In this document: positions 1 to 43,794 of the stretch, in pieces
How positions within the stretch are numbered: the stretch's first letter is position 1
Layout of the letters: each line of letters opens with the position of its first letter
NCBI GenBank assembly: GCA_021791195.1
Contig: JAJYXB010000025.1
Location: 1,400-45,193 of the forward strand
Source: Actinomycetes bacterium
Lineage (GTDB): Bacteria; Actinomycetota; Thermoleophilia; BMS3ABIN01
Direction of reading: 5' to 3'
Length of the DNA stretch: 43,794 bases
Translations under genes and position numbers: made by a program
Notes under the pieces: generated by a model
What the model was told of the DNA's origin: nothing
What the model saw: the letters and a program-made list of their open reading frames with translations, nothing else
The model's database searches: none

Positions 1-1866
1 GTCGATCTCCTGGCTGCTCATCTTCTTGGCGGCATAGCGCAGGCGCTTGGCCTTGTAAGGCACGGTGGGTTCGCCGAGCATGGCGCTCATGTCCGAGACG
101 CCTTTGACGATTGTCCGCGGCGTGATGTCATGCTCCTGGTTGTACTGCATCTGGATGCGGCGGCGGCGGTCGGTCTCGCCGATTGCGGTGGTCATCGCCC
201 GGGTCATCCTGTCGGCATACATGATCACCCTGCCGTCGACGTTGCGGGCGGCGCGGCCGATCGTCTGGATCAGCGCGATCTCGCCGCGAAGGAAGCCTTC
301 CTTATCGGCGTCGAGGATGGCCACCAGCGTCACCTCCGGCAAATCGAGGCCCTCGCGCAGCAGGTTGACGCCCACAAGCACGTCGAACTCGCCCAGGCGC
401 AGGTCGCGCACGATCTGGATGCGCTCCAGCGTATCGATGTCCGAGTGCAGGTAGCGCACCTTGAAACCGCTCTCCAGCAGGTAATCGGTGAGATCCTCCG
501 CCATCTTCTTGGTGAGCGTGGTCACCAGCACGCGCTCGCGCGCCTCCACGCGGCGGCGCACCTCGTTCATCAGGTCGTCGACCTGATGCTCGGTGGGCCT
601 GACCTCGACCGCGGGATCGATCAGGCCGGTGGGACGGATCACCTGCTCGACCACCCGGTTGCTGTGACCCAGCTCCCACTTCCCCGGCGTGGCGCTGACG
701 CAGACCAGCTGCGGCACCCGCCGCAGGAATTCCTCGAACTTCAGCGGCCGGTTGTCCAGCGCCGATGGCAGCCGGAAGCCATAGTCCACCAGCGTCTGCT
801 TGCGGGCGCGGTCGCCGTTATACATTCCATTTATTTGTGGTACCGTGTTATGTGATTCATCCAGGAAGCAGACGAAATCCTCCTGGAAGAAGTCGAGCAG
901 CGTGTTGGGCGGCTCGCCGGCGCTGCGGCCATCGAGGATGCGCGAGTAATTCTCGATGCCGGCGCAGTAGCCGGTCTCGCGCAGCATCTCCATGTCGTAG
1001 CGGGTGCGCATCAGCAGCCGGTGCGCCTCCAGTTCCTTCCCCTGGGACTTCAGCTCGGCCAGCCGCTGCTGCAGCTCCTGCTCGATGCCGGCCAGCGCCC
1101 GTTCGATCGCCCCCGGCGAGGTAACGAAGTGCGTCGCCGGATAGATGGCCACCTGCTCCATCTCCGCGAGGATCTCGCCGCTGACCGGCTCCAGCCGCTG
1201 GATGCGCTCCACCTGGTCGCCGTAGAACTGGATGCGGACGATCGTGTCCTCATAGGCGGCGTGCACCTCCAGCAGGTCGCCGCGCAGGCGGAACTGGCCA
1301 CGGCCGAAATCGAAATCGCCCCGGCTGTACATCATGTCAACCAGCCGCCGCGTCACCGCTTCCAGTCCCGGCTCCTCTCCCACTTTCAGGAAGACCATCT
1401 TCGCCAGGTATTCCTCCGGCGAGCCGAGACCGTAGATGCAGGAGACGCTGGCGACGATCACGACGTCACGGCGCGACAGCAGCGCGCTGGTGGAAGCATG
1501 TCTGAGGCGGTCGATCTCCTGGTTGATGGAGGTATCTTTCTCGATATAGGTGTCGGTGGCCGGCAGATACGCCTCCGGCTGGTAGTAGTCGTAGTAGCTG
1601 ACGAAGTATTCCACGGCGTTGTCCGGCAGGAATTCCTTGAACTCGTTGCACAGCTGCGCCGCCAGCGTCTTGTTGTGCGCCATCACCAGCGCCGGCCGGC
1701 CGATGCCGGCGATGACGTTGGCCATGGTGAAAGTCTTGCCGGAACCGGTGACGCCCAGCAGCGTCTGGCAGAAATCGCCGCCGCGCAGGCCCGCCACGAG
1801 CTCCCCGATCGCCTGCGGCTGGTCGCCGGTGGGGGTATAGTTGGCATTAAGATTGAATTGTGACAT
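1..1866 (-). CDS. uvrB: UvrABC excision nuclease subunit B (3' end outside window)
   Basis: UvrB is the helicase-like damage-verification subunit of nucleotide excision repair; it is loaded by UvrA and then recruits UvrC. The reading frame starts at an ATG (1866-1864) with [20 protein letters not shown] and stays open to the window edge (622 codons). It shows the Walker A motif GVTGSGKT (residues 38-45), the Tyr-rich beta-hairpin [10 protein letters not shown] (91-100) that clamps DNA, a helicase motif II FLDESH, and the C-terminal helicase lobe with motif VI-like QTIGRAARN. UvrB is usually about 660-680 residues, so only the last 40-60, including the UvrC-binding UVR helix, should be missing. 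It is the last visible gene of the run coaE-slt-uvrB and is separated from slt by a palindromic repeat. Identity is certain. Confidence 0.97.
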
Positions 1867-1881
1867 ATTGTTGATTTGTTA

Positions 1882-1967
1882 GGGACGTTCCTTAACTTTC
1901 TTAACTTTCCCGCTGACGTCCGCCATTTCCGCGGGTCTCGAAAGTTAAGAAAGTTAAGGAACGTCCC
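1882..1967. repeat. 28-bp perfect inverted repeat (REP-like hairpin) between slt and uvrB
   Basis: Positions 1882-1909 and 1940-1967 are perfect reverse complements (28 bp), with a 30-bp GC-rich spacer. The arm begins GGGACGTTCCTTAACTTTCT and contains the direct repeat TTAACTTTC. The transcript would form a very stable stem between the two genes. The shape and the GGGACGTTCC end resemble REP elements mobilised by Y1 (RAYT) transposases, but no such transposase is present here. The outer part of the right arm supplies the last codons and the stop of slt. Confidence 0.85.
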
Positions 1968-2550
1968 CGTGCAGCTGGTTGCCGTAGGCGCGTCCGTAGA
2001 TGTCCTTTATCCTGTCGATGCTGCTGACGTAATCGCGTGTCTCCTTGAAGGGGATGTCGACCACGGAATTAAACGGCTCGCCCGCCGTCCTCGCGGCGGC
2101 CAGCCACTGGTCCACGTTCTGGGCGCCGCCGTTGTAGGCCGCCAGCGCCAGCACCTGCGAGTCCTGGTAGCGGTCCAGCAGGTAGCGCAGATACCAGCAG
2201 CCCAGACGGATGTTGGTCTTCGGCTGCCTGAGCTCGGCCGCGGTGGGCGCCGGTTCGCCGGTCTTGCCGGCGATCCAGGCCGCGGTGGAAGGCATCAGCT
2301 GCATCAGCCCCACGGCGCCGGAGCCGGAGATGGAACCGGCATGAAAACCACTTTCCTGATAGACGACCGCCGCCACCATCTGCGGGTCCAGCTTGTTGAC
2401 CTCAGAGTAATGTTTGATAGTATCCGCATAATCGAGCGGATACCACCAGCGGGCGTACCAGCCCGGCATCGTCAGATGGATCACGAGAAACGCCCCCGCC
2501 AGCAGCAGCACGGCAGCCATGATCGCCAGGAAGCGCTTTATCAGCTTCAT
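1954..2550 (-). CDS. Membrane-anchored soluble lytic murein transglycosylase (SLT domain)
   Basis: This 198-residue protein belongs to the Slt/MltC/MltE-type lysozyme-like fold, which cleaves the MurNAc-GlcNAc bond of peptidoglycan to give 1,6-anhydroMurNAc. An N-terminal hydrophobic segment (residues 7-27) anchors or exports it. The catalytic glutamate is E66 in YQESGF, followed by the family motifs GLMQLMP (80-86) and AYNGG (137-141). The start ATG overlaps the coaE stop (ATGA), so the two are translationally coupled. The last residues GDVP and the stop codon are encoded by an arm of the downstream inverted repeat, so the native C-terminus seems to have been replaced. Function is firm; the exact family name is not. 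Confidence 0.92.
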   Translation of the reverse strand: MKLIKRFLAIMAAVLLLAGAFLVIHLTMPGWYARWWYPLDYADTIKHYSEVNKLDPQMVAAVVYQESGFHAGSISGSGAVGLMQLMPSTAAWIAGKTGEPAPTAAELRQPKTNIRLGCWYLRYLLDRYQDSQVLALAAYNGGAQNVDQWLAAARTAGEPFNSVVDIPFKETRDYVSSIDRIKDIYGRAYGNQLHGDVP

Positions 2551-3164
2551 GCTCCCGCACCGGAGCCGTACGCCGCCATCAGGCCGGCGACGAACTGCTC
2601 CATCAGCCCCGGAAGGCCGGTATTCTCAAACACCACCTGCGCCCGGGAGCGCTTTTCCTCCTCGGGCAACTGCCTCCGCGCCCGCCGGGCAAAATCTGCC
2701 GTGCTGGCGCGTCCGCCGTAGCGCTTGCGCCGCACTTCCTCCGGCGCCGTGATCAGCACCACCTGGTCGAACATGTCTTCCATGCCGGACTCGAACAGCA
2801 GCGGGATCTCGACCACGGCTGCGGGCGCGCCGGCAGCCCCGGCTGATGCCAGCCATTCAGTGATCCGTGCCCGCACCAGCGGAAAGAGCACCTCTTCAAG
2901 ACTGCCCAGGCGTGCGTCGTCGCCGAAGACGAGTTCGGCCAGACGCCGTCGCCCCGCTTCGCCGCCAGGGGCTTCGATGCCCAGGCGCGCCATGACCCGC
3001 TCACGGATGTCGGGTCGCTCCAGCAGCTCGTGCACCACCACGTCGGCGCTAAGCACGGCAGCCCCCCGGGACGCGAACATGGCCAGCGCCGTGGTCTTTC
3101 CGGAACCGATGCCGCCGGTGAGGGCCACCCTGACCGGAGCCTTGTTGTTCGCACGGGGGTTCAT
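2547..3164 (-). CDS. coaE: Dephospho-CoA kinase
   Basis: CoaE phosphorylates the 3'-hydroxyl of dephospho-CoA, the last step of coenzyme A synthesis, in the cytoplasm. The P-loop GGIGSGKT lies at residues 17-24, followed by the typical SADVVVHELL substrate region and a C-terminal ...VVFENTGLPGLMEQF segment equivalent to the conserved (I/V)-x-N-x-G element. At 205 residues it is a normal single-domain CoaE, without the GrpB-like C-terminal extension seen in many actinobacteria. It lies downstream of rpsA behind a strong terminator, so it probably has its own promoter in 3165-3277. Its stop overlaps the slt start by 4 nt. Confidence 0.95.
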   Translation of the reverse strand: MNPRANNKAPVRVALTGGIGSGKTTALAMFASRGAAVLSADVVVHELLERPDIRERVMARLGIEAPGGEAGRRRLAELVFGDDARLGSLEEVLFPLVRARITEWLASAGAAGAPAAVVEIPLLFESGMEDMFDQVVLITAPEEVRRKRYGGRASTADFARRARRQLPEEEKRSRAQVVFENTGLPGLMEQFVAGLMAAYGSGAGA

Positions 3165-3277
3165 CAGACAAGATTAAGTGATATCGCCGCCGGTTCCAAG
3201 CGGCGGCGCCCCGGGCGGTGGGGTGCGGCTGGCGGTTTTGGCAGGATGGGGCTCCCGCGCGCATCATCCGGCCATAC

Positions 3278-3305
3278 AAAAAGCGCCCCGCCGGAGGCGG
3301 GGCGC
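3278..3305 (-). terminator. Rho-independent terminator of rpsA
   Basis: A perfect 10-bp GC stem (GCGCCCCGCC at 3283-3292 with its complement at 3296-3305, 3-nt loop) is followed on the minus strand by TTTTT (3282-3278). It sits 25 bp past the rpsA stop and should separate rpsA from coaE. Confidence 0.9.
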
Positions 3306-3329
3306 GTCAGATCCGGAATTATGGAAAAC

Positions 3330-4841
3330 CTATTTGTCTTCCGCTTCCCCGCCGTCCTTTTCCTTTTCAGCTTCCGCTTCCCCGCCGTCCTTTTCCTTTT
3401 CCGCTTCAGCTTCCCCGCCGTCCTTTTCCGCATCGCCGGCGGCGGCATCGGCCTCGGGAGTGACTTCCTCCGCCAGGCTCAAATCCGTTGAGCTCCTGGT
3501 TTCCTCCGCGGCGGCTTCGGTCTCTTCCCCGGCTTCCGCCACGGCGGCGGACGGCACTTCCTCGGTGAACACCTCGTCGCTCAGCCCGAGGCTGGGGACT
3601 TCGGCATCTGTTTCCTCTGCCGGTTCCGGCTCCGCGGCCTCCACGGCCGCTTCGGCCTCGTCGACCGGCTCAGCGGCTTCAGCTTCCCCGCTCTCCTCCT
3701 CAGCTACGGCAGTTTCTTCGCCGCTGTCCTCCTGGAGGCGCTTCATGCTAAGCGAGAGCCGGCGGCGATCGCCGTCGATCTCGATGATCTTGACTTCGAT
3801 CTCATCGCCGACGGCGACGATCTCTTCCGGCTTCTCCACGTGATGGTTGGCCAGTTCGGAGATATGCACCAGGCCCTCGATGCCCTCGCTGATCTGCACA
3901 AAGGCGCCGAAGCTCACCAGCTTGGTGACCGCGCCGCTGATGACATCTCCGACCTGATGCGTATCCACCAGATTCTTCCACGGATCCTCCTGGGTCTGCT
4001 TCAGGCCCAGGGAAACCCGCTGACGGTCCCGGTCGATGTCAAGCACCTTGACCGAGACTTCCTGGCCGATGGTCAGCACCTCAGAAGGATGGTTGACATG
4101 TCCCCAGGACAGTTCGGAAATGTGGATGAGGCCATCGATGCCTTCCAGATCCACGAAGGCGCCGAAGTCGACGATGTTGGAGATGATGCCCTTGACCACG
4201 TCGCCCGGCTGCAGTTTGTCGAGAATCTGCTCGCGGACTTCCTTGCGCTCCTCCTCGAGCACGGCGCGGCGGGAAAGCACCACATTGTTGCGGTTGCGGT
4301 TGAGCTCGATCACCTTGCACTGGAGCACCTTGCCCATATACTCATCCAGATTCTGGATACGGCGGATATCAACCAGCGACGCGGGCAGGAAGCCGCGTAC
4401 GCCCAGGTCGAGGATGAGACCGCCCTTGACGACCTCGATGACCGTGCCTTCGATAACGCTGCCCTCGCGCTCCACCTCTTCGATCCGCTTCCAGGCCTGC
4501 TCGAACCGAGCCCGCTTCTTCGAGAGGATCAGGCGCCCTTCGGCGTCTTCCTTCTGCATGACAAGAGCATCGATCCTGTCGCCGATACTCACTTCTTCAT
4601 CGGTGCTGACCGACTTGCGGATGGACAGCTCGCTCGCCGGGATGACACCTTCTGACTTATAGCCTATATCTACCAGGATCTCGTCCTTGTCAACCCGGAC
4701 AACCTCGCCGGTGACAATGTCTCCTTCCTGGAAAATGTTGATGGTGATGTCGTAGTTGGGCTCTTCCTTCCCGTCTACGAGCTTTAGCAGTCCACCACTC
4801 CCTTCAACAATGGTGATTTCTTCTTCGTTTGGTTTTTGCAT
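3330..4841 (-). CDS. rpsA: 30S ribosomal protein S1 with long acidic C-terminal tail
   Basis: S1 binds mRNA on the 30S subunit. The 503-residue protein has four S1 (OB-fold) domains at about residues 37-108, 126-194, 211-282 and 296-368, the four-domain layout usual for actinobacterial and Firmicute S1 rather than the six of E. coli. Domains 3 and 4 hold the best-conserved motifs (DFGAFVDLEGIDGLIHISEL; SFGAFVQISEGIEGLVHISE). From about residue 373 the remaining 130 residues are almost only Glu, Ala, Asp, Gly and Ser, ending in an 11-residue repeat (KDGGEAEAEKE). An AGAAAGGAAC sequence upstream could serve as Shine-Dalgarno site. It is a single-gene unit, with a promoter candidate at 4913-4918 and a strong terminator at 3278-3305. 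Confidence 0.96.
   Translation of the reverse strand: MQKPNEEEITIVEGSGGLLKLVDGKEEPNYDITINIFQEGDIVTGEVVRVDKDEILVDIGYKSEGVIPASELSIRKSVSTDEEVSIGDRIDALVMQKEDAEGRLILSKKRARFEQAWKRIEEVEREGSVIEGTVIEVVKGGLILDLGVRGFLPASLVDIRRIQNLDEYMGKVLQCKVIELNRNRNNVVLSRRAVLEEERKEVREQILDKLQPGDVVKGIISNIVDFGAFVDLEGIDGLIHISELSWGHVNHPSEVLTIGQEVSVKVLDIDRDRQRVSLGLKQTQEDPWKNLVDTHQVGDVISGAVTKLVSFGAFVQISEGIEGLVHISELANHHVEKPEEIVAVGDEIEVKIIEIDGDRRRLSLSMKRLQEDSGEETAVAEEESGEAEAAEPVDEAEAAVEAAEPEPAEETDAEVPSLGLSDEVFTEEVPSAAVAEAGEETEAAAEETRSSTDLSLAEEVTPEADAAAGDAEKDGGEAEAEKEKDGGEAEAEKEKDGGEAEDK
3341..3430 (-). repeat. 33-bp tandem repeat in the rpsA tail
   Basis: A 33-bp unit containing CTTCCCCGCCGTCCTTTTCC (plus-strand sense) recurs with starts at 3344, 3377 and 3410, nearly identical each time. 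It encodes the repeated acidic 11-mer KDGGEAEAEKE. The period is a multiple of three, so copy number can change without a frameshift. Confidence 0.85.
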
Positions 4842-4912
4842 GTAGCTTTTTAGTTCCTTTCTGTCAAAAATTTTGGCGCGCAGCGCAACGTGCGCACGGC
4901 GTGCCGAAAGTA

Positions 4913-4918
4913 ATTATA
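4913..4918 (-). promoter_or_regulatory. Candidate -10 element of the rpsA promoter
   Basis: On the minus strand a perfect TATAAT lies about 70 bp upstream of the rpsA start, preceded by TTATG. The -35 region at 17-bp spacing (TTCCAT) is poor. It is the only good -10 match in the AT-rich gap 4842-5031. Confidence 0.4.
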
Positions 4919-4948
4919 CATAAGCCGGAGAGTGTATGGAAGTAAATG

Positions 4949-4971
4949 GGGGGCGCCGCCTGGGCGCCCCC
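4949..4971 (-). terminator. GC hairpin after the LppX/LolA-like gene
   Basis: A 9-bp inverted repeat (GGGGGCGCC 4949-4957 with GGCGCCCCC 4963-4971) lies 60 bp past the stop of the 5032-5910 gene. Only a weak T-rich stretch (ATTTACTT) follows on the minus strand, so termination efficiency is doubtful. Confidence 0.4.
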
Positions 4972-5031
4972 GGGATAAACCGTCAGCCGCGGCGCGATGT
5001 GCGCCGTGATGTCGCGGTGAACGAACCGCCC

Positions 5032-5910
5032 CTACATCGGCGCCGTGATGTTCACCTTCTCGCCCCAGTTCCAGAACATGTACATGTCGTCGCCGGAGAT
5101 GTACAGGTCATCGTTGCGGATGTGCGAGGTCTCCTGGTAGATCAGCAGATTGTCGGCGCCGATCCAGATGTCGTCCTCAAGCACGGACGTTTTCAGCTTG
5201 TCCATGCCGTCCCTGGTGGCCTTGTCGGCGTTGGCTTTGAGATGCTGCTCCAGCTTCCCGTAGACCGCCTTGGCATCGAAATCCAGCCTGACATGATAGA
5301 CGCGATTACCGTTCTGTGTTTCAATGCCCAGATTCTTCCAGGTGGTGACGAACTGGAGGAAATCCATTTTTTCGACGTTGTCGTCCAGGTTGCTGATGTC
5401 CTCGACCGAATGGCTTTTCCAATGGCCGCCGTGCGGCTTCAGATAGAACATGCCGTCGGTAACCACAGCGTCGTAAAGTAGCGGATTCGGGCAGCCACAG
5501 GGAACCAGCTCTCTGGGAAGCCGCAGCTCGCCGCTGAATTTCACCTTGCCGGGCATCAGGTCGCCGTCAGCCTCCGACAGCAGGGTCATGTTTTTAAACG
5601 ACAGCGTCATGTTTTCGCTGAAATGCACGCCCATGCCGCCGTCGGCATACTTCTTCGTCGCCGCCTGGCTGTCCTGGACCAGCTTTTTGACCGAATCGGG
5701 CGTGTCCACGTAGCCGGTCTGCCGGGCTGGGGGCTTTGGGGCGCCGGCCGCCGGCGCCGGCTGGGTCTGCGTCGTGGTCGGCGTAGTGCCGGCAGCGCCC
5801 GCCGGAGCCGTCTGGGTGACCTGCGCCACGGCGGCGCATGAAACCGTGAACAGTATCACCGCCGCGATCGGAAGAATCAGCCGCCAGTTGATGTTCCTGA
5901 GAAAATGCAT
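5032..5910 (-). CDS. Secreted or lipoprotein-like LolA/LppX-superfamily protein
   Basis: This is a 292-residue exported protein. Its N-terminus has RNINWR, a hydrophobic core (LILPIAAVILF) and TVSC, close to a lipobox but with Thr rather than Leu/Val/Ile at -3, so lipid attachment at C25 is possible but not certain. A Thr/Pro/Ala-rich linker (about residues 30-65) follows, then a domain ending in DDLYISGDDMYMFWNWGEKV and NITAP. That ending is typical of the LolA-like half-barrel family of LppX/LprG and related actinobacterial lipoproteins, which bind hydrophobic ligands. The assignment rests on this recognised pattern. The start has a good site, AGGGGGCGGTTATG. It lies between polA and rpsA on the same strand but appears separately transcribed. 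Confidence 0.8.
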   Translation of the reverse strand: MHFLRNINWRLILPIAAVILFTVSCAAVAQVTQTAPAGAAGTTPTTTQTQPAPAAGAPKPPARQTGYVDTPDSVKKLVQDSQAATKKYADGGMGVHFSENMTLSFKNMTLLSEADGDLMPGKVKFSGELRLPRELVPCGCPNPLLYDAVVTDGMFYLKPHGGHWKSHSVEDISNLDDNVEKMDFLQFVTTWKNLGIETQNGNRVYHVRLDFDAKAVYGKLEQHLKANADKATRDGMDKLKTSVLEDDIWIGADNLLIYQETSHIRNDDLYISGDDMYMFWNWGEKVNITAPM

Positions 5911-6010
5911 AACCGCCCCCTGTCACCCTGGAGAAAATTTGACAGGGTTATTTTCGGCCGAATGGGCAAATCACTAAACCCTGATTTATCAACCGGACGC
6001 GCGAAAGGGG

Positions 6011-6040
6011 AAAAACGGAGCTGCGATTCGCGAAGGCAGC
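6011..6040 (-). terminator. Possible terminator downstream of polA
   Basis: On the minus strand GCTGC (6040-6036) pairs with GCAGC (6024-6020) around a TTCGCGAA core, and TTTTT (6015-6011) follows four bases later. It lies about 13 bp past the polA stop. The stem is short, so confidence is moderate. Confidence 0.4.
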
Positions 6041-6052
6041 GGACAGGGGTTG

Positions 6053-8749
6053 CTATTTTGCCTCGACCCAGGTCTCGCCGATGCCAACGTCGACTTCAAG
6101 CGGCGGTTCCAGCTCCCAGGCGGCGCACATCTCGCGGCGGGCCATTTCGGCGACCGCCCCTGCCGCGGCCGCCGGCGTTTCGAACACCAGCTCATCGTGC
6201 ACCTGCAGCACCAGGTGTGAGCCGGGGTGTTCAGCGGCAAGGGACCGGTGGCAGTTGATCATGGCGATTTTCATGATATCTGCGGCGCTGCCCTGGATGA
6301 CCGTATTGACCGCCAGGCGCTCGCCCAGGCTGCGCTGGCGGCCGTCACTGGAGAGCAGCTCCGGCACGGGCCGGCGGCGGCCGAGGATGGTGGTGACGTA
6401 GCCGTCCTTCATGGCCTGGACGATGACACTGGCGCGGAACTCCGCCACGCGGGGAAAACGCGCCAGGTAGGCAGTGATGTAACTGGTCGCCTCCTCCTGG
6501 CTGATGTCCAGCTGCTCGGCCAGCCCGAAGGCGCTGATGCCGTACATGATGCCGAAATTGACCGCCTTGGCGCGCGAGCGCTCCTTGCCGGTGACCTCCT
6601 CCGGCTTGAGCCCGAAGACCTCGGCGGCGGTGTCGCGGTGGACATCCTCACCGGCGGCGAAGGCATGCCTGAGCTTGCTCTCACCGGAGAGGTGCGCCAG
6701 GATGCGCAGCTCCACCTGCGAGTAGTCGGCTGCCACCAGGCGGCAGTCATCGGCCGCGACGAAGCAGTCCCTGATCTTCTCGCCCAGCGGGGTGCGGATG
6801 GGGATGTTCTGCAGGTTGGGGTTGCTCGACGACAGCCGGCCCGTGGCCGTGACCGTCTGGTTGAACGTGGTGTGCACGCGCCAGTCGGGACCGGCCAGCC
6901 TGGGCAGCGCCTGCAGGTAGGTGCCAGACAGCTTGGCCAGCTCGCGGTAGGTTTCGACTTTGGCGATGATGCCGTGCATCCCGCGCAGCGTCTTCAGCAC
7001 CGAGGCATCGGTCGAATAGCCCTTCTTGGTGCGTTTGCCCGCGGGGAGCTTCAGCTTCTCGAACAGGATGGCGGCCAGCTGCTGCGGCGAATCGACGTTG
7101 AAATCCTCGCCTGCCAGGCGCCGGATCTCGTCGGCGAGCTGATCGATCTGGTCCGCGACCTTCGACGCCAGCTCCCCGAGCCGGGGCAGATCGACGCGGA
7201 TGCCGGCCCGCTCCATCTCCGCCAGGATGCAAACCAGCGGCATCTCCACGCGCTCGAACAGCCGCGCCAGCCCCTGCTCCTCGAGCCGGCGGCGTTGAAT
7301 TGGCGCCAGCAGGAAAGCGGCGGCGGCGTGCTGCGCCAGCGCCCTCTCCCCCGGCTGCTCCGCATCCACCTCCACCCTGATGCCGGCCGCCGCGGCCAGC
7401 TGGTCGAGCTTGTACGTCCTGGCCTCGGGTTTCAGCAGGTATGCCGCCACCATGGTGTCGTGCCCGCAGGAAAAAGGCGTGGAGGGAAGCAGCGCCAGCA
7501 GCCCCTTGAAATCGTGACAGATGACCTGACGCGCACCGGCGGGCGGGCCAGGGGCGGCGGGCTCCGGTGAGGCAGCCGGTTCCGGGGCGGCGGACGGCCC
7601 CGGTGAGGTGGGCGGCTCCGGAGCAGCCGACCCCGCAGCCGCTTCCAGTGCGGCCGCAAACTCGGCGGCAGTTCCGGCAGCGAGCCGGACGGAATCTCCC
7701 CCGGCATAGACAGCCAGCCGCAGCGCGTCGCCCCGATGCTCCCAGGCCAGCGCCGCCTGACCCGCACGGGCGAGGTCGGCGGCCAGTCCGCTAATGGCGG
7801 CGTGGCGCACCTCGAGCGTCACCGTCTCGCCCGCCTCGGGCGCTACCATGCCGATCTCTTCCAGCCGCCGCAGCAGCGCGTTGAACTCGAAGCGGGCCAG
7901 CACCTCCCGCAGACGGGCGGTGTCGGGCTGCCGGGGGCGGATGGTATCGGCGGTGATCGGCAGCGGCACCTCGTCGTTCATGGTCGCCAGCTCCCGCGAG
8001 AGCAGCGCCTGCTCCCGGTGTTCCTCGAGCAGCTGGCGCCGTTTGCCCTTGATCTCATCGATGTGGTCAAAAATCTCAGGCAGCGAATCGTACTGCTGCA
8101 GCAGGGCGGCGGCGGTCTTGTCACCGATGCCGGGGACCCCGGGGATATTGTCGGAGGTGTCCCCTTTCAGGCCGATGAAATCCGGCACCCTGGCCGGCAG
8201 GATGCCGTAACGCGCCTCCACCGCGGCCGGGTCATAAACCTTCACCTCGGAGATGCCCTTTGTATTTGACATCACATAGACATTGTTGTCAACAAGCTGC
8301 AGCGCATCGCGATCGGCGGTGACGATGACGGCCTTCTGCCGCTGGTCACGGGCCTCGCGGGCGAGCGTCGCCAGGATGTCATCCGCCTCGTAGCCCTCCT
8401 TCTTCAGACTCTCGAAACCGAAGGCAGCCACCAGCTCGTCGAAGTAGCCAAACTGCAGCGACAGGTTGTCGGGCATCGGCTTGCGGTGCGCCTTGTAGTC
8501 TTCAAAATCAGCGTGGCGGAAGACCTTCTTGCCGGCGTCCCAGGCGACGACGACCCCGGCCGGCTCGTAGTCGGTGAGGATCTTGACCAGCATCGTGGCG
8601 AAGCCGTACAGGGCGTTGGTGGGCAGGCCGCCGCTGGTGGCGATCGTCTCCGGCAGCGCGTAAAAAGCGCGGTAGGCGAGGCTGTTGCCGTCGATGAGGA
8701 AGACGGCGCCGGAGATGTCCGGCGGCTGGTTTTCTGATGCCGGATTCAT
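6053..8749 (-). CDS. polA: DNA polymerase I with inactive 3'-5' exonuclease domain
   Basis: Pol I fills gaps and removes RNA primers in replication and repair. The 898-residue protein has an N-terminal 5'-3' exonuclease (LIDGNSLAYRAFYALP, KGDTSDNIPGVPGIG), a middle 3'-5' exonuclease-like domain and a family A polymerase. Polymerase motifs are A, ADYSQVELRILAHLSGE (about residue 672); B, RSRAKAVNFGIMYG; and C, LQVHDELVFE (about 850). In the middle domain the metal-binding D-x-E motif is replaced (LAWEHRGDALRLAVYAG), so proofreading should be absent, as in Taq and many Gram-positive enzymes. That domain is also split by a Pro/Ala-rich linker. The start has AAGGAAACC before ATG. It is 24 bp downstream of gpsA and probably the end of the der-plsY-gpsA-polA run. 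Confidence 0.97.
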   Translation of the reverse strand: MNPASENQPPDISGAVFLIDGNSLAYRAFYALPETIATSGGLPTNALYGFATMLVKILTDYEPAGVVVAWDAGKKVFRHADFEDYKAHRKPMPDNLSLQFGYFDELVAAFGFESLKKEGYEADDILATLAREARDQRQKAVIVTADRDALQLVDNNVYVMSNTKGISEVKVYDPAAVEARYGILPARVPDFIGLKGDTSDNIPGVPGIGDKTAAALLQQYDSLPEIFDHIDEIKGKRRQLLEEHREQALLSRELATMNDEVPLPITADTIRPRQPDTARLREVLARFEFNALLRRLEEIGMVAPEAGETVTLEVRHAAISGLAADLARAGQAALAWEHRGDALRLAVYAGGDSVRLAAGTAAEFAAALEAAAGSAAPEPPTSPGPSAAPEPAASPEPAAPGPPAGARQVICHDFKGLLALLPSTPFSCGHDTMVAAYLLKPEARTYKLDQLAAAAGIRVEVDAEQPGERALAQHAAAAFLLAPIQRRRLEEQGLARLFERVEMPLVCILAEMERAGIRVDLPRLGELASKVADQIDQLADEIRRLAGEDFNVDSPQQLAAILFEKLKLPAGKRTKKGYSTDASVLKTLRGMHGIIAKVETYRELAKLSGTYLQALPRLAGPDWRVHTTFNQTVTATGRLSSSNPNLQNIPIRTPLGEKIRDCFVAADDCRLVAADYSQVELRILAHLSGESKLRHAFAAGEDVHRDTAAEVFGLKPEEVTGKERSRAKAVNFGIMYGISAFGLAEQLDISQEEATSYITAYLARFPRVAEFRASVIVQAMKDGYVTTILGRRRPVPELLSSDGRQRSLGERLAVNTVIQGSAADIMKIAMINCHRSLAAEHPGSHLVLQVHDELVFETPAAAAGAVAEMARREMCAAWELEPPLEVDVGIGETWVEAK

Positions 8750-8773
8750 GGTTTCCTTAAATCAATCTGCTGA

Positions 8774-9808
8774 TTATCGGTCAAGTTCGGATCTGGGCGC
8801 CCGCTTCATCAGCTGCGCCACAGCCTGGCGCGCATCCCGGCCGGCGAGCACCGCGCACACCTGCTCCGTGATCGGCATATCGACCCCGGCACGGCCCGAC
8901 AGCTCCAGCAGCGAGGGCGCACTGGTGATGCCTTCGGCCACCATCCCCATCTCGGCCTCTGCTTCCGCCGGCGAGAAACCGCGGGCGATCAGCTCGCCGG
9001 CGCGGCGATTGCGGCTATGGCGGCTGGTGCAGGTGGCGATGAGGTCACCCATCCCGGCCAGGCCGGAGAAAGTCTGGGGATCGGCGCCCATGGCCGCGCC
9101 CAGACGCGACATCTCCGCCAGGCCGCGGGTGATGAGGCTGGCCTTGGTGTTGTCGCCAAACCCGAGGCCGTCGCTCATGCCGGCGGCCAGGGCGACGACG
9201 TTCTTGGCGGCGGCGCACAGCTCCACGCCGATCAGATCGTGGTTGATATAGACGCGAAAATTCTCAGTGGTGAGTATCTGCTGCAGGCGGCGCGCCAGCT
9301 CCTGATCGTGGGCCGCGATCACGGTCGCGGTCGGGATGTCGCGTGCCACTTCCTCGGCATGGTTAGGGCCGGAAAGAACGGCGATGCGCTCGCCCGCCGG
9401 CGCCGGCAGCACCTCAGCCAGCACTTCCGAAAGCCGCAGCAGCGTGCCCGGCTCCAGCCCCTTGGTGAGGCTGAGCACGGCCGCATCCGGCGCGATGCTG
9501 GCGGCGAGAGGGCTGACGACCTCGCGGAAGGCGCGGCTGGGCACGGCGACCACGACCAGATGGGCCGCGGACAGCGAATTGCGCTCGAAGCTGGTCGCGG
9601 TCAGGTTGCCGGGAAGCTCGATCTCGCGCAGATATTCGGGGTTGTGGTGGCCGCGGTTGATCGCCTCGGCCTGTGCGGAAAAACGGCAGATGAGCTCGGT
9701 CTGCACGCCGGCGCGCGCCAGCAGCCTGCCAAACGCGGTGCCCCAGCTGCCGGCGCCGATGACGGCCGCCCGTGTCTCTTCCGCCGATAGCGGCAGCGCG
9801 ACGCTCAC
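8774..9808 (-). CDS. gpsA: NAD(P)-dependent glycerol-3-phosphate dehydrogenase
   Basis: GpsA reduces dihydroxyacetone phosphate to sn-glycerol 3-phosphate, the backbone for phospholipids. The 344-residue protein has the Rossmann motif VIGAGSWGTAFGRLLA near the N-terminus, SGPNHAEEVA, the catalytic-lysine region CAAAKNVVALAAGMSDGLGF, and GLAGMGDLIATCTS, all characteristic of the family. The start is a GTG that overlaps the plsY stop (GTGA), so the two are translationally coupled. The pairing makes sense, since GpsA supplies the substrate that PlsY acylates. Length is normal (325-345). Confidence 0.97.
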   Translation of the reverse strand: MSVALPLSAEETRAAVIGAGSWGTAFGRLLARAGVQTELICRFSAQAEAINRGHHNPEYLREIELPGNLTATSFERNSLSAAHLVVVAVPSRAFREVVSPLAASIAPDAAVLSLTKGLEPGTLLRLSEVLAEVLPAPAGERIAVLSGPNHAEEVARDIPTATVIAAHDQELARRLQQILTTENFRVYINHDLIGVELCAAAKNVVALAAGMSDGLGFGDNTKASLITRGLAEMSRLGAAMGADPQTFSGLAGMGDLIATCTSRHSRNRRAGELIARGFSPAEAEAEMGMVAEGITSAPSLLELSGRAGVDMPITEQVCAVLAGRDARQAVAQLMKRAPRSELDR

Positions 9809-10452
9809 CGGACGCGGCCTCCGGCCGTCCGGCCCTTGCCGGCATCCCGGTTCCAGGGAAAGGTCACCCGGTTCTCTTCCCCTGCCAGCAGCCGCTTGAT
9901 GTTGGAGCGGTGGGCGTAAAAGACCACTGCGGTGCCCAGCAGCGCGAAAACGATGTACGGCCGCGGCTGCCCGGTGACCAGCACGGCCACGCTGAAGCCA
10001 AGCGCCGCCGCAAGCGACGCCACCGACACCATCCTGCTCAGCAGCAGCACAAGCCAGAAGACGGCAAACAGGATAGCGAAGATCAGCGGCACCAGGGCGA
10101 TGATCGTGCCGCCGCCGACGGCGACTCCTTTGCCGCCTTTGCCGCGCAGGAAAATCGACCAGGTGTGGCCGGCGATGGCCGCCCCCGCGGCCAGCACCGC
10201 CACCAGGGCGGCGCTGCCGGCGGGCGCCAGCCGGGCGGCGAGGAAGACCGGCAGGAAACCCTTGGCGGTGTCGCCGATGTAAACCAGGATGCCCGCCTTC
10301 TTGCCCAGCACGCGGAAGACATTCGTCGTGCCCACATTGCCGCTGCCGGCGGTCCGCACGTCGGTATGATAGATCCCCTTGCCGATCACCAGCGCGAACG
10401 GGATGGAGCCCAGCAGATATGAGCCAATGATGAAAACAAGCGCGATGATCAC
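9805..10452 (-). CDS. plsY: Acyl-phosphate:glycerol-3-phosphate acyltransferase
   Basis: PlsY is an integral membrane enzyme that transfers an acyl group from acyl-phosphate to the sn-1 position of glycerol 3-phosphate, making lysophosphatidate. The 215-residue protein shows several hydrophobic segments and all family motifs: GSIPFALVIGK, GSGNVGTTNVFRVLGKKAG, GHTWSIFLRGKGGKGVAVGGG (split here by its glycine loop) and HRSNIKRLLAGEENR. It starts with GTG preceded by AAGGAAG at good spacing. The C-terminal tail after the last motif is basic and Gly/Arg-rich. It is followed directly by gpsA and works upstream of PlsC (18649-19272). Confidence 0.96.
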   Translation of the reverse strand: MIIALVFIIGSYLLGSIPFALVIGKGIYHTDVRTAGSGNVGTTNVFRVLGKKAGILVYIGDTAKGFLPVFLAARLAPAGSAALVAVLAAGAAIAGHTWSIFLRGKGGKGVAVGGGTIIALVPLIFAILFAVFWLVLLLSRMVSVASLAAALGFSVAVLVTGQPRPYIVFALLGTAVVFYAHRSNIKRLLAGEENRVTFPWNRDAGKGRTAGGRVR

Positions 10453-10516
10453 GATCCGGCTTCCTTAAATTCGGCCCGGGAGCGCCCGCAGGCAGAGAAA
10501 GACCGCGGGCAGCGCC

Positions 10517-11830
10517 CTATGAGCGCTTCCCCCTGAATTGTATTACAAGCGGGCAGCCATGATAACCGAAACGCTCCCGCAGCGAATTCTCAAAAAAGGT
10601 GGCATAGGCACGTGTCAGCAGCCCCTTGTTGTTTACCTGCACGACGATGTGCGGCGGCGCTGTGTGCGGCTGGCTGACGTAGTACATCTTCAGCTGCTTG
10701 CCGCGCACCAGCGGCGGCGAATGCGCCCCCTTGACCTCCTCCAGAAAGCGGTTGAGCTCGCGCGTGGGCAGATAGGCGCTGTAGAGGCCGTAGAGGTGCC
10801 GGATCAGCGGCAGGATGTCGCCCACGCCGCGGCCGGTCGCCGCCGAAGTAGCCAGGAACGGCGGCTTCAGCGCCGTCTTGCGCACCAGGCGCCACTCCAG
10901 ATCCTTGCGGTCCGGCTCGGCGGCGTCGCGCTTGTTCAGCAGGATGGCAGTGGCGCACTTGCGCTTGGTGGCCTCGTCGATGATGGTGAGGTCGTAATCG
11001 GTCAGGCCCACGGTCAGGTCGATCACCACCAGAGCGACCTGCGCCCGGTCCAGCGACGCCAGCGCCCGCACCCGGCTGTAATATTCGATGTCCTCGCCCC
11101 GCAGGCGGCCCGGGCGGCGCAGGCCGGCGGTGTCAACAAAGCGGAAGTTATCGCCGCCGGCTTCGAGAACGGTATCGATGCTGTCCCGCGTGGTTCCCGG
11201 CTCGGCCGAGACGATCACCCGCTCCTCGCCCAGCAGCCGGTTCAGCAGCGATGATTTGCCGGCATTGGGCCGGCCGACGATGGCAACGCCGATCTCCTCG
11301 ACGGCGGCCGCGTCCAGCCGCGTCCCCTGCTCTTCCAGCCGGCCGACGATCGTGTCCAGCAGATCGCCGCTGCCGGTGCCGTGCAGGGCGCTGACCGGTA
11401 CCGGGTCGCCCATTCCCAGGGCATGGAATTCATGGATGAGGTCGACGCGAGCAAAATCATCGATCTTGTTGACGACCAGCAGCGCCGGTTTTTTGCTGCG
11501 GCGGACGATCTGTGCCAGATCCTCATCCCCCGGACCGATGCCGATGGCGCCGTCGACCACGAGCAGCACCAGCGCCGACTCCCCGAGCGCCGTCTCTACC
11601 TGCGCCCGCACCTGCCGCGCCATCTGGCGGTGGTCGGCGGTGTCGACGCCGCCGGTGTCAACGAGGCTGAAGGTACGGCCGGTCCATTCGACCGGCACCT
11701 CCTTGCGGTCACGGGTAACACCGGGCTGCCGGTGCACGACCGCGTCGCGCCTGCCGGAGAGGCGGTTTACCAGCGTTGATTTGCCTGCATTGGGATAGCC
11801 GACGACTGAGACTTTTGGAAGCGCTGCCAT
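10517..11830 (-). CDS. der: Ribosome biogenesis GTPase Der (EngA)
   Basis: Der is an essential tandem GTPase for 50S subunit maturation. The 437-residue protein has two G domains: the first with GYPNAGKST (G1), DTGG (G3) and NKID (G4), the second with GRPNAGKSS (G1), DTAG (G3) and NKRD (G4), followed by the C-terminal KH-like domain (about residues 350-437). The usual residue before NAGKS is V or R; proline here is normal. The start is ATG, 55 bp after the DUF512 gene. Gene order DUF512-der-plsY-gpsA is common in Gram-positive bacteria. Confidence 0.97.
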   Translation of the reverse strand: MAALPKVSVVGYPNAGKSTLVNRLSGRRDAVVHRQPGVTRDRKEVPVEWTGRTFSLVDTGGVDTADHRQMARQVRAQVETALGESALVLLVVDGAIGIGPGDEDLAQIVRRSKKPALLVVNKIDDFARVDLIHEFHALGMGDPVPVSALHGTGSGDLLDTIVGRLEEQGTRLDAAAVEEIGVAIVGRPNAGKSSLLNRLLGEERVIVSAEPGTTRDSIDTVLEAGGDNFRFVDTAGLRRPGRLRGEDIEYYSRVRALASLDRAQVALVVIDLTVGLTDYDLTIIDEATKRKCATAILLNKRDAAEPDRKDLEWRLVRKTALKPPFLATSAATGRGVGDILPLIRHLYGLYSAYLPTRELNRFLEEVKGAHSPPLVRGKQLKMYYVSQPHTAPPHIVVQVNNKGLLTRAYATFFENSLRERFGYHGCPLVIQFRGKRS

Positions 11831-11885
11831 GCACTGAGTCTATCAGGATTGGCGGCGCTTCCCTATCGCCATCAGATTGTCCCTG

Positions 11886-13217
11886 TCAGATCACGCGCAC
11901 GGCGCAGGCCAGCGCCGATCTCAGCTCGTCCAGACCCATGTCGTCGAGAAAACGCTCGCCGCTGCTCTCCAGGCAGGCGGCCGGCAGCAGCAGCAGATCC
12001 TGTTCTGCCAGACCGGCGGCCCGGACGGCGGCGGCGATGTCGGCCCCGCCCAGCAGCCCCGTAACGGTCACGTGCGGTCCGAAGAGCCGGTTGGCTGCCA
12101 CCAGCGGCCGGAAGCTGCCGCCGGTGGTGCGCGTCAGCTTGCCGCAGGCGAACTCGATCAGCGGCGCCGCCAGCTCGCCGCTCAGCAGGAACACCCTTCC
12201 CGCCGGCAGCCCGGCGGAGTAAAGGCTTTCCCCGAGTTGCGGCAGATCCTCGATGAACGATGCCGCGATGCCGATGCCGTTTTCATACTGGGGAAGCTCA
12301 TCGTAGTCAGGCAAAGCGGGCAGCGGCAGCCCGGCCTTCAGGTAGAACTCATCCGCGGCGTAGACAAAGCCGCGGCCTCGCTCGTCGCGGAAGCGCCGCT
12401 GCCACTCAGCTACAGATTCCACAACCTTCGTCAGCCCCTCCGGGGTCAGCGGCCGCATCAGGCCACCCCTGCCGTGTCCCGTCCCCGCTCCCCGGACAAA
12501 ACCCTCCGCCAGCGCCGCCGGCACGATGCCGACGCTCGCCATCCCCGGGAACTCATGCGCCAGCTCCGCCACGGTGCGTTTGAGGACGGCGCCGTCATTG
12601 ACTCCCCGGCAGAGCACGATCTGGGCATGCAGCTCGATGCCGGCCCGGCCCAGCGCTTTCATCGCTTCCAGCCCGGAGGCGGCGGCGTAGCGGGAGCAGC
12701 CCATCATGTGGGCCCTGATCACCGGCGATGTGGCATGCACGGAGACATGGAGCGGGCTGAGCCGCTGCTCCCCGATGCGCGCCAGGTCGCCGGCGCCCAG
12801 ATTGTTGAGCGTGATGAAATTGCCGTGCAGGAAAGAGAGCCGGTAGTCGTCGTCCTTGAGATAGAGCGTCTGGCGCAGCCCCCGGGGCAGCTGGTCGACG
12901 AAGCAGAACAGGCAGCGGTTGGCACAGCGCCGGATGCCGTCAAACAGGGCCGTTTCGAAGCGGATCCCCGGGTCCGCGGACTCATCCGTCTCGAGCCGCA
13001 GGAGCAGCCGCTCGCCGGCGCGCTCGACCTCAAGCTCCTGGATGCCGGAATCGAGGCCGAACTGGTAATCCAGCACGTCCAGCAGCGGACGCCCCGCCAG
13101 GCTGACGATAATGTCGCCGGGCAGCAGTCCGGCCGCGGCGGCGGCGCTGCCGGCGGCGACGGATGTGACTTTGGCTACGGGAGCAGGGATTTTGCTGTCG
13201 GGACGGGAATGGATCAT
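11886..13217 (-). CDS. DUF512 radical-SAM/PDZ protein (Fe-S oxidoreductase family)
   Basis: This protein of about 443 residues starts with a PDZ-like domain (GLLPGDIIVSLAGRPLLDVL). A radical-SAM-type cluster motif CANRCLFC (C-x3-C-x2-C) follows within FVDQLPRGLRQTLY, and then the DUF512 body with VSVHATSPVIRAHMMG. The family is widely conserved next to der in Gram-positive and cyanobacterial genomes, but its reaction is not established; I only call it a probable Fe-S oxidoreductase. Two starts are possible: the ATG at 13217 chosen here, or a TTG at 13229. Neither has a clear ribosome binding site. It is transcribed divergently from the S8 protease gene. Confidence 0.9.
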   Translation of the reverse strand: MIHSRPDSKIPAPVAKVTSVAAGSAAAAAGLLPGDIIVSLAGRPLLDVLDYQFGLDSGIQELEVERAGERLLLRLETDESADPGIRFETALFDGIRRCANRCLFCFVDQLPRGLRQTLYLKDDDYRLSFLHGNFITLNNLGAGDLARIGEQRLSPLHVSVHATSPVIRAHMMGCSRYAAASGLEAMKALGRAGIELHAQIVLCRGVNDGAVLKRTVAELAHEFPGMASVGIVPAALAEGFVRGAGTGHGRGGLMRPLTPEGLTKVVESVAEWQRRFRDERGRGFVYAADEFYLKAGLPLPALPDYDELPQYENGIGIAASFIEDLPQLGESLYSAGLPAGRVFLLSGELAAPLIEFACGKLTRTTGGSFRPLVAANRLFGPHVTVTGLLGGADIAAAVRAAGLAEQDLLLLPAACLESSGERFLDDMGLDELRSALACAVRVI

Positions 13218-13348
13218 CTGGCTTTTCAATATTACCAGACGCAGGCGGCGTGACCTAAAAAAGGCACGGACAAGGCGCGTCGTAAATAACGATGATAAAG
13301 GTCCGGGTCTGTTTTCTCGATATGTTCTCCGCCATGTTTAAAGATGTT

Positions 13349-13354
13349 TATAAT
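13349..13354 (+). promoter_or_regulatory. Candidate -10 element for the S8 protease gene
   Basis: TATAAT lies about 100 bp before the protease start in the 237-bp divergent gap (13218-13454). No good -35 is seen at 16-18 bp spacing. Nothing else in this gap was recognised. Confidence 0.25.
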
Positions 13355-13454
13355 CGCGATAGTGATAATTTCAGCAGCTCCGGGCGGCATCGCCAGCCTT
13401 CGCAGCAGGCGCCACGACGCGGGCTGTGCGCCGCGGCGATGAGGATCATCCCCT

Positions 13455-16400
13455 TTGACTAAACTAAAGATATTTGTGCTAATCGGGATGGTGGCCGTCT
13501 TTGCCATGGTTGGCGGGATGGCCTGGCTGCGCCTCCGGCCCGGTTCAGCCACCGGGACTGCGGCGGTGCCGGCCGCGGCCTGGGCGCCGGTAAAGGGCGC
13601 CGGGACACCGGGCGCGGCCGCCGCGCTCAAGCCGGCCGCCGTCTCAGCCGCGGACCTGGCGGCCATCCAGCTGGCGGCAAATACCAGTCACGGCGCTTCC
13701 GGCTCCCGCCTTCAGTCCACTCTCGCCTCTCTGGCCGCCCTCCCTCCGGGCAGTTCCGCTTCCCGTTCCTTTGCCGCCGAACGTGGCCTGGCGCTGGTGA
13801 ACGGGCACGTGCGCGCGGTGGTGGAAGCCAGACCCTCGCGGGCGGCGGCAGCAACAGCAGTGCTGAAGGGCGCCGGCGCCACGATCGAGACCGCCAGCGG
13901 CAATCTGATCCAGGCGCTGGTGCCGGTCGAAAAGCTGAACGCTGTCGCCGGCGCGGGCGCGGTCAGCATGGTGCGGCCGCCGAGGCACGCGCAGGAGTTC
14001 GCCGGTTCCTATACCACCGAGGGCCTGTTCCCCATGAACGGCGCCGCCTGGCAGGCTGGCGGCAACCGGGGCGCCGGCATGAAAGTGGCTATCCTCGATC
14101 CCGGGTTTGGCGGCTATGCCGACCGCCAGGCGACCGGCGACCTGCCGGCGAACCTGACCGTCAAGTCTTTCCGGGCCGACGGCGACATCACTGGCGGCGG
14201 CGAGGTGCACGGCACTGCCTGCGCCGAGATCGTCTATGACATCGCCCCGGACGCGCAGTACTACCTGGTCAACTTCAACACTGACGTCGAGTTGGCCAAC
14301 GCCGTTAACTGGCTGATCAGCCAGCATGTCGACGTCATCTCCAGCTCGTGGGGCTTCTTTGGCGGCTCACCGGGTGACGGCTCCGGCGAGGTCGATAACC
14401 TGGTAAACCAGGCGCGCAATAATGGCATCCTCTGGACCACGGCCGCGGGCAACGAGGCGCAGGGGCACTGGACCGGGACGTATAATGCCGGCGGCAGCGG
14501 CTGGACCCCGTCGTCCCCGTCGCCGTCGTCGGGACTCAACGAGATCGATTCCGGGTACGGCGGCGCGTACATCAGCGCCGGCGAGACGATCAATCTCTAC
14601 ATGAACTGGAACCAGTGGCCGTCGACGACACAGGGATATGACCTCTACCTCTGGAAATCCGGCGATCCCAGTCCGGTGGCCGCATCAACCTGGACGGCAA
14701 CACCGCAAACGCCGGAACAGGAACTGCAGTACATCGTGCCGGCCAGCGGCGACGGCTATTACTATGCCCAGATTGTCAACCAAAATGACAGCGGCAACGA
14801 AACCATCCAGTTCTATTCATTTCCCGGCGACGTGCAGTATTACAACAGCTACCAGAGCCTCGGCGGCTCGCCCGCGGATTCCCCCGACGCGGTGACCACC
14901 GGCGCCGTCAGGTACAATTCCAACACCATCGAGCCTTTCAGCTCCCAGGGGCCAACAGTCGACGGCCGCACCAAGCCAGATATAACAGGATATGACGGCG
15001 TGTCAACCGCTACCTACGGCCCTATAAATTTCTACGGCACCTCCGCCGCCGGCCCGCACGCCGCCGGCGAAGCGGCGCTGCTTAAGTCTGTCAATCCGTC
15101 GCTGACGCCGGCACAGATTCAGAGCGAGATGGAAGTGCAGGCGCTGCACCTGGGCACAGCGGGCAAGAACGACATCTACGGCAGCGGCCGCCTGCGGCTG
15201 ATCTGGCCCGAGGTCAGCGGCATCACCCCCGCGGTCACGTTTTCGGCCGCAACCACAATCAGCGCCAGCCTCACTGATCTGAGCGGCAGCGGCATCAATC
15301 CCGCGACCGTCACCGTTTCCCTTGACGGCAGCACCCTGGCCGGCTGCAGCGCTACGGCGACAAGCGTCAGCTGCCCCGCGACCGGACTTTCGCCCGGCCA
15401 GCATACGGTCAGCATCTCTGCGAGCGACAACAACGGTGACACCGGCACCGGCACACACAGTTTCAACTACTACGCCAGCGGCTACTTCTGGACCTGGTAT
15501 GACAACCAGTCTTCCGGCGCCAGCAACTGGGTGCTGCTGGCCAACCCGCCCGGCGGCGCGTCCAGCGTCAATTTCGGTCTTTCGATCGCCGGCCAGCAGC
15601 AGAACCTGCCCGGCGGTGGCGCGGTCAGCAGCGGGCAGACGCTCACGGCGCAGTTCCCCGGGCTTAAGGGCGGACCGGTCAGCGCCGGCCTGACGTCGGC
15701 GGCCAGCACCATCACCTCACAGCGCGTCCTCTGGGCCGGCGACTCCCTGGAGGAAGTGCCGGGACAGAATCTCAACCGGCTTTCCAGTCACTATTACTGG
15801 CCCTGGTACGACGAAAAAACGCCCGGCATGACCGACTGGGTGCTGATCAGCAATCCCGGAGTCGACCACTCGGGCAATGTCCAGGGCAGCGTTTCAGTCA
15901 CGCTCAAGCTGGGCGGCTCCACGATCTGGTCGGGCACCGTCGCCCCGGGCGCTGAAGCCACGCCGCAACTGGCGGGCCGGATGGGAGGGCCGCTGGAAAT
16001 CGTCAGCACCGGCGGCGACATCATCACTTCCCAGCGCGTACTCAATAACTACGGCGCCGCCTTCAACGAGCTTCCCGGGATACCCGCGGCTCAGCTGTCG
16101 GACCGTTACCTCTGGACCTGGTACGACGAAAAAACGCCCGGCATGACAGACTGGGTGCTGATTGCCAATCCGGATAACGCGGCCGCCGGCGTCTATTACA
16201 AGATCGACATCGCCGGCGGCTGCGAAACGCCGGGGGCGGATGCCGCCTGCCTTACCGATGGCGGCACGCCGCTTGCCCCGGGGCAGTACGCGACGCCCCA
16301 ATTCCCGGGGGTAATGAACGGCCCGGTGGTGGTGACCACTTACTCGGACGCGCAGCGCACGATGCCGGCCCCATCAATCGCCTCGCAGCGCTCCCTCTCG

Positions 16401-16784
16401 GAAGGTTCATTCGAGGAAGTCCCCGGCATGCCCGCCTCGCTCAACGGCGGATATTCGGCTTTAAGCCCGACTTATTATTGGACCTGGTATGACCAGAAAT
16501 CGGCGGGCTCCCAAAACTGGGTGCTGGTGGCAAACCCCGATCCCAATCCCGCAGATTCCATCTATTATGAGGTTACGATCGGCAGCAGCGCTACGCCGAT
16601 GGCCTTCGGCACACTGGCCGGCGGTCAGAAGGTGACACCCCGGTTCCCCGGCATCATGAACGGACCGGTCAAGGTGGAGGCCTGGGCTGACGCCTCCAAG
16701 AGTGCGCCGGCCAACGTCGTGGCTTCGCAGCGTGTCCTTTGGAGCGGCAATTTCAATGAGGTCCTGGGCACGGTGCCGGGTTAG
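13455..16784 (+). CDS. Secreted subtilisin-like (S8) serine protease with four C-terminal repeats
   Basis: This 1109-residue exported protease begins with a TTG start behind GAGGATCATCCCC. Residues 5-26 form a signal or anchor segment, followed by an Ala-rich propeptide region of about 170 residues. The S8 domain carries D215 (ILDPGFGG), H252 (GEVHGTACAE), the oxyanion Asn N333 (AAGNEAQG) and S530 (GTSAAGPHAAGEAALL). An inserted beta-rich, PPC-like region lies between N333 and S530. After a short Ig-like segment, four related units (residues about 675-1109) start with W-x-WYD and NWVL-x-NP motifs and end with ASQRVLW...EEVPG. Each resembles a beta-sandwich surface module; the function is unknown. 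DPG replaces the usual DTG around the catalytic Asp. It likely acts at or outside the cell surface. Confidence 0.92.
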   Translation: MTKLKIFVLIGMVAVFAMVGGMAWLRLRPGSATGTAAVPAAAWAPVKGAGTPGAAAALKPAAVSAADLAAIQLAANTSHGASGSRLQSTLASLAALPPGSSASRSFAAERGLALVNGHVRAVVEARPSRAAAATAVLKGAGATIETASGNLIQALVPVEKLNAVAGAGAVSMVRPPRHAQEFAGSYTTEGLFPMNGAAWQAGGNRGAGMKVAILDPGFGGYADRQATGDLPANLTVKSFRADGDITGGGEVHGTACAEIVYDIAPDAQYYLVNFNTDVELANAVNWLISQHVDVISSSWGFFGGSPGDGSGEVDNLVNQARNNGILWTTAAGNEAQGHWTGTYNAGGSGWTPSSPSPSSGLNEIDSGYGGAYISAGETINLYMNWNQWPSTTQGYDLYLWKSGDPSPVAASTWTATPQTPEQELQYIVPASGDGYYYAQIVNQNDSGNETIQFYSFPGDVQYYNSYQSLGGSPADSPDAVTTGAVRYNSNTIEPFSSQGPTVDGRTKPDITGYDGVSTATYGPINFYGTSAAGPHAAGEAALLKSVNPSLTPAQIQSEMEVQALHLGTAGKNDIYGSGRLRLIWPEVSGITPAVTFSAATTISASLTDLSGSGINPATVTVSLDGSTLAGCSATATSVSCPATGLSPGQHTVSISASDNNGDTGTGTHSFNYYASGYFWTWYDNQSSGASNWVLLANPPGGASSVNFGLSIAGQQQNLPGGGAVSSGQTLTAQFPGLKGGPVSAGLTSAASTITSQRVLWAGDSLEEVPGQNLNRLSSHYYWPWYDEKTPGMTDWVLISNPGVDHSGNVQGSVSVTLKLGGSTIWSGTVAPGAEATPQLAGRMGGPLEIVSTGGDIITSQRVLNNYGAAFNELPGIPAAQLSDRYLWTWYDEKTPGMTDWVLIANPDNAAAGVYYKIDIAGGCETPGADAACLTDGGTPLAPGQYATPQFPGVMNGPVVVTTYSDAQRTMPAPSIASQRSLSEGSFEEVPGMPASLNGGYSALSPTYYWTWYDQKSAGSQNWVLVANPDPNPADSIYYEVTIGSSATPMAFGTLAGGQKVTPRFPGIMNGPVKVEAWADASKSAPANVVASQRVLWSGNFNEVLGTVPG
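15480..16780 (+). repeat. Four intragenic repeat modules in the S8 protease
   Basis: Units begin near 15483, 15794, 16108 and 16474, 300-370 bp apart. Units 2 and 3 share long, almost identical stretches, for example TGGTACGACGAAAAAACGCC at both. This points to recent internal duplication or gene conversion. Confidence 0.8.
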
Positions 16785-16953
16785 TCGAGCCCCGGGCGCG
16801 CCTTCGCTCAACTCCAGAGTTTAAATCCCCGCCACACGTAAATAATAAAGATACAGTGCGCGCCGTCCCCAAATCTCGGCTGCGTTAAAAGCATTCCCTG
16901 AACCTGGCGGGAAGATTCGTGGAGGCAGCCACCCTGGCTGGGGCGATCTCAAC

Positions 16954-17715
16954 ATGAAAGGAACCGAACGCAAAGCAGCAGTGTTCGTCCGGCCGCCGGA
17001 TACGATTTACCATACGCAAGGGAAGGTCGAGAACGGCAGCTTCAGCGGTTGCTGGCATTTCTCCTTCGATGAATATCACGAACGCGAGTACTCGTTCTTC
17101 GGCACGCTGCGGGTGCTCAACGACGACACCCTGACGCCCGGCGCCACCTGGCCGCTGCATCCGCACCGCAACATCGAAGTGGTAACCTATTGCGTCGAGG
17201 GCGAATTCCGGCATGCGGACGAGAACGGCGTCGGACAGATACTGCATGCCGGCTGGGTACAGCATATCTCCATCGGCCGCGGCATGTGGCACTCGGAGAT
17301 CAACAACCGGCGCGATGCGCCGATGCGCTTCATCCAGATGTGGTTCCTGCCGCGCGAACCCGACCTGGAACCCTCGCTGCAGGTAAAGAAAGTGGAGCGG
17401 GCTGAACGCACCAACCGGCTGCTGCCGCTGGTTTCCAACGAGCACGTGGATGCCCTGCCGATTGCATCCGACGCGCTGGTTTACGCCTCATACCTGGAGG
17501 CCGGCGAGCGGATCAAATGCGAGCTGGGCGTCGGCCGCGGGGCATACATCTATGTGCTCAAGGGCGGCCCGGTGTGGCTGCACGGACACGAGATTCCCGA
17601 GCTGGGAGCAGCCAAGGTCATCGGCGGGATGGATGTGGAGCTGGAAGCCGTGAACGACGCCGAGCTGCTGGCCGTAGGCGTGCCGCTGGCGGTGGGAAAT
17701 CATTACGGCATCTGA
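16954..17715 (+). CDS. Pirin family protein (bicupin)
   Basis: This 253-residue bicupin of the pirin family has the metal-site pattern H69-x-H71 (PLHPHRNIEVVTY), then H113 and E115 in GRGMWHSE, as in iron-binding pirins and YhhW/YhaK-like quercetinases. The GEFRHADENG motif is also typical. Known members act as quercetin 2,3-dioxygenases or as redox-dependent cofactors, and the true substrate cannot be read from sequence. A second cupin domain (residues about 150-250) ends in AVGVPLAVGNHYGI. A weak GGGGCGATCT precedes the ATG. It is convergent with ispH. Confidence 0.9.
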   Translation: MKGTERKAAVFVRPPDTIYHTQGKVENGSFSGCWHFSFDEYHEREYSFFGTLRVLNDDTLTPGATWPLHPHRNIEVVTYCVEGEFRHADENGVGQILHAGWVQHISIGRGMWHSEINNRRDAPMRFIQMWFLPREPDLEPSLQVKKVERAERTNRLLPLVSNEHVDALPIASDALVYASYLEAGERIKCELGVGRGAYIYVLKGGPVWLHGHEIPELGAAKVIGGMDVELEAVNDAELLAVGVPLAVGNHYGI

Positions 17716-17722
17716 GGTTGAG

Positions 17723-17746
17723 GCATCAGGGATTCATCCCGGATGC
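17723..17746. terminator. Hairpin between convergent pirin and ispH
   Basis: GCATC-a-GGGA, loop TTCA, then TCCC-g-GATGC forms a 9-bp stem with one mismatch between two converging genes. There is no T-run on either side, so intrinsic termination is uncertain. Confidence 0.35.
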
Positions 17747-17756
17747 CGGACGCGCT

Positions 17757-18599
17757 CTAGCCGGAAAGCTCCTGCAGCCAGTCCGCCACCGCAGCCATCT
17801 GCTCTGGTGGCGTCGATGCGCCGGCGGTGATGGCGACAGTGTCCGCCTCCGCGAACCATTCCGGCTCCAGCTCGCTGACATCCTCGATGTGATAGGTGCG
17901 CGCCTGGACTTCGCGGCAGAGTTTTGCCAGTCTGGTGGTGTTGGCGCTGTTGCGGCCGCCGATGACCACGACCGCGTCGGCGCGGCGCGCCAGTCCCAGC
18001 GCCTCCTCCTGGCACTTCCGGGTGGCGTTGCACATGGTGTTGTACACCAGCAGCTCGCGGCTGGCAGGTGACAGCCGCGACACCAGCGCCGACAGGTTGG
18101 CGCTTGCCTGGGTCGTCTGCACCACCACCCCTACTTTCTTGCCGCGGATGCGGCTCAGCTCCAGCTCGCCGGCTTTCTCCACCACGATGGTGCGGGCGCC
18201 GGCGTTGGCAATCAGCGCCACGACCTCCGGGTGCTCGTGCTCGCCCAGGATGACGGGCAGGAAACCCTGTTCTTTCAGAAGCGAGGCCTTCTCCTGCGCC
18301 ACTTTCACGTAGGGGCAGGTAGCGTCGACGATCCTGAGCCCGCGCGCTTCGGCGTCGGCGGCCACCTGGGGCGTGACGCCGTGCGTACGCAGGATGATGG
18401 TGCCGCTGCCGGCATCGGCCAGTGTCTCCACCGGAGAGACCCCCGCCGCAGCCAGTTCGCGGACCACGCCGGGATTGTGGATGATCGGTCCCAGCGTATG
18501 CACCGGCCCCGGTGAATTCTCGGCCGCTTCCATCGCCAGCTTCAGCGCCCGCTGGACGCCGTAGCAGTACCCGCCGCGTTTGGAGATGAGGATATTCAT
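17757..18599 (-). CDS. ispH: 4-hydroxy-3-methylbut-2-enyl diphosphate reductase
   Basis: IspH is the [4Fe-4S] enzyme that converts HMBPP to IPP and DMAPP, the last step of the MEP isoprenoid pathway. The 280-residue protein starts MNILISKRGGYCYGVQRA, with the first cluster cysteine at C12. The second lies in DATCPYVK and the third in NTMCNATRKC. The motifs GEHEHPEV, GGRNSANTTRL and ITAGASTPP also match. The frame is open a further 43 codons upstream, but that extension has no family similarity and overlaps plsC, so the ATG at 18599 is the better start. A cysteine (TRKC) sits where Arg is usual after the third cluster Cys. Confidence 0.95.
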   Translation of the reverse strand: MNILISKRGGYCYGVQRALKLAMEAAENSPGPVHTLGPIIHNPGVVRELAAAGVSPVETLADAGSGTIILRTHGVTPQVAADAEARGLRIVDATCPYVKVAQEKASLLKEQGFLPVILGEHEHPEVVALIANAGARTIVVEKAGELELSRIRGKKVGVVVQTTQASANLSALVSRLSPASRELLVYNTMCNATRKCQEEALGLARRADAVVVIGGRNSANTTRLAKLCREVQARTYHIEDVSELEPEWFAEADTVAITAGASTPPEQMAAVADWLQELSG

Positions 18600-18648
18600 G
18601 GCCGGACAGGGCTCCCGCAGACGCCGCGGCCGGCTGAATCCGGAATAT

Positions 18649-19272
18649 TCACAGCTCTCCGATCGCCTGCATGATGCGCTTGCCGGCTTCACGGTGGGCG
18701 CGGCCACGCGACATGCCGGCGGCGTCAACGTCCACCGGTCTGCCGACCGTGATCGTGATCCGGGGCCGGCCCAGCCTGAAGCCGCGCATCACCCGCTCGT
18801 CACCGCGGATGCGCACCGGGATCACCGGCACGCCCGGCTCCATGGCCAGCATGCCTACGCCTGGCTGGGCCTCACCCAGGACGCCGTGGCGCTGCCTGGT
18901 GCCCTCGGGGAACATGCCGACGATGAAGCCGGCTCCGAGCAACTCGCGGGCGCGCCGGATCGCTTCGCGGTCAGCCTCGCCCCGGCGCACCGGAAAAGCC
19001 CCCAGCTTCGTGATCAGCCAGCCGAGCCCCGGCACCTTCCACAGCTCCGCTTTTGACATCCAGCGGATCTGTCCGGGAAAAGCGATTCCCACCAGGCAGG
19101 GATCGAGATTGCTGGCGTGATTGGACGCGATCACCGCCGGCCCGCGCCGGGGCCAGTTCTCCGCCCCCTCGATCCGGATGCGGTAGATGAGCGTCAGCGG
19201 CGTCGTGAGAACGATGCGGATGAGGCCGTAGACCAGCAGGGACATGCCGTCGATGGCGCCGGTTTCAGCCAT
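18649..19272 (-). CDS. plsC: 1-acylglycerol-3-phosphate O-acyltransferase
   Basis: PlsC adds the second acyl chain to lysophosphatidate to make phosphatidate. The protein has a hydrophobic N-terminal segment (MSLLVYGLIRIVLTTPLTLI), the catalytic NHASNLD motif (NHx4D), the substrate motif FPEGTR and VPVIPVRI. I place the start at the ATG at 19272 (207 residues), which overlaps the cmk stop by 8 nt (ATGGCTGA) and has GGGAAAAG upstream. A longer frame reaches 19320 and a shorter one could begin at 19245. cmk-plsC(-ispH) is a familiar gene order in Gram-positive bacteria. Confidence 0.93.
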   Translation of the reverse strand: MAETGAIDGMSLLVYGLIRIVLTTPLTLIYRIRIEGAENWPRRGPAVIASNHASNLDPCLVGIAFPGQIRWMSKAELWKVPGLGWLITKLGAFPVRRGEADREAIRRARELLGAGFIVGMFPEGTRQRHGVLGEAQPGVGMLAMEPGVPVIPVRIRGDERVMRGFRLGRPRITITVGRPVDVDAAGMSRGRAHREAGKRIMQAIGEL

Positions 19273-19933
19273 CGCGCTTTTCCCGGATGATTGCGGAAAC
19301 CATGTCGACGACTTTATCAATATTCATTTCCGTGGTGTCAACGATGACCGCGTCGGCCGCCGCTTTCAGCGGCGCCACCTCGCGGCTGGAATCATAGTCA
19401 TCCCGGGCGGCGATCTCACGCTCCATCTGCTCCTGCGAGATCTGTGCCCCTTTTCCCTCCAGCTCCAGCCGCCGCCGCCGGGCCCGCTCGCCGTTCGACG
19501 CCGTCAGGAAGATCTTGACGTCGGCGCCGGGGCATACCACCGTGCCGATGTCGCGGCCGTCCATGACCACGTCGCCGGCGGCCGCGATTGCGCGCTGCTG
19601 GGCCACCATCGCCTCACGCACGCGCGCATGCGCGGAAACCTCGGAGACATTGGCGGAGACCTCCTGGCTGCGGATCGCGTCGGTCACCTCCCGGCAGCCG
19701 GCAAACACCCGCGGCACGCCTCCCGGCCCGGGCTGGAATCCGATCTCCAGGTTGCGCGCCAGCTGGCCCAGTTCCGGCCCGGCGTCAGGATGGATCCCCT
19801 GTTCCAGCGCCAGCAGCGTCACCGTGCGGTACATGGCGCCGGTATCCAGATACGGCCAGCCGAAGCGGTCGGCGAGCAGGCGCGATATCGTGCTTTTTCC
19901 GGCCCCGGCGGGGCCGTCGATGGCAATGATCAT
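19265..19933 (-). CDS. cmk: Cytidylate kinase
   Basis: Cmk phosphorylates CMP and dCMP for nucleotide supply. The 222-residue protein begins MIIAIDGPAGAGKSTISRLL with the P-loop, then YLDTGAMYRTVTLLAL, VMDGRDIGTVVCPGADVKIF and the lid segment RARRRRLELEGKG. The upstream 21 in-frame codons overlap aroA and look unlike Cmk, so the ATG at 19933 (5 bp after the aroA stop) is chosen. aroA-cmk is a widely conserved pair. Confidence 0.95.
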   Translation of the reverse strand: MIIAIDGPAGAGKSTISRLLADRFGWPYLDTGAMYRTVTLLALEQGIHPDAGPELGQLARNLEIGFQPGPGGVPRVFAGCREVTDAIRSQEVSANVSEVSAHARVREAMVAQQRAIAAAGDVVMDGRDIGTVVCPGADVKIFLTASNGERARRRRLELEGKGAQISQEQMEREIAARDDYDSSREVAPLKAAADAVIVDTTEMNIDKVVDMVSAIIREKRDG

Positions 19934-19938
19934 GCAGC

Positions 19939-21258
19939 TCAGCTCCTCAGACTCTCCAGCGCCGCGCGAAATCCAGGATATGAGATCGCCACGCACTCGA
20001 ATCCCTCGACGCTGACGCCTTCATGCGAGGCGGCGCCGGCCACCGCGCCCAGCATCGCCAGCCGGTGGTCGCCCTGGCTGCGAAAGCCACCACCGGCGGC
20101 GCCGCGTCCACTCCTGCCCTTGCCGGCCTTGCCGCCGTGAACGACGAACCCGTCGGGACGCGCCTCGATATCCACGCCGATGCCGGCGAGATTGTCAACC
20201 ACGCCCCGGATGCGGTCCGATTCCTTCAGCTTCAGCTCCCCTGCTCCCTCCACCACGGTGTCGCCCCCGGCAAACGCGGCCGCGAGCGCCACCAGTGGCA
20301 GCTCATCGATGGCGCGGCCGGAGATCTCAGCCCCTACCCTGACGCCTGACAGCTGCGCCGCGCGCACCCTGATGTCGGCGACCAGCTCGCCGGTGTAGCG
20401 GCGCAGGTTGCCCAGTTCGATGTCCGCCCCCATGGCGGTGAGGATATCGACGATGCCGGTCCGCGTCGGATTGACGCCAACCGCGGTCAACTCGATGTCA
20501 GACCCGGGAATGATCGTGGCGGCGACGATGAAAAAGGCAGCCGAGGAGAGGTCACCCGGCACCTCCAGTTCGCTCAGGAGCAGCCGTTCGACCGGATAAA
20601 CTTTTACCATGGGCCACTTGCGCCTGATCCTGGCGCCGGCCGCCGCCAGCAGGATCTCGGTGTGGTCGCGGCAGACCGCCGGTTCCCGCACCACCGACGG
20701 GCTGCGGCCGAACAGGCCCGCCAGCAGCACGGCCGATTTCACCTGGGCGCTGGCGACCGGCATCCGGTAGTCGATCGCCCTGATGACGCCACCACAGATC
20801 TTCAGCGGCGCAAAACGGTTTTCGCTCGCCTCGATGTCCACTCCCATCAGCTTCAGCGGCGCGGCAACCCGGTCCATCGGCCGCCGCCTGAGGCTGTCGT
20901 CGCCGTCGAGGGTGAAGCAGCCCTGCTGGCCGGCCAGGACGCCCGGCAGCAACCGCATCGTCGTGCCGGAGTTGCCCGTGTCGATCGTCCCCGCCGGCGG
21001 CTTCAGGCCGCGCAGGCCGGCGCCATGCACGCTCACCCGCCCGGGTTCGGAATGGTCGACGCTGACACCACACGCCTCGAGCGCCGTCAGCGTCGAGGCG
21101 GTATCGGCCGCCTCCAGAAAATTGTGGATCACCACGGCGCCTTCGCTGATAGCGCCGATGATCGCCGCCCGGTGGGAGATGGATTTATCGGCCGGAACTC
21201 TCAGGGTTCCGCGCAGGCCGCCCGTGGCCGGCTCAAACAGCACACTGCCAGCCGGCAT
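19939..21258 (-). CDS. aroA: 3-phosphoshikimate 1-carboxyvinyltransferase (EPSP synthase)
   Basis: AroA transfers enolpyruvyl from PEP to shikimate 3-phosphate in the shikimate pathway. The 439-residue protein has LRVPADKSISHRA, the PEP loop GNSGTTMRLLPGVLAG, DDSLRRRPMDRV, VPGDLSSAAFFIVAA, DELPLVALAAAFA, KESDRIR and GDHRLAM. A Gly/Arg-rich insertion (GKAGKGRSGRGAAGGG) sits just before the DHRLAM motif and is unusual, but in a loop. Its ATG directly abuts the tyrA stop (TAGATG). The residue after GN is Ser (GNSGTT), a class II-like variant of the common NAGTA/T loop seen in actinobacteria and Gram-positives; I do not infer drug response. Confidence 0.96.
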   Translation of the reverse strand: MPAGSVLFEPATGGLRGTLRVPADKSISHRAAIIGAISEGAVVIHNFLEAADTASTLTALEACGVSVDHSEPGRVSVHGAGLRGLKPPAGTIDTGNSGTTMRLLPGVLAGQQGCFTLDGDDSLRRRPMDRVAAPLKLMGVDIEASENRFAPLKICGGVIRAIDYRMPVASAQVKSAVLLAGLFGRSPSVVREPAVCRDHTEILLAAAGARIRRKWPMVKVYPVERLLLSELEVPGDLSSAAFFIVAATIIPGSDIELTAVGVNPTRTGIVDILTAMGADIELGNLRRYTGELVADIRVRAAQLSGVRVGAEISGRAIDELPLVALAAAFAGGDTVVEGAGELKLKESDRIRGVVDNLAGIGVDIEARPDGFVVHGGKAGKGRSGRGAAGGGFRSQGDHRLAMLGAVAGAASHEGVSVEGFECVAISYPGFRAALESLRS

Positions 21259-22386
21259 CTAACCCGCCCCGGCACTGGAGAAAGGGATGGAGACGGCATC
21301 GTAGCCCAGACCCTTGAGGATCTCCACCGCCCGCTGCCCGGTGTCGCCGCCGGAGACCACCAGCGAAAGAACGCCGCCCTGTTCCACGCTGATGCGGTGG
21401 AAAGCGAGGTCGTCGATGTTGAGGCCGGCGTTGCCCAGCGCCACCGTGACGCTGCTGAGCACGCCCGGCCGGTCGGGCACCGGCACCTTGACCACGTAGA
21501 GGTCGGCAGGCTCCAGATGCTCGGCGGCCAGCATCCGGTCGCGGTTGGCGGCCGCCTCGGCGATCGCCGCCGCCAGAAACTTTTCGTCTTCCTGCAGGAG
21601 CGCCTCGCGGAAGCGCTCGATGGCGCGCACGTGCGCGCCAAGCACCTCGGCCAGCCAGCGGCGGTTCTCGATGAAGATGTCGGTCCAGACGCCGGCGTTA
21701 CTGCCGGCCACACGGGTGAGATCGCGAAAGCTGGGCCCGGCGGAAAGCAGCGCCTCACGGCCGTCCAGATTGACGGCGCCGGCCTGGTTCATCGCCGAGT
21801 TGGCCAGAATATGCGGCAAATGGCTCACCAGCGCCATAATGCGGTCATGCGCATCCGGATCGATGGCAGTGGGACGGGCGCCGATGCCGGCAATGAAGCC
21901 GTGCAGCCGCTCGTAGGTGGATGGATCGACGCCGCTGCCGGGGGTGAGAAAGTATGTCGCCTTGTCAAAGAGGTCGGCCCGGGCGTTGGCGACGCCCGCT
22001 GTTTCGGAGCCGCAGACGGGGTGGCCTCCGATGAAGCGCCGCTCTTCCTCGGAGGTGAGTGCTGCCATCAGGCTGGACTTGGTGCTGCCCATGTCGGTGA
22101 CGACGCAGCCGGCGCCGGAGGCCGCCAGCGCCTGGCGCACCGCGTCCAGAACGGACCTGACCGGCGTGGCGACAAAACAGAAATCAGCGCCGGCCACCGC
22201 CTCTTCGATGCTCGAAGCCTGGTCGGTAATCGCGCCCAGCTCGCGCGCCTCCCGCAGCGTGCGCTCGCTGCGGCTGAAGCCGTTCACCCGCTCCACTCCC
22301 AGGCGCTCGCGCGCCGCCAGCCCCAGGGAACCGCCCATGAGGCCGACCCCGATGATGGCAACCGTGGTGTCGGAGAAATCCGGCAA
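21259..22386 (-). CDS. tyrA: Prephenate dehydrogenase with C-terminal ACT domain
   Basis: TyrA oxidatively decarboxylates prephenate to 4-hydroxyphenylpyruvate, the tyrosine branch. The 375-residue protein has a Rossmann motif VAIIGVGLMGGSLGLAARE, then VTDMGSTKSSL, FIGGHPVCGSE and MALVSHLPHILANS. A C-terminal ACT domain (about residues 300-370; VKVPVPDRPGVLSSVTVALG) probably gives feedback control by tyrosine. It starts with TTG behind GGAAGGGGG. It lies 18 bp after aroF and abuts aroA, so aroF-tyrA-aroA-cmk-plsC is probably one transcript. Confidence 0.95.
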   Translation of the reverse strand: MPDFSDTTVAIIGVGLMGGSLGLAARERLGVERVNGFSRSERTLREARELGAITDQASSIEEAVAGADFCFVATPVRSVLDAVRQALAASGAGCVVTDMGSTKSSLMAALTSEEERRFIGGHPVCGSETAGVANARADLFDKATYFLTPGSGVDPSTYERLHGFIAGIGARPTAIDPDAHDRIMALVSHLPHILANSAMNQAGAVNLDGREALLSAGPSFRDLTRVAGSNAGVWTDIFIENRRWLAEVLGAHVRAIERFREALLQEDEKFLAAAIAEAAANRDRMLAAEHLEPADLYVVKVPVPDRPGVLSSVTVALGNAGLNIDDLAFHRISVEQGGVLSLVVSGGDTGQRAVEILKGLGYDAVSIPFSSAGAG

Positions 22387-22404
22387 GGGCAGCAGGCCCC
22401 CTTC

Positions 22405-23421
22405 CTAGGAAATATGGCGGCCGGTCATCTCCACGTAGCGCCGGACCTCGTCAGCGAAGAGTATGAACTCATCCACCGGCAGTGATTGCGAGCCGTCGCA
22501 CAGGGCTTCTTCCGGCTCGGGGTGGGTTTCGATCAGCAGACCGTCGGCGCCCACGGCTACCGCGGCCAGCGACAGCGGCAGCACCAGGTCGCGCTTGCCG
22601 GTGGCGTGGCTGGGATCGACGATCACGGGCAGGTGGCACTGCTTCTTGATGACCGGGATCGCTGAAAGGTCGAGCGTAAACCGCGTCGCCGTCTCGAAAG
22701 TGCGGATGCCGCGCTCGCAGAGGATGACATCGGCGTTGCCTTCCTTGAGGATGTACTCCGCCGCCATCAGTAGCTCCTCGATGGTGGCGCTCATGCCGCG
22801 CTTGAGCAGCACCGGCCGCTCCACCTTGCCCACCTCGGAGAGCAGCTGGAAATTCTGCATGTTGCGCGTGCCGATCTGGATGACGTCGGCATACTTGAGG
22901 ATGGTCTCCACGTCGCGCGGATCCATCAGCTCCGTGACGATCGGCAGGCCGGTCTCCTGACGGGCGGCGGCCATGATCTTCAGCCCTTCCTCCCCCAGCC
23001 CCTGGAAACTGTAGGGCGAGGTGCGCGGCTTGAAGGCGCCGCCGCGCAGCATCGAGGCGCCGGCATCCCTGGCCTGGCGCGCGGCCTCCATGTACTGCTT
23101 CTCGCTCTCGACCGAGCACGGCCCGGCGATGAGCGCGAAGGCGCCGCCGCCCAGCGCATGGCCGTTGACGGTGACCACGGTGTCGTCCGGATGCGTCTGG
23201 CGGCTGGCGAGTTTGTAAGGCTTGAGGATCGGCATCACCCGGTCGACGCCGGCCATGGCGTCGAAGGGCAGTGTCGAGATCCGCTCGCGGTCGCCGACGG
23301 CGCCGATGATTGTCACAAATTCTCCACGGGATACATGTCCGCGGGCGCCAACGCTGGCCAGCCGGTCGACAACGTGCTGGATCTGCTCCTCCGTAGCGTC
23401 CGGCTTCATCACGATCATCAT
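22405..23421 (-). CDS. aroF: 3-deoxy-7-phosphoheptulonate synthase, type I-beta with ferredoxin-like regulatory domain
   Basis: DAHP synthase condenses PEP and erythrose 4-phosphate, the first step of the shikimate pathway. Residues 1-70 (MMIVMKPDATEEQIQHVVDR...) form the ferredoxin-like regulatory domain known from Thermotoga maritima, where it binds Tyr or Phe. The catalytic barrel follows, with IAGPCSVES, LRGGAFKPRTSPYSFQGLG, DVIQIGTRNMQNF, LLKRGMSATIEELL and VIVDPSHATGKRDLV. A strong GGAGG lies 9 nt before the first ATG. The gene is preceded by a hairpin leader and, further up, by a structured RNA. Allosteric control by aromatic amino acids is inferred from the family. Confidence 0.96.
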   Translation of the reverse strand: MMIVMKPDATEEQIQHVVDRLASVGARGHVSRGEFVTIIGAVGDRERISTLPFDAMAGVDRVMPILKPYKLASRQTHPDDTVVTVNGHALGGGAFALIAGPCSVESEKQYMEAARQARDAGASMLRGGAFKPRTSPYSFQGLGEEGLKIMAAARQETGLPIVTELMDPRDVETILKYADVIQIGTRNMQNFQLLSEVGKVERPVLLKRGMSATIEELLMAAEYILKEGNADVILCERGIRTFETATRFTLDLSAIPVIKKQCHLPVIVDPSHATGKRDLVLPLSLAAVAVGADGLLIETHPEPEEALCDGSQSLPVDEFILFADEVRRYVEMTGRHIS

Positions 23422-23484
23422 TCTGCTATACCTCCGCCGCTGAAACTGGGATGAAAAGACAAAAAAGTAAAAAGTAAAAGGCGC

Positions 23485-23505
23485 GCATCCGGAACTCCCG
23501 GACGC
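23485..23505 (-). promoter_or_regulatory. Hairpin in the aroF leader, possible attenuator
   Basis: The minus-strand RNA forms GCGUCCGG-GAGUU-CCGGAUGC (8 bp, one G-U), followed by GCGCC and then U-rich runs (23461-23480). It resembles a weak terminator 64 bp before aroF. A TAGAAT at 23519-23524 could be a -10 giving a short leader that includes this hairpin; its -35 is poor. Confidence 0.3.
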
Positions 23506-23560
23506 CCGCGAGGTTTACATTCTAACACTCTTCAAGGAAAGGAAAAACTGGGAGGAGCGC

Positions 23561-23591
23561 AAAAAAATAAGCCCCAAGAAACCTGGGACTT
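23561..23591 (-). terminator. Intrinsic terminator of the structured RNA
   Basis: On the minus strand AAGUCCCAGG (23591-23582) pairs with CUUGGGGCUU (23578-23569) with two G-U pairs and a UUU loop, followed by seven T (23567-23561). The 3' half is also perfectly complementary to 23701-23710, so the terminator and the long-range closing helix exclude each other. Confidence 0.85.
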
Positions 23592-23865
23592 CCGTTTTTC
23601 TGACTTTCCGCAGGTTCTTCCTGCTTCTTGTAAGGCCTCATTGCCTTACCTTCCGGCGACCTTCGCCGCTTTCTTGTCAGAATCGCTTCTGTCTTTCGAC
23701 TTCTTGGGGCCTTACATCTCCCTCGCGGGAGGTGCAGTCTTTATTTACCCGGCAAACGAAATACTAAACCACCCGGCAGACAGCTCCCCAGCTGCCGCTG
23801 CCGGGTGGCTCAATAGGCAGAGCCTGCGGCGCCGGATCATTAAAGTCAAATTCTGACCCGGCGCC
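23561..23865 (-). ncRNA. Unidentified structured RNA ending in an intrinsic terminator
   Basis: About 300 nt without a plausible gene fold into a dense series of helices on the minus strand, in 5' to 3' order. First is GGCGCCGG/CCGGCGCC (23865-23858 with 23835-23828). Next is a 10-bp CCACCCGGCA/TGCCGGGTGG helix capped by CAGCT-CCCC-AGCTG. Then comes CTCCC-GCGA-GGGAG. After these, a 10-bp closing helix (23701-23710 with 23571-23580) encloses five short hairpins: 23691-23700, 23678-23691, 23654-23668, 23630-23649 and 23610-23624. The linkers repeat CAAGAA. A second ACCCGGCA (23747-23754) could compete for TGCCGGGT (23799-23806), so two folds are possible. It may be a free RNA or a riboswitch-like leader upstream of aroF. 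I do not recognise the class; T-box and cobalamin signatures are absent. Confidence 0.65.
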
Positions 23866-23900
23866 TGTGACAGCTCTACACATGATTGGCGCTCGACATC

Positions 23901-23940
23901 CTGATTGGGTTTCACCCAAACTGACTGGGCTTCACCCAAC
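23901..23940. repeat. Tandem 20-bp hairpin repeat
   Basis: Two adjacent 20-bp units, CTGATTGGGTTTCACCCAAA and CTGACTGGGCTTCACCCAAC, are 17/20 identical, and each holds a small palindrome (TGGG...CCCA). They lie just after the stop of the secreted protein gene (23951) and before the structured RNA. They may protect or end that mRNA, but there is no T-run. Confidence 0.7.
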
Positions 23941-23950
23941 AAGGCTGCGC

Positions 23951-24538
23951 CTAGTCATCACCACCCATGCTACCGTGAGCGTGGCTTTTCGCGTGGCTTT
24001 CGCCTGAACCCGTCCGGTCGGAGTCTCCGCTACCCGAACCATGATCAGAGGCGCCCATCGCCGGCTGGGTCTGCGTCTGGGTCACCGGCGGAACGGAGGG
24101 CTCATCGCTATCATGCTGCCTGGCGGCACCGCTGACGGCCATGCCGTGATTTTCGACCTCGTGGCCGTTGGGCAGAGTCATCGTACCGGTGGCTTCCTTG
24201 TCGCGAGCCACTTCGGAAACGCCATTATCTTCGCCATACTGATTAGCTGCAGCGTCATGATCGGCCTCAACATTACCACTGCCCTTGTCGCCCGGTTCCC
24301 CCGGACCGTACTGGGCGCCGGCCGCGCCGCCATTCCCGGAGCTGTCGCCGTACTGGTCAGTAGTGGCGGTGCCAGTGGTTGACGTTCCCTGATTACCCGC
24401 TCCCGAGGAAGACCCCGTGATCGCAGCCACGCCGCCCTTTACGACATCCGGCAGCTGACCTGTGGCCGCGAACGCAGCGCCGGAGACTCCGAGCACCATG
24501 CCCGACACCATCATCGCCAGCTTGAGCTTTGTATTCAT
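23951..24538 (-). CDS. Secreted low-complexity Gly/Ser/Asp/His-rich protein
   Basis: This 195-residue protein has a clear signal peptide (MNTKLKLAMMVSGMVLGVSG, cleavage likely after AAFA). The mature part is almost entirely low-complexity: Gly, Ser, Thr, Asp and Gln-rich, with a TQTQTQP stretch and an end rich in His and Ser (ESHAKSHAHGSMGGDD). No cysteine and no known fold is seen. The start has GAGGTAAGGGC before ATG. It is divergent from the ECF sigma factor, whose partner protein carries a similar Ser/Asp/His-rich tail, so the three may form one envelope module. The function is unknown; metal binding by the His-rich end is only a guess. Confidence 0.8.
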   Translation of the reverse strand: MNTKLKLAMMVSGMVLGVSGAAFAATGQLPDVVKGGVAAITGSSSGAGNQGTSTTGTATTDQYGDSSGNGGAAGAQYGPGEPGDKGSGNVEADHDAAANQYGEDNGVSEVARDKEATGTMTLPNGHEVENHGMAVSGAARQHDSDEPSVPPVTQTQTQPAMGASDHGSGSGDSDRTGSGESHAKSHAHGSMGGDD

Positions 24539-24636
24539 GCCCTTACCTCTTTTCCTTTAGAACCTTGCTGCAGAAAACTGCCTGTCTTAACTTAAGCGCC
24601 CGAGGACGAATAAAGTTACGCAATAAATGAAAATAA

Positions 24637-24664
24637 TTGCGATTATGCCGACGCTTTATATAGA
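24637..24664 (+). promoter_or_regulatory. Candidate promoter of the ECF sigma factor gene
   Basis: TTGCGA (24637-24642) and TATAGA (24659-24664) are 16 bp apart, about 175 bp before the sigma gene. The 303-bp divergent gap 24539-24841 is AT-rich here. A GGAAC at 24689-24693 could be an ECF-type -35 but has no clear -10 partner. Confidence 0.3.
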
Positions 24665-24841
24665 GTTGGGGTAAGGCAGCGCATCATGGAACAAGAAGTC
24701 CGCCGGCGCATTCTACGACGATTTGTAGTAACATTGTCGCTGCGGGCGCTTTCTCCCCTCTCCGATATTTTTTCCAAAAGGTATTTATTCAACCCGTATC
24801 CAAACCCATGCCTGAGACGCTAGTAATAACAGGAGCCTTCG

Positions 24842-25432
24842 TTGACTGAGAAGCGCGAGCTGGCCAGACTGGTCAAGCAGGTCCAGAATGGTGACCTGGA
24901 GGCCTTCGGCCAGTTATATGACCGGTTTTACGGTCCAGTGTTCGCATATGTGCTGCATCAGGTGGGCTCCGCCGCTGACGCGGAAGATATCGTTTCGGGA
25001 GTGTTCCTGGACGCGCTGCAGAAGATAGGTGGATTCACCTGGCGCGGCGCCGGTTTCGGAGCCTGGCTTTTCAGCATCGCCCGCAACGATGTGATGGATT
25101 ATTTCCGCCGGCAGGGAAGATCAAGGGAGGCGACGATCACGGAGCAGCATATGGAACTTGCATCCGCGGAGAGAGTGGACCGCATCGCCGAAGCCGCCTG
25201 GGACGAGCGCCGTCTGCGCGAAGCGGTCTGGCAGCTATCGGAAGAGCAGCAGCAGGTCGTGCTGCTGAAGCTGATGGTGAATTTCAGCAACGGCCAGATC
25301 GCCGCGGTGCTCTCCAAAAGCGAAGGTGCGGTAAAAGCGCTGCAGCACCGGGCGCTCGAGAACCTGAGAAAGATCATGGAGTCAGGGACGGAGGATGGAA
25401 CCGCTCTCATCGACAGGGAAAGCGCCATCTAG
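24842..25432 (+). CDS. ECF-type RNA polymerase sigma-70 factor
   Basis: This 196-residue sigma factor has region 2 (AFGQLYDRFYGPVFAYV ... DAEDIVSGVFLDAL and FGAWLFSIARNDVMDYFRR) and region 4 (LSEEQQQVVLLKLMVNFSNG, then QIAAVLSKSEGAVKALQHRAL), with no region 1 or 3. This is the ECF layout. The start is TTG behind AGGAGCC. The next gene, 9 bp downstream, is a DUF5667 membrane protein, a frequent neighbour of ECF sigma factors in actinobacteria and a probable regulator. Target promoters are unknown; the divergent secreted protein gene is the obvious candidate. Confidence 0.93.
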   Translation: MTEKRELARLVKQVQNGDLEAFGQLYDRFYGPVFAYVLHQVGSAADAEDIVSGVFLDALQKIGGFTWRGAGFGAWLFSIARNDVMDYFRRQGRSREATITEQHMELASAERVDRIAEAAWDERRLREAVWQLSEEQQQVVLLKLMVNFSNGQIAAVLSKSEGAVKALQHRALENLRKIMESGTEDGTALIDRESAI

Positions 25433-25441
25433 AAGACAGAA

Positions 25442-26536
25442 ATGGCTGATATAACGGACATTCTTGATAGCGGGCTTGACGAGGTCCTGCGCGGCGGCGC
25501 GGCCGGAGCGGCCGTGGCCAGCGAGCCGGCAGTTGAAGTGGCCCCCCTGGTGGAGCTGGGCTCCGCGCTGCGCGGCGCGCTCAGGACCGGCATCCCGGCG
25601 CATCCGCCGGCGGCGGTCAGGGAGAGCCTGCTTGCCAGGGCGCAGGCCATCGTCAAGGATGCGCCCGCGCGGCGATCCCGTTCCGTGCGGCGGCTGGTGC
25701 TTCGCCCGGCAGCCCTGGCTGCGGTACTGCTGACGGCCTCGGCGGGCACGGCGCTGGCAGCCAATGCCGCCGGCCCGGACAGCGTCCTCTATCCTCTCAA
25801 GCAGGAACTCGAAAACGCCCGCAGCCTGATCGCGGTGCAACCCCTGGACCGCGCCGCCGTCAAGGCAGGCGACGCCGGCAAGCGCCTGGATGAGATCCAG
25901 GCGATGGTGAACAAGGGCGAGCCCCGGTTTGTAGGCGGCCTGCTGGCGGCTTATGACAGCGACATGGCCCAGGCCCGGCAGCTGGTTTCACAGGCGGCTG
26001 CCGGCGGCGCAAACACCTCCGCCGTCGCTGGCATGATCGAGGCTACGCGCGCACGGCACGATGCCCTGCTGGCGCAGATCGCCGGCAAGGTGCCGGCTGA
26101 CGTGCAGTCGATCATCAGCCACGAAGAACATCAGGGCCAGATGAATGACGGCAGCCCCGCGGGTCGGGACGGTCAGATGGACAGCGGCGCGTCCACCGGC
26201 GGCATGTCTCCGGGCAACAGCGCCCCGGCTGGCGGCGGCGTCTCTGGGGCCGGCGATGGCGGCATGCCCGGCGACGGCATCGGTTCCGGGCAGATACATG
26301 GCGGTAGCGCTGCTGAACCGCAGGAGCCGGCCGAGCCGGCTGAAGGCGGGATGAAATCTGGCGGCCAATCCGGCAGTCATCCGGCGGCTCCGGCGCCTTC
26401 TCATAGCGGTCAGCCGACCGATTCTGGCGACAGCGACAGCCACAGCCACCACACTGATAGCATGTCCGACCAGCAGAACATGAACTCCGGCGGCTCTTCC
26501 CCCTCAGCAAGCGGCATGTCTGCTCCCCGCCGCTGA
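25442..26536 (+). CDS. DUF5667 membrane protein, putative anti-sigma partner
   Basis: The 364-residue protein has an N-terminal cytoplasmic segment of about 85 residues ending in a basic patch (RRSRSVRRL), one membrane segment (PAALAAVLLTASAGTALA, about 88-106) and the DUF5667 core GPDSVLYPLKQELENARSLI with helical repeats to about residue 220. A long extracytoplasmic tail follows, rich in Gly, Ser, Pro and His (HSHHTDSMSDQQNMNSGG). The topology matches single-pass anti-sigma factors, but the N-terminal part has no HxxxCxxC zinc motif, so the anti-sigma role is inferred from context. It is co-transcribed with the sigma gene. Confidence 0.85.
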   Translation: MADITDILDSGLDEVLRGGAAGAAVASEPAVEVAPLVELGSALRGALRTGIPAHPPAAVRESLLARAQAIVKDAPARRSRSVRRLVLRPAALAAVLLTASAGTALAANAAGPDSVLYPLKQELENARSLIAVQPLDRAAVKAGDAGKRLDEIQAMVNKGEPRFVGGLLAAYDSDMAQARQLVSQAAAGGANTSAVAGMIEATRARHDALLAQIAGKVPADVQSIISHEEHQGQMNDGSPAGRDGQMDSGASTGGMSPGNSAPAGGGVSGAGDGGMPGDGIGSGQIHGGSAAEPQEPAEPAEGGMKSGGQSGSHPAAPAPSHSGQPTDSGDSDSHSHHTDSMSDQQNMNSGGSSPSASGMSAPRR

Positions 26537-26698
26537 GCCCGCAGCGCCAGCCCGCCATTCATTTTTCCTTCCAAAGAAAGCGTGCGTCTCCTGCATGTTT
26601 CCCCGCGCCGCTTTGGCGGTAATGTATAACCAGTGGCCTGGAGGCCGGGTTAAGTCGCCGGTCTGATAGGACGCAGGGCTGGTTTCCTGCTTCCGGCC

Positions 26699-26707
26699 TG
26701 ATATAAT
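26699..26707 (+). promoter_or_regulatory. Extended -10 promoter of tatA
   Basis: TGATATAAT is a perfect extended -10 element, 64 bp before the tatA ATG. The -35 region is weak (CTGGTT), as is common with extended -10 promoters. Its position argues against a longer tatA frame starting at 26706. Confidence 0.55.
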
Positions 26708-26771
26708 GATTAACTGGTATTACAAGGCGGGCTTAACAGGGCTGTTTGTCCCAGCTCCGGAAGGAGATCCC

Positions 26772-26978
26772 ATGTTTGACGGAATACTTGCACCCCAACA
26801 TCTGATCATTATCCTGGTCATTGTGCTCGTGATCTTTGGTCCCAAGCGCCTCCCCGAGATCGGCCGCGGCCTGGGCAAGGGCATCCGCGAGTTCAAGGGT
26901 TCGATGAACGAGGTAATCGAGGGCGGCGACGACGCCAAGGAAAATAAAGAGGTAAAGAGCGAGTCCAAGAACTCGTAA
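26772..26978 (+). CDS. tatA: Sec-independent protein translocase subunit TatA/E
   Basis: This 68-residue protein has one N-terminal membrane helix (LIIILVIVLVI), the hinge and amphipathic helix FGPKRLPEIGRGLGKGIREF and a charged tail, the TatA/TatE design. TatA oligomers form the passage for folded proteins exported by twin-arginine signals. The start at 26772 follows AAGGAGATCCC; the frame is open 22 codons further upstream but that would start inside the promoter. No tatC is in the window. The gene stands alone with its own promoter and terminator. Confidence 0.94.
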   Translation: MFDGILAPQHLIIILVIVLVIFGPKRLPEIGRGLGKGIREFKGSMNEVIEGGDDAKENKEVKSESKNS

Positions 26979-26981
26979 GCC

Positions 26982-27001
26982 CCGGGCTGACCCGGTTTTT
27001 T
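26982..27001 (+). terminator. Rho-independent terminator of tatA
   Basis: CCGGG-CTGA-CCCGG stem (26982-26995) is followed by TTTTTT, directly after the tatA stop. It lies between tatA and the converging hisC. Confidence 0.85.
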
Positions 27002-27004
27002 AGT

Positions 27005-28099
27005 TTACTTCAGCTCCGCCAGCTTCCCCAGGAAGATTTCATTCTCTTTTTCGGTGCCGACGCTCACGCGGATGTAGCCCGGGCAGGCCAGCGGCCGGCC
27101 GGGACGGACGATCACGCCGCGCTTCATCAACTCCTCCGGAACATCGTCGGCTGGCGCCGCCAGACCGCTGACATCGACCAGCATGAAATTGCTCTGCGTC
27201 TCGACGTGGCCGAGGCCCAGCGCCGCCAGGCCGTCGTAAAGCTGGCGGCGGCCACCGCGGTTCTGATCGCGCCGCTCCTGCAGCCGGTCTTCCAGGCTGA
27301 GCGCCTTTAGCGCCGCGGCCTGCGCCAGCATGTTGACGTTGAACGGCTGGCGCACCTTGTCGACCGCCTCTCTCACCTCCGGCGAGCAGATGCCGTAGCC
27401 GACGCGAAGGCCGCAGAGGCCGTAGATCTTGGAGAAGGTCCTCAGCACGGCGACGTTCGGCAGCTGCCCCCGCAGCGCCAGGCCCACCTGCGAATCCGGC
27501 TCCTCGACGTATTCGTTGTAGGCTTCGTCGAGCACCAGCAGGCAGTCTTCCGGGATGCGGGCGGCAAAAGCGGCGATGTCGGCGTAGGGCAGGTACGAGC
27601 CGGTAGGATTATGCGGGTTTGTCAGGAAGACGATCCGCGTCCTCTCAGTGACGGCGTCAGCAAGCGCCTCCAGGTCGTTGTCGAAGCCCGCGAGCGGCAC
27701 CTTCACTGGCGTGGCGCCGCGCGCCCGCGTCGCCTCCTCGTAGACCAGGAAGGTCGGGTCGGAGAAGACCGCCTCCACTCCGGGCTCGAGCAGAATCAGG
27801 CTCAGCCAGATGAGCAGCTCGCAGGAGCCGTTGCCGATGATCAGCTCCTCCGGCGTGACGCGGTATCGCTCCGCCAGCGCCGCCTTCAGGCCGCGGCATT
27901 CGGAGTCAGGATAGCGGTTGAGGTCATTGAATTTTTGTGTGATCGTTTCCAGGACCTCGGGGAACGGCGGCAGCGGCGACTCGTTGGAGGCCAGCTTGAT
28001 GACGCTCCGCGGGTCGAGACCATATCGCCGCGCTACCACCTCGATCGGCGCGCCAGCGACGTAGGGAGTGATGTTTTCGAGTTGGGGGATGAATTTCAT
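27005..28099 (-). CDS. hisC: Histidinol-phosphate/aromatic aminotransferase (HisC-type)
   Basis: This is a class I/II PLP aminotransferase of 364 residues. It has KLASNESPLPP near the N-terminus, GNGSCELL, FLTNPHNPTGSYLPY, VLDEAYNEYVE, the PLP lysine in RTFSKIYGLCGLRVGYG, and the C-terminal arginine segment GYIRVSVGTEKENE. HisC converts imidazole acetol-phosphate to histidinol-phosphate, and several homologues also aminate 4-hydroxyphenylpyruvate or phenylpyruvate. Its place between aroH and aroF/tyrA, far from other his genes, makes an aromatic aminotransferase role at least as likely; this cannot be decided from sequence. The region upstream is AT-rich and carries a gene remnant. Confidence 0.93.
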   Translation of the reverse strand: MKFIPQLENITPYVAGAPIEVVARRYGLDPRSVIKLASNESPLPPFPEVLETITQKFNDLNRYPDSECRGLKAALAERYRVTPEELIIGNGSCELLIWLSLILLEPGVEAVFSDPTFLVYEEATRARGATPVKVPLAGFDNDLEALADAVTERTRIVFLTNPHNPTGSYLPYADIAAFAARIPEDCLLVLDEAYNEYVEEPDSQVGLALRGQLPNVAVLRTFSKIYGLCGLRVGYGICSPEVREAVDKVRQPFNVNMLAQAAALKALSLEDRLQERRDQNRGGRRQLYDGLAALGLGHVETQSNFMLVDVSGLAAPADDVPEELMKRGVIVRPGRPLACPGYIRVSVGTEKENEIFLGKLAELK

Positions 28100-28196
28100 G
28101 GTTTTAAAAGAGTATCAGTTCAGGCGGTCGCGGTGTAAAAGTTCTTGCCCTCGCCATAACGTCAAATGTTCCTGTACCAAGGTGTCACAAATTCGA

Positions 28197-28412
28197 TCAT
28201 TTCGTCAGGCTTCTTTCATAATGTTCAAGATTTTTATTGATTCCTTGCTCAATGCCATAAATTTCTTTCCACATAACACTTTTAAGAGTTTGTGAGACGG
28301 ATTGTTGGGTTATCTGCAGTAGCCCCGCGACCTCTTTTTGGCTTTTGACTTGCTCATAAAGACGAACTATTTCGTGCTGTTTGGCCGACCAGCGTTTATT
28401 AGGGTTTGCCTT
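28197..28412 (-). pseudogene. Remnant of a helix-turn-helix protein (SatD-like C-terminus)
   Basis: In the low-GC gap between aroH and hisC, one minus-strand frame is open for 72 codons, from just after a TAA (28415-28413) to a TGA at 28199-28197, without a proper start. It reads KRWSAKQHEIVRLYEQVKSQ, then KEVAGLLQITQQSVSQTLKS and ends with IEQGINKNLEHYERSLTK. This is a helix-turn-helix followed by a helix, as in the C-terminal part of SatD-family proteins. The N-terminal domain is missing and codon use is unlike the neighbours (AT-rich), so it is a decayed foreign gene. The family name is tentative; the helix-turn-helix pattern is clear. Confidence 0.6.
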
Positions 28413-28424
28413 TTAACTCGATGA

Positions 28425-28802
28425 TTATTCCGGCAGGTCGGTGCGCAGCTGCCGCGCGTCATGCAGGTAGGCGTGCCGGATCTCATCCTTGGTCCTGGGC
28501 GAATAGGCGTGCATCATGATGCGGACGCAGCGCGCCACGGCGCCGGCCACGGGGATCTCCTGCGAGCAGAGCAGCGGCGTGTGCGAGAGGCCCATGTTGC
28601 GGGCCGCCACGGCCGGGAAGTCGGAGACCAGGTCGGGCGTGGCGGTGAAGATAATACTGACGATGTCGCCCGGATCGATATTGTTGTGCTGCATAATCTC
28701 GTAAAGCAGTTCGGCGGTGCGCTCGCGGATCTCTTCCGGGGTATCGCTGTCAACGGTGGTCGCGCCGCGGACGGCCACCAGGCGCCAGCCGTCCTCCTTC
28801 AT
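28425..28802 (-). CDS. aroH: Monofunctional chorismate mutase, AroH class
   Basis: AroH rearranges chorismate to prephenate. The 125-residue protein starts at ATG 28802 (MKEDGWRLVAVRGATTVDSD), behind AAGGAAGGA. The active-site elements match the Bacillus-type trimeric enzyme: the Arg in AVRGATTV, the Glu/Arg region in ...QEIPVAGAVARCVRIMMH and the C-terminal YLHDARQLRTDL. The frame is open 12 codons upstream, but that part lies over a GC-rich tandem repeat. It feeds TyrA in the same gene run. It lies 94 bp after the rluB stop. Confidence 0.94.
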   Translation of the reverse strand: MKEDGWRLVAVRGATTVDSDTPEEIRERTAELLYEIMQHNNIDPGDIVSIIFTATPDLVSDFPAVAARNMGLSHTPLLCSQEIPVAGAVARCVRIMMHAYSPRTKDEIRHAYLHDARQLRTDLPE

Positions 28803-28818
28803 CGGTGGTCCTTCCTTG

Positions 28819-28872
28819 CGGGCCCGGACACGCGCCATCGGGCGGGCCCGGGCATGCGCCGTCGGGCGGGCT
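28819..28872. repeat. GC-rich imperfect tandem repeat in the rluB-aroH gap
   Basis: A unit of about 24 bp containing CGGGCGGGCCCGGGCATGCG occurs about two and a half times with small changes. It contains a palindromic GGGCCCGGGC core. The 94-bp rluB-aroH gap is otherwise plain. Confidence 0.55.
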
Positions 28873-28896
28873 CGACCCTGGCCGGTATTACTGCAT

Positions 28897-29619
28897 TCAT
28901 TGCCTGTCCTTTTTCACGAGTTGCTGCAAAGCTTTGACTTCATCTGTGGAAAGCGGCCGCGACGCCCCTGGCGCCAGGCCTTCATCGGTTAACATGGCGT
29001 ATCTTTTGCGGTGCAGCCGCACCACCGGATGCCCGACCGCCTCCAGCATCCGCCGCACCTGCCGTTTGCGTCCCTGGTGGATGATCATCTCCACGACGCT
29101 GCCGCCGGCGTGCCCGCCGGTCACCCGCGCTTCGGCCGGGGCGGTCAGGCCGTCTTCCAGCCGCAGGCCGCGCCGCAGCCGCTCCAGCTCCGGCTCACCC
29201 ACCGTCCCGGCGACTTCGGCGAGATATACTTTATCAACCTCGAAGCGGGGATGCATCAGCCGGTGCGCCAGCTCGCCGTCGTTGGTGAGGATGATCAGGC
29301 CGGTCGTATCCTGGTCGAGGCGGCCCACCGGGAAAAGCCGTACCCGGCCCGGCGCCAGCGCGGTGACAGTCTGGCGGCCGCGGGGATCGGTCACCGAACT
29401 GACCACGCCCGCCGGCTTGTTCAGCAGGTGGTATTCCAGCGGCTCCGGCTCCACCGGCCGGCCGTCGAGGTAAACCACGTCGCCCGGCGAGACCGTGGCG
29501 CCCAGCACGCTCACCGTCTCGCCGTTTACCGCCACCCGCCCGGCGGTGATAAAATCCTCGCTCCTGCGCCGGGACGCCACTCCCGCACGGGCAAGATATT
29601 TCTGCAGACGTTCAGCCAT
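28897..29619 (-). CDS. rluB: 23S rRNA pseudouridine synthase, RluB/RsuA family
   Basis: RluB-type enzymes isomerise a uridine in helix 80 of 23S rRNA. The protein has an N-terminal S4 domain (MAERLQKYLARAGVASRRRS), the catalytic Asp in FPVGRLDQDTTGLIIL, LLNKPAGVVSSVTDPRG, and IIHQGRKRQVRRMLEAVGHP. I place the start at ATG 29619 (240 residues). Other in-frame ATGs at 29640 and 29697 are possible, but the codons above 29654 lie inside a palindromic repeat. It is between scpB and aroH in a classic Gram-positive order. RsuA-family specificity (rRNA 23S rather than 16S) is assigned from context. Confidence 0.93.
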   Translation of the reverse strand: MAERLQKYLARAGVASRRRSEDFITAGRVAVNGETVSVLGATVSPGDVVYLDGRPVEPEPLEYHLLNKPAGVVSSVTDPRGRQTVTALAPGRVRLFPVGRLDQDTTGLIILTNDGELAHRLMHPRFEVDKVYLAEVAGTVGEPELERLRRGLRLEDGLTAPAEARVTGGHAGGSVVEMIIHQGRKRQVRRMLEAVGHPVVRLHRKRYAMLTDEGLAPGASRPLSTDEVKALQQLVKKDRQ

Positions 29620-29653
29620 ATCAGGTTTTTTGTCTTCCATCCGAAGTGAACAA

Positions 29654-29781
29654 GCCGGCGGGATATGTTTCCTGGAGCGGTTCGGCTCGCGGGCCATAAA
29701 AGCTCACCCGGCCACAGCCTCCAGCGCCCAGCAAGCGCCATAACCCGCGAACGTAAGCGGAAGGAAACATATCCCGCCGGC
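29654..29781. repeat. Palindromic element, copy 1 (scpB-rluB gap)
   Basis: A 128-bp element is bounded by a perfect 19-bp inverted repeat, GCCGGCGGGATATGTTTCC at 29654-29672 and its complement at 29763-29781. Inside, GGAGCGGTTCGGCTCGCGGG on the left and CCCGCGAACGTAAGCGGAAG on the right form a second inverted pair (CGCGGG/CCCGCG). The same architecture and inner sequences occur in copy 2. No gene is encoded. Confidence 0.85.
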
Positions 29782-29794
29782 GCCCGCCCCTCCC

Positions 29795-30505
29795 CTACAC
29801 CCGCTTTTCCGCGGCCAGATGCAGCTTCTCCCGCAGCTCTTCCACATCTTCAGGCGTGGCCTCGAATCCCTCGATCGACGGCAGCGCCTCCAGTCCGGAC
29901 AGGCCGAAGAGCTTCTCGAAGGCCGCCGAGGTGCGGTAGCGGATGGCGCCGGTCTCGTCGTGGCGGCCGGCCTCCCTCAGCAGACCCTTGTCCACCAGCG
30001 TATTGACCACGGTGTCGGCGCCGACGCCGCGGATGCGGGCGATCTCCGGCCGCGTCACCGGCTGCAGGTAGGCGATGATCGCCAGCGTCTCCATCGCCGC
30101 CGGCGACAGCGAATAATCGACCGGGCGCTCGCAGAAACGCTCCACCGCGCCGCGGGCCAGATCGCTGGTCCGAAGCGCGTAGCCGCCGGCGACCTCGGCA
30201 AAGACGATGCCGCCGCTTTCCCCGGAGAACCGCTCGCGCACCGCCTCCACCGCGTGCGCCAGCTGCTCGTCCGCCGCGCCGGTGACCTCCGCCAGCGTCT
30301 CCAGCGACAGCGGCTCCGGCGAGATGAACAGCAGCGCCTCGATGTCACGCGCGAGTGCCGCCGCTCCCTCCTCCGGGTCCGCGCCGGCAAGTCCGGCGAT
30401 GTCAGCGCCGGCCGCGGCATCATCCAGGTTGTCGCTCATTTCTTCCATATTGTCAATCAAATCTTCTTCGATGATATCTTCGTGGTTCTGGTTCTGGTTT
30501 TCCAT
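29795..30505 (-). CDS. scpB: Segregation and condensation protein B
   Basis: ScpB is a kleisin-associated winged-helix protein that works with ScpA and SMC in chromosome condensation. The protein of about 236 residues has an acidic N-terminal extension (EEDLIDNMEEMSDNLDDAA), then ARDIEALLFISPEPLSLETL, SLSPAAMETLAIIAYLQPVT and a second winged helix GVGADTVVNTLVDKGLLREA. The start is the ATG at 30505, four bases after GGAGG; a TTG one codon upstream is less likely. It is flanked on both sides by copies of one palindromic element. Confidence 0.95.
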   Translation of the reverse strand: MENQNQNHEDIIEEDLIDNMEEMSDNLDDAAAGADIAGLAGADPEEGAAALARDIEALLFISPEPLSLETLAEVTGAADEQLAHAVEAVRERFSGESGGIVFAEVAGGYALRTSDLARGAVERFCERPVDYSLSPAAMETLAIIAYLQPVTRPEIARIRGVGADTVVNTLVDKGLLREAGRHDETGAIRYRTSAAFEKLFGLSGLEALPSIEGFEATPEDVEELREKLHLAAEKRV

Positions 30506-30520
30506 CAAACCTCCGTATGT

Positions 30521-30655
30521 CCAGCCGGGACGGGATGTTTCCCGGAGCGGTTCGGATCGCGGGCCAGGGAGTCACGCCCTGCCACGATTTCTTGCGCCAG
30601 CCTGCAGGTGTCTCCCCGCGAACGTAAGCGGAGGGAAATATCCCGTCCCGGCTGG
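30521..30655. repeat. Palindromic element, copy 2 (scpA-scpB gap)
   Basis: A 135-bp element bounded by a 23-bp inverted repeat (30521-30543 with 30633-30655, one mismatch that is a G-U pair in RNA). It shares GGAGCGGTTCGGaTCGCGGG and CCCGCGAACGTAAGCGGA with copy 1; the centre differs. It fills the scpA-scpB gap almost exactly (gap 30506-30660). Confidence 0.85.
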
Positions 30656-30660
30656 CCAGA

Positions 30661-31419
30661 TCACGCGATCAGCTTGCCGCTCTTCTGCGCTTCATAGATG
30701 AGAATCTGGCCGAAAAGCTGCTCCTGCTCGACCTCGAGCTCGCCTGAGTTGTACATCTCCAGCAAGGCGAAGAAAGTCACCGCCTGCGTGATCCGGTCGG
30801 CGTCGCCGACGATCTCGTCGAACGCCACCTTGGCGCGCTCCTTCACCAGCAGCCGGATCGCCTTCATCTGCTCCCAGACGTTGGCGGTGGCCATCATCAT
30901 ATGGTCGGTCGTGATCTGGGGCGGCTCGGCCAGCAGTACGCCGACGGCGGCCGCCAGCTTCGCCGGATCGTGCCGGTGCGGTATCTCCGGCTCCTGGCGG
31001 CGCTTCAGCTTCGGCAGCGGCGCGCTGCGGAAGCGCCAGTGGCGCGTAACGTCGAAACGGCCGCGCAGCCAGGCGGCCGCCTCCTTGAATTTTTTGTAGG
31101 TGATGAGCCGGATGACCAGCTCTTCGCGCGCCTCCTCCGGCGTCAGCTCCTCGACTTCCACCTCTTCCGGCCGCGGCAGCAGCTGCGCCGACTTGATCTC
31201 CATCAGCGCGCTCATCAGGATGAGGAACTCGCTGGCGGCCTCGAGGTCGAGCTCTTCTTCCTCCTCCAGCCGCTCCAGGTAAGCGATGATGATGTCGGTG
31301 ATCGACACCTCGAAGATGCTGATCTCTTCCTTAAGGATCAGCGTCAGCAGCAGGTCGAACGGCCCCTGGAACACCTCCAGGTCGAGATCCAGCAGCTCGA
31401 TGTCCCAGTAGCCGGCCAT
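30661..31419 (-). CDS. scpA: Segregation and condensation protein A
   Basis: ScpA is the kleisin that bridges the SMC heads. The 252-residue protein has the N-terminal kleisin motif VFQGPFDLLLTLILKEEISI, the helix FLILMSALMEIKSAQLLPRP and the C-terminal winged-helix TFFALLEMYNSGELEVEQEQ followed by FGQILIYE. Its ATG abuts the trpS stop (TAGATG), so trpS and scpA are co-transcribed and probably coupled. scpB follows after the palindromic element. Confidence 0.96.
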   Translation of the reverse strand: MAGYWDIELLDLDLEVFQGPFDLLLTLILKEEISIFEVSITDIIIAYLERLEEEEELDLEAASEFLILMSALMEIKSAQLLPRPEEVEVEELTPEEAREELVIRLITYKKFKEAAAWLRGRFDVTRHWRFRSAPLPKLKRRQEPEIPHRHDPAKLAAAVGVLLAEPPQITTDHMMMATANVWEQMKAIRLLVKERAKVAFDEIVGDADRITQAVTFFALLEMYNSGELEVEQEQLFGQILIYEAQKSGKLIA

Positions 31420-32421
31420 CTAGATGCCGATTGCCCGGCAGGCTTCCGCAAAGACCCCGGTGGCGATGGCCAGCGCCCGCTGGCGGCCGTCCTCGAGGAT
31501 GGCCTCGATGTGGCCCGGCTCGCCCAGCAGCGCCTCGCGCTTCTCCCGGATCGGGTCCAGCACCGCCAGGATGCGGTCCGCCAGCCGGCCCTTGCACTCG
31601 GTGCAGCCGATAGTGGCGGCGCGGCAGCCGCGGTCGATCTGATCGATCTCCGCCGCCGGCGCTTCGAAAAATTTATGGTAGGAAAAGACGTTGCACCTGT
31701 CGGGATGGCCCGGATCCTTCAGCCGCTGGCGCGCCGGATCGGTGAACATCGCCATCACCTTCTTGCGCACGCTCTCCGGATCTTCCGCGATGTCAATCGT
31801 GTTGCCATAGGACTTGCTCATCTTGCGCCCGTCCAGCCCCAGCAGCCGGGGCGTCTCGGTGAGGATGGCCTTCGGCTCCGGGAAGATGTCGCCGTACATG
31901 CCGTTGAAGCGGCGCACGATCTCGCGCGCCAGCTCCAGGTGCGAGAGCTGGTCCTCGCCCACGGGCACGCGGCCGGCCTTGTAGAGGATGATGTCCGCCG
32001 TCTGCAGCACCGGGTAGCCGAGGAAGCCGAAGGTCGCCACCCGCTCGCCCAGCTCGCTCACCATCTCCTTGTAGGAAGGCACGCGCGTCAGCCACGAGAC
32101 CGGCACCAGCATGCCGAGCAGCAGCGCCAGCTCGCTGTGCGCCTTCACCTCCGACTGGCGGAAGATGATGCTGCGCCCGGGGTCGATGCCGACGGCGATC
32201 CAGTCGGCGACCATCTCGACGGTGTCCTTCTTCATGCCGGCGACGCTGTCATAGCGGGTGGTGAGCGCGTGCAGGTCGGCGACGCAGTAGACGCAGTCGT
32301 AGTCGTCCTGCAGCTTCACCCAGTTGGGGAGTGCGCCGAGGAGGTGGCCCAGATGCAGGCGGCCGGTAGGCCGCATTCCTGAGAAGACTCTTTCACGGGG
32401 GGGAAGCTTGGACTCTGGCAT
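31420..32421 (-). CDS. trpS: Tryptophanyl-tRNA synthetase, [4Fe-4S] type
   Basis: TrpRS charges tRNA-Trp. The 333-residue class I synthetase has the HIGH-equivalent GRLHLGHLLGAL and KMSKS (GRKMSKSYGN). In the C-terminal half the cysteines follow C-x22-C-x6-C-x2-C (from PDRCNVFSYHKFF to GCRAATIGCTECKGR), exactly the pattern described for the [4Fe-4S] TrpRS of Thermotoga maritima, where the cluster sits near the anticodon-binding region. No Shine-Dalgarno site is visible before the ATG. A T-rich stretch at 32425-32455 may hold the promoter. The gene leads the trpS-scpA-scpB-rluB run. Confidence 0.96.
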   Translation of the reverse strand: MPESKLPPRERVFSGMRPTGRLHLGHLLGALPNWVKLQDDYDCVYCVADLHALTTRYDSVAGMKKDTVEMVADWIAVGIDPGRSIIFRQSEVKAHSELALLLGMLVPVSWLTRVPSYKEMVSELGERVATFGFLGYPVLQTADIILYKAGRVPVGEDQLSHLELAREIVRRFNGMYGDIFPEPKAILTETPRLLGLDGRKMSKSYGNTIDIAEDPESVRKKVMAMFTDPARQRLKDPGHPDRCNVFSYHKFFEAPAAEIDQIDRGCRAATIGCTECKGRLADRILAVLDPIREKREALLGEPGHIEAILEDGRQRALAIATGVFAEACRAIGI

Positions 32422-32499
32422 ATGAGGATTTTATCCGAGCCGGAATAAATATAAAAGCTGCCGCGGGGCGTGAAGCAGGGCTCGCCGCCGGCCGCGCGT

Positions 32500-32889
32500 T
32501 CAGGAGCCGCCGTCGGTGCGCCGCAGCCGCCGCTCGTCCATCCCGAAATAGTGGCCCAGCTCGTGCATCACCGTCTTGCGCACCTGGCTGCGGATATCAT
32601 CGTCAGTGGAGGACATCTCCTCGATCGGGATGCGGAAGATGGTGATGCGGTCAGGCAGGACGCCGTAGTATCCGCGCGGCCTCTCCGTCAGGGGGATGCC
32701 CTCATAGAGTCCGAGCAGACGGTGGGGGTCTTTCAGGTTGACCTTGGCGAGCTGTTCCGGTGTGGCCCAGTCCTCTACCAGAATAGAGACGTTCTCCAGC
32801 CGCGACGCGAAGCGGTCGGGCAGGGTACCCAACGCTTCCTCGACCAGTTTTTCAAAATGGGCGCGGTCCACCAGCACACGATACCACAA
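32500..32889 (-). CDS. Zincin-like metallopeptidase family protein
   Basis: A small protein of about 125-129 residues carries a zinc-binding HELGHYFGMDE motif (HExxHxxGxxxE) near its C-terminus, as in the zincin-like family typical of actinobacteria (Pfam Zincin_1). The body NVSILVEDWATPEQL and LLGLYEGIPLTERPRGYYGV also fits. Substrates are unknown for the family. The start is unsure: the frame opens at a TTG (32889) immediately beside a REP-like repeat with no ribosome binding site, and GTG codons at residues 5 and 7 are alternatives. The repeat may have replaced the original upstream region. Confidence 0.8.
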   Translation of the reverse strand: MWYRVLVDRAHFEKLVEEALGTLPDRFASRLENVSILVEDWATPEQLAKVNLKDPHRLLGLYEGIPLTERPRGYYGVLPDRITIFRIPIEEMSSTDDDIRSQVRKTVMHELGHYFGMDERRLRRTDGGS

Positions 32890-32890
32890 G

Positions 32891-32985
32891 AAAAAACCGG
32901 GGACACCATGCTTTAATATGCATCGCTGCCTGAACTCAGCCGGCTAAAGCAGCTTAAAAAAAATGTATGGTGTCCCCGATTTCGC
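32891..32985. repeat. REP-like inverted repeat with GGGGACACC ends
   Basis: GGGGACACCAT at 32899-32909 is inverted at 32967-32977, each flanked on the outer or inner side by A-rich tracts (AAAAAACC, AAAAAAAATGTATGG). The 57-bp centre is AT-rich and non-coding. It lies between two minus-strand genes. A single related copy is at 35681. Confidence 0.75.
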
Positions 32986-33001
32986 TCTGATTTCGCTCGA
33001 A

Positions 33002-33376
33002 TCAGCGGCGCACGCTGCTGGACTCGTCCTCCTGCGGCGTGTAGCGGTCGATCAGCATCTGGCGGCAGGATTCCTCACCCTGCTCGCGGTTGTACGCCTT
33101 CTCGACGGTGATCGTGCAGCGCTCCAGCGGCGGCCTGACTACCTTGACAGCGCCGAAGCCGCCCTTGCGCTTCTCCAGTTCACGAAAGCCTTCCAGGTCG
33201 ATCTCGACGCCGAAGACCTTGTAAAGGCAGCCAAAATAGGTGCTGTCATCCTCATCGTAGGAGTAGATGTACTTGCATCCGGAGTCAAAGCAGTTGGCGG
33301 GATAGATGACTTTTTCACAAAGCACCCCGCACTCCGTACACTCCAGCTCTTCGGAGAGTTCCAGAAATAAAGACAT
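33002..33376 (-). CDS. Uncharacterised cysteine-rich protein
   Basis: A 124-residue cytoplasmic protein with eight cysteines: CTEC at residues 13-16, then C20, C29, C34, C50, C88 and C104. The first half (ELECTECGVLCEKVIYPANC) looks like a zinc- or Fe-S-binding segment; the rest, with VFGVEIDLEGFRELEKRK, is mixed helix and strand. I do not recognise a family. The start has AAGGTAATAC before ATG and a promoter candidate upstream. It is divergent from nrdJ, and redox support of the reductase is possible but unproven. Confidence 0.7.
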   Translation of the reverse strand: MSLFLELSEELECTECGVLCEKVIYPANCFDSGCKYIYSYDEDDSTYFGCLYKVFGVEIDLEGFRELEKRKGGFGAVKVVRPPLERCTITVEKAYNREQGEESCRQMLIDRYTPQEDESSSVRR

Positions 33377-33463
33377 GTATTACCTTCCGTTCTCAGAACC
33401 GTCTTAGTTCCCATTGATTTCCCTGCCCGCGCGAACCTGAACGGCAACTCGTTTCTCCCGAGT

Positions 33464-33493
33464 ATTGTACTGCGTCACTGGCATTCCGGGCAA
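33464..33493 (-). promoter_or_regulatory. Candidate promoter of the Cys-rich protein gene
   Basis: On the minus strand TTGCCC (33493-33488) and TACAAT (33469-33464) are 18 bp apart, about 90 bp before the start codon. Matches are 4/6 and 5/6. The divergent nrdJ promoter was not found with confidence. Confidence 0.4.
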
Positions 33494-33570
33494 GATATTC
33501 CGGTTCAATATAACTGTATAGGGGTAGAAGAAAAATGTATTGACAGGCTGAAGCCCATCCGAAAAGCCTC

Positions 33571-35679
33571 ATGTCCACCCCGCCAATCACACAGATACGT
33601 TCGCGCGACGGGCGCCTGGCGCCGTTCGATCCCGGGAGAATCCGGCGTGCCGTTTCCCGGGCGGTGGAAGCGGTGGGAACGCGGGACGGCGCGGTCGCGG
33701 CATCGCTGGCGCAGGCGGCGATCCGGCAGCTGGAGGAAAACTATCCCGGCGGCACGCCGTCGGTGGAAGAGATCCAGGACGTCGTCGAGGATGCGCTCAT
33801 CGCCGGGGGACAGCCCCAGGTGGCCAAGGCTTACATCTCCTACCGCCGGCGCCACGCGGACATCCGCGCCGCCAAGAGATTCCTGGGCGTCACCGATGAC
33901 CTGAAGCTGCCGCTGAACTCGTTGAACGTCCTGAAGAAACGTTACCTGATCAAGGACGACGAAGGCCGGCCGGTCGAGACTCCCGGGGAGCTGTTCCGCC
34001 GCGTTGCCCGCCATGTCGCCGCCGCGGACGCGGATTACGGCGACGACGCCGGCGCCAGCGAAGAGATCTTCTACCAGGTGATGACTTCAGGTGAGTTCAT
34101 CCCCAACTCCCCCACGCTGATGAACGCGGGCACCGAACTGGGGCTGCTGTCCGCCTGCTTTGTGCTGCCGGTGCCGGATTCGATACCGGGCATCTTCGAT
34201 GCCATCAAGCACATGGCCATCATCCACCAGGCCGGCGGTGGCACCGGCTTCTCCTTCTCGCACCTGCGGCCCAAGGGCGACCGCGTCGGCTCCACCAAGG
34301 GCATCGCTTCCGGTCCGGTCAGCTTCATCGGCGTCTTCGACGCCGGCACTGAGGTGGTCAAGCAGGGCGGCCGCCGCCGCGGCGCCAACATGGGCGTGCT
34401 CAGCGTGCACCACCCGGACATCCTCGAGTTCATCAGCGCCAAGCAGCGCGAGGGCTTCCTGGCCAACTTCAACATCTCGGTGGCGGCGTCGGACGTCTTC
34501 ATGCAAGCGCTGCGCGAGGACGGCGAGTCCCAGCTTGTCAATCCACGCAACGGCAGGGTCACCGGCAGCCTGCGGGCGCGGCCGGTGATGGAAGCGATCG
34601 CCAGCAACGCCTGGCGCACGGGGGACCCGGGCATGATCTTCATCGACCGCATCAACGCGGTCAACCCCACGCCGCAGCTGGGCCCGATGGAGACCACCAA
34701 CCCCTGCGGCGAACAGCCGCTGCTGCCGTTCGAGTCGTGCAACCTGGGCTCGATCGACCTCGCCAGGCTGGTACGGAAAGGGGAGATGGACTGGCAGCGC
34801 CTCGGCGAGCTGGTTGACATAGCGGTTCACTTTTTAGACAACGTGATCGACGCCAACCGTTTCCCGCTGGACGAGATCGCACAGATGACGCGAGGCAACC
34901 GCAAGATCGGCCTCGGCGTGATGGGATTCGCTGTGGCGCTGATCCGGATGGGCATCCGCTATGATTCCGACGAGGCGCTGGCCAGGGGGGAAGAGATCAT
35001 GCGGTTCATCCAGGAGCGGGCAGTGGCCCGATCGGCACAGATCGCCGGCCGGCGCGGTTCCTTCCCCAATTTCAAAGGCAGCCGCTGGGAGCAGCAGGGT
35101 TACGCCGCCATGCGCAACTCCACCGTGACGACGGTGGCGCCCACCGGCACCATCAGCGTCATCGCCGGCGCCAGCAGCGGCATCGAACCGCTGTTTGCCA
35201 TCTCGTTCGTGCGTGATGTGATGGAGGGCACGCACTTAATGGAGACGAACGCCGAGTTCGAGCAGGTGGCACGCGAGCGCGGCTTTTACAGCGACGACCT
35301 GATGATGCGCATCGCCCGCGTGGGCTCGGTGCGGGATTTCGAGGAGATCCCCGCGGATGTCAGGAACCTGTTCCGCACTGCACTGGACATCGAGCCGCGC
35401 TGGCATGTGCGCATGCAGGCCGCTTTCCAGAAGTATGTTGACAATGCGGTCTCCAAGACGATCAACCTGCCGCGCGACGCCGGCATTGATCAGGTGCGCG
35501 AGGCGTTCATCCTGGCCTACGATCTGGGCTGCAAGGGCATCACTGTTTTCCGCTACGGCAGCAAGGAGCAGCAGGTGCTGTACCTGGCCGGCGAGATGGC
35601 CGGCGGCGAGACCACCGAGCACGTCCGCGCCAGCGCCGAATTCGCGGGCGGCTGCCCGGCGGTCGACTGCGAGTTCTAG
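33571..35679 (+). CDS. nrdJ: Adenosylcobalamin-dependent (class II) ribonucleotide reductase
   Basis: NrdJ reduces ribonucleotides to deoxyribonucleotides with a radical made from adenosylcobalamin, so oxygen is not needed. The 702-residue protein has an N-terminal ATP-cone (RSRDGRLAPFDPGRIRRAVS, residues about 8-100), SPTLMNAGTELGLLSACFVL, the radical site N377-P-C379-G-E381 in NPCGEQPLLPFESCNLGSID, and VAPTGTISVIAGASSGIEP. The C-terminus ends GGCPAVDCEF, a C-x4-C pair like the shuttle cysteines of other reductases, without the longer zinc-ribbon tail of many NrdJ proteins. The ribosome binding site before ATG is weak (AAAAGCCTC). No B12 riboswitch signature was seen upstream. Confidence 0.95.
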   Translation: MSTPPITQIRSRDGRLAPFDPGRIRRAVSRAVEAVGTRDGAVAASLAQAAIRQLEENYPGGTPSVEEIQDVVEDALIAGGQPQVAKAYISYRRRHADIRAAKRFLGVTDDLKLPLNSLNVLKKRYLIKDDEGRPVETPGELFRRVARHVAAADADYGDDAGASEEIFYQVMTSGEFIPNSPTLMNAGTELGLLSACFVLPVPDSIPGIFDAIKHMAIIHQAGGGTGFSFSHLRPKGDRVGSTKGIASGPVSFIGVFDAGTEVVKQGGRRRGANMGVLSVHHPDILEFISAKQREGFLANFNISVAASDVFMQALREDGESQLVNPRNGRVTGSLRARPVMEAIASNAWRTGDPGMIFIDRINAVNPTPQLGPMETTNPCGEQPLLPFESCNLGSIDLARLVRKGEMDWQRLGELVDIAVHFLDNVIDANRFPLDEIAQMTRGNRKIGLGVMGFAVALIRMGIRYDSDEALARGEEIMRFIQERAVARSAQIAGRRGSFPNFKGSRWEQQGYAAMRNSTVTTVAPTGTISVIAGASSGIEPLFAISFVRDVMEGTHLMETNAEFEQVARERGFYSDDLMMRIARVGSVRDFEEIPADVRNLFRTALDIEPRWHVRMQAAFQKYVDNAVSKTINLPRDAGIDQVREAFILAYDLGCKGITVFRYGSKEQQVLYLAGEMAGGETTEHVRASAEFAGGCPAVDCEF

Positions 35680-35680
35680 C

Positions 35681-35710
35681 AAAAAAATGTAAGGTGTCCC
35701 CGGTTTTAAG
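35681..35710. repeat. REP-like half element downstream of nrdJ
   Basis: AAAAAAATGTAAGGTGTCCC followed by CGGTTTTAAG begins one base after the nrdJ stop. It matches the right arm of the 32.9-kb repeat (ATGTATGGTGTCCCCG) in the same orientation. No inverted partner is nearby. Confidence 0.65.
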
Positions 35711-35719
35711 CATAACAAA

Positions 35720-35742
35720 GGCGCGGACCTAAGGTCCGCGCC
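35720..35742. terminator. Hairpin between convergent nrdJ and the LPxTG gene
   Basis: A perfect 10-bp stem, GGCGCGGACC with its complement, 3-nt loop TAA. On the minus strand TTTGTT follows, so it best serves the LPxTG gene; on the plus strand no T-run follows. Confidence 0.6.
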
Positions 35743-35768
35743 GTGGCCTTGCGTGAGATGCTACCGGG

Positions 35769-36221
35769 CTATGATTGCCGGCGCGCCCTTCTCAACAGCA
35801 CGGAAGCGGCGGCGATGCCGATCAGGCCGGAGGCGATCAGCAGGGCTACCGTCGTGCCGGTGCTGGGCAGGCTGCTGGCCTGCATCGTGGATGTCAAACG
35901 TGTGCTACAACCGAGGTTACTATAAACCGTATTGTAATCGGGCAGCACGGACTTGTAGGAACTCAGGCTGCTGAGCACCTGGCAGGCAGCGGCCAGCTGC
36001 GAATCGCTGAATCCGGAAACATTTCCGGCCGCGGCAGCGTTGTAGATGGCGATGAAGGTGTCCGGTGATATGCCAGCCTGAGCCGCCGCAACCTGCATAG
36101 CCGAGACTACTGCGGCATACTGGTTTCCCTGCGCGCCCGAGGGAAACGCCGCGAGCGCCGTACCAGTGACGAGCATCGAAATCATTAGACAGACAATCAG
36201 TAAAAATAATACACGTCTCAT
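35769..36221 (-). CDS. Small LPxTG cell-wall-anchored surface protein
   Basis: This protein of about 150 residues has a signal peptide (RRVLFLLIVCLMISMLVTGT, cleavage near ALAA) and a classical sorting signal at the C-terminus: LPSTG, a hydrophobic stretch (LLIASGLIGIAAASVLL) and RRARR. Sortase would cut after Thr and link it to peptidoglycan. The mature part of about 90 residues is Ala/Ser-rich and helical (SAMQVAAAQAGISPDTFIAI), with two cysteines, and has no recognised fold. The ATG at 36221 has AAGGGG seven bases upstream; a TTG one codon earlier is less likely. No sortase gene is in the window. Confidence 0.85.
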   Translation of the reverse strand: MRRVLFLLIVCLMISMLVTGTALAAFPSGAQGNQYAAVVSAMQVAAAQAGISPDTFIAIYNAAAAGNVSGFSDSQLAAACQVLSSLSSYKSVLPDYNTVYSNLGCSTRLTSTMQASSLPSTGTTVALLIASGLIGIAAASVLLRRARRQS

Positions 36222-36490
36222 CAAATCACCCCTTCTGAATATTTAATAATCCCATAAACAATCTGGACCTGTTTTGCCAAACCCGTGCGCAATACTCGAG
36301 AGAGTTCAATGCGCACCAGTACGTTTCCTTCCCATTATTGAAAAAAATATAACGTCTGGATAAACATTGCAAGTGAATATATTTAAGCCGCATACTTACA
36401 TTTGTTGCATTGGTTCCGGCCTCTGCCGCTGGAAATTCCGGCGCCACTGAGATATCTTGAACCCGTGCCCACCGTTCATCTTCCGGGAAT

Positions 36491-37027
36491 ATGTCTGTTA
36501 ACGGCGCAATAAGGCAGAACTTTAATAAATCTCAGCTGAAACCGACGGGCCTTGTAGCCCAGCGTGATAATCCTGGCTTCAGGCGTCACGCCGCCTGGTG
36601 CCGCTACGCGGTCGCGTCCGTTGCCATCTTTGCCGTTGTCCTGGCGCTGATCCCCTGGTATTCGCAAGAGCTACAGAATAAATCGCTGCGGCAGGCGGAG
36701 CAGGGCTTTCAGGTTGAGGCGCTGCATACCGCCCAAAGCGCCAGCGCCTGGAACCCGCTGTCGGTGAATGCGCTCATGGTGCTGGCGGGGGCTCAGCACC
36801 GGGTCGGCTACGACACTGACGCAAAAACAAGCCTGCAAAAGGCGGTCCGGATGCAACCCCTCAATTACGAGGTTTGGGAGCAGCTCGCCATCTATGAGCG
36901 CGATTACTGGCATATGCCGCAGGAGGCGCACCAGCATTTCGTCAAGGCGTCGAGCCTGAACCCCTATGATGCTGTGCTGCGCCAGGAGGCGGGCCTGCCG
37001 CCGCTGGACTCTCCGGCCGGTGGTTAA
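36491..37027 (+). CDS. Single-pass membrane protein with TPR-like C-terminus
   Basis: A 178-residue protein with a basic N-terminus, one membrane helix (VASVAIFAVVLALIPW, about residues 42-57) and a helical part resembling about two TPR units (AEQGFQVEALHTAQSASAWN; AVRMQPLNYEVWEQLAIYER; AHQHFVKASSLNPYDAVLRQ). This pattern is like the C-terminal tail of O-antigen ligase (Wzy/WaaL)-type proteins of deep actinobacteria, so it could be a truncated ligase or a small assembly factor for the neighbouring polysaccharide genes. Its stop overlaps the capD stop by 3-4 nt (convergent). The 36226-36490 gap before it is AT-rich with nothing recognisable. Confidence 0.65.
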   Translation: MSVNGAIRQNFNKSQLKPTGLVAQRDNPGFRRHAAWCRYAVASVAIFAVVLALIPWYSQELQNKSLRQAEQGFQVEALHTAQSASAWNPLSVNALMVLAGAQHRVGYDTDAKTSLQKAVRMQPLNYEVWEQLAIYERDYWHMPQEAHQHFVKASSLNPYDAVLRQEAGLPPLDSPAGG

Positions 37028-38952
37028 GCGGGCTCGGGCGCCTGCAGACCGGCCGGCGCGTTGGCGGTAAACCCCGCTGCTGCCCGGGCGTCGTCGTCGA
37101 AGTCGGTGGTCCCGACACGGCTTAAGTCAAAGGGTGCGTAAGAAGGAATCCACCGCTTGAGCATGTCCTTGACCACGTCGCACTCTCCCCGGGTGGCCGG
37201 CCCAAACAGGGATTCAAATTCGCTCAACGTGGCGCCGGCCCACGGCGCCGAGTTGATGCGGTTGATCATGGGGTGGCTGGTGATCTCGTGTGACTCGTCC
37301 CTTGCCACCAGTTGCTCGTGCAGCTTCTCCCCCGGCCTCAGGCCCGTAAAAATAACCTCCACCGGCCGCTGCGGGCTCATCATGCCGATCATCTGCCTGG
37401 CCAGGTCCACGATCCGGACCGGCTTCCCCATGTCCAGCACATAGATGGCGTTGCCATCCGGGAATGCGGCCGCCTGCAGCACCAGGTCCACTGCTTCCGA
37501 GACCAGCATGAAGTAGCGCGTCATCTCCGGATGGGTGATGGTAACAGGGCCGCCGCCACGAATCTGCTCGCGAAATATCGGCAGGACACTGCCGCGGCTG
37601 CCCAGCACGTTGCCGAACCTGACCGAGCAGAATCGGGTGGCCGGGTAGGCATCTTCCAGCTCGCCGATGATGCGCTCCCCAAGATACTTGGTTGCGCCCA
37701 TCACGTTCACCGGCTCCACCGCCTTGTCGGTGGAGATGTTGACAAAGCAGCCGGCTCCGAACCTGCCCGCCATTCTGGCCATGATCATCGTACCGCACAC
37801 GTTGTTGAGTACCGCCAGGTCCGGCTGCAGCTCCATCAGAGGCACATGCTTGTACGCGGCGGCGTGAAACACCAGCTCGGGCCGGTACTTTTCAAACAGC
37901 GCCTCCATGCGCACCTCGGACCTGATATCAGCCACGCAAATCTCGTGATTGTGAAAGAACCGCTGCATCAGTTCCTTGTGGATGTTGTAAAGTGATGACT
38001 CGTCCTGGTCCACGAGGATGATGCTGGCGGGGTTGTGGCCGCTGATCTGGTTGACCAGCTCCGAGCCGATCGAGCCGCCGGCGCCGGAAACCAGCACCCG
38101 CTGCCCCTTGATGAATTCCCTGATCTGGGTGTAATCGGTCTGCACCGGCTGGCGCCCGAGCAGGTCCTCGATCTCGACGTCGCTGATGTTGTCCACGCCG
38201 ACCTTGCCCAGATGCGTGCTCTGCAGCGGCCTCAGGGTCTTGACGGGTCTGCCGGTGCGCTGGGCCAGCTCGACGATCCGCTGGAACTCGCTCAGGGCGA
38301 CGCTGGGCATCGCGATCAGGATCTCGTCCACATCCTGCTTCTCCGCAATCTCGGCCAGGCGATCGGTAGGGCCGAAGATGGTGACGCCGTGGATCTCCAT
38401 GCCATGAAGGTCGGCATTATCATCCACCAGGGCCGCCACCTCGAACACCGAATCGGGATCCTTCTGAATGCTGCGGACGATCATCTCGCCGGCGGCGCCG
38501 GCGCCCACCACCAGCAGCCGCAGGTGCCGCTCCACTTCCCTGAGAGAGCGTTCGTAGAAAATGCGCGGATAAAACCTGACTCCCACCATCAAAATGAAAG
38601 CAATCAGCCCTCCAATTGGCACCATTACGAGAACGTGTGTAAAGGATGAGGGCATCGTGAGGCGGCCCGCCGCCAGCAAAAGCACCATAATGAGCAATGC
38701 GGCTTGCACCATCCTCACCCCCTGCTCCAGACCGACATATCGACCCACGACGCTGTACAGTCCAAACCTGATGTTGACGGCGTGATGGATGACGATCGCA
38801 ATCGGAAGAAAAATGAGGAGCTCGTGATAATAGGCCAGTGGCGCCCATCGGGCGAAAAGAACAATCGAAGCCAGAGTATAAGCATTGATGACAATGCAGG
38901 TATCGACCAAAAGTGAAAGTGGCTGTCGCCTAATCTGTCGGCTTATGATCAA
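37024..38952 (-). CDS. Membrane nucleotide-sugar 4,6-dehydratase/epimerase, CapD/PglF family
   Basis: The 642-residue protein has four N-terminal membrane helices (about residues 12-130), a first Rossmann fold (LLVVGAGAAGEMIVRSIQKD) and the catalytic extended SDR domain: VLVSGAGGSIGSELVNQISG, FHAAAYKHVPLMELQP, NISTDKAVEPVNVMGATKYL, VRFGNVLGSRGSVLPIF. This is the architecture of CapD, WbpM and PglF, which make 4-keto-6-deoxy sugars from UDP-GlcNAc for surface glycans. In the catalytic motif Thr-Asp-Lys-Ala replaces the usual SYK triad, as in this family. A TTG start at 38952 has a weak ribosome binding site. It begins the surface-polysaccharide cluster and is still GC-rich. Confidence 0.93.
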   Translation of the reverse strand: MIISRQIRRQPLSLLVDTCIVINAYTLASIVLFARWAPLAYYHELLIFLPIAIVIHHAVNIRFGLYSVVGRYVGLEQGVRMVQAALLIMVLLLAAGRLTMPSSFTHVLVMVPIGGLIAFILMVGVRFYPRIFYERSLREVERHLRLLVVGAGAAGEMIVRSIQKDPDSVFEVAALVDDNADLHGMEIHGVTIFGPTDRLAEIAEKQDVDEILIAMPSVALSEFQRIVELAQRTGRPVKTLRPLQSTHLGKVGVDNISDVEIEDLLGRQPVQTDYTQIREFIKGQRVLVSGAGGSIGSELVNQISGHNPASIILVDQDESSLYNIHKELMQRFFHNHEICVADIRSEVRMEALFEKYRPELVFHAAAYKHVPLMELQPDLAVLNNVCGTMIMARMAGRFGAGCFVNISTDKAVEPVNVMGATKYLGERIIGELEDAYPATRFCSVRFGNVLGSRGSVLPIFREQIRGGGPVTITHPEMTRYFMLVSEAVDLVLQAAAFPDGNAIYVLDMGKPVRIVDLARQMIGMMSPQRPVEVIFTGLRPGEKLHEQLVARDESHEITSHPMINRINSAPWAGATLSEFESLFGPATRGECDVVKDMLKRWIPSYAPFDLSRVGTTDFDDDARAAAGFTANAPAGLQAPEPA

Positions 38953-39225
38953 GGTTGGCTGCCCATTGTCTAAAAAAACTTATTCCTAATATGCACCCGC
39001 ATTAAAACTCAGACAAATTCCGCATCAACAAATTGCCACTGACGTTAACTCCAGACATTCTCTCTCATCAGAAAAGTTTTCATGCATTGATTTCTTAATC
39101 CTCTATTACTTTTAATAGCTTTACAACCTTCCTCCACCGTTTAAACTTCGTCCTTACGGCCAAGCCGTGCAAGCTGCCTGCGGATACCCAGAATAGAGGC
39201 GGCGATCCTTTCTCCCCGGATGTCA

Positions 39226-39324
39226 TCAACAAATTTTCGCGGTCCTTGGCCAGTCACTCGGCATCAAGACCACGTGGTACTTGCAATCCCATGCGGTGTG
39301 GCTTAAGTCTGATAAATCGTTCAT
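39226..39324 (-). mobile_element. Remnant of an IS200/IS605-type (Y1) transposase N-terminus
   Basis: A 32-codon minus-strand frame starts ATG at 39324 and reads MNDLSDLSHTAWDCKYHVVLMP before it degenerates and stops at 39226. The LSHTxWDCKYHVV start is the signature of IS200-family TnpA. The rest (HUH and Tyr motifs) is absent. In another frame, 39250-39141, IRGERIAASILGIRRQ followed by LARLG is open to a TAA but unidentified. The 413-bp gap 38953-39365 otherwise holds AT-rich sequence with no gene. Confidence 0.7.
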
Positions 39325-39365
39325 GGACAGAAAGTCGGTGCGTATGGTTTTGTGGCGCCGCGCCC

Positions 39366-40034
39366 CTAGTGCGTAACTCCACGACACACCAATACTTTAT
39401 GGAAGGTCAGCCACAGTATTTTTATGTCCATGAACAGCGAAATATTTTTCATATACTCCACATCCAATTGCACTTTCTGGGGGATAGACAACTCGTCACG
39501 CCCGTTTATTTGCGCCCAACCAGTCAAGCCAGGCACAAGCCGGTGAACTCCCGATTCAACCCGTAAAGCGATCAGGTCAACTTGATTAAACAATGCCGGC
39601 CGTGGCCCGACCAAACTCATATCACCGATCAGGATACTCCATATTTGCGGCAGCTCATCAAGACTGATCCTGCGCAGAAAGCCCCCGATAGGAGTCAGAT
39701 ATTGATCTGGCCTGCCAAGCAAATGAGTTGCCACGGCGGGTGTATAAACCCGCATGGTACGGAACTTCGGCATACGAAAAATGTAATTGTCATGCCCCAC
39801 ACGGTCTGACCAGTAAAGAACTGGCCCAGGCGAAGTCAACTTTACCAGCACACCGATCAGCAGCATCGGCACTGAAGCCAACGCCAAAACAACAATGGCT
39901 AGCGTCAAATCCAGTACCCTTTTACCAATATAGCCCGTTTCTTCACCCCGGCTCACGTCGATTTTCGAACTATCTGCCCCGCTGCGGTTGGATGCAGCGC
40001 AAGTTAACAAAATGGCGGTTCCTAGTGACTTCAA
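39366..40034 (-). CDS. Undecaprenyl-phosphate sugar phosphotransferase (WecA-unrelated, PglC/WcaJ family)
   Basis: A polyprenyl-phosphate phosphoglycosyl transferase of about 222 residues starts the lipid-linked oligosaccharide by moving a sugar-1-phosphate to undecaprenyl phosphate. It has one membrane helix ([20 protein letters not shown]), [33 protein letters not shown], and [20 protein letters not shown]. The first codon is TTG (40034), overlapping the epimerase stop (TTGA); the family normally begins closer to residue 33, so a start further in is possible. Base composition is clearly lower in GC than the core genes. Confidence 0.9.
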
Positions 40035-40978
40035 CCCCGGCCCCGCAAAAAATGCTCCGCCGTGATACGCAACCCCTCATCAACCGAAACCGGTGGATTC
40101 CAATCCAGCATTGTACGTGCCTTCGTAATATCCACTTGCAAAGAACCACACAGTCGTTGAGCTAAAACGCTTTTACCAACTATCTTAAAACCCGCCTCAA
40201 GCAGTTTCTGAGGCACTGGCAACAACCGTGTCGGCACATTGAGCGCTGCCGCCAATCGGCGCAAAAGTTCGGTGGTGGAGAGGTCTTCCCCATCCGAAAC
40301 CAGGAATGTCTGATTTGCTGCCGCGGGGTGATCGAGGCAGGTAACGATAAAATCGAGCAGATTATAGGTTGAAACAAAACTGCGCCGATTACGAATTGCA
40401 CCCAATGGCAAAGGGTAAGATTTGCTTGTGAAATTGATTAGCTTCGCGAAATTTCCGGGGGCGCTTGGCCCATAAACCAAAGGAGCCCGGATTATAATGA
40501 TTTCCATAACTGATTTGGCAGCAATTTCCTGCAAACCCTGCTCAGCCTCGTACTTGGAAACTGAATACTCTGAATGGGGAGCAGGTTCGCTTGACTCATC
40601 AAACGGCACCCCTTGAGTCGCATGACCATTAACACCAATTGAACTCAGAAACAAAAAACGCCGGACGCCCGCTTTGACTGCCTGGCGGGCAAGGTTTAAC
40701 GTACCACCCACATTAACTGCGCGAAACTCGGCCAACGGGTTGGTGGCATCGTCGCGAATCACGTGCACGCGAGCTGCGAGGTGGACAACAGCATCTACGC
40801 CACTCAACGCATCAGCCCAGTTTATTCCCCCGTCAATTGAACCGACCATCACCGGCTCGGCACCCGCGATCAAAGGATCTACCGATCTCGTCGCCGCCTT
40901 GACGCGCCATCCTTGCTGGTACATTTCAGCACATAAGTGCCGCCCCAAGAAACCATTAGCCCCGGTAATTAGCACCAT
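40031..40978 (-). CDS. NAD-dependent nucleotide-sugar epimerase/dehydratase
   Basis: This extended SDR of about 315 residues starts MVLITGANGFLGRHL, with the NAD motif GxxGxxG, HLAARVHV, the catalytic Ser in FLFLSSIGVNG and SEYSVSKYEAEQGL (YxxxK). It is close to the proteobacterial O-antigen type (UDP-hexose 4-epimerase, WbpV/Gne-like), and probably supplies the sugar for the next transferase. I choose the ATG at 40978 because AAGGA lies four bases upstream; an ATG at 40990 is in frame but has no site. It overlaps the sugar transferase by 4 nt. Confidence 0.9.
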   Translation of the reverse strand: MVLITGANGFLGRHLCAEMYQQGWRVKAATRSVDPLIAGAEPVMVGSIDGGINWADALSGVDAVVHLAARVHVIRDDATNPLAEFRAVNVGGTLNLARQAVKAGVRRFLFLSSIGVNGHATQGVPFDESSEPAPHSEYSVSKYEAEQGLQEIAAKSVMEIIIIRAPLVYGPSAPGNFAKLINFTSKSYPLPLGAIRNRRSFVSTYNLLDFIVTCLDHPAAANQTFLVSDGEDLSTTELLRRLAAALNVPTRLLPVPQKLLEAGFKIVGKSVLAQRLCGSLQVDITKARTMLDWNPPVSVDEGLRITAEHFLRGRG

Positions 40979-41016
40979 TTTTTCCTTCATTTTTCAATGA
41001 TGAATTTAGAAAGCAT

Positions 41017-41154
41017 TTACACTGAGCGTATGGTCCAAAATAAAAAAAGCATAGTCGCCACAGATAACACCACGCGGTCAATTAATCGACGTTGCGCATT
41101 GTTGATGTATTGTAAGAGCCTGATTCTTTGAATCAGCCCCACATCACTCAGCAT
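41017..41154 (-). CDS. Possible small membrane protein or gene fragment
   Basis: A 45-codon frame with ATG (41154) reads MLSDVGLIQRIRLLQYINNA and then QRRLIDRVVLSVATMLFLF, ending WTIRSV. It has one membrane-like segment and a basic first half. No ribosome binding site is visible; the frame is open a few codons more upstream (KKALLFG). It could be the 3' fragment of a longer protein. It lies between the GT gene and the epimerase in the AT-rich gap 40991-41201. Confidence 0.3.
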   Translation of the reverse strand: MLSDVGLIQRIRLLQYINNAQRRLIDRVVLSVATMLFLFWTIRSV

Positions 41155-41201
41155 GCCAAATAAAAGAGCTTTTTTGCTTATCTAAACCTCTTCCACCAGT
41201 T

Positions 41202-42377
41202 TTACCCCGTCTTTAGAAGTTCGCTATATATCTCTTCAACCTTGGAAGCATTATTTCCCCAACAATGGTGATGCATAACAAACTCGCGAGCATTTCTTCC
41301 TATACGGTCAGCCATTTTAGGTGACTTTAGAAGCATCACAACTGTTTCTGCAAACTCTTCCGCTGCATCAGCAACGCAAATCTCTTCTCCCGGGCCTGCT
41401 TTGATATCACCCAAACCAAGGGTTGTTGTTACAACAGGCAAACCACATGCCATGGCCTCCAGAATTTTGAACTGCATCCCGGAGCCTGACTGCATCGGTG
41501 CAATGGCGACAGACGCTTGAGCCAAAATCTCTGGCATGGATTTAGAAAAGCCGGTTACAGTTATTCCATTGCAATGCGCAAGATCGCAAACCTCTTTAGA
41601 GGGATTAGCACCTGCGATGATCAAGGATACTGTAGGTATTTCTTTCTGGATAAATGGAAAGCATTCTCCCACAAACCACCGGGCTGCATTAATGTTGGGC
41701 GTATATCCCATATTCCCGGAAAAGACAATCACCGGTTCCTTGTATCCTTTACGATTGGGTTTAAACAGGTCCGTATCTACGCCCAAGGGGATAACCGTTA
41801 CTTTTTGACTTGGAATAAGCATCCTATCTTTTTCAGAAACCACGATCATCTGATCGAAATATCCCCCTATTTCTCGCTCATAGTGAACTATGCGCCGCAA
41901 TTCCTCCTGGAAGAGCCAGCGTTTTGGAATGCTTTCCATTGCTACACGGCGCTCCAAATTTAGCTGCATGGAATCTATTAACTCCAATATCTTTGGAACG
42001 GCCACATCGGATAAATATGGTGCGACCCGCAGCATATAAGCATGGATCAAATCAAAACTGTTTTCAGCAAGTAACTCATCAATCCGTTTTTTAAATCCGT
42101 TAGACCGATAATATAGTGCCTGCAAAGGCAATGAAGAAAAGGGCCCTCGCAAGGCTACATTCACGACTGACCGCCATCGGGGCAGCCTGACGGTATGGAT
42201 CGCCTTGCAAAAAGGTCTTAAACTATCAAGTCCCGCAAGCTCATCCTCCCTTTCATAAAGGGAGAGGAGAGTAATCTCATGCCTCTGACTCAAGATGCGG
42301 AGACGTTGATATGGGACAACCTGATCACCTCTCAAAAGCGGGAATGGAAACCGCAGCGTAACAAAGAGCAATCTCAT
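41202..42377 (-). CDS. Glycosyltransferase family 4 (sugar transferase)
   Basis: A GT4-type, two-domain (GT-B) glycosyltransferase of 391 residues. The N-terminal domain has LFVTLRFPFPLLRGDQVVPY, close to the sugar-transferase subfamily found in exopolysaccharide loci (TIGR03087-like). The C-terminal domain has IVFSGNMGYTPNINAARWFV, GITVTGF and the donor motif GSGMQFKILEAMACGLPVVT. The donor and acceptor sugars cannot be told. The ATG overlaps the upstream GT gene stop (ATGA). GC is low. Confidence 0.92.
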   Translation of the reverse strand: MRLLFVTLRFPFPLLRGDQVVPYQRLRILSQRHEITLLSLYEREDELAGLDSLRPFCKAIHTVRLPRWRSVVNVALRGPFSSLPLQALYYRSNGFKKRIDELLAENSFDLIHAYMLRVAPYLSDVAVPKILELIDSMQLNLERRVAMESIPKRWLFQEELRRIVHYEREIGGYFDQMIVVSEKDRMLIPSQKVTVIPLGVDTDLFKPNRKGYKEPVIVFSGNMGYTPNINAARWFVGECFPFIQKEIPTVSLIIAGANPSKEVCDLAHCNGITVTGFSKSMPEILAQASVAIAPMQSGSGMQFKILEAMACGLPVVTTTLGLGDIKAGPGEEICVADAAEEFAETVVMLLKSPKMADRIGRNAREFVMHHHCWGNNASKVEEIYSELLKTG

Positions 42378-43513
42378 TGTTTAACGCTCATCCTGTATAT
42401 TTCCAACATTTGTTTAGCAGTCTTTGCCCATGAAAATTGTTTGGCCTGCTCGAGGCCCTTCCCAATCATCCGGTTTCGCAGTTCAGTGTCGGAAATAATT
42501 TGTAAAATAGCATGGGCAATTTCTTCGGGATTCTTAGGGTCAACAAACAGAGTTGCGTCGCCAGCCACCTCTGGAATTGAGCCTGCGGACGTTGTAATAA
42601 CGGGTGTACCACATACCATCGCCTCCAATACCGGCATGCCAAACCCTTCATATAATGACGGATATAAAAACACATCTGCTCCATGATATAGCGCGACCAA
42701 ATCCTGCTCGGTAATAAAACCAAGCAAAATCACCTGTCCATCCAAGCCCATTTCCGAAACAAAAGTCTGAAATTGGTTTTTTGCCTCCCGCGATAAACCT
42801 GCCACTACCAGACGAATTGGCAGCGGGGTCAATTTTTTGAGGTGAGTAAAAGAACGCAAAACGCCTAACGTGTTTTTCCGCGGGTCTAATGCGCCCAACG
42901 CAAAGATAAACTGCGCATCAATTGCATAGCGTTGCTTCACATCAACCACTGAGGATGAATCCGGTAAACGGCAACACTGAACGTTACCAGACTCATAAAT
43001 AACGCGGATTTTCTCGTTAGGAACATTTAACTTATCAGTGATGTCTCGCATAGAGTGCTTCGAAACGGTCATGATGCACGTTGCTGTTTTAGCTGCTTGT
43101 GGAGCCACCAGGCGATAATACATTCGCCCTATTCTTTGATATAAAGAAGGCGACTGGGGCAAAAACGTTTTAGGTAATAAAAACATCACATCGTGGATCG
43201 TCAAAACCAGCTTGAGATGTTTCGGCAGACAAAGGGGCGCAGTATTTGCCGGACAGTGTAAAGCATCTAACCGATCACGCTTAATTGCCAATGGCAAACT
43301 AATCTGCTCCCACAATGGATATAGCTTCGGGCTGAGCAGCTTGACCACAAAACGCGAGTCGCGAGGCGCATGTTCTACCGCTCGCCTATCATCCACATAT
43401 AATATATATTGCTCGTTACCCGGCAGTTTGGCTAATTCCATGAGCAAGTTATACACAAAATTGCCCATGCCACGGCGGTGGATGAGCAGGCGGGCGTCTA
43501 TTCCTATACGCAT
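42374..43513 (-). CDS. Glycosyltransferase family 4 (mannosyl/rhamnosyltransferase-like)
   Basis: A GT-B glycosyltransferase of about 379 residues starting MRIGIDARLLIHRRGMGNFV. It has TIHDVMFLLP, VSKHSMRDI, and ALGALDPRKNTLGVLRSFT. The donor-site motif is YPSLYEGFGMPVLEAMVCGT followed by PVITTSAGSIPEVAGDAT, with the E-x7-E pattern. These features match GT4 enzymes of O-antigen and capsule loci. The ATG at 43513 is chosen: GGAG lies five bases upstream, at the end of the previous gene. Coupled to the next GT by a 4-nt overlap. Confidence 0.92.
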   Translation of the reverse strand: MRIGIDARLLIHRRGMGNFVYNLLMELAKLPGNEQYILYVDDRRAVEHAPRDSRFVVKLLSPKLYPLWEQISLPLAIKRDRLDALHCPANTAPLCLPKHLKLVLTIHDVMFLLPKTFLPQSPSLYQRIGRMYYRLVAPQAAKTATCIMTVSKHSMRDITDKLNVPNEKIRVIYESGNVQCCRLPDSSSVVDVKQRYAIDAQFIFALGALDPRKNTLGVLRSFTHLKKLTPLPIRLVVAGLSREAKNQFQTFVSEMGLDGQVILLGFITEQDLVALYHGADVFLYPSLYEGFGMPVLEAMVCGTPVITTSAGSIPEVAGDATLFVDPKNPEEIAHAILQIISDTELRNRMIGKGLEQAKQFSWAKTAKQMLEIYRMSVKQ

Positions 43514-43515
43514 AC

Positions 43516-43794
43516 TTACTCCGGCCAAAGATGCAGCATTACAGGGCGAGGATACTTTTGATTGTAGGACAATCCTTTCACCCGGTAAGCGTACTCAGGA
43601 ACCAAATCGCGACAAAATTTCAATAATTCACGCCAGTCATTTCCTGGGTGATAGACTGTCAGTGCAATCTTGGGCTTGTCGCGTCTAATAGTTTCTGCTC
43701 CCCCCTGTAACACTCTATATTCAAAAGACTCCAAGTCACCCTTAATATAATCCACCCTCAAGCAAGAATGTTCAGACCATTTATCAATCGTGGT
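43516..43794 (-). CDS. FkbM family methyltransferase (5' part outside window)
   Basis: The last 92 residues of a SAM-dependent methyltransferase of the FkbM family, which O-methylates sugars in surface glycans. It reads TTIDKWSEHSC at the window edge, then VDYIKGDLESFEYRVLQGGA and KPKIALTVYHPGNDW, the core FkbM motifs (KxDxEGxE-like, here KGDLESFE). It ends LHLWPE, two bases before the next ATG. The N-terminal SAM-binding half is not in the window. Confidence 0.88.
   Translation of the reverse strand, partial: TTIDKWSEHSCLRVDYIKGDLESFEYRVLQGGAETIRRDKPKIALTVYHPGNDWRELLKFCRDLVPEYAYRVKGLSYNQKYPRPVMLHLWPE

Follow-up and report, generated by a model that had tools for sequence, protein, structure and literature searches.

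Several known groups of bacterial RNA resemble the family described here. In transcription-terminating riboswitches and T-box leaders a closing helix likewise overlaps a terminator, and it is established that some of them hold a kink-turn or a sarcin-ricin/loop-E motif, like the main type of our family. CsrB, CsrC and RsmZ (RF00084 and relatives) share with it small hairpins strung together by purine linkers as well as stress-type control. 6S RNA (RF00013) and Ms1 are also free-standing, compact RNAs of about 150–200 nt closed end to end, and paralogues of 6S/Ms1-like RNAs under different promoters are known. The raiA motif and other actinobacterial orphan RNAs in Rfam are likewise conserved structured RNAs of Gram-positives without assigned function. 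The RNA we describe upstream of aroF in an actinobacterium of the class Thermoleophilia belongs, as covariance models show, to an undescribed family without a match in Rfam that often occurs in several versions per genome.

We analysed a window of 43,794 nucleotides, by which we mean the whole stretch of DNA. Searches with Rfam 15 at the gathering cut-off gave no match in the window; at relaxed thresholds CsrC, mir and sRNA_0030 appeared, which we rejected as chance matches. At E ≤ 1 nothing except tRNA was returned for 20 loci of relatives and paralogues, and the raiA motif gave no match at E < 1 in the searched paralogue loci. The aroF-locus RNA family thus differs from the raiA motif and the orphan RNAs in that no model matches it, and the original prediction, which had been unable to place the RNA in a known family, holds in this respect. 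A literature search for small RNAs described in Thermoleophilia found none.

The minus strand between positions 23555 and 23870 folds with -148.1 kcal/mol, whereas 100 dinucleotide shuffles averaged -106.4 ± 5.0 kcal/mol and none of them was as good (z = -8.4). The predicted transcript alone (23739–23562, minus strand) gave a z of -6.7, with 0 of 200 shuffles as good. Features of the locus are listed in Table 1. The long-range helix of 10 bp that had been proposed (23701–23710 with 23571–23580) proved to be exact and reaches 13–15 pairs if G-U pairs are counted. Among 14 aroF-type relatives this helix, P1, has 13 pairs, and 98% of the corresponding cells are paired. The predicted intrinsic terminator with seven U, which was said to share the 3’ strand of P1, is real as well. 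Next inside P1 comes a longer-range helix P2 (23693–23691 with 23589–23587, minus strand), followed by P3, for which compensatory changes were found at all six aligned pairs in the 14 relatives. Five small hairpins had been placed in the multibranch loop; three of them were retained, whereas the local hairpins GUCGAAAGAC and CAGAAGCGAUUCUG were rejected since they are outcompeted and replaced by P2 and P3. Most aroF-type relatives have a P0 stem on the 5’ side, and in the three without it the promoter abuts P1. One aroF-type RNA (L052:1340–1556, genome G007) is rearranged: a short loop remains alone inside P1, and the hairpins are now positioned 5’ of P1 behind a GGGTAT promoter-like box.

Table 1. 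Positions of predicted RNA, promoter and gene features around the aroF-locus RNA in the window
Feature	Position	Strand	Basis
SigB/SigF-type promoter: -35 GTTTAG 23769–23764, 13 nt, -10 GGGTAA 23750–23745	23745–23769	-	conserved motif
Predicted small RNA transcript	23561–23739	-	start inferred about 7 nt past -10; end within U-run
P0, 5’ hairpin beyond closing helix	23713–23736	-	fold and comparison with relatives
P1 5’ strand, GGCCCCAAGAAGUC, closing helix	23698–23712	-	near-invariant sequence
P3 5’ strand UUCUGAC; partner 23604–23598	23676–23682	-	compensatory changes
Hairpin GCGGCGAAGGUCGCC within P3	23654–23668	-	fold
Hairpin GUAAGGC..GCCUUAC within P3; extra compared to most relatives	23630–23649	-	fold
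Hairpin GCAGGAAGAACCUGC within P3	23610–23624	-	fold; equivalent (helix 6) covaries in relatives
P3 3’ strand GUCAGAA	23598–23604	-	compensatory changes and tree-aware null
P1 3’ strand, GGUUUCUUGGGGCUU; doubles as terminator 3’ arm	23569–23583	-	alignment and terminator fold
Intrinsic terminator: 10-bp stem 23591–23569, loop UUU, then U7; excludes P1	23561–23591	-	-13.6 kcal/mol, z -3.1
-10 box TAGAAT, separate predicted aroF promoter	23519–23524	-	conserved
aroF, DAHP synthase; neighbour, probably not main target	22405–23421	-	PF00793 8e-84, PF18152

A second competition had been proposed on the grounds that ACCCGGCA is present twice. Both copies do exist, but the one at 23747–23754 is the -10 region (GCCGGGTA) of a SigB-type promoter. 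As transcription would start near 23739, this copy would lie outside the RNA and the second competition is unsupported; judging from the promoter sequence, it is a coincidence through promoter overlap.

The motif GTTTA-N14/15-GGGTA is present upstream of 13 of the 14 aroF-type RNAs at nearly constant spacing, at a distance of 9 nt from P1 or of 34–61 nt where P0 intervenes. It matches once in the whole window, both strands considered. The promoter agrees with the SigB consensus of B. subtilis, GTTTAA-N12-14-GGG(A/T)A(A/T) (PMC8346170), and two SigB/F/G-type sigma factors above the NCBIfam cut-off are encoded in the genome. For aroF itself we found a separate -10 box, which is also kept in two genomes of the same genus (G004 and G005, loci L006 and L011) that lack the RNA at that place. 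Three same-genus genomes gave no match to the aroF-locus RNA, and in these two the aroF upstream region is intact. Since RNA and aroF have separate conserved promoters, the RNA is most likely to be read, from its sequence context, as a gene of its own and not mainly as an aroF leader. The position upstream of aroF that the original prediction had emphasized is therefore correct, but its relevance is partly lost: the promoters are separate, and the main members of the family stand elsewhere. Most aroF-type relatives in the genus g6 lack a good U-run, so that read-through into aroF is possible there. The promoters of the other copies are of a different type. B2 and f5 copies, defined below, have sigma-A-like promoters; in f5 TTGACW-N16/18-TAnnnT ends 7–9 nt before the RNA in 14 of 17 copies, and U-runs follow the RNA. 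The main type in general is about 145 nt long with a TTGACA-like promoter and a U-run.

A DNA search of 99 relatives initially revealed two conserved pieces upstream of aroF, the RNA proper and an element that we call A. Element A (23768–23809, minus strand) is a 42-bp near-perfect inverted repeat (CCACCCGGCA..GGCAGCUGGGGAGCUGU..UGCCGGGUGG), which in 15 genomes separates the RNA from the exported-protein gene upstream. It reaches up to 100% identity over 44 nt with relatives from another genus, its ends show compensatory changes (A-U to G-C), and in the window it adjoins the -35 box of the RNA promoter. The exported-protein gene (23951–24538; no Pfam match) is divergent from an ECF-type sigma factor gene followed by the gene of a DUF5667 protein (24842–26536, plus strand), and all three genes stay near aroF in most relatives. 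Another repeated inverted element, AGAATCTATCTCAAAAGGC...GCCTTTTGAGATAGATTCT, is MITE-like and is found in several places near RNA genes in genome G001 (L005, L065).

From nine aligned copies of the RNA, the window included, we built the covariance model R1 and searched whole genomes; all genomes named here are metagenome-derived. R1 matched 17 of the 19 genomes of the window’s own family (f1), with 13 of 13 among those whose completeness reaches 90% or more, and gave no match in genomes of other families among 299 genomes of the class. It also detected copies elsewhere in the same genomes, namely a tandem pair, which in several genomes lies downstream of pgk. We refer to the aroF-locus copy as B1 and to the tandem copies as B2 and B3. 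B1 is present in 14 of the 19 f1 genomes, and several genomes contain a fourth paralogue (e.g. L081). In the genome that contains the window (G000; contig C23, L063) B2 and B3 are found in tandem downstream of pgk at 1501–1643 and 1736–1884, each with its own promoter. Model R2, derived from B2, matched B2 in 14 f1 genomes as well as 17 genomes of f5, a second family of the same class, at E ≤ 1e-3, E-values of the family models resting on short calibrations. In total R2 matched 34 of 399 class genomes, all belonging to f1 or f5, and R3, built from both families, found members in f1 and f5 only among 396 genomes of the phylum. The f5 genomes (L082–L098, L103–L118) carry one to six copies each, usually at a distance of 200–350 bp from a divergent tRNA-Gly(CCC) gene. 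A pattern scan for the B2/B3 core detected seven contigs of Thermoleophilia/Actinomycetes and one of Gemmatimonadetes (L076), by pattern alone.

Cross-detection connects both types: main-type copies were among the matches of R1, and aroF-type copies among those of R2. The window copy scores 70.6 bits with R1, of which it is one of the nine source sequences, and 30.6 bits (E = 3.9e-5 within the window) with the independently built R3. It shares with the family P1 with a conserved GUCCCAAGAAGUC-like sequence, the purine loop and detection by the model. Because R3 still recognizes the window copy, B1 counts as a divergent family member. By sequence it is a paralogue that retains the end helix P1, has lost the core and has gained a stress-type promoter.

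Covariation in homologues, to which the original prediction had pointed as a check, was indeed found. In B1 19 of 34 pairs changed on both sides and 0 of 500 shuffles were as good (14 sequences, the alignment having been fitted to the covariance model); nine sequences aligned with MAFFT at the outset gave 8 such pairs compared to 3.4 expected. For B2, 17 of 35 pairs changed on both sides and 96.7% of cells were paired in a MAFFT alignment that was fitted to no structure model. When all main-type copies were combined with five B3 copies (36 sequences), changes on both sides were observed at 28 of 35 pairs. We also used a tree-aware null in which Fitch changes were re-placed on a FastTree tree, scoring pairs by a G-test with APC. 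Against this null 10–11 of the 35 pairs of the main type were significant, as were 4 of the 34 pairs of B1 (14 sequences), with columns 47–147 and 48–146 of P3 among the significant pairs. In the main type the eight top-scoring column pairs of all are proposed pairs, and a structure-blind MAFFT alignment analysed with RNAalifold recovered 26 of 35 pairs.

The strands of the P4-P5 junction of the main type read NGA-GGAA and AGUAC-NNN-GAA. The kink-turn positions G2n, A1n, G(-1n), C(-1b), G1b and A2b are invariant in 31 of 31 main-type copies, while the three loop bases vary. A bulged-G (sarcin-ricin) signature, AGUA/GAA, adjoins the kink-turn, and the bulged G is kept in 28 of the 31. Sixteen further f5 copies lie outside the models, and 12 of them keep both core strands at the same spacing. 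We take these motifs to be a kink-turn and a sarcin-ricin motif from established knowledge of their consensus. By inspection, this core is absent from the aroF type, and no L7Ae-type kink-turn protein was detectable by Pfam in the genome. A conserved GGAGGAAAUG reading frame in the main type (AUG CGG NNN UAA) was considered and rejected because G004 and G005 lose the AUG, which reads AAA there, yet keep the stem by compensatory change.

The mutually exclusive terminator of the original prediction stands as a structural fact and recurs in f5, but it is weak in most aroF-type relatives. In f5 the terminator hairpin (AAGCGAGUU...GGCUCGCUU) excludes P1. Its energy lies between -12 and -17 kcal/mol in 12 of 17 copies, and a run of at least 5 U follows in ten of these. 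In most aroF-type relatives the competing hairpin has between -6 and -10 kcal/mol, frequently a value that shuffled sequences match, and a clear U-run is missing from some of them. As far as the predicted folds tell, the exclusion of P1 and terminator is a true feature of the family. The overlap alone proves no switch, however, because it arises whenever the closing helix of an RNA runs up to the terminator. A riboswitch or attenuator should combine an exclusive, conserved closing helix and terminator with a consistent co-directional, promoterless downstream gene. The helix and terminator were found, strong in the window and in f5, but such a downstream gene was seen with B3 and part of the f5 copies alone. 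At about ten f5 copies the RNA points towards a convergent gene pair, mutM-argS-like by sequence signature alone (PELPEVET start). Read-through there has no sense target, so these copies are not leaders and cis-switching cannot be the general function. Of ten B3 loci, most have the gene of an AMIN-like lipoprotein 27–45 nt downstream of the RNA (one of the AMIN-like matches falls slightly short of the Pfam cut-off), which leaves no room for a further promoter in most loci; at least one family member is therefore a 5’ leader. Some f5 copies are found directly upstream of an EamA transporter gene. Family members may thus have been recruited as leaders in places.

We think it fairly probable, on the sequence evidence, that the aroF-locus RNA is an independent stress-induced small-RNA gene, probably protein-binding, and a divergent paralogue working in trans. 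Of the two functions originally suggested, the stable regulatory RNA is borne out by conserved structure, an own promoter and the absence of an Rfam match, but the switch is not as a general function. A riboswitch-like switch in cis, in which a ligand, a protein or temperature selects between P1 as antiterminator and the terminator, with read-through reaching aroF here and the lipoprotein or EamA transporter gene elsewhere, would fit the exclusion seen in the window and in 12 of 17 f5 copies and the leader positions of B3 and some f5 copies, and kink-turns and sarcin-ricin loops are frequent in aptamers. We nevertheless hold it to be rather unlikely: many family copies have no co-directional downstream gene, about ten f5 copies facing convergent genes instead, aroF has its own promoter, the competing hairpin of the aroF type is mostly weak and at times lacks the U-run, the neighbouring genes have no common pathway, and no Rfam model of a riboswitch or T-box matched. 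A combined model is possible but tentative. According to it, the RNAs would form a new small-RNA class whose core binds a protein or ligand and whose helix/terminator overlap is a built-in switch, split into housekeeping, mRNA-leader and aroF stress forms.

A CsrB/RsmZ-like sponge titrating a GGA-binding translational regulator is suggested by CsrC as the best Rfam match (18.2 bits, E = 0.0027), by the presence of GGA in the linkers and in the loops of its small hairpins and by the stress-type promoter. The gathering cut-off of CsrC is 61, far more than was reached, the aroF type shows no excess of GGA (5.1 compared to 4.6 in shuffled sequence), and the genome contains no CsrA (PF02599), a domain that was found in controls, which makes this reading very unlikely. 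Even less can be said for a divergent 6S or Ms1-type RNA binding RNA polymerase. The similar size, the closed rod shape and the paralogues under different sigma factors would agree with it, but this genome has a separate 6S gene over the Rfam cut-off (C3:42113–42269, 79.7 bits), and each of the 19 f1 genomes likewise has its 6S at another locus. Moreover, RF00013 is unmatched at the aroF-locus RNA, the models share no match, and the new family has no large open central bubble and, in the main type, carries the kink-turn/sarcin-ricin core. With CsrA absent and 6S a separate gene, neither analogue applies. 6S itself was over the cut-off in 70 of 119 genomes of the class; the literature calls it long undetected in Actinobacteria. 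We also considered a non-functional, decaying copy, or an ordinary terminator region folding well by chance. The window RNA belongs to the more diverged copies of its type, with one hairpin more and some P2 pairs lost; the covariation, the conserved promoter and an occurrence in 14 of 19 genomes nonetheless render this reading as improbable as a 6S relative.

For the favored independent small RNA, we infer transcription, stress induction, action in trans and a protein partner from computationally observed structure, homology, covariation, promoter conservation and separation from the aroF promoter. A SigB/SigF-type general-stress sigma factor with RNA polymerase would start near 23,739 and produce an RNA of about 175 nt, ending near 23,561 in the U7 terminator; once complete, this RNA would be held shut by the long P1 helix. 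The main members would be transcribed constitutively from TTGACA/TATAAT-like promoters, and the aroF-locus RNA would be their stress-controlled divergent paralogue. Family RNAs would act in trans by protein binding, the main type via its kink-turn/sarcin-ricin core and the aroF-locus type via the common P1 end, with different internal hairpins. The stress copy may then modify or compete with the housekeeping copies.

Through this work a deep-branching actinobacterial class gains a well-supported RNA family with alignments, structure and models. Several paralogues per genome, with different sigma factors, a common end and different cores, represent a comparative system for finding binders. As the genome has a conserved kink-turn but no recognizable L7Ae-type protein, the question of the partner becomes a testable one.
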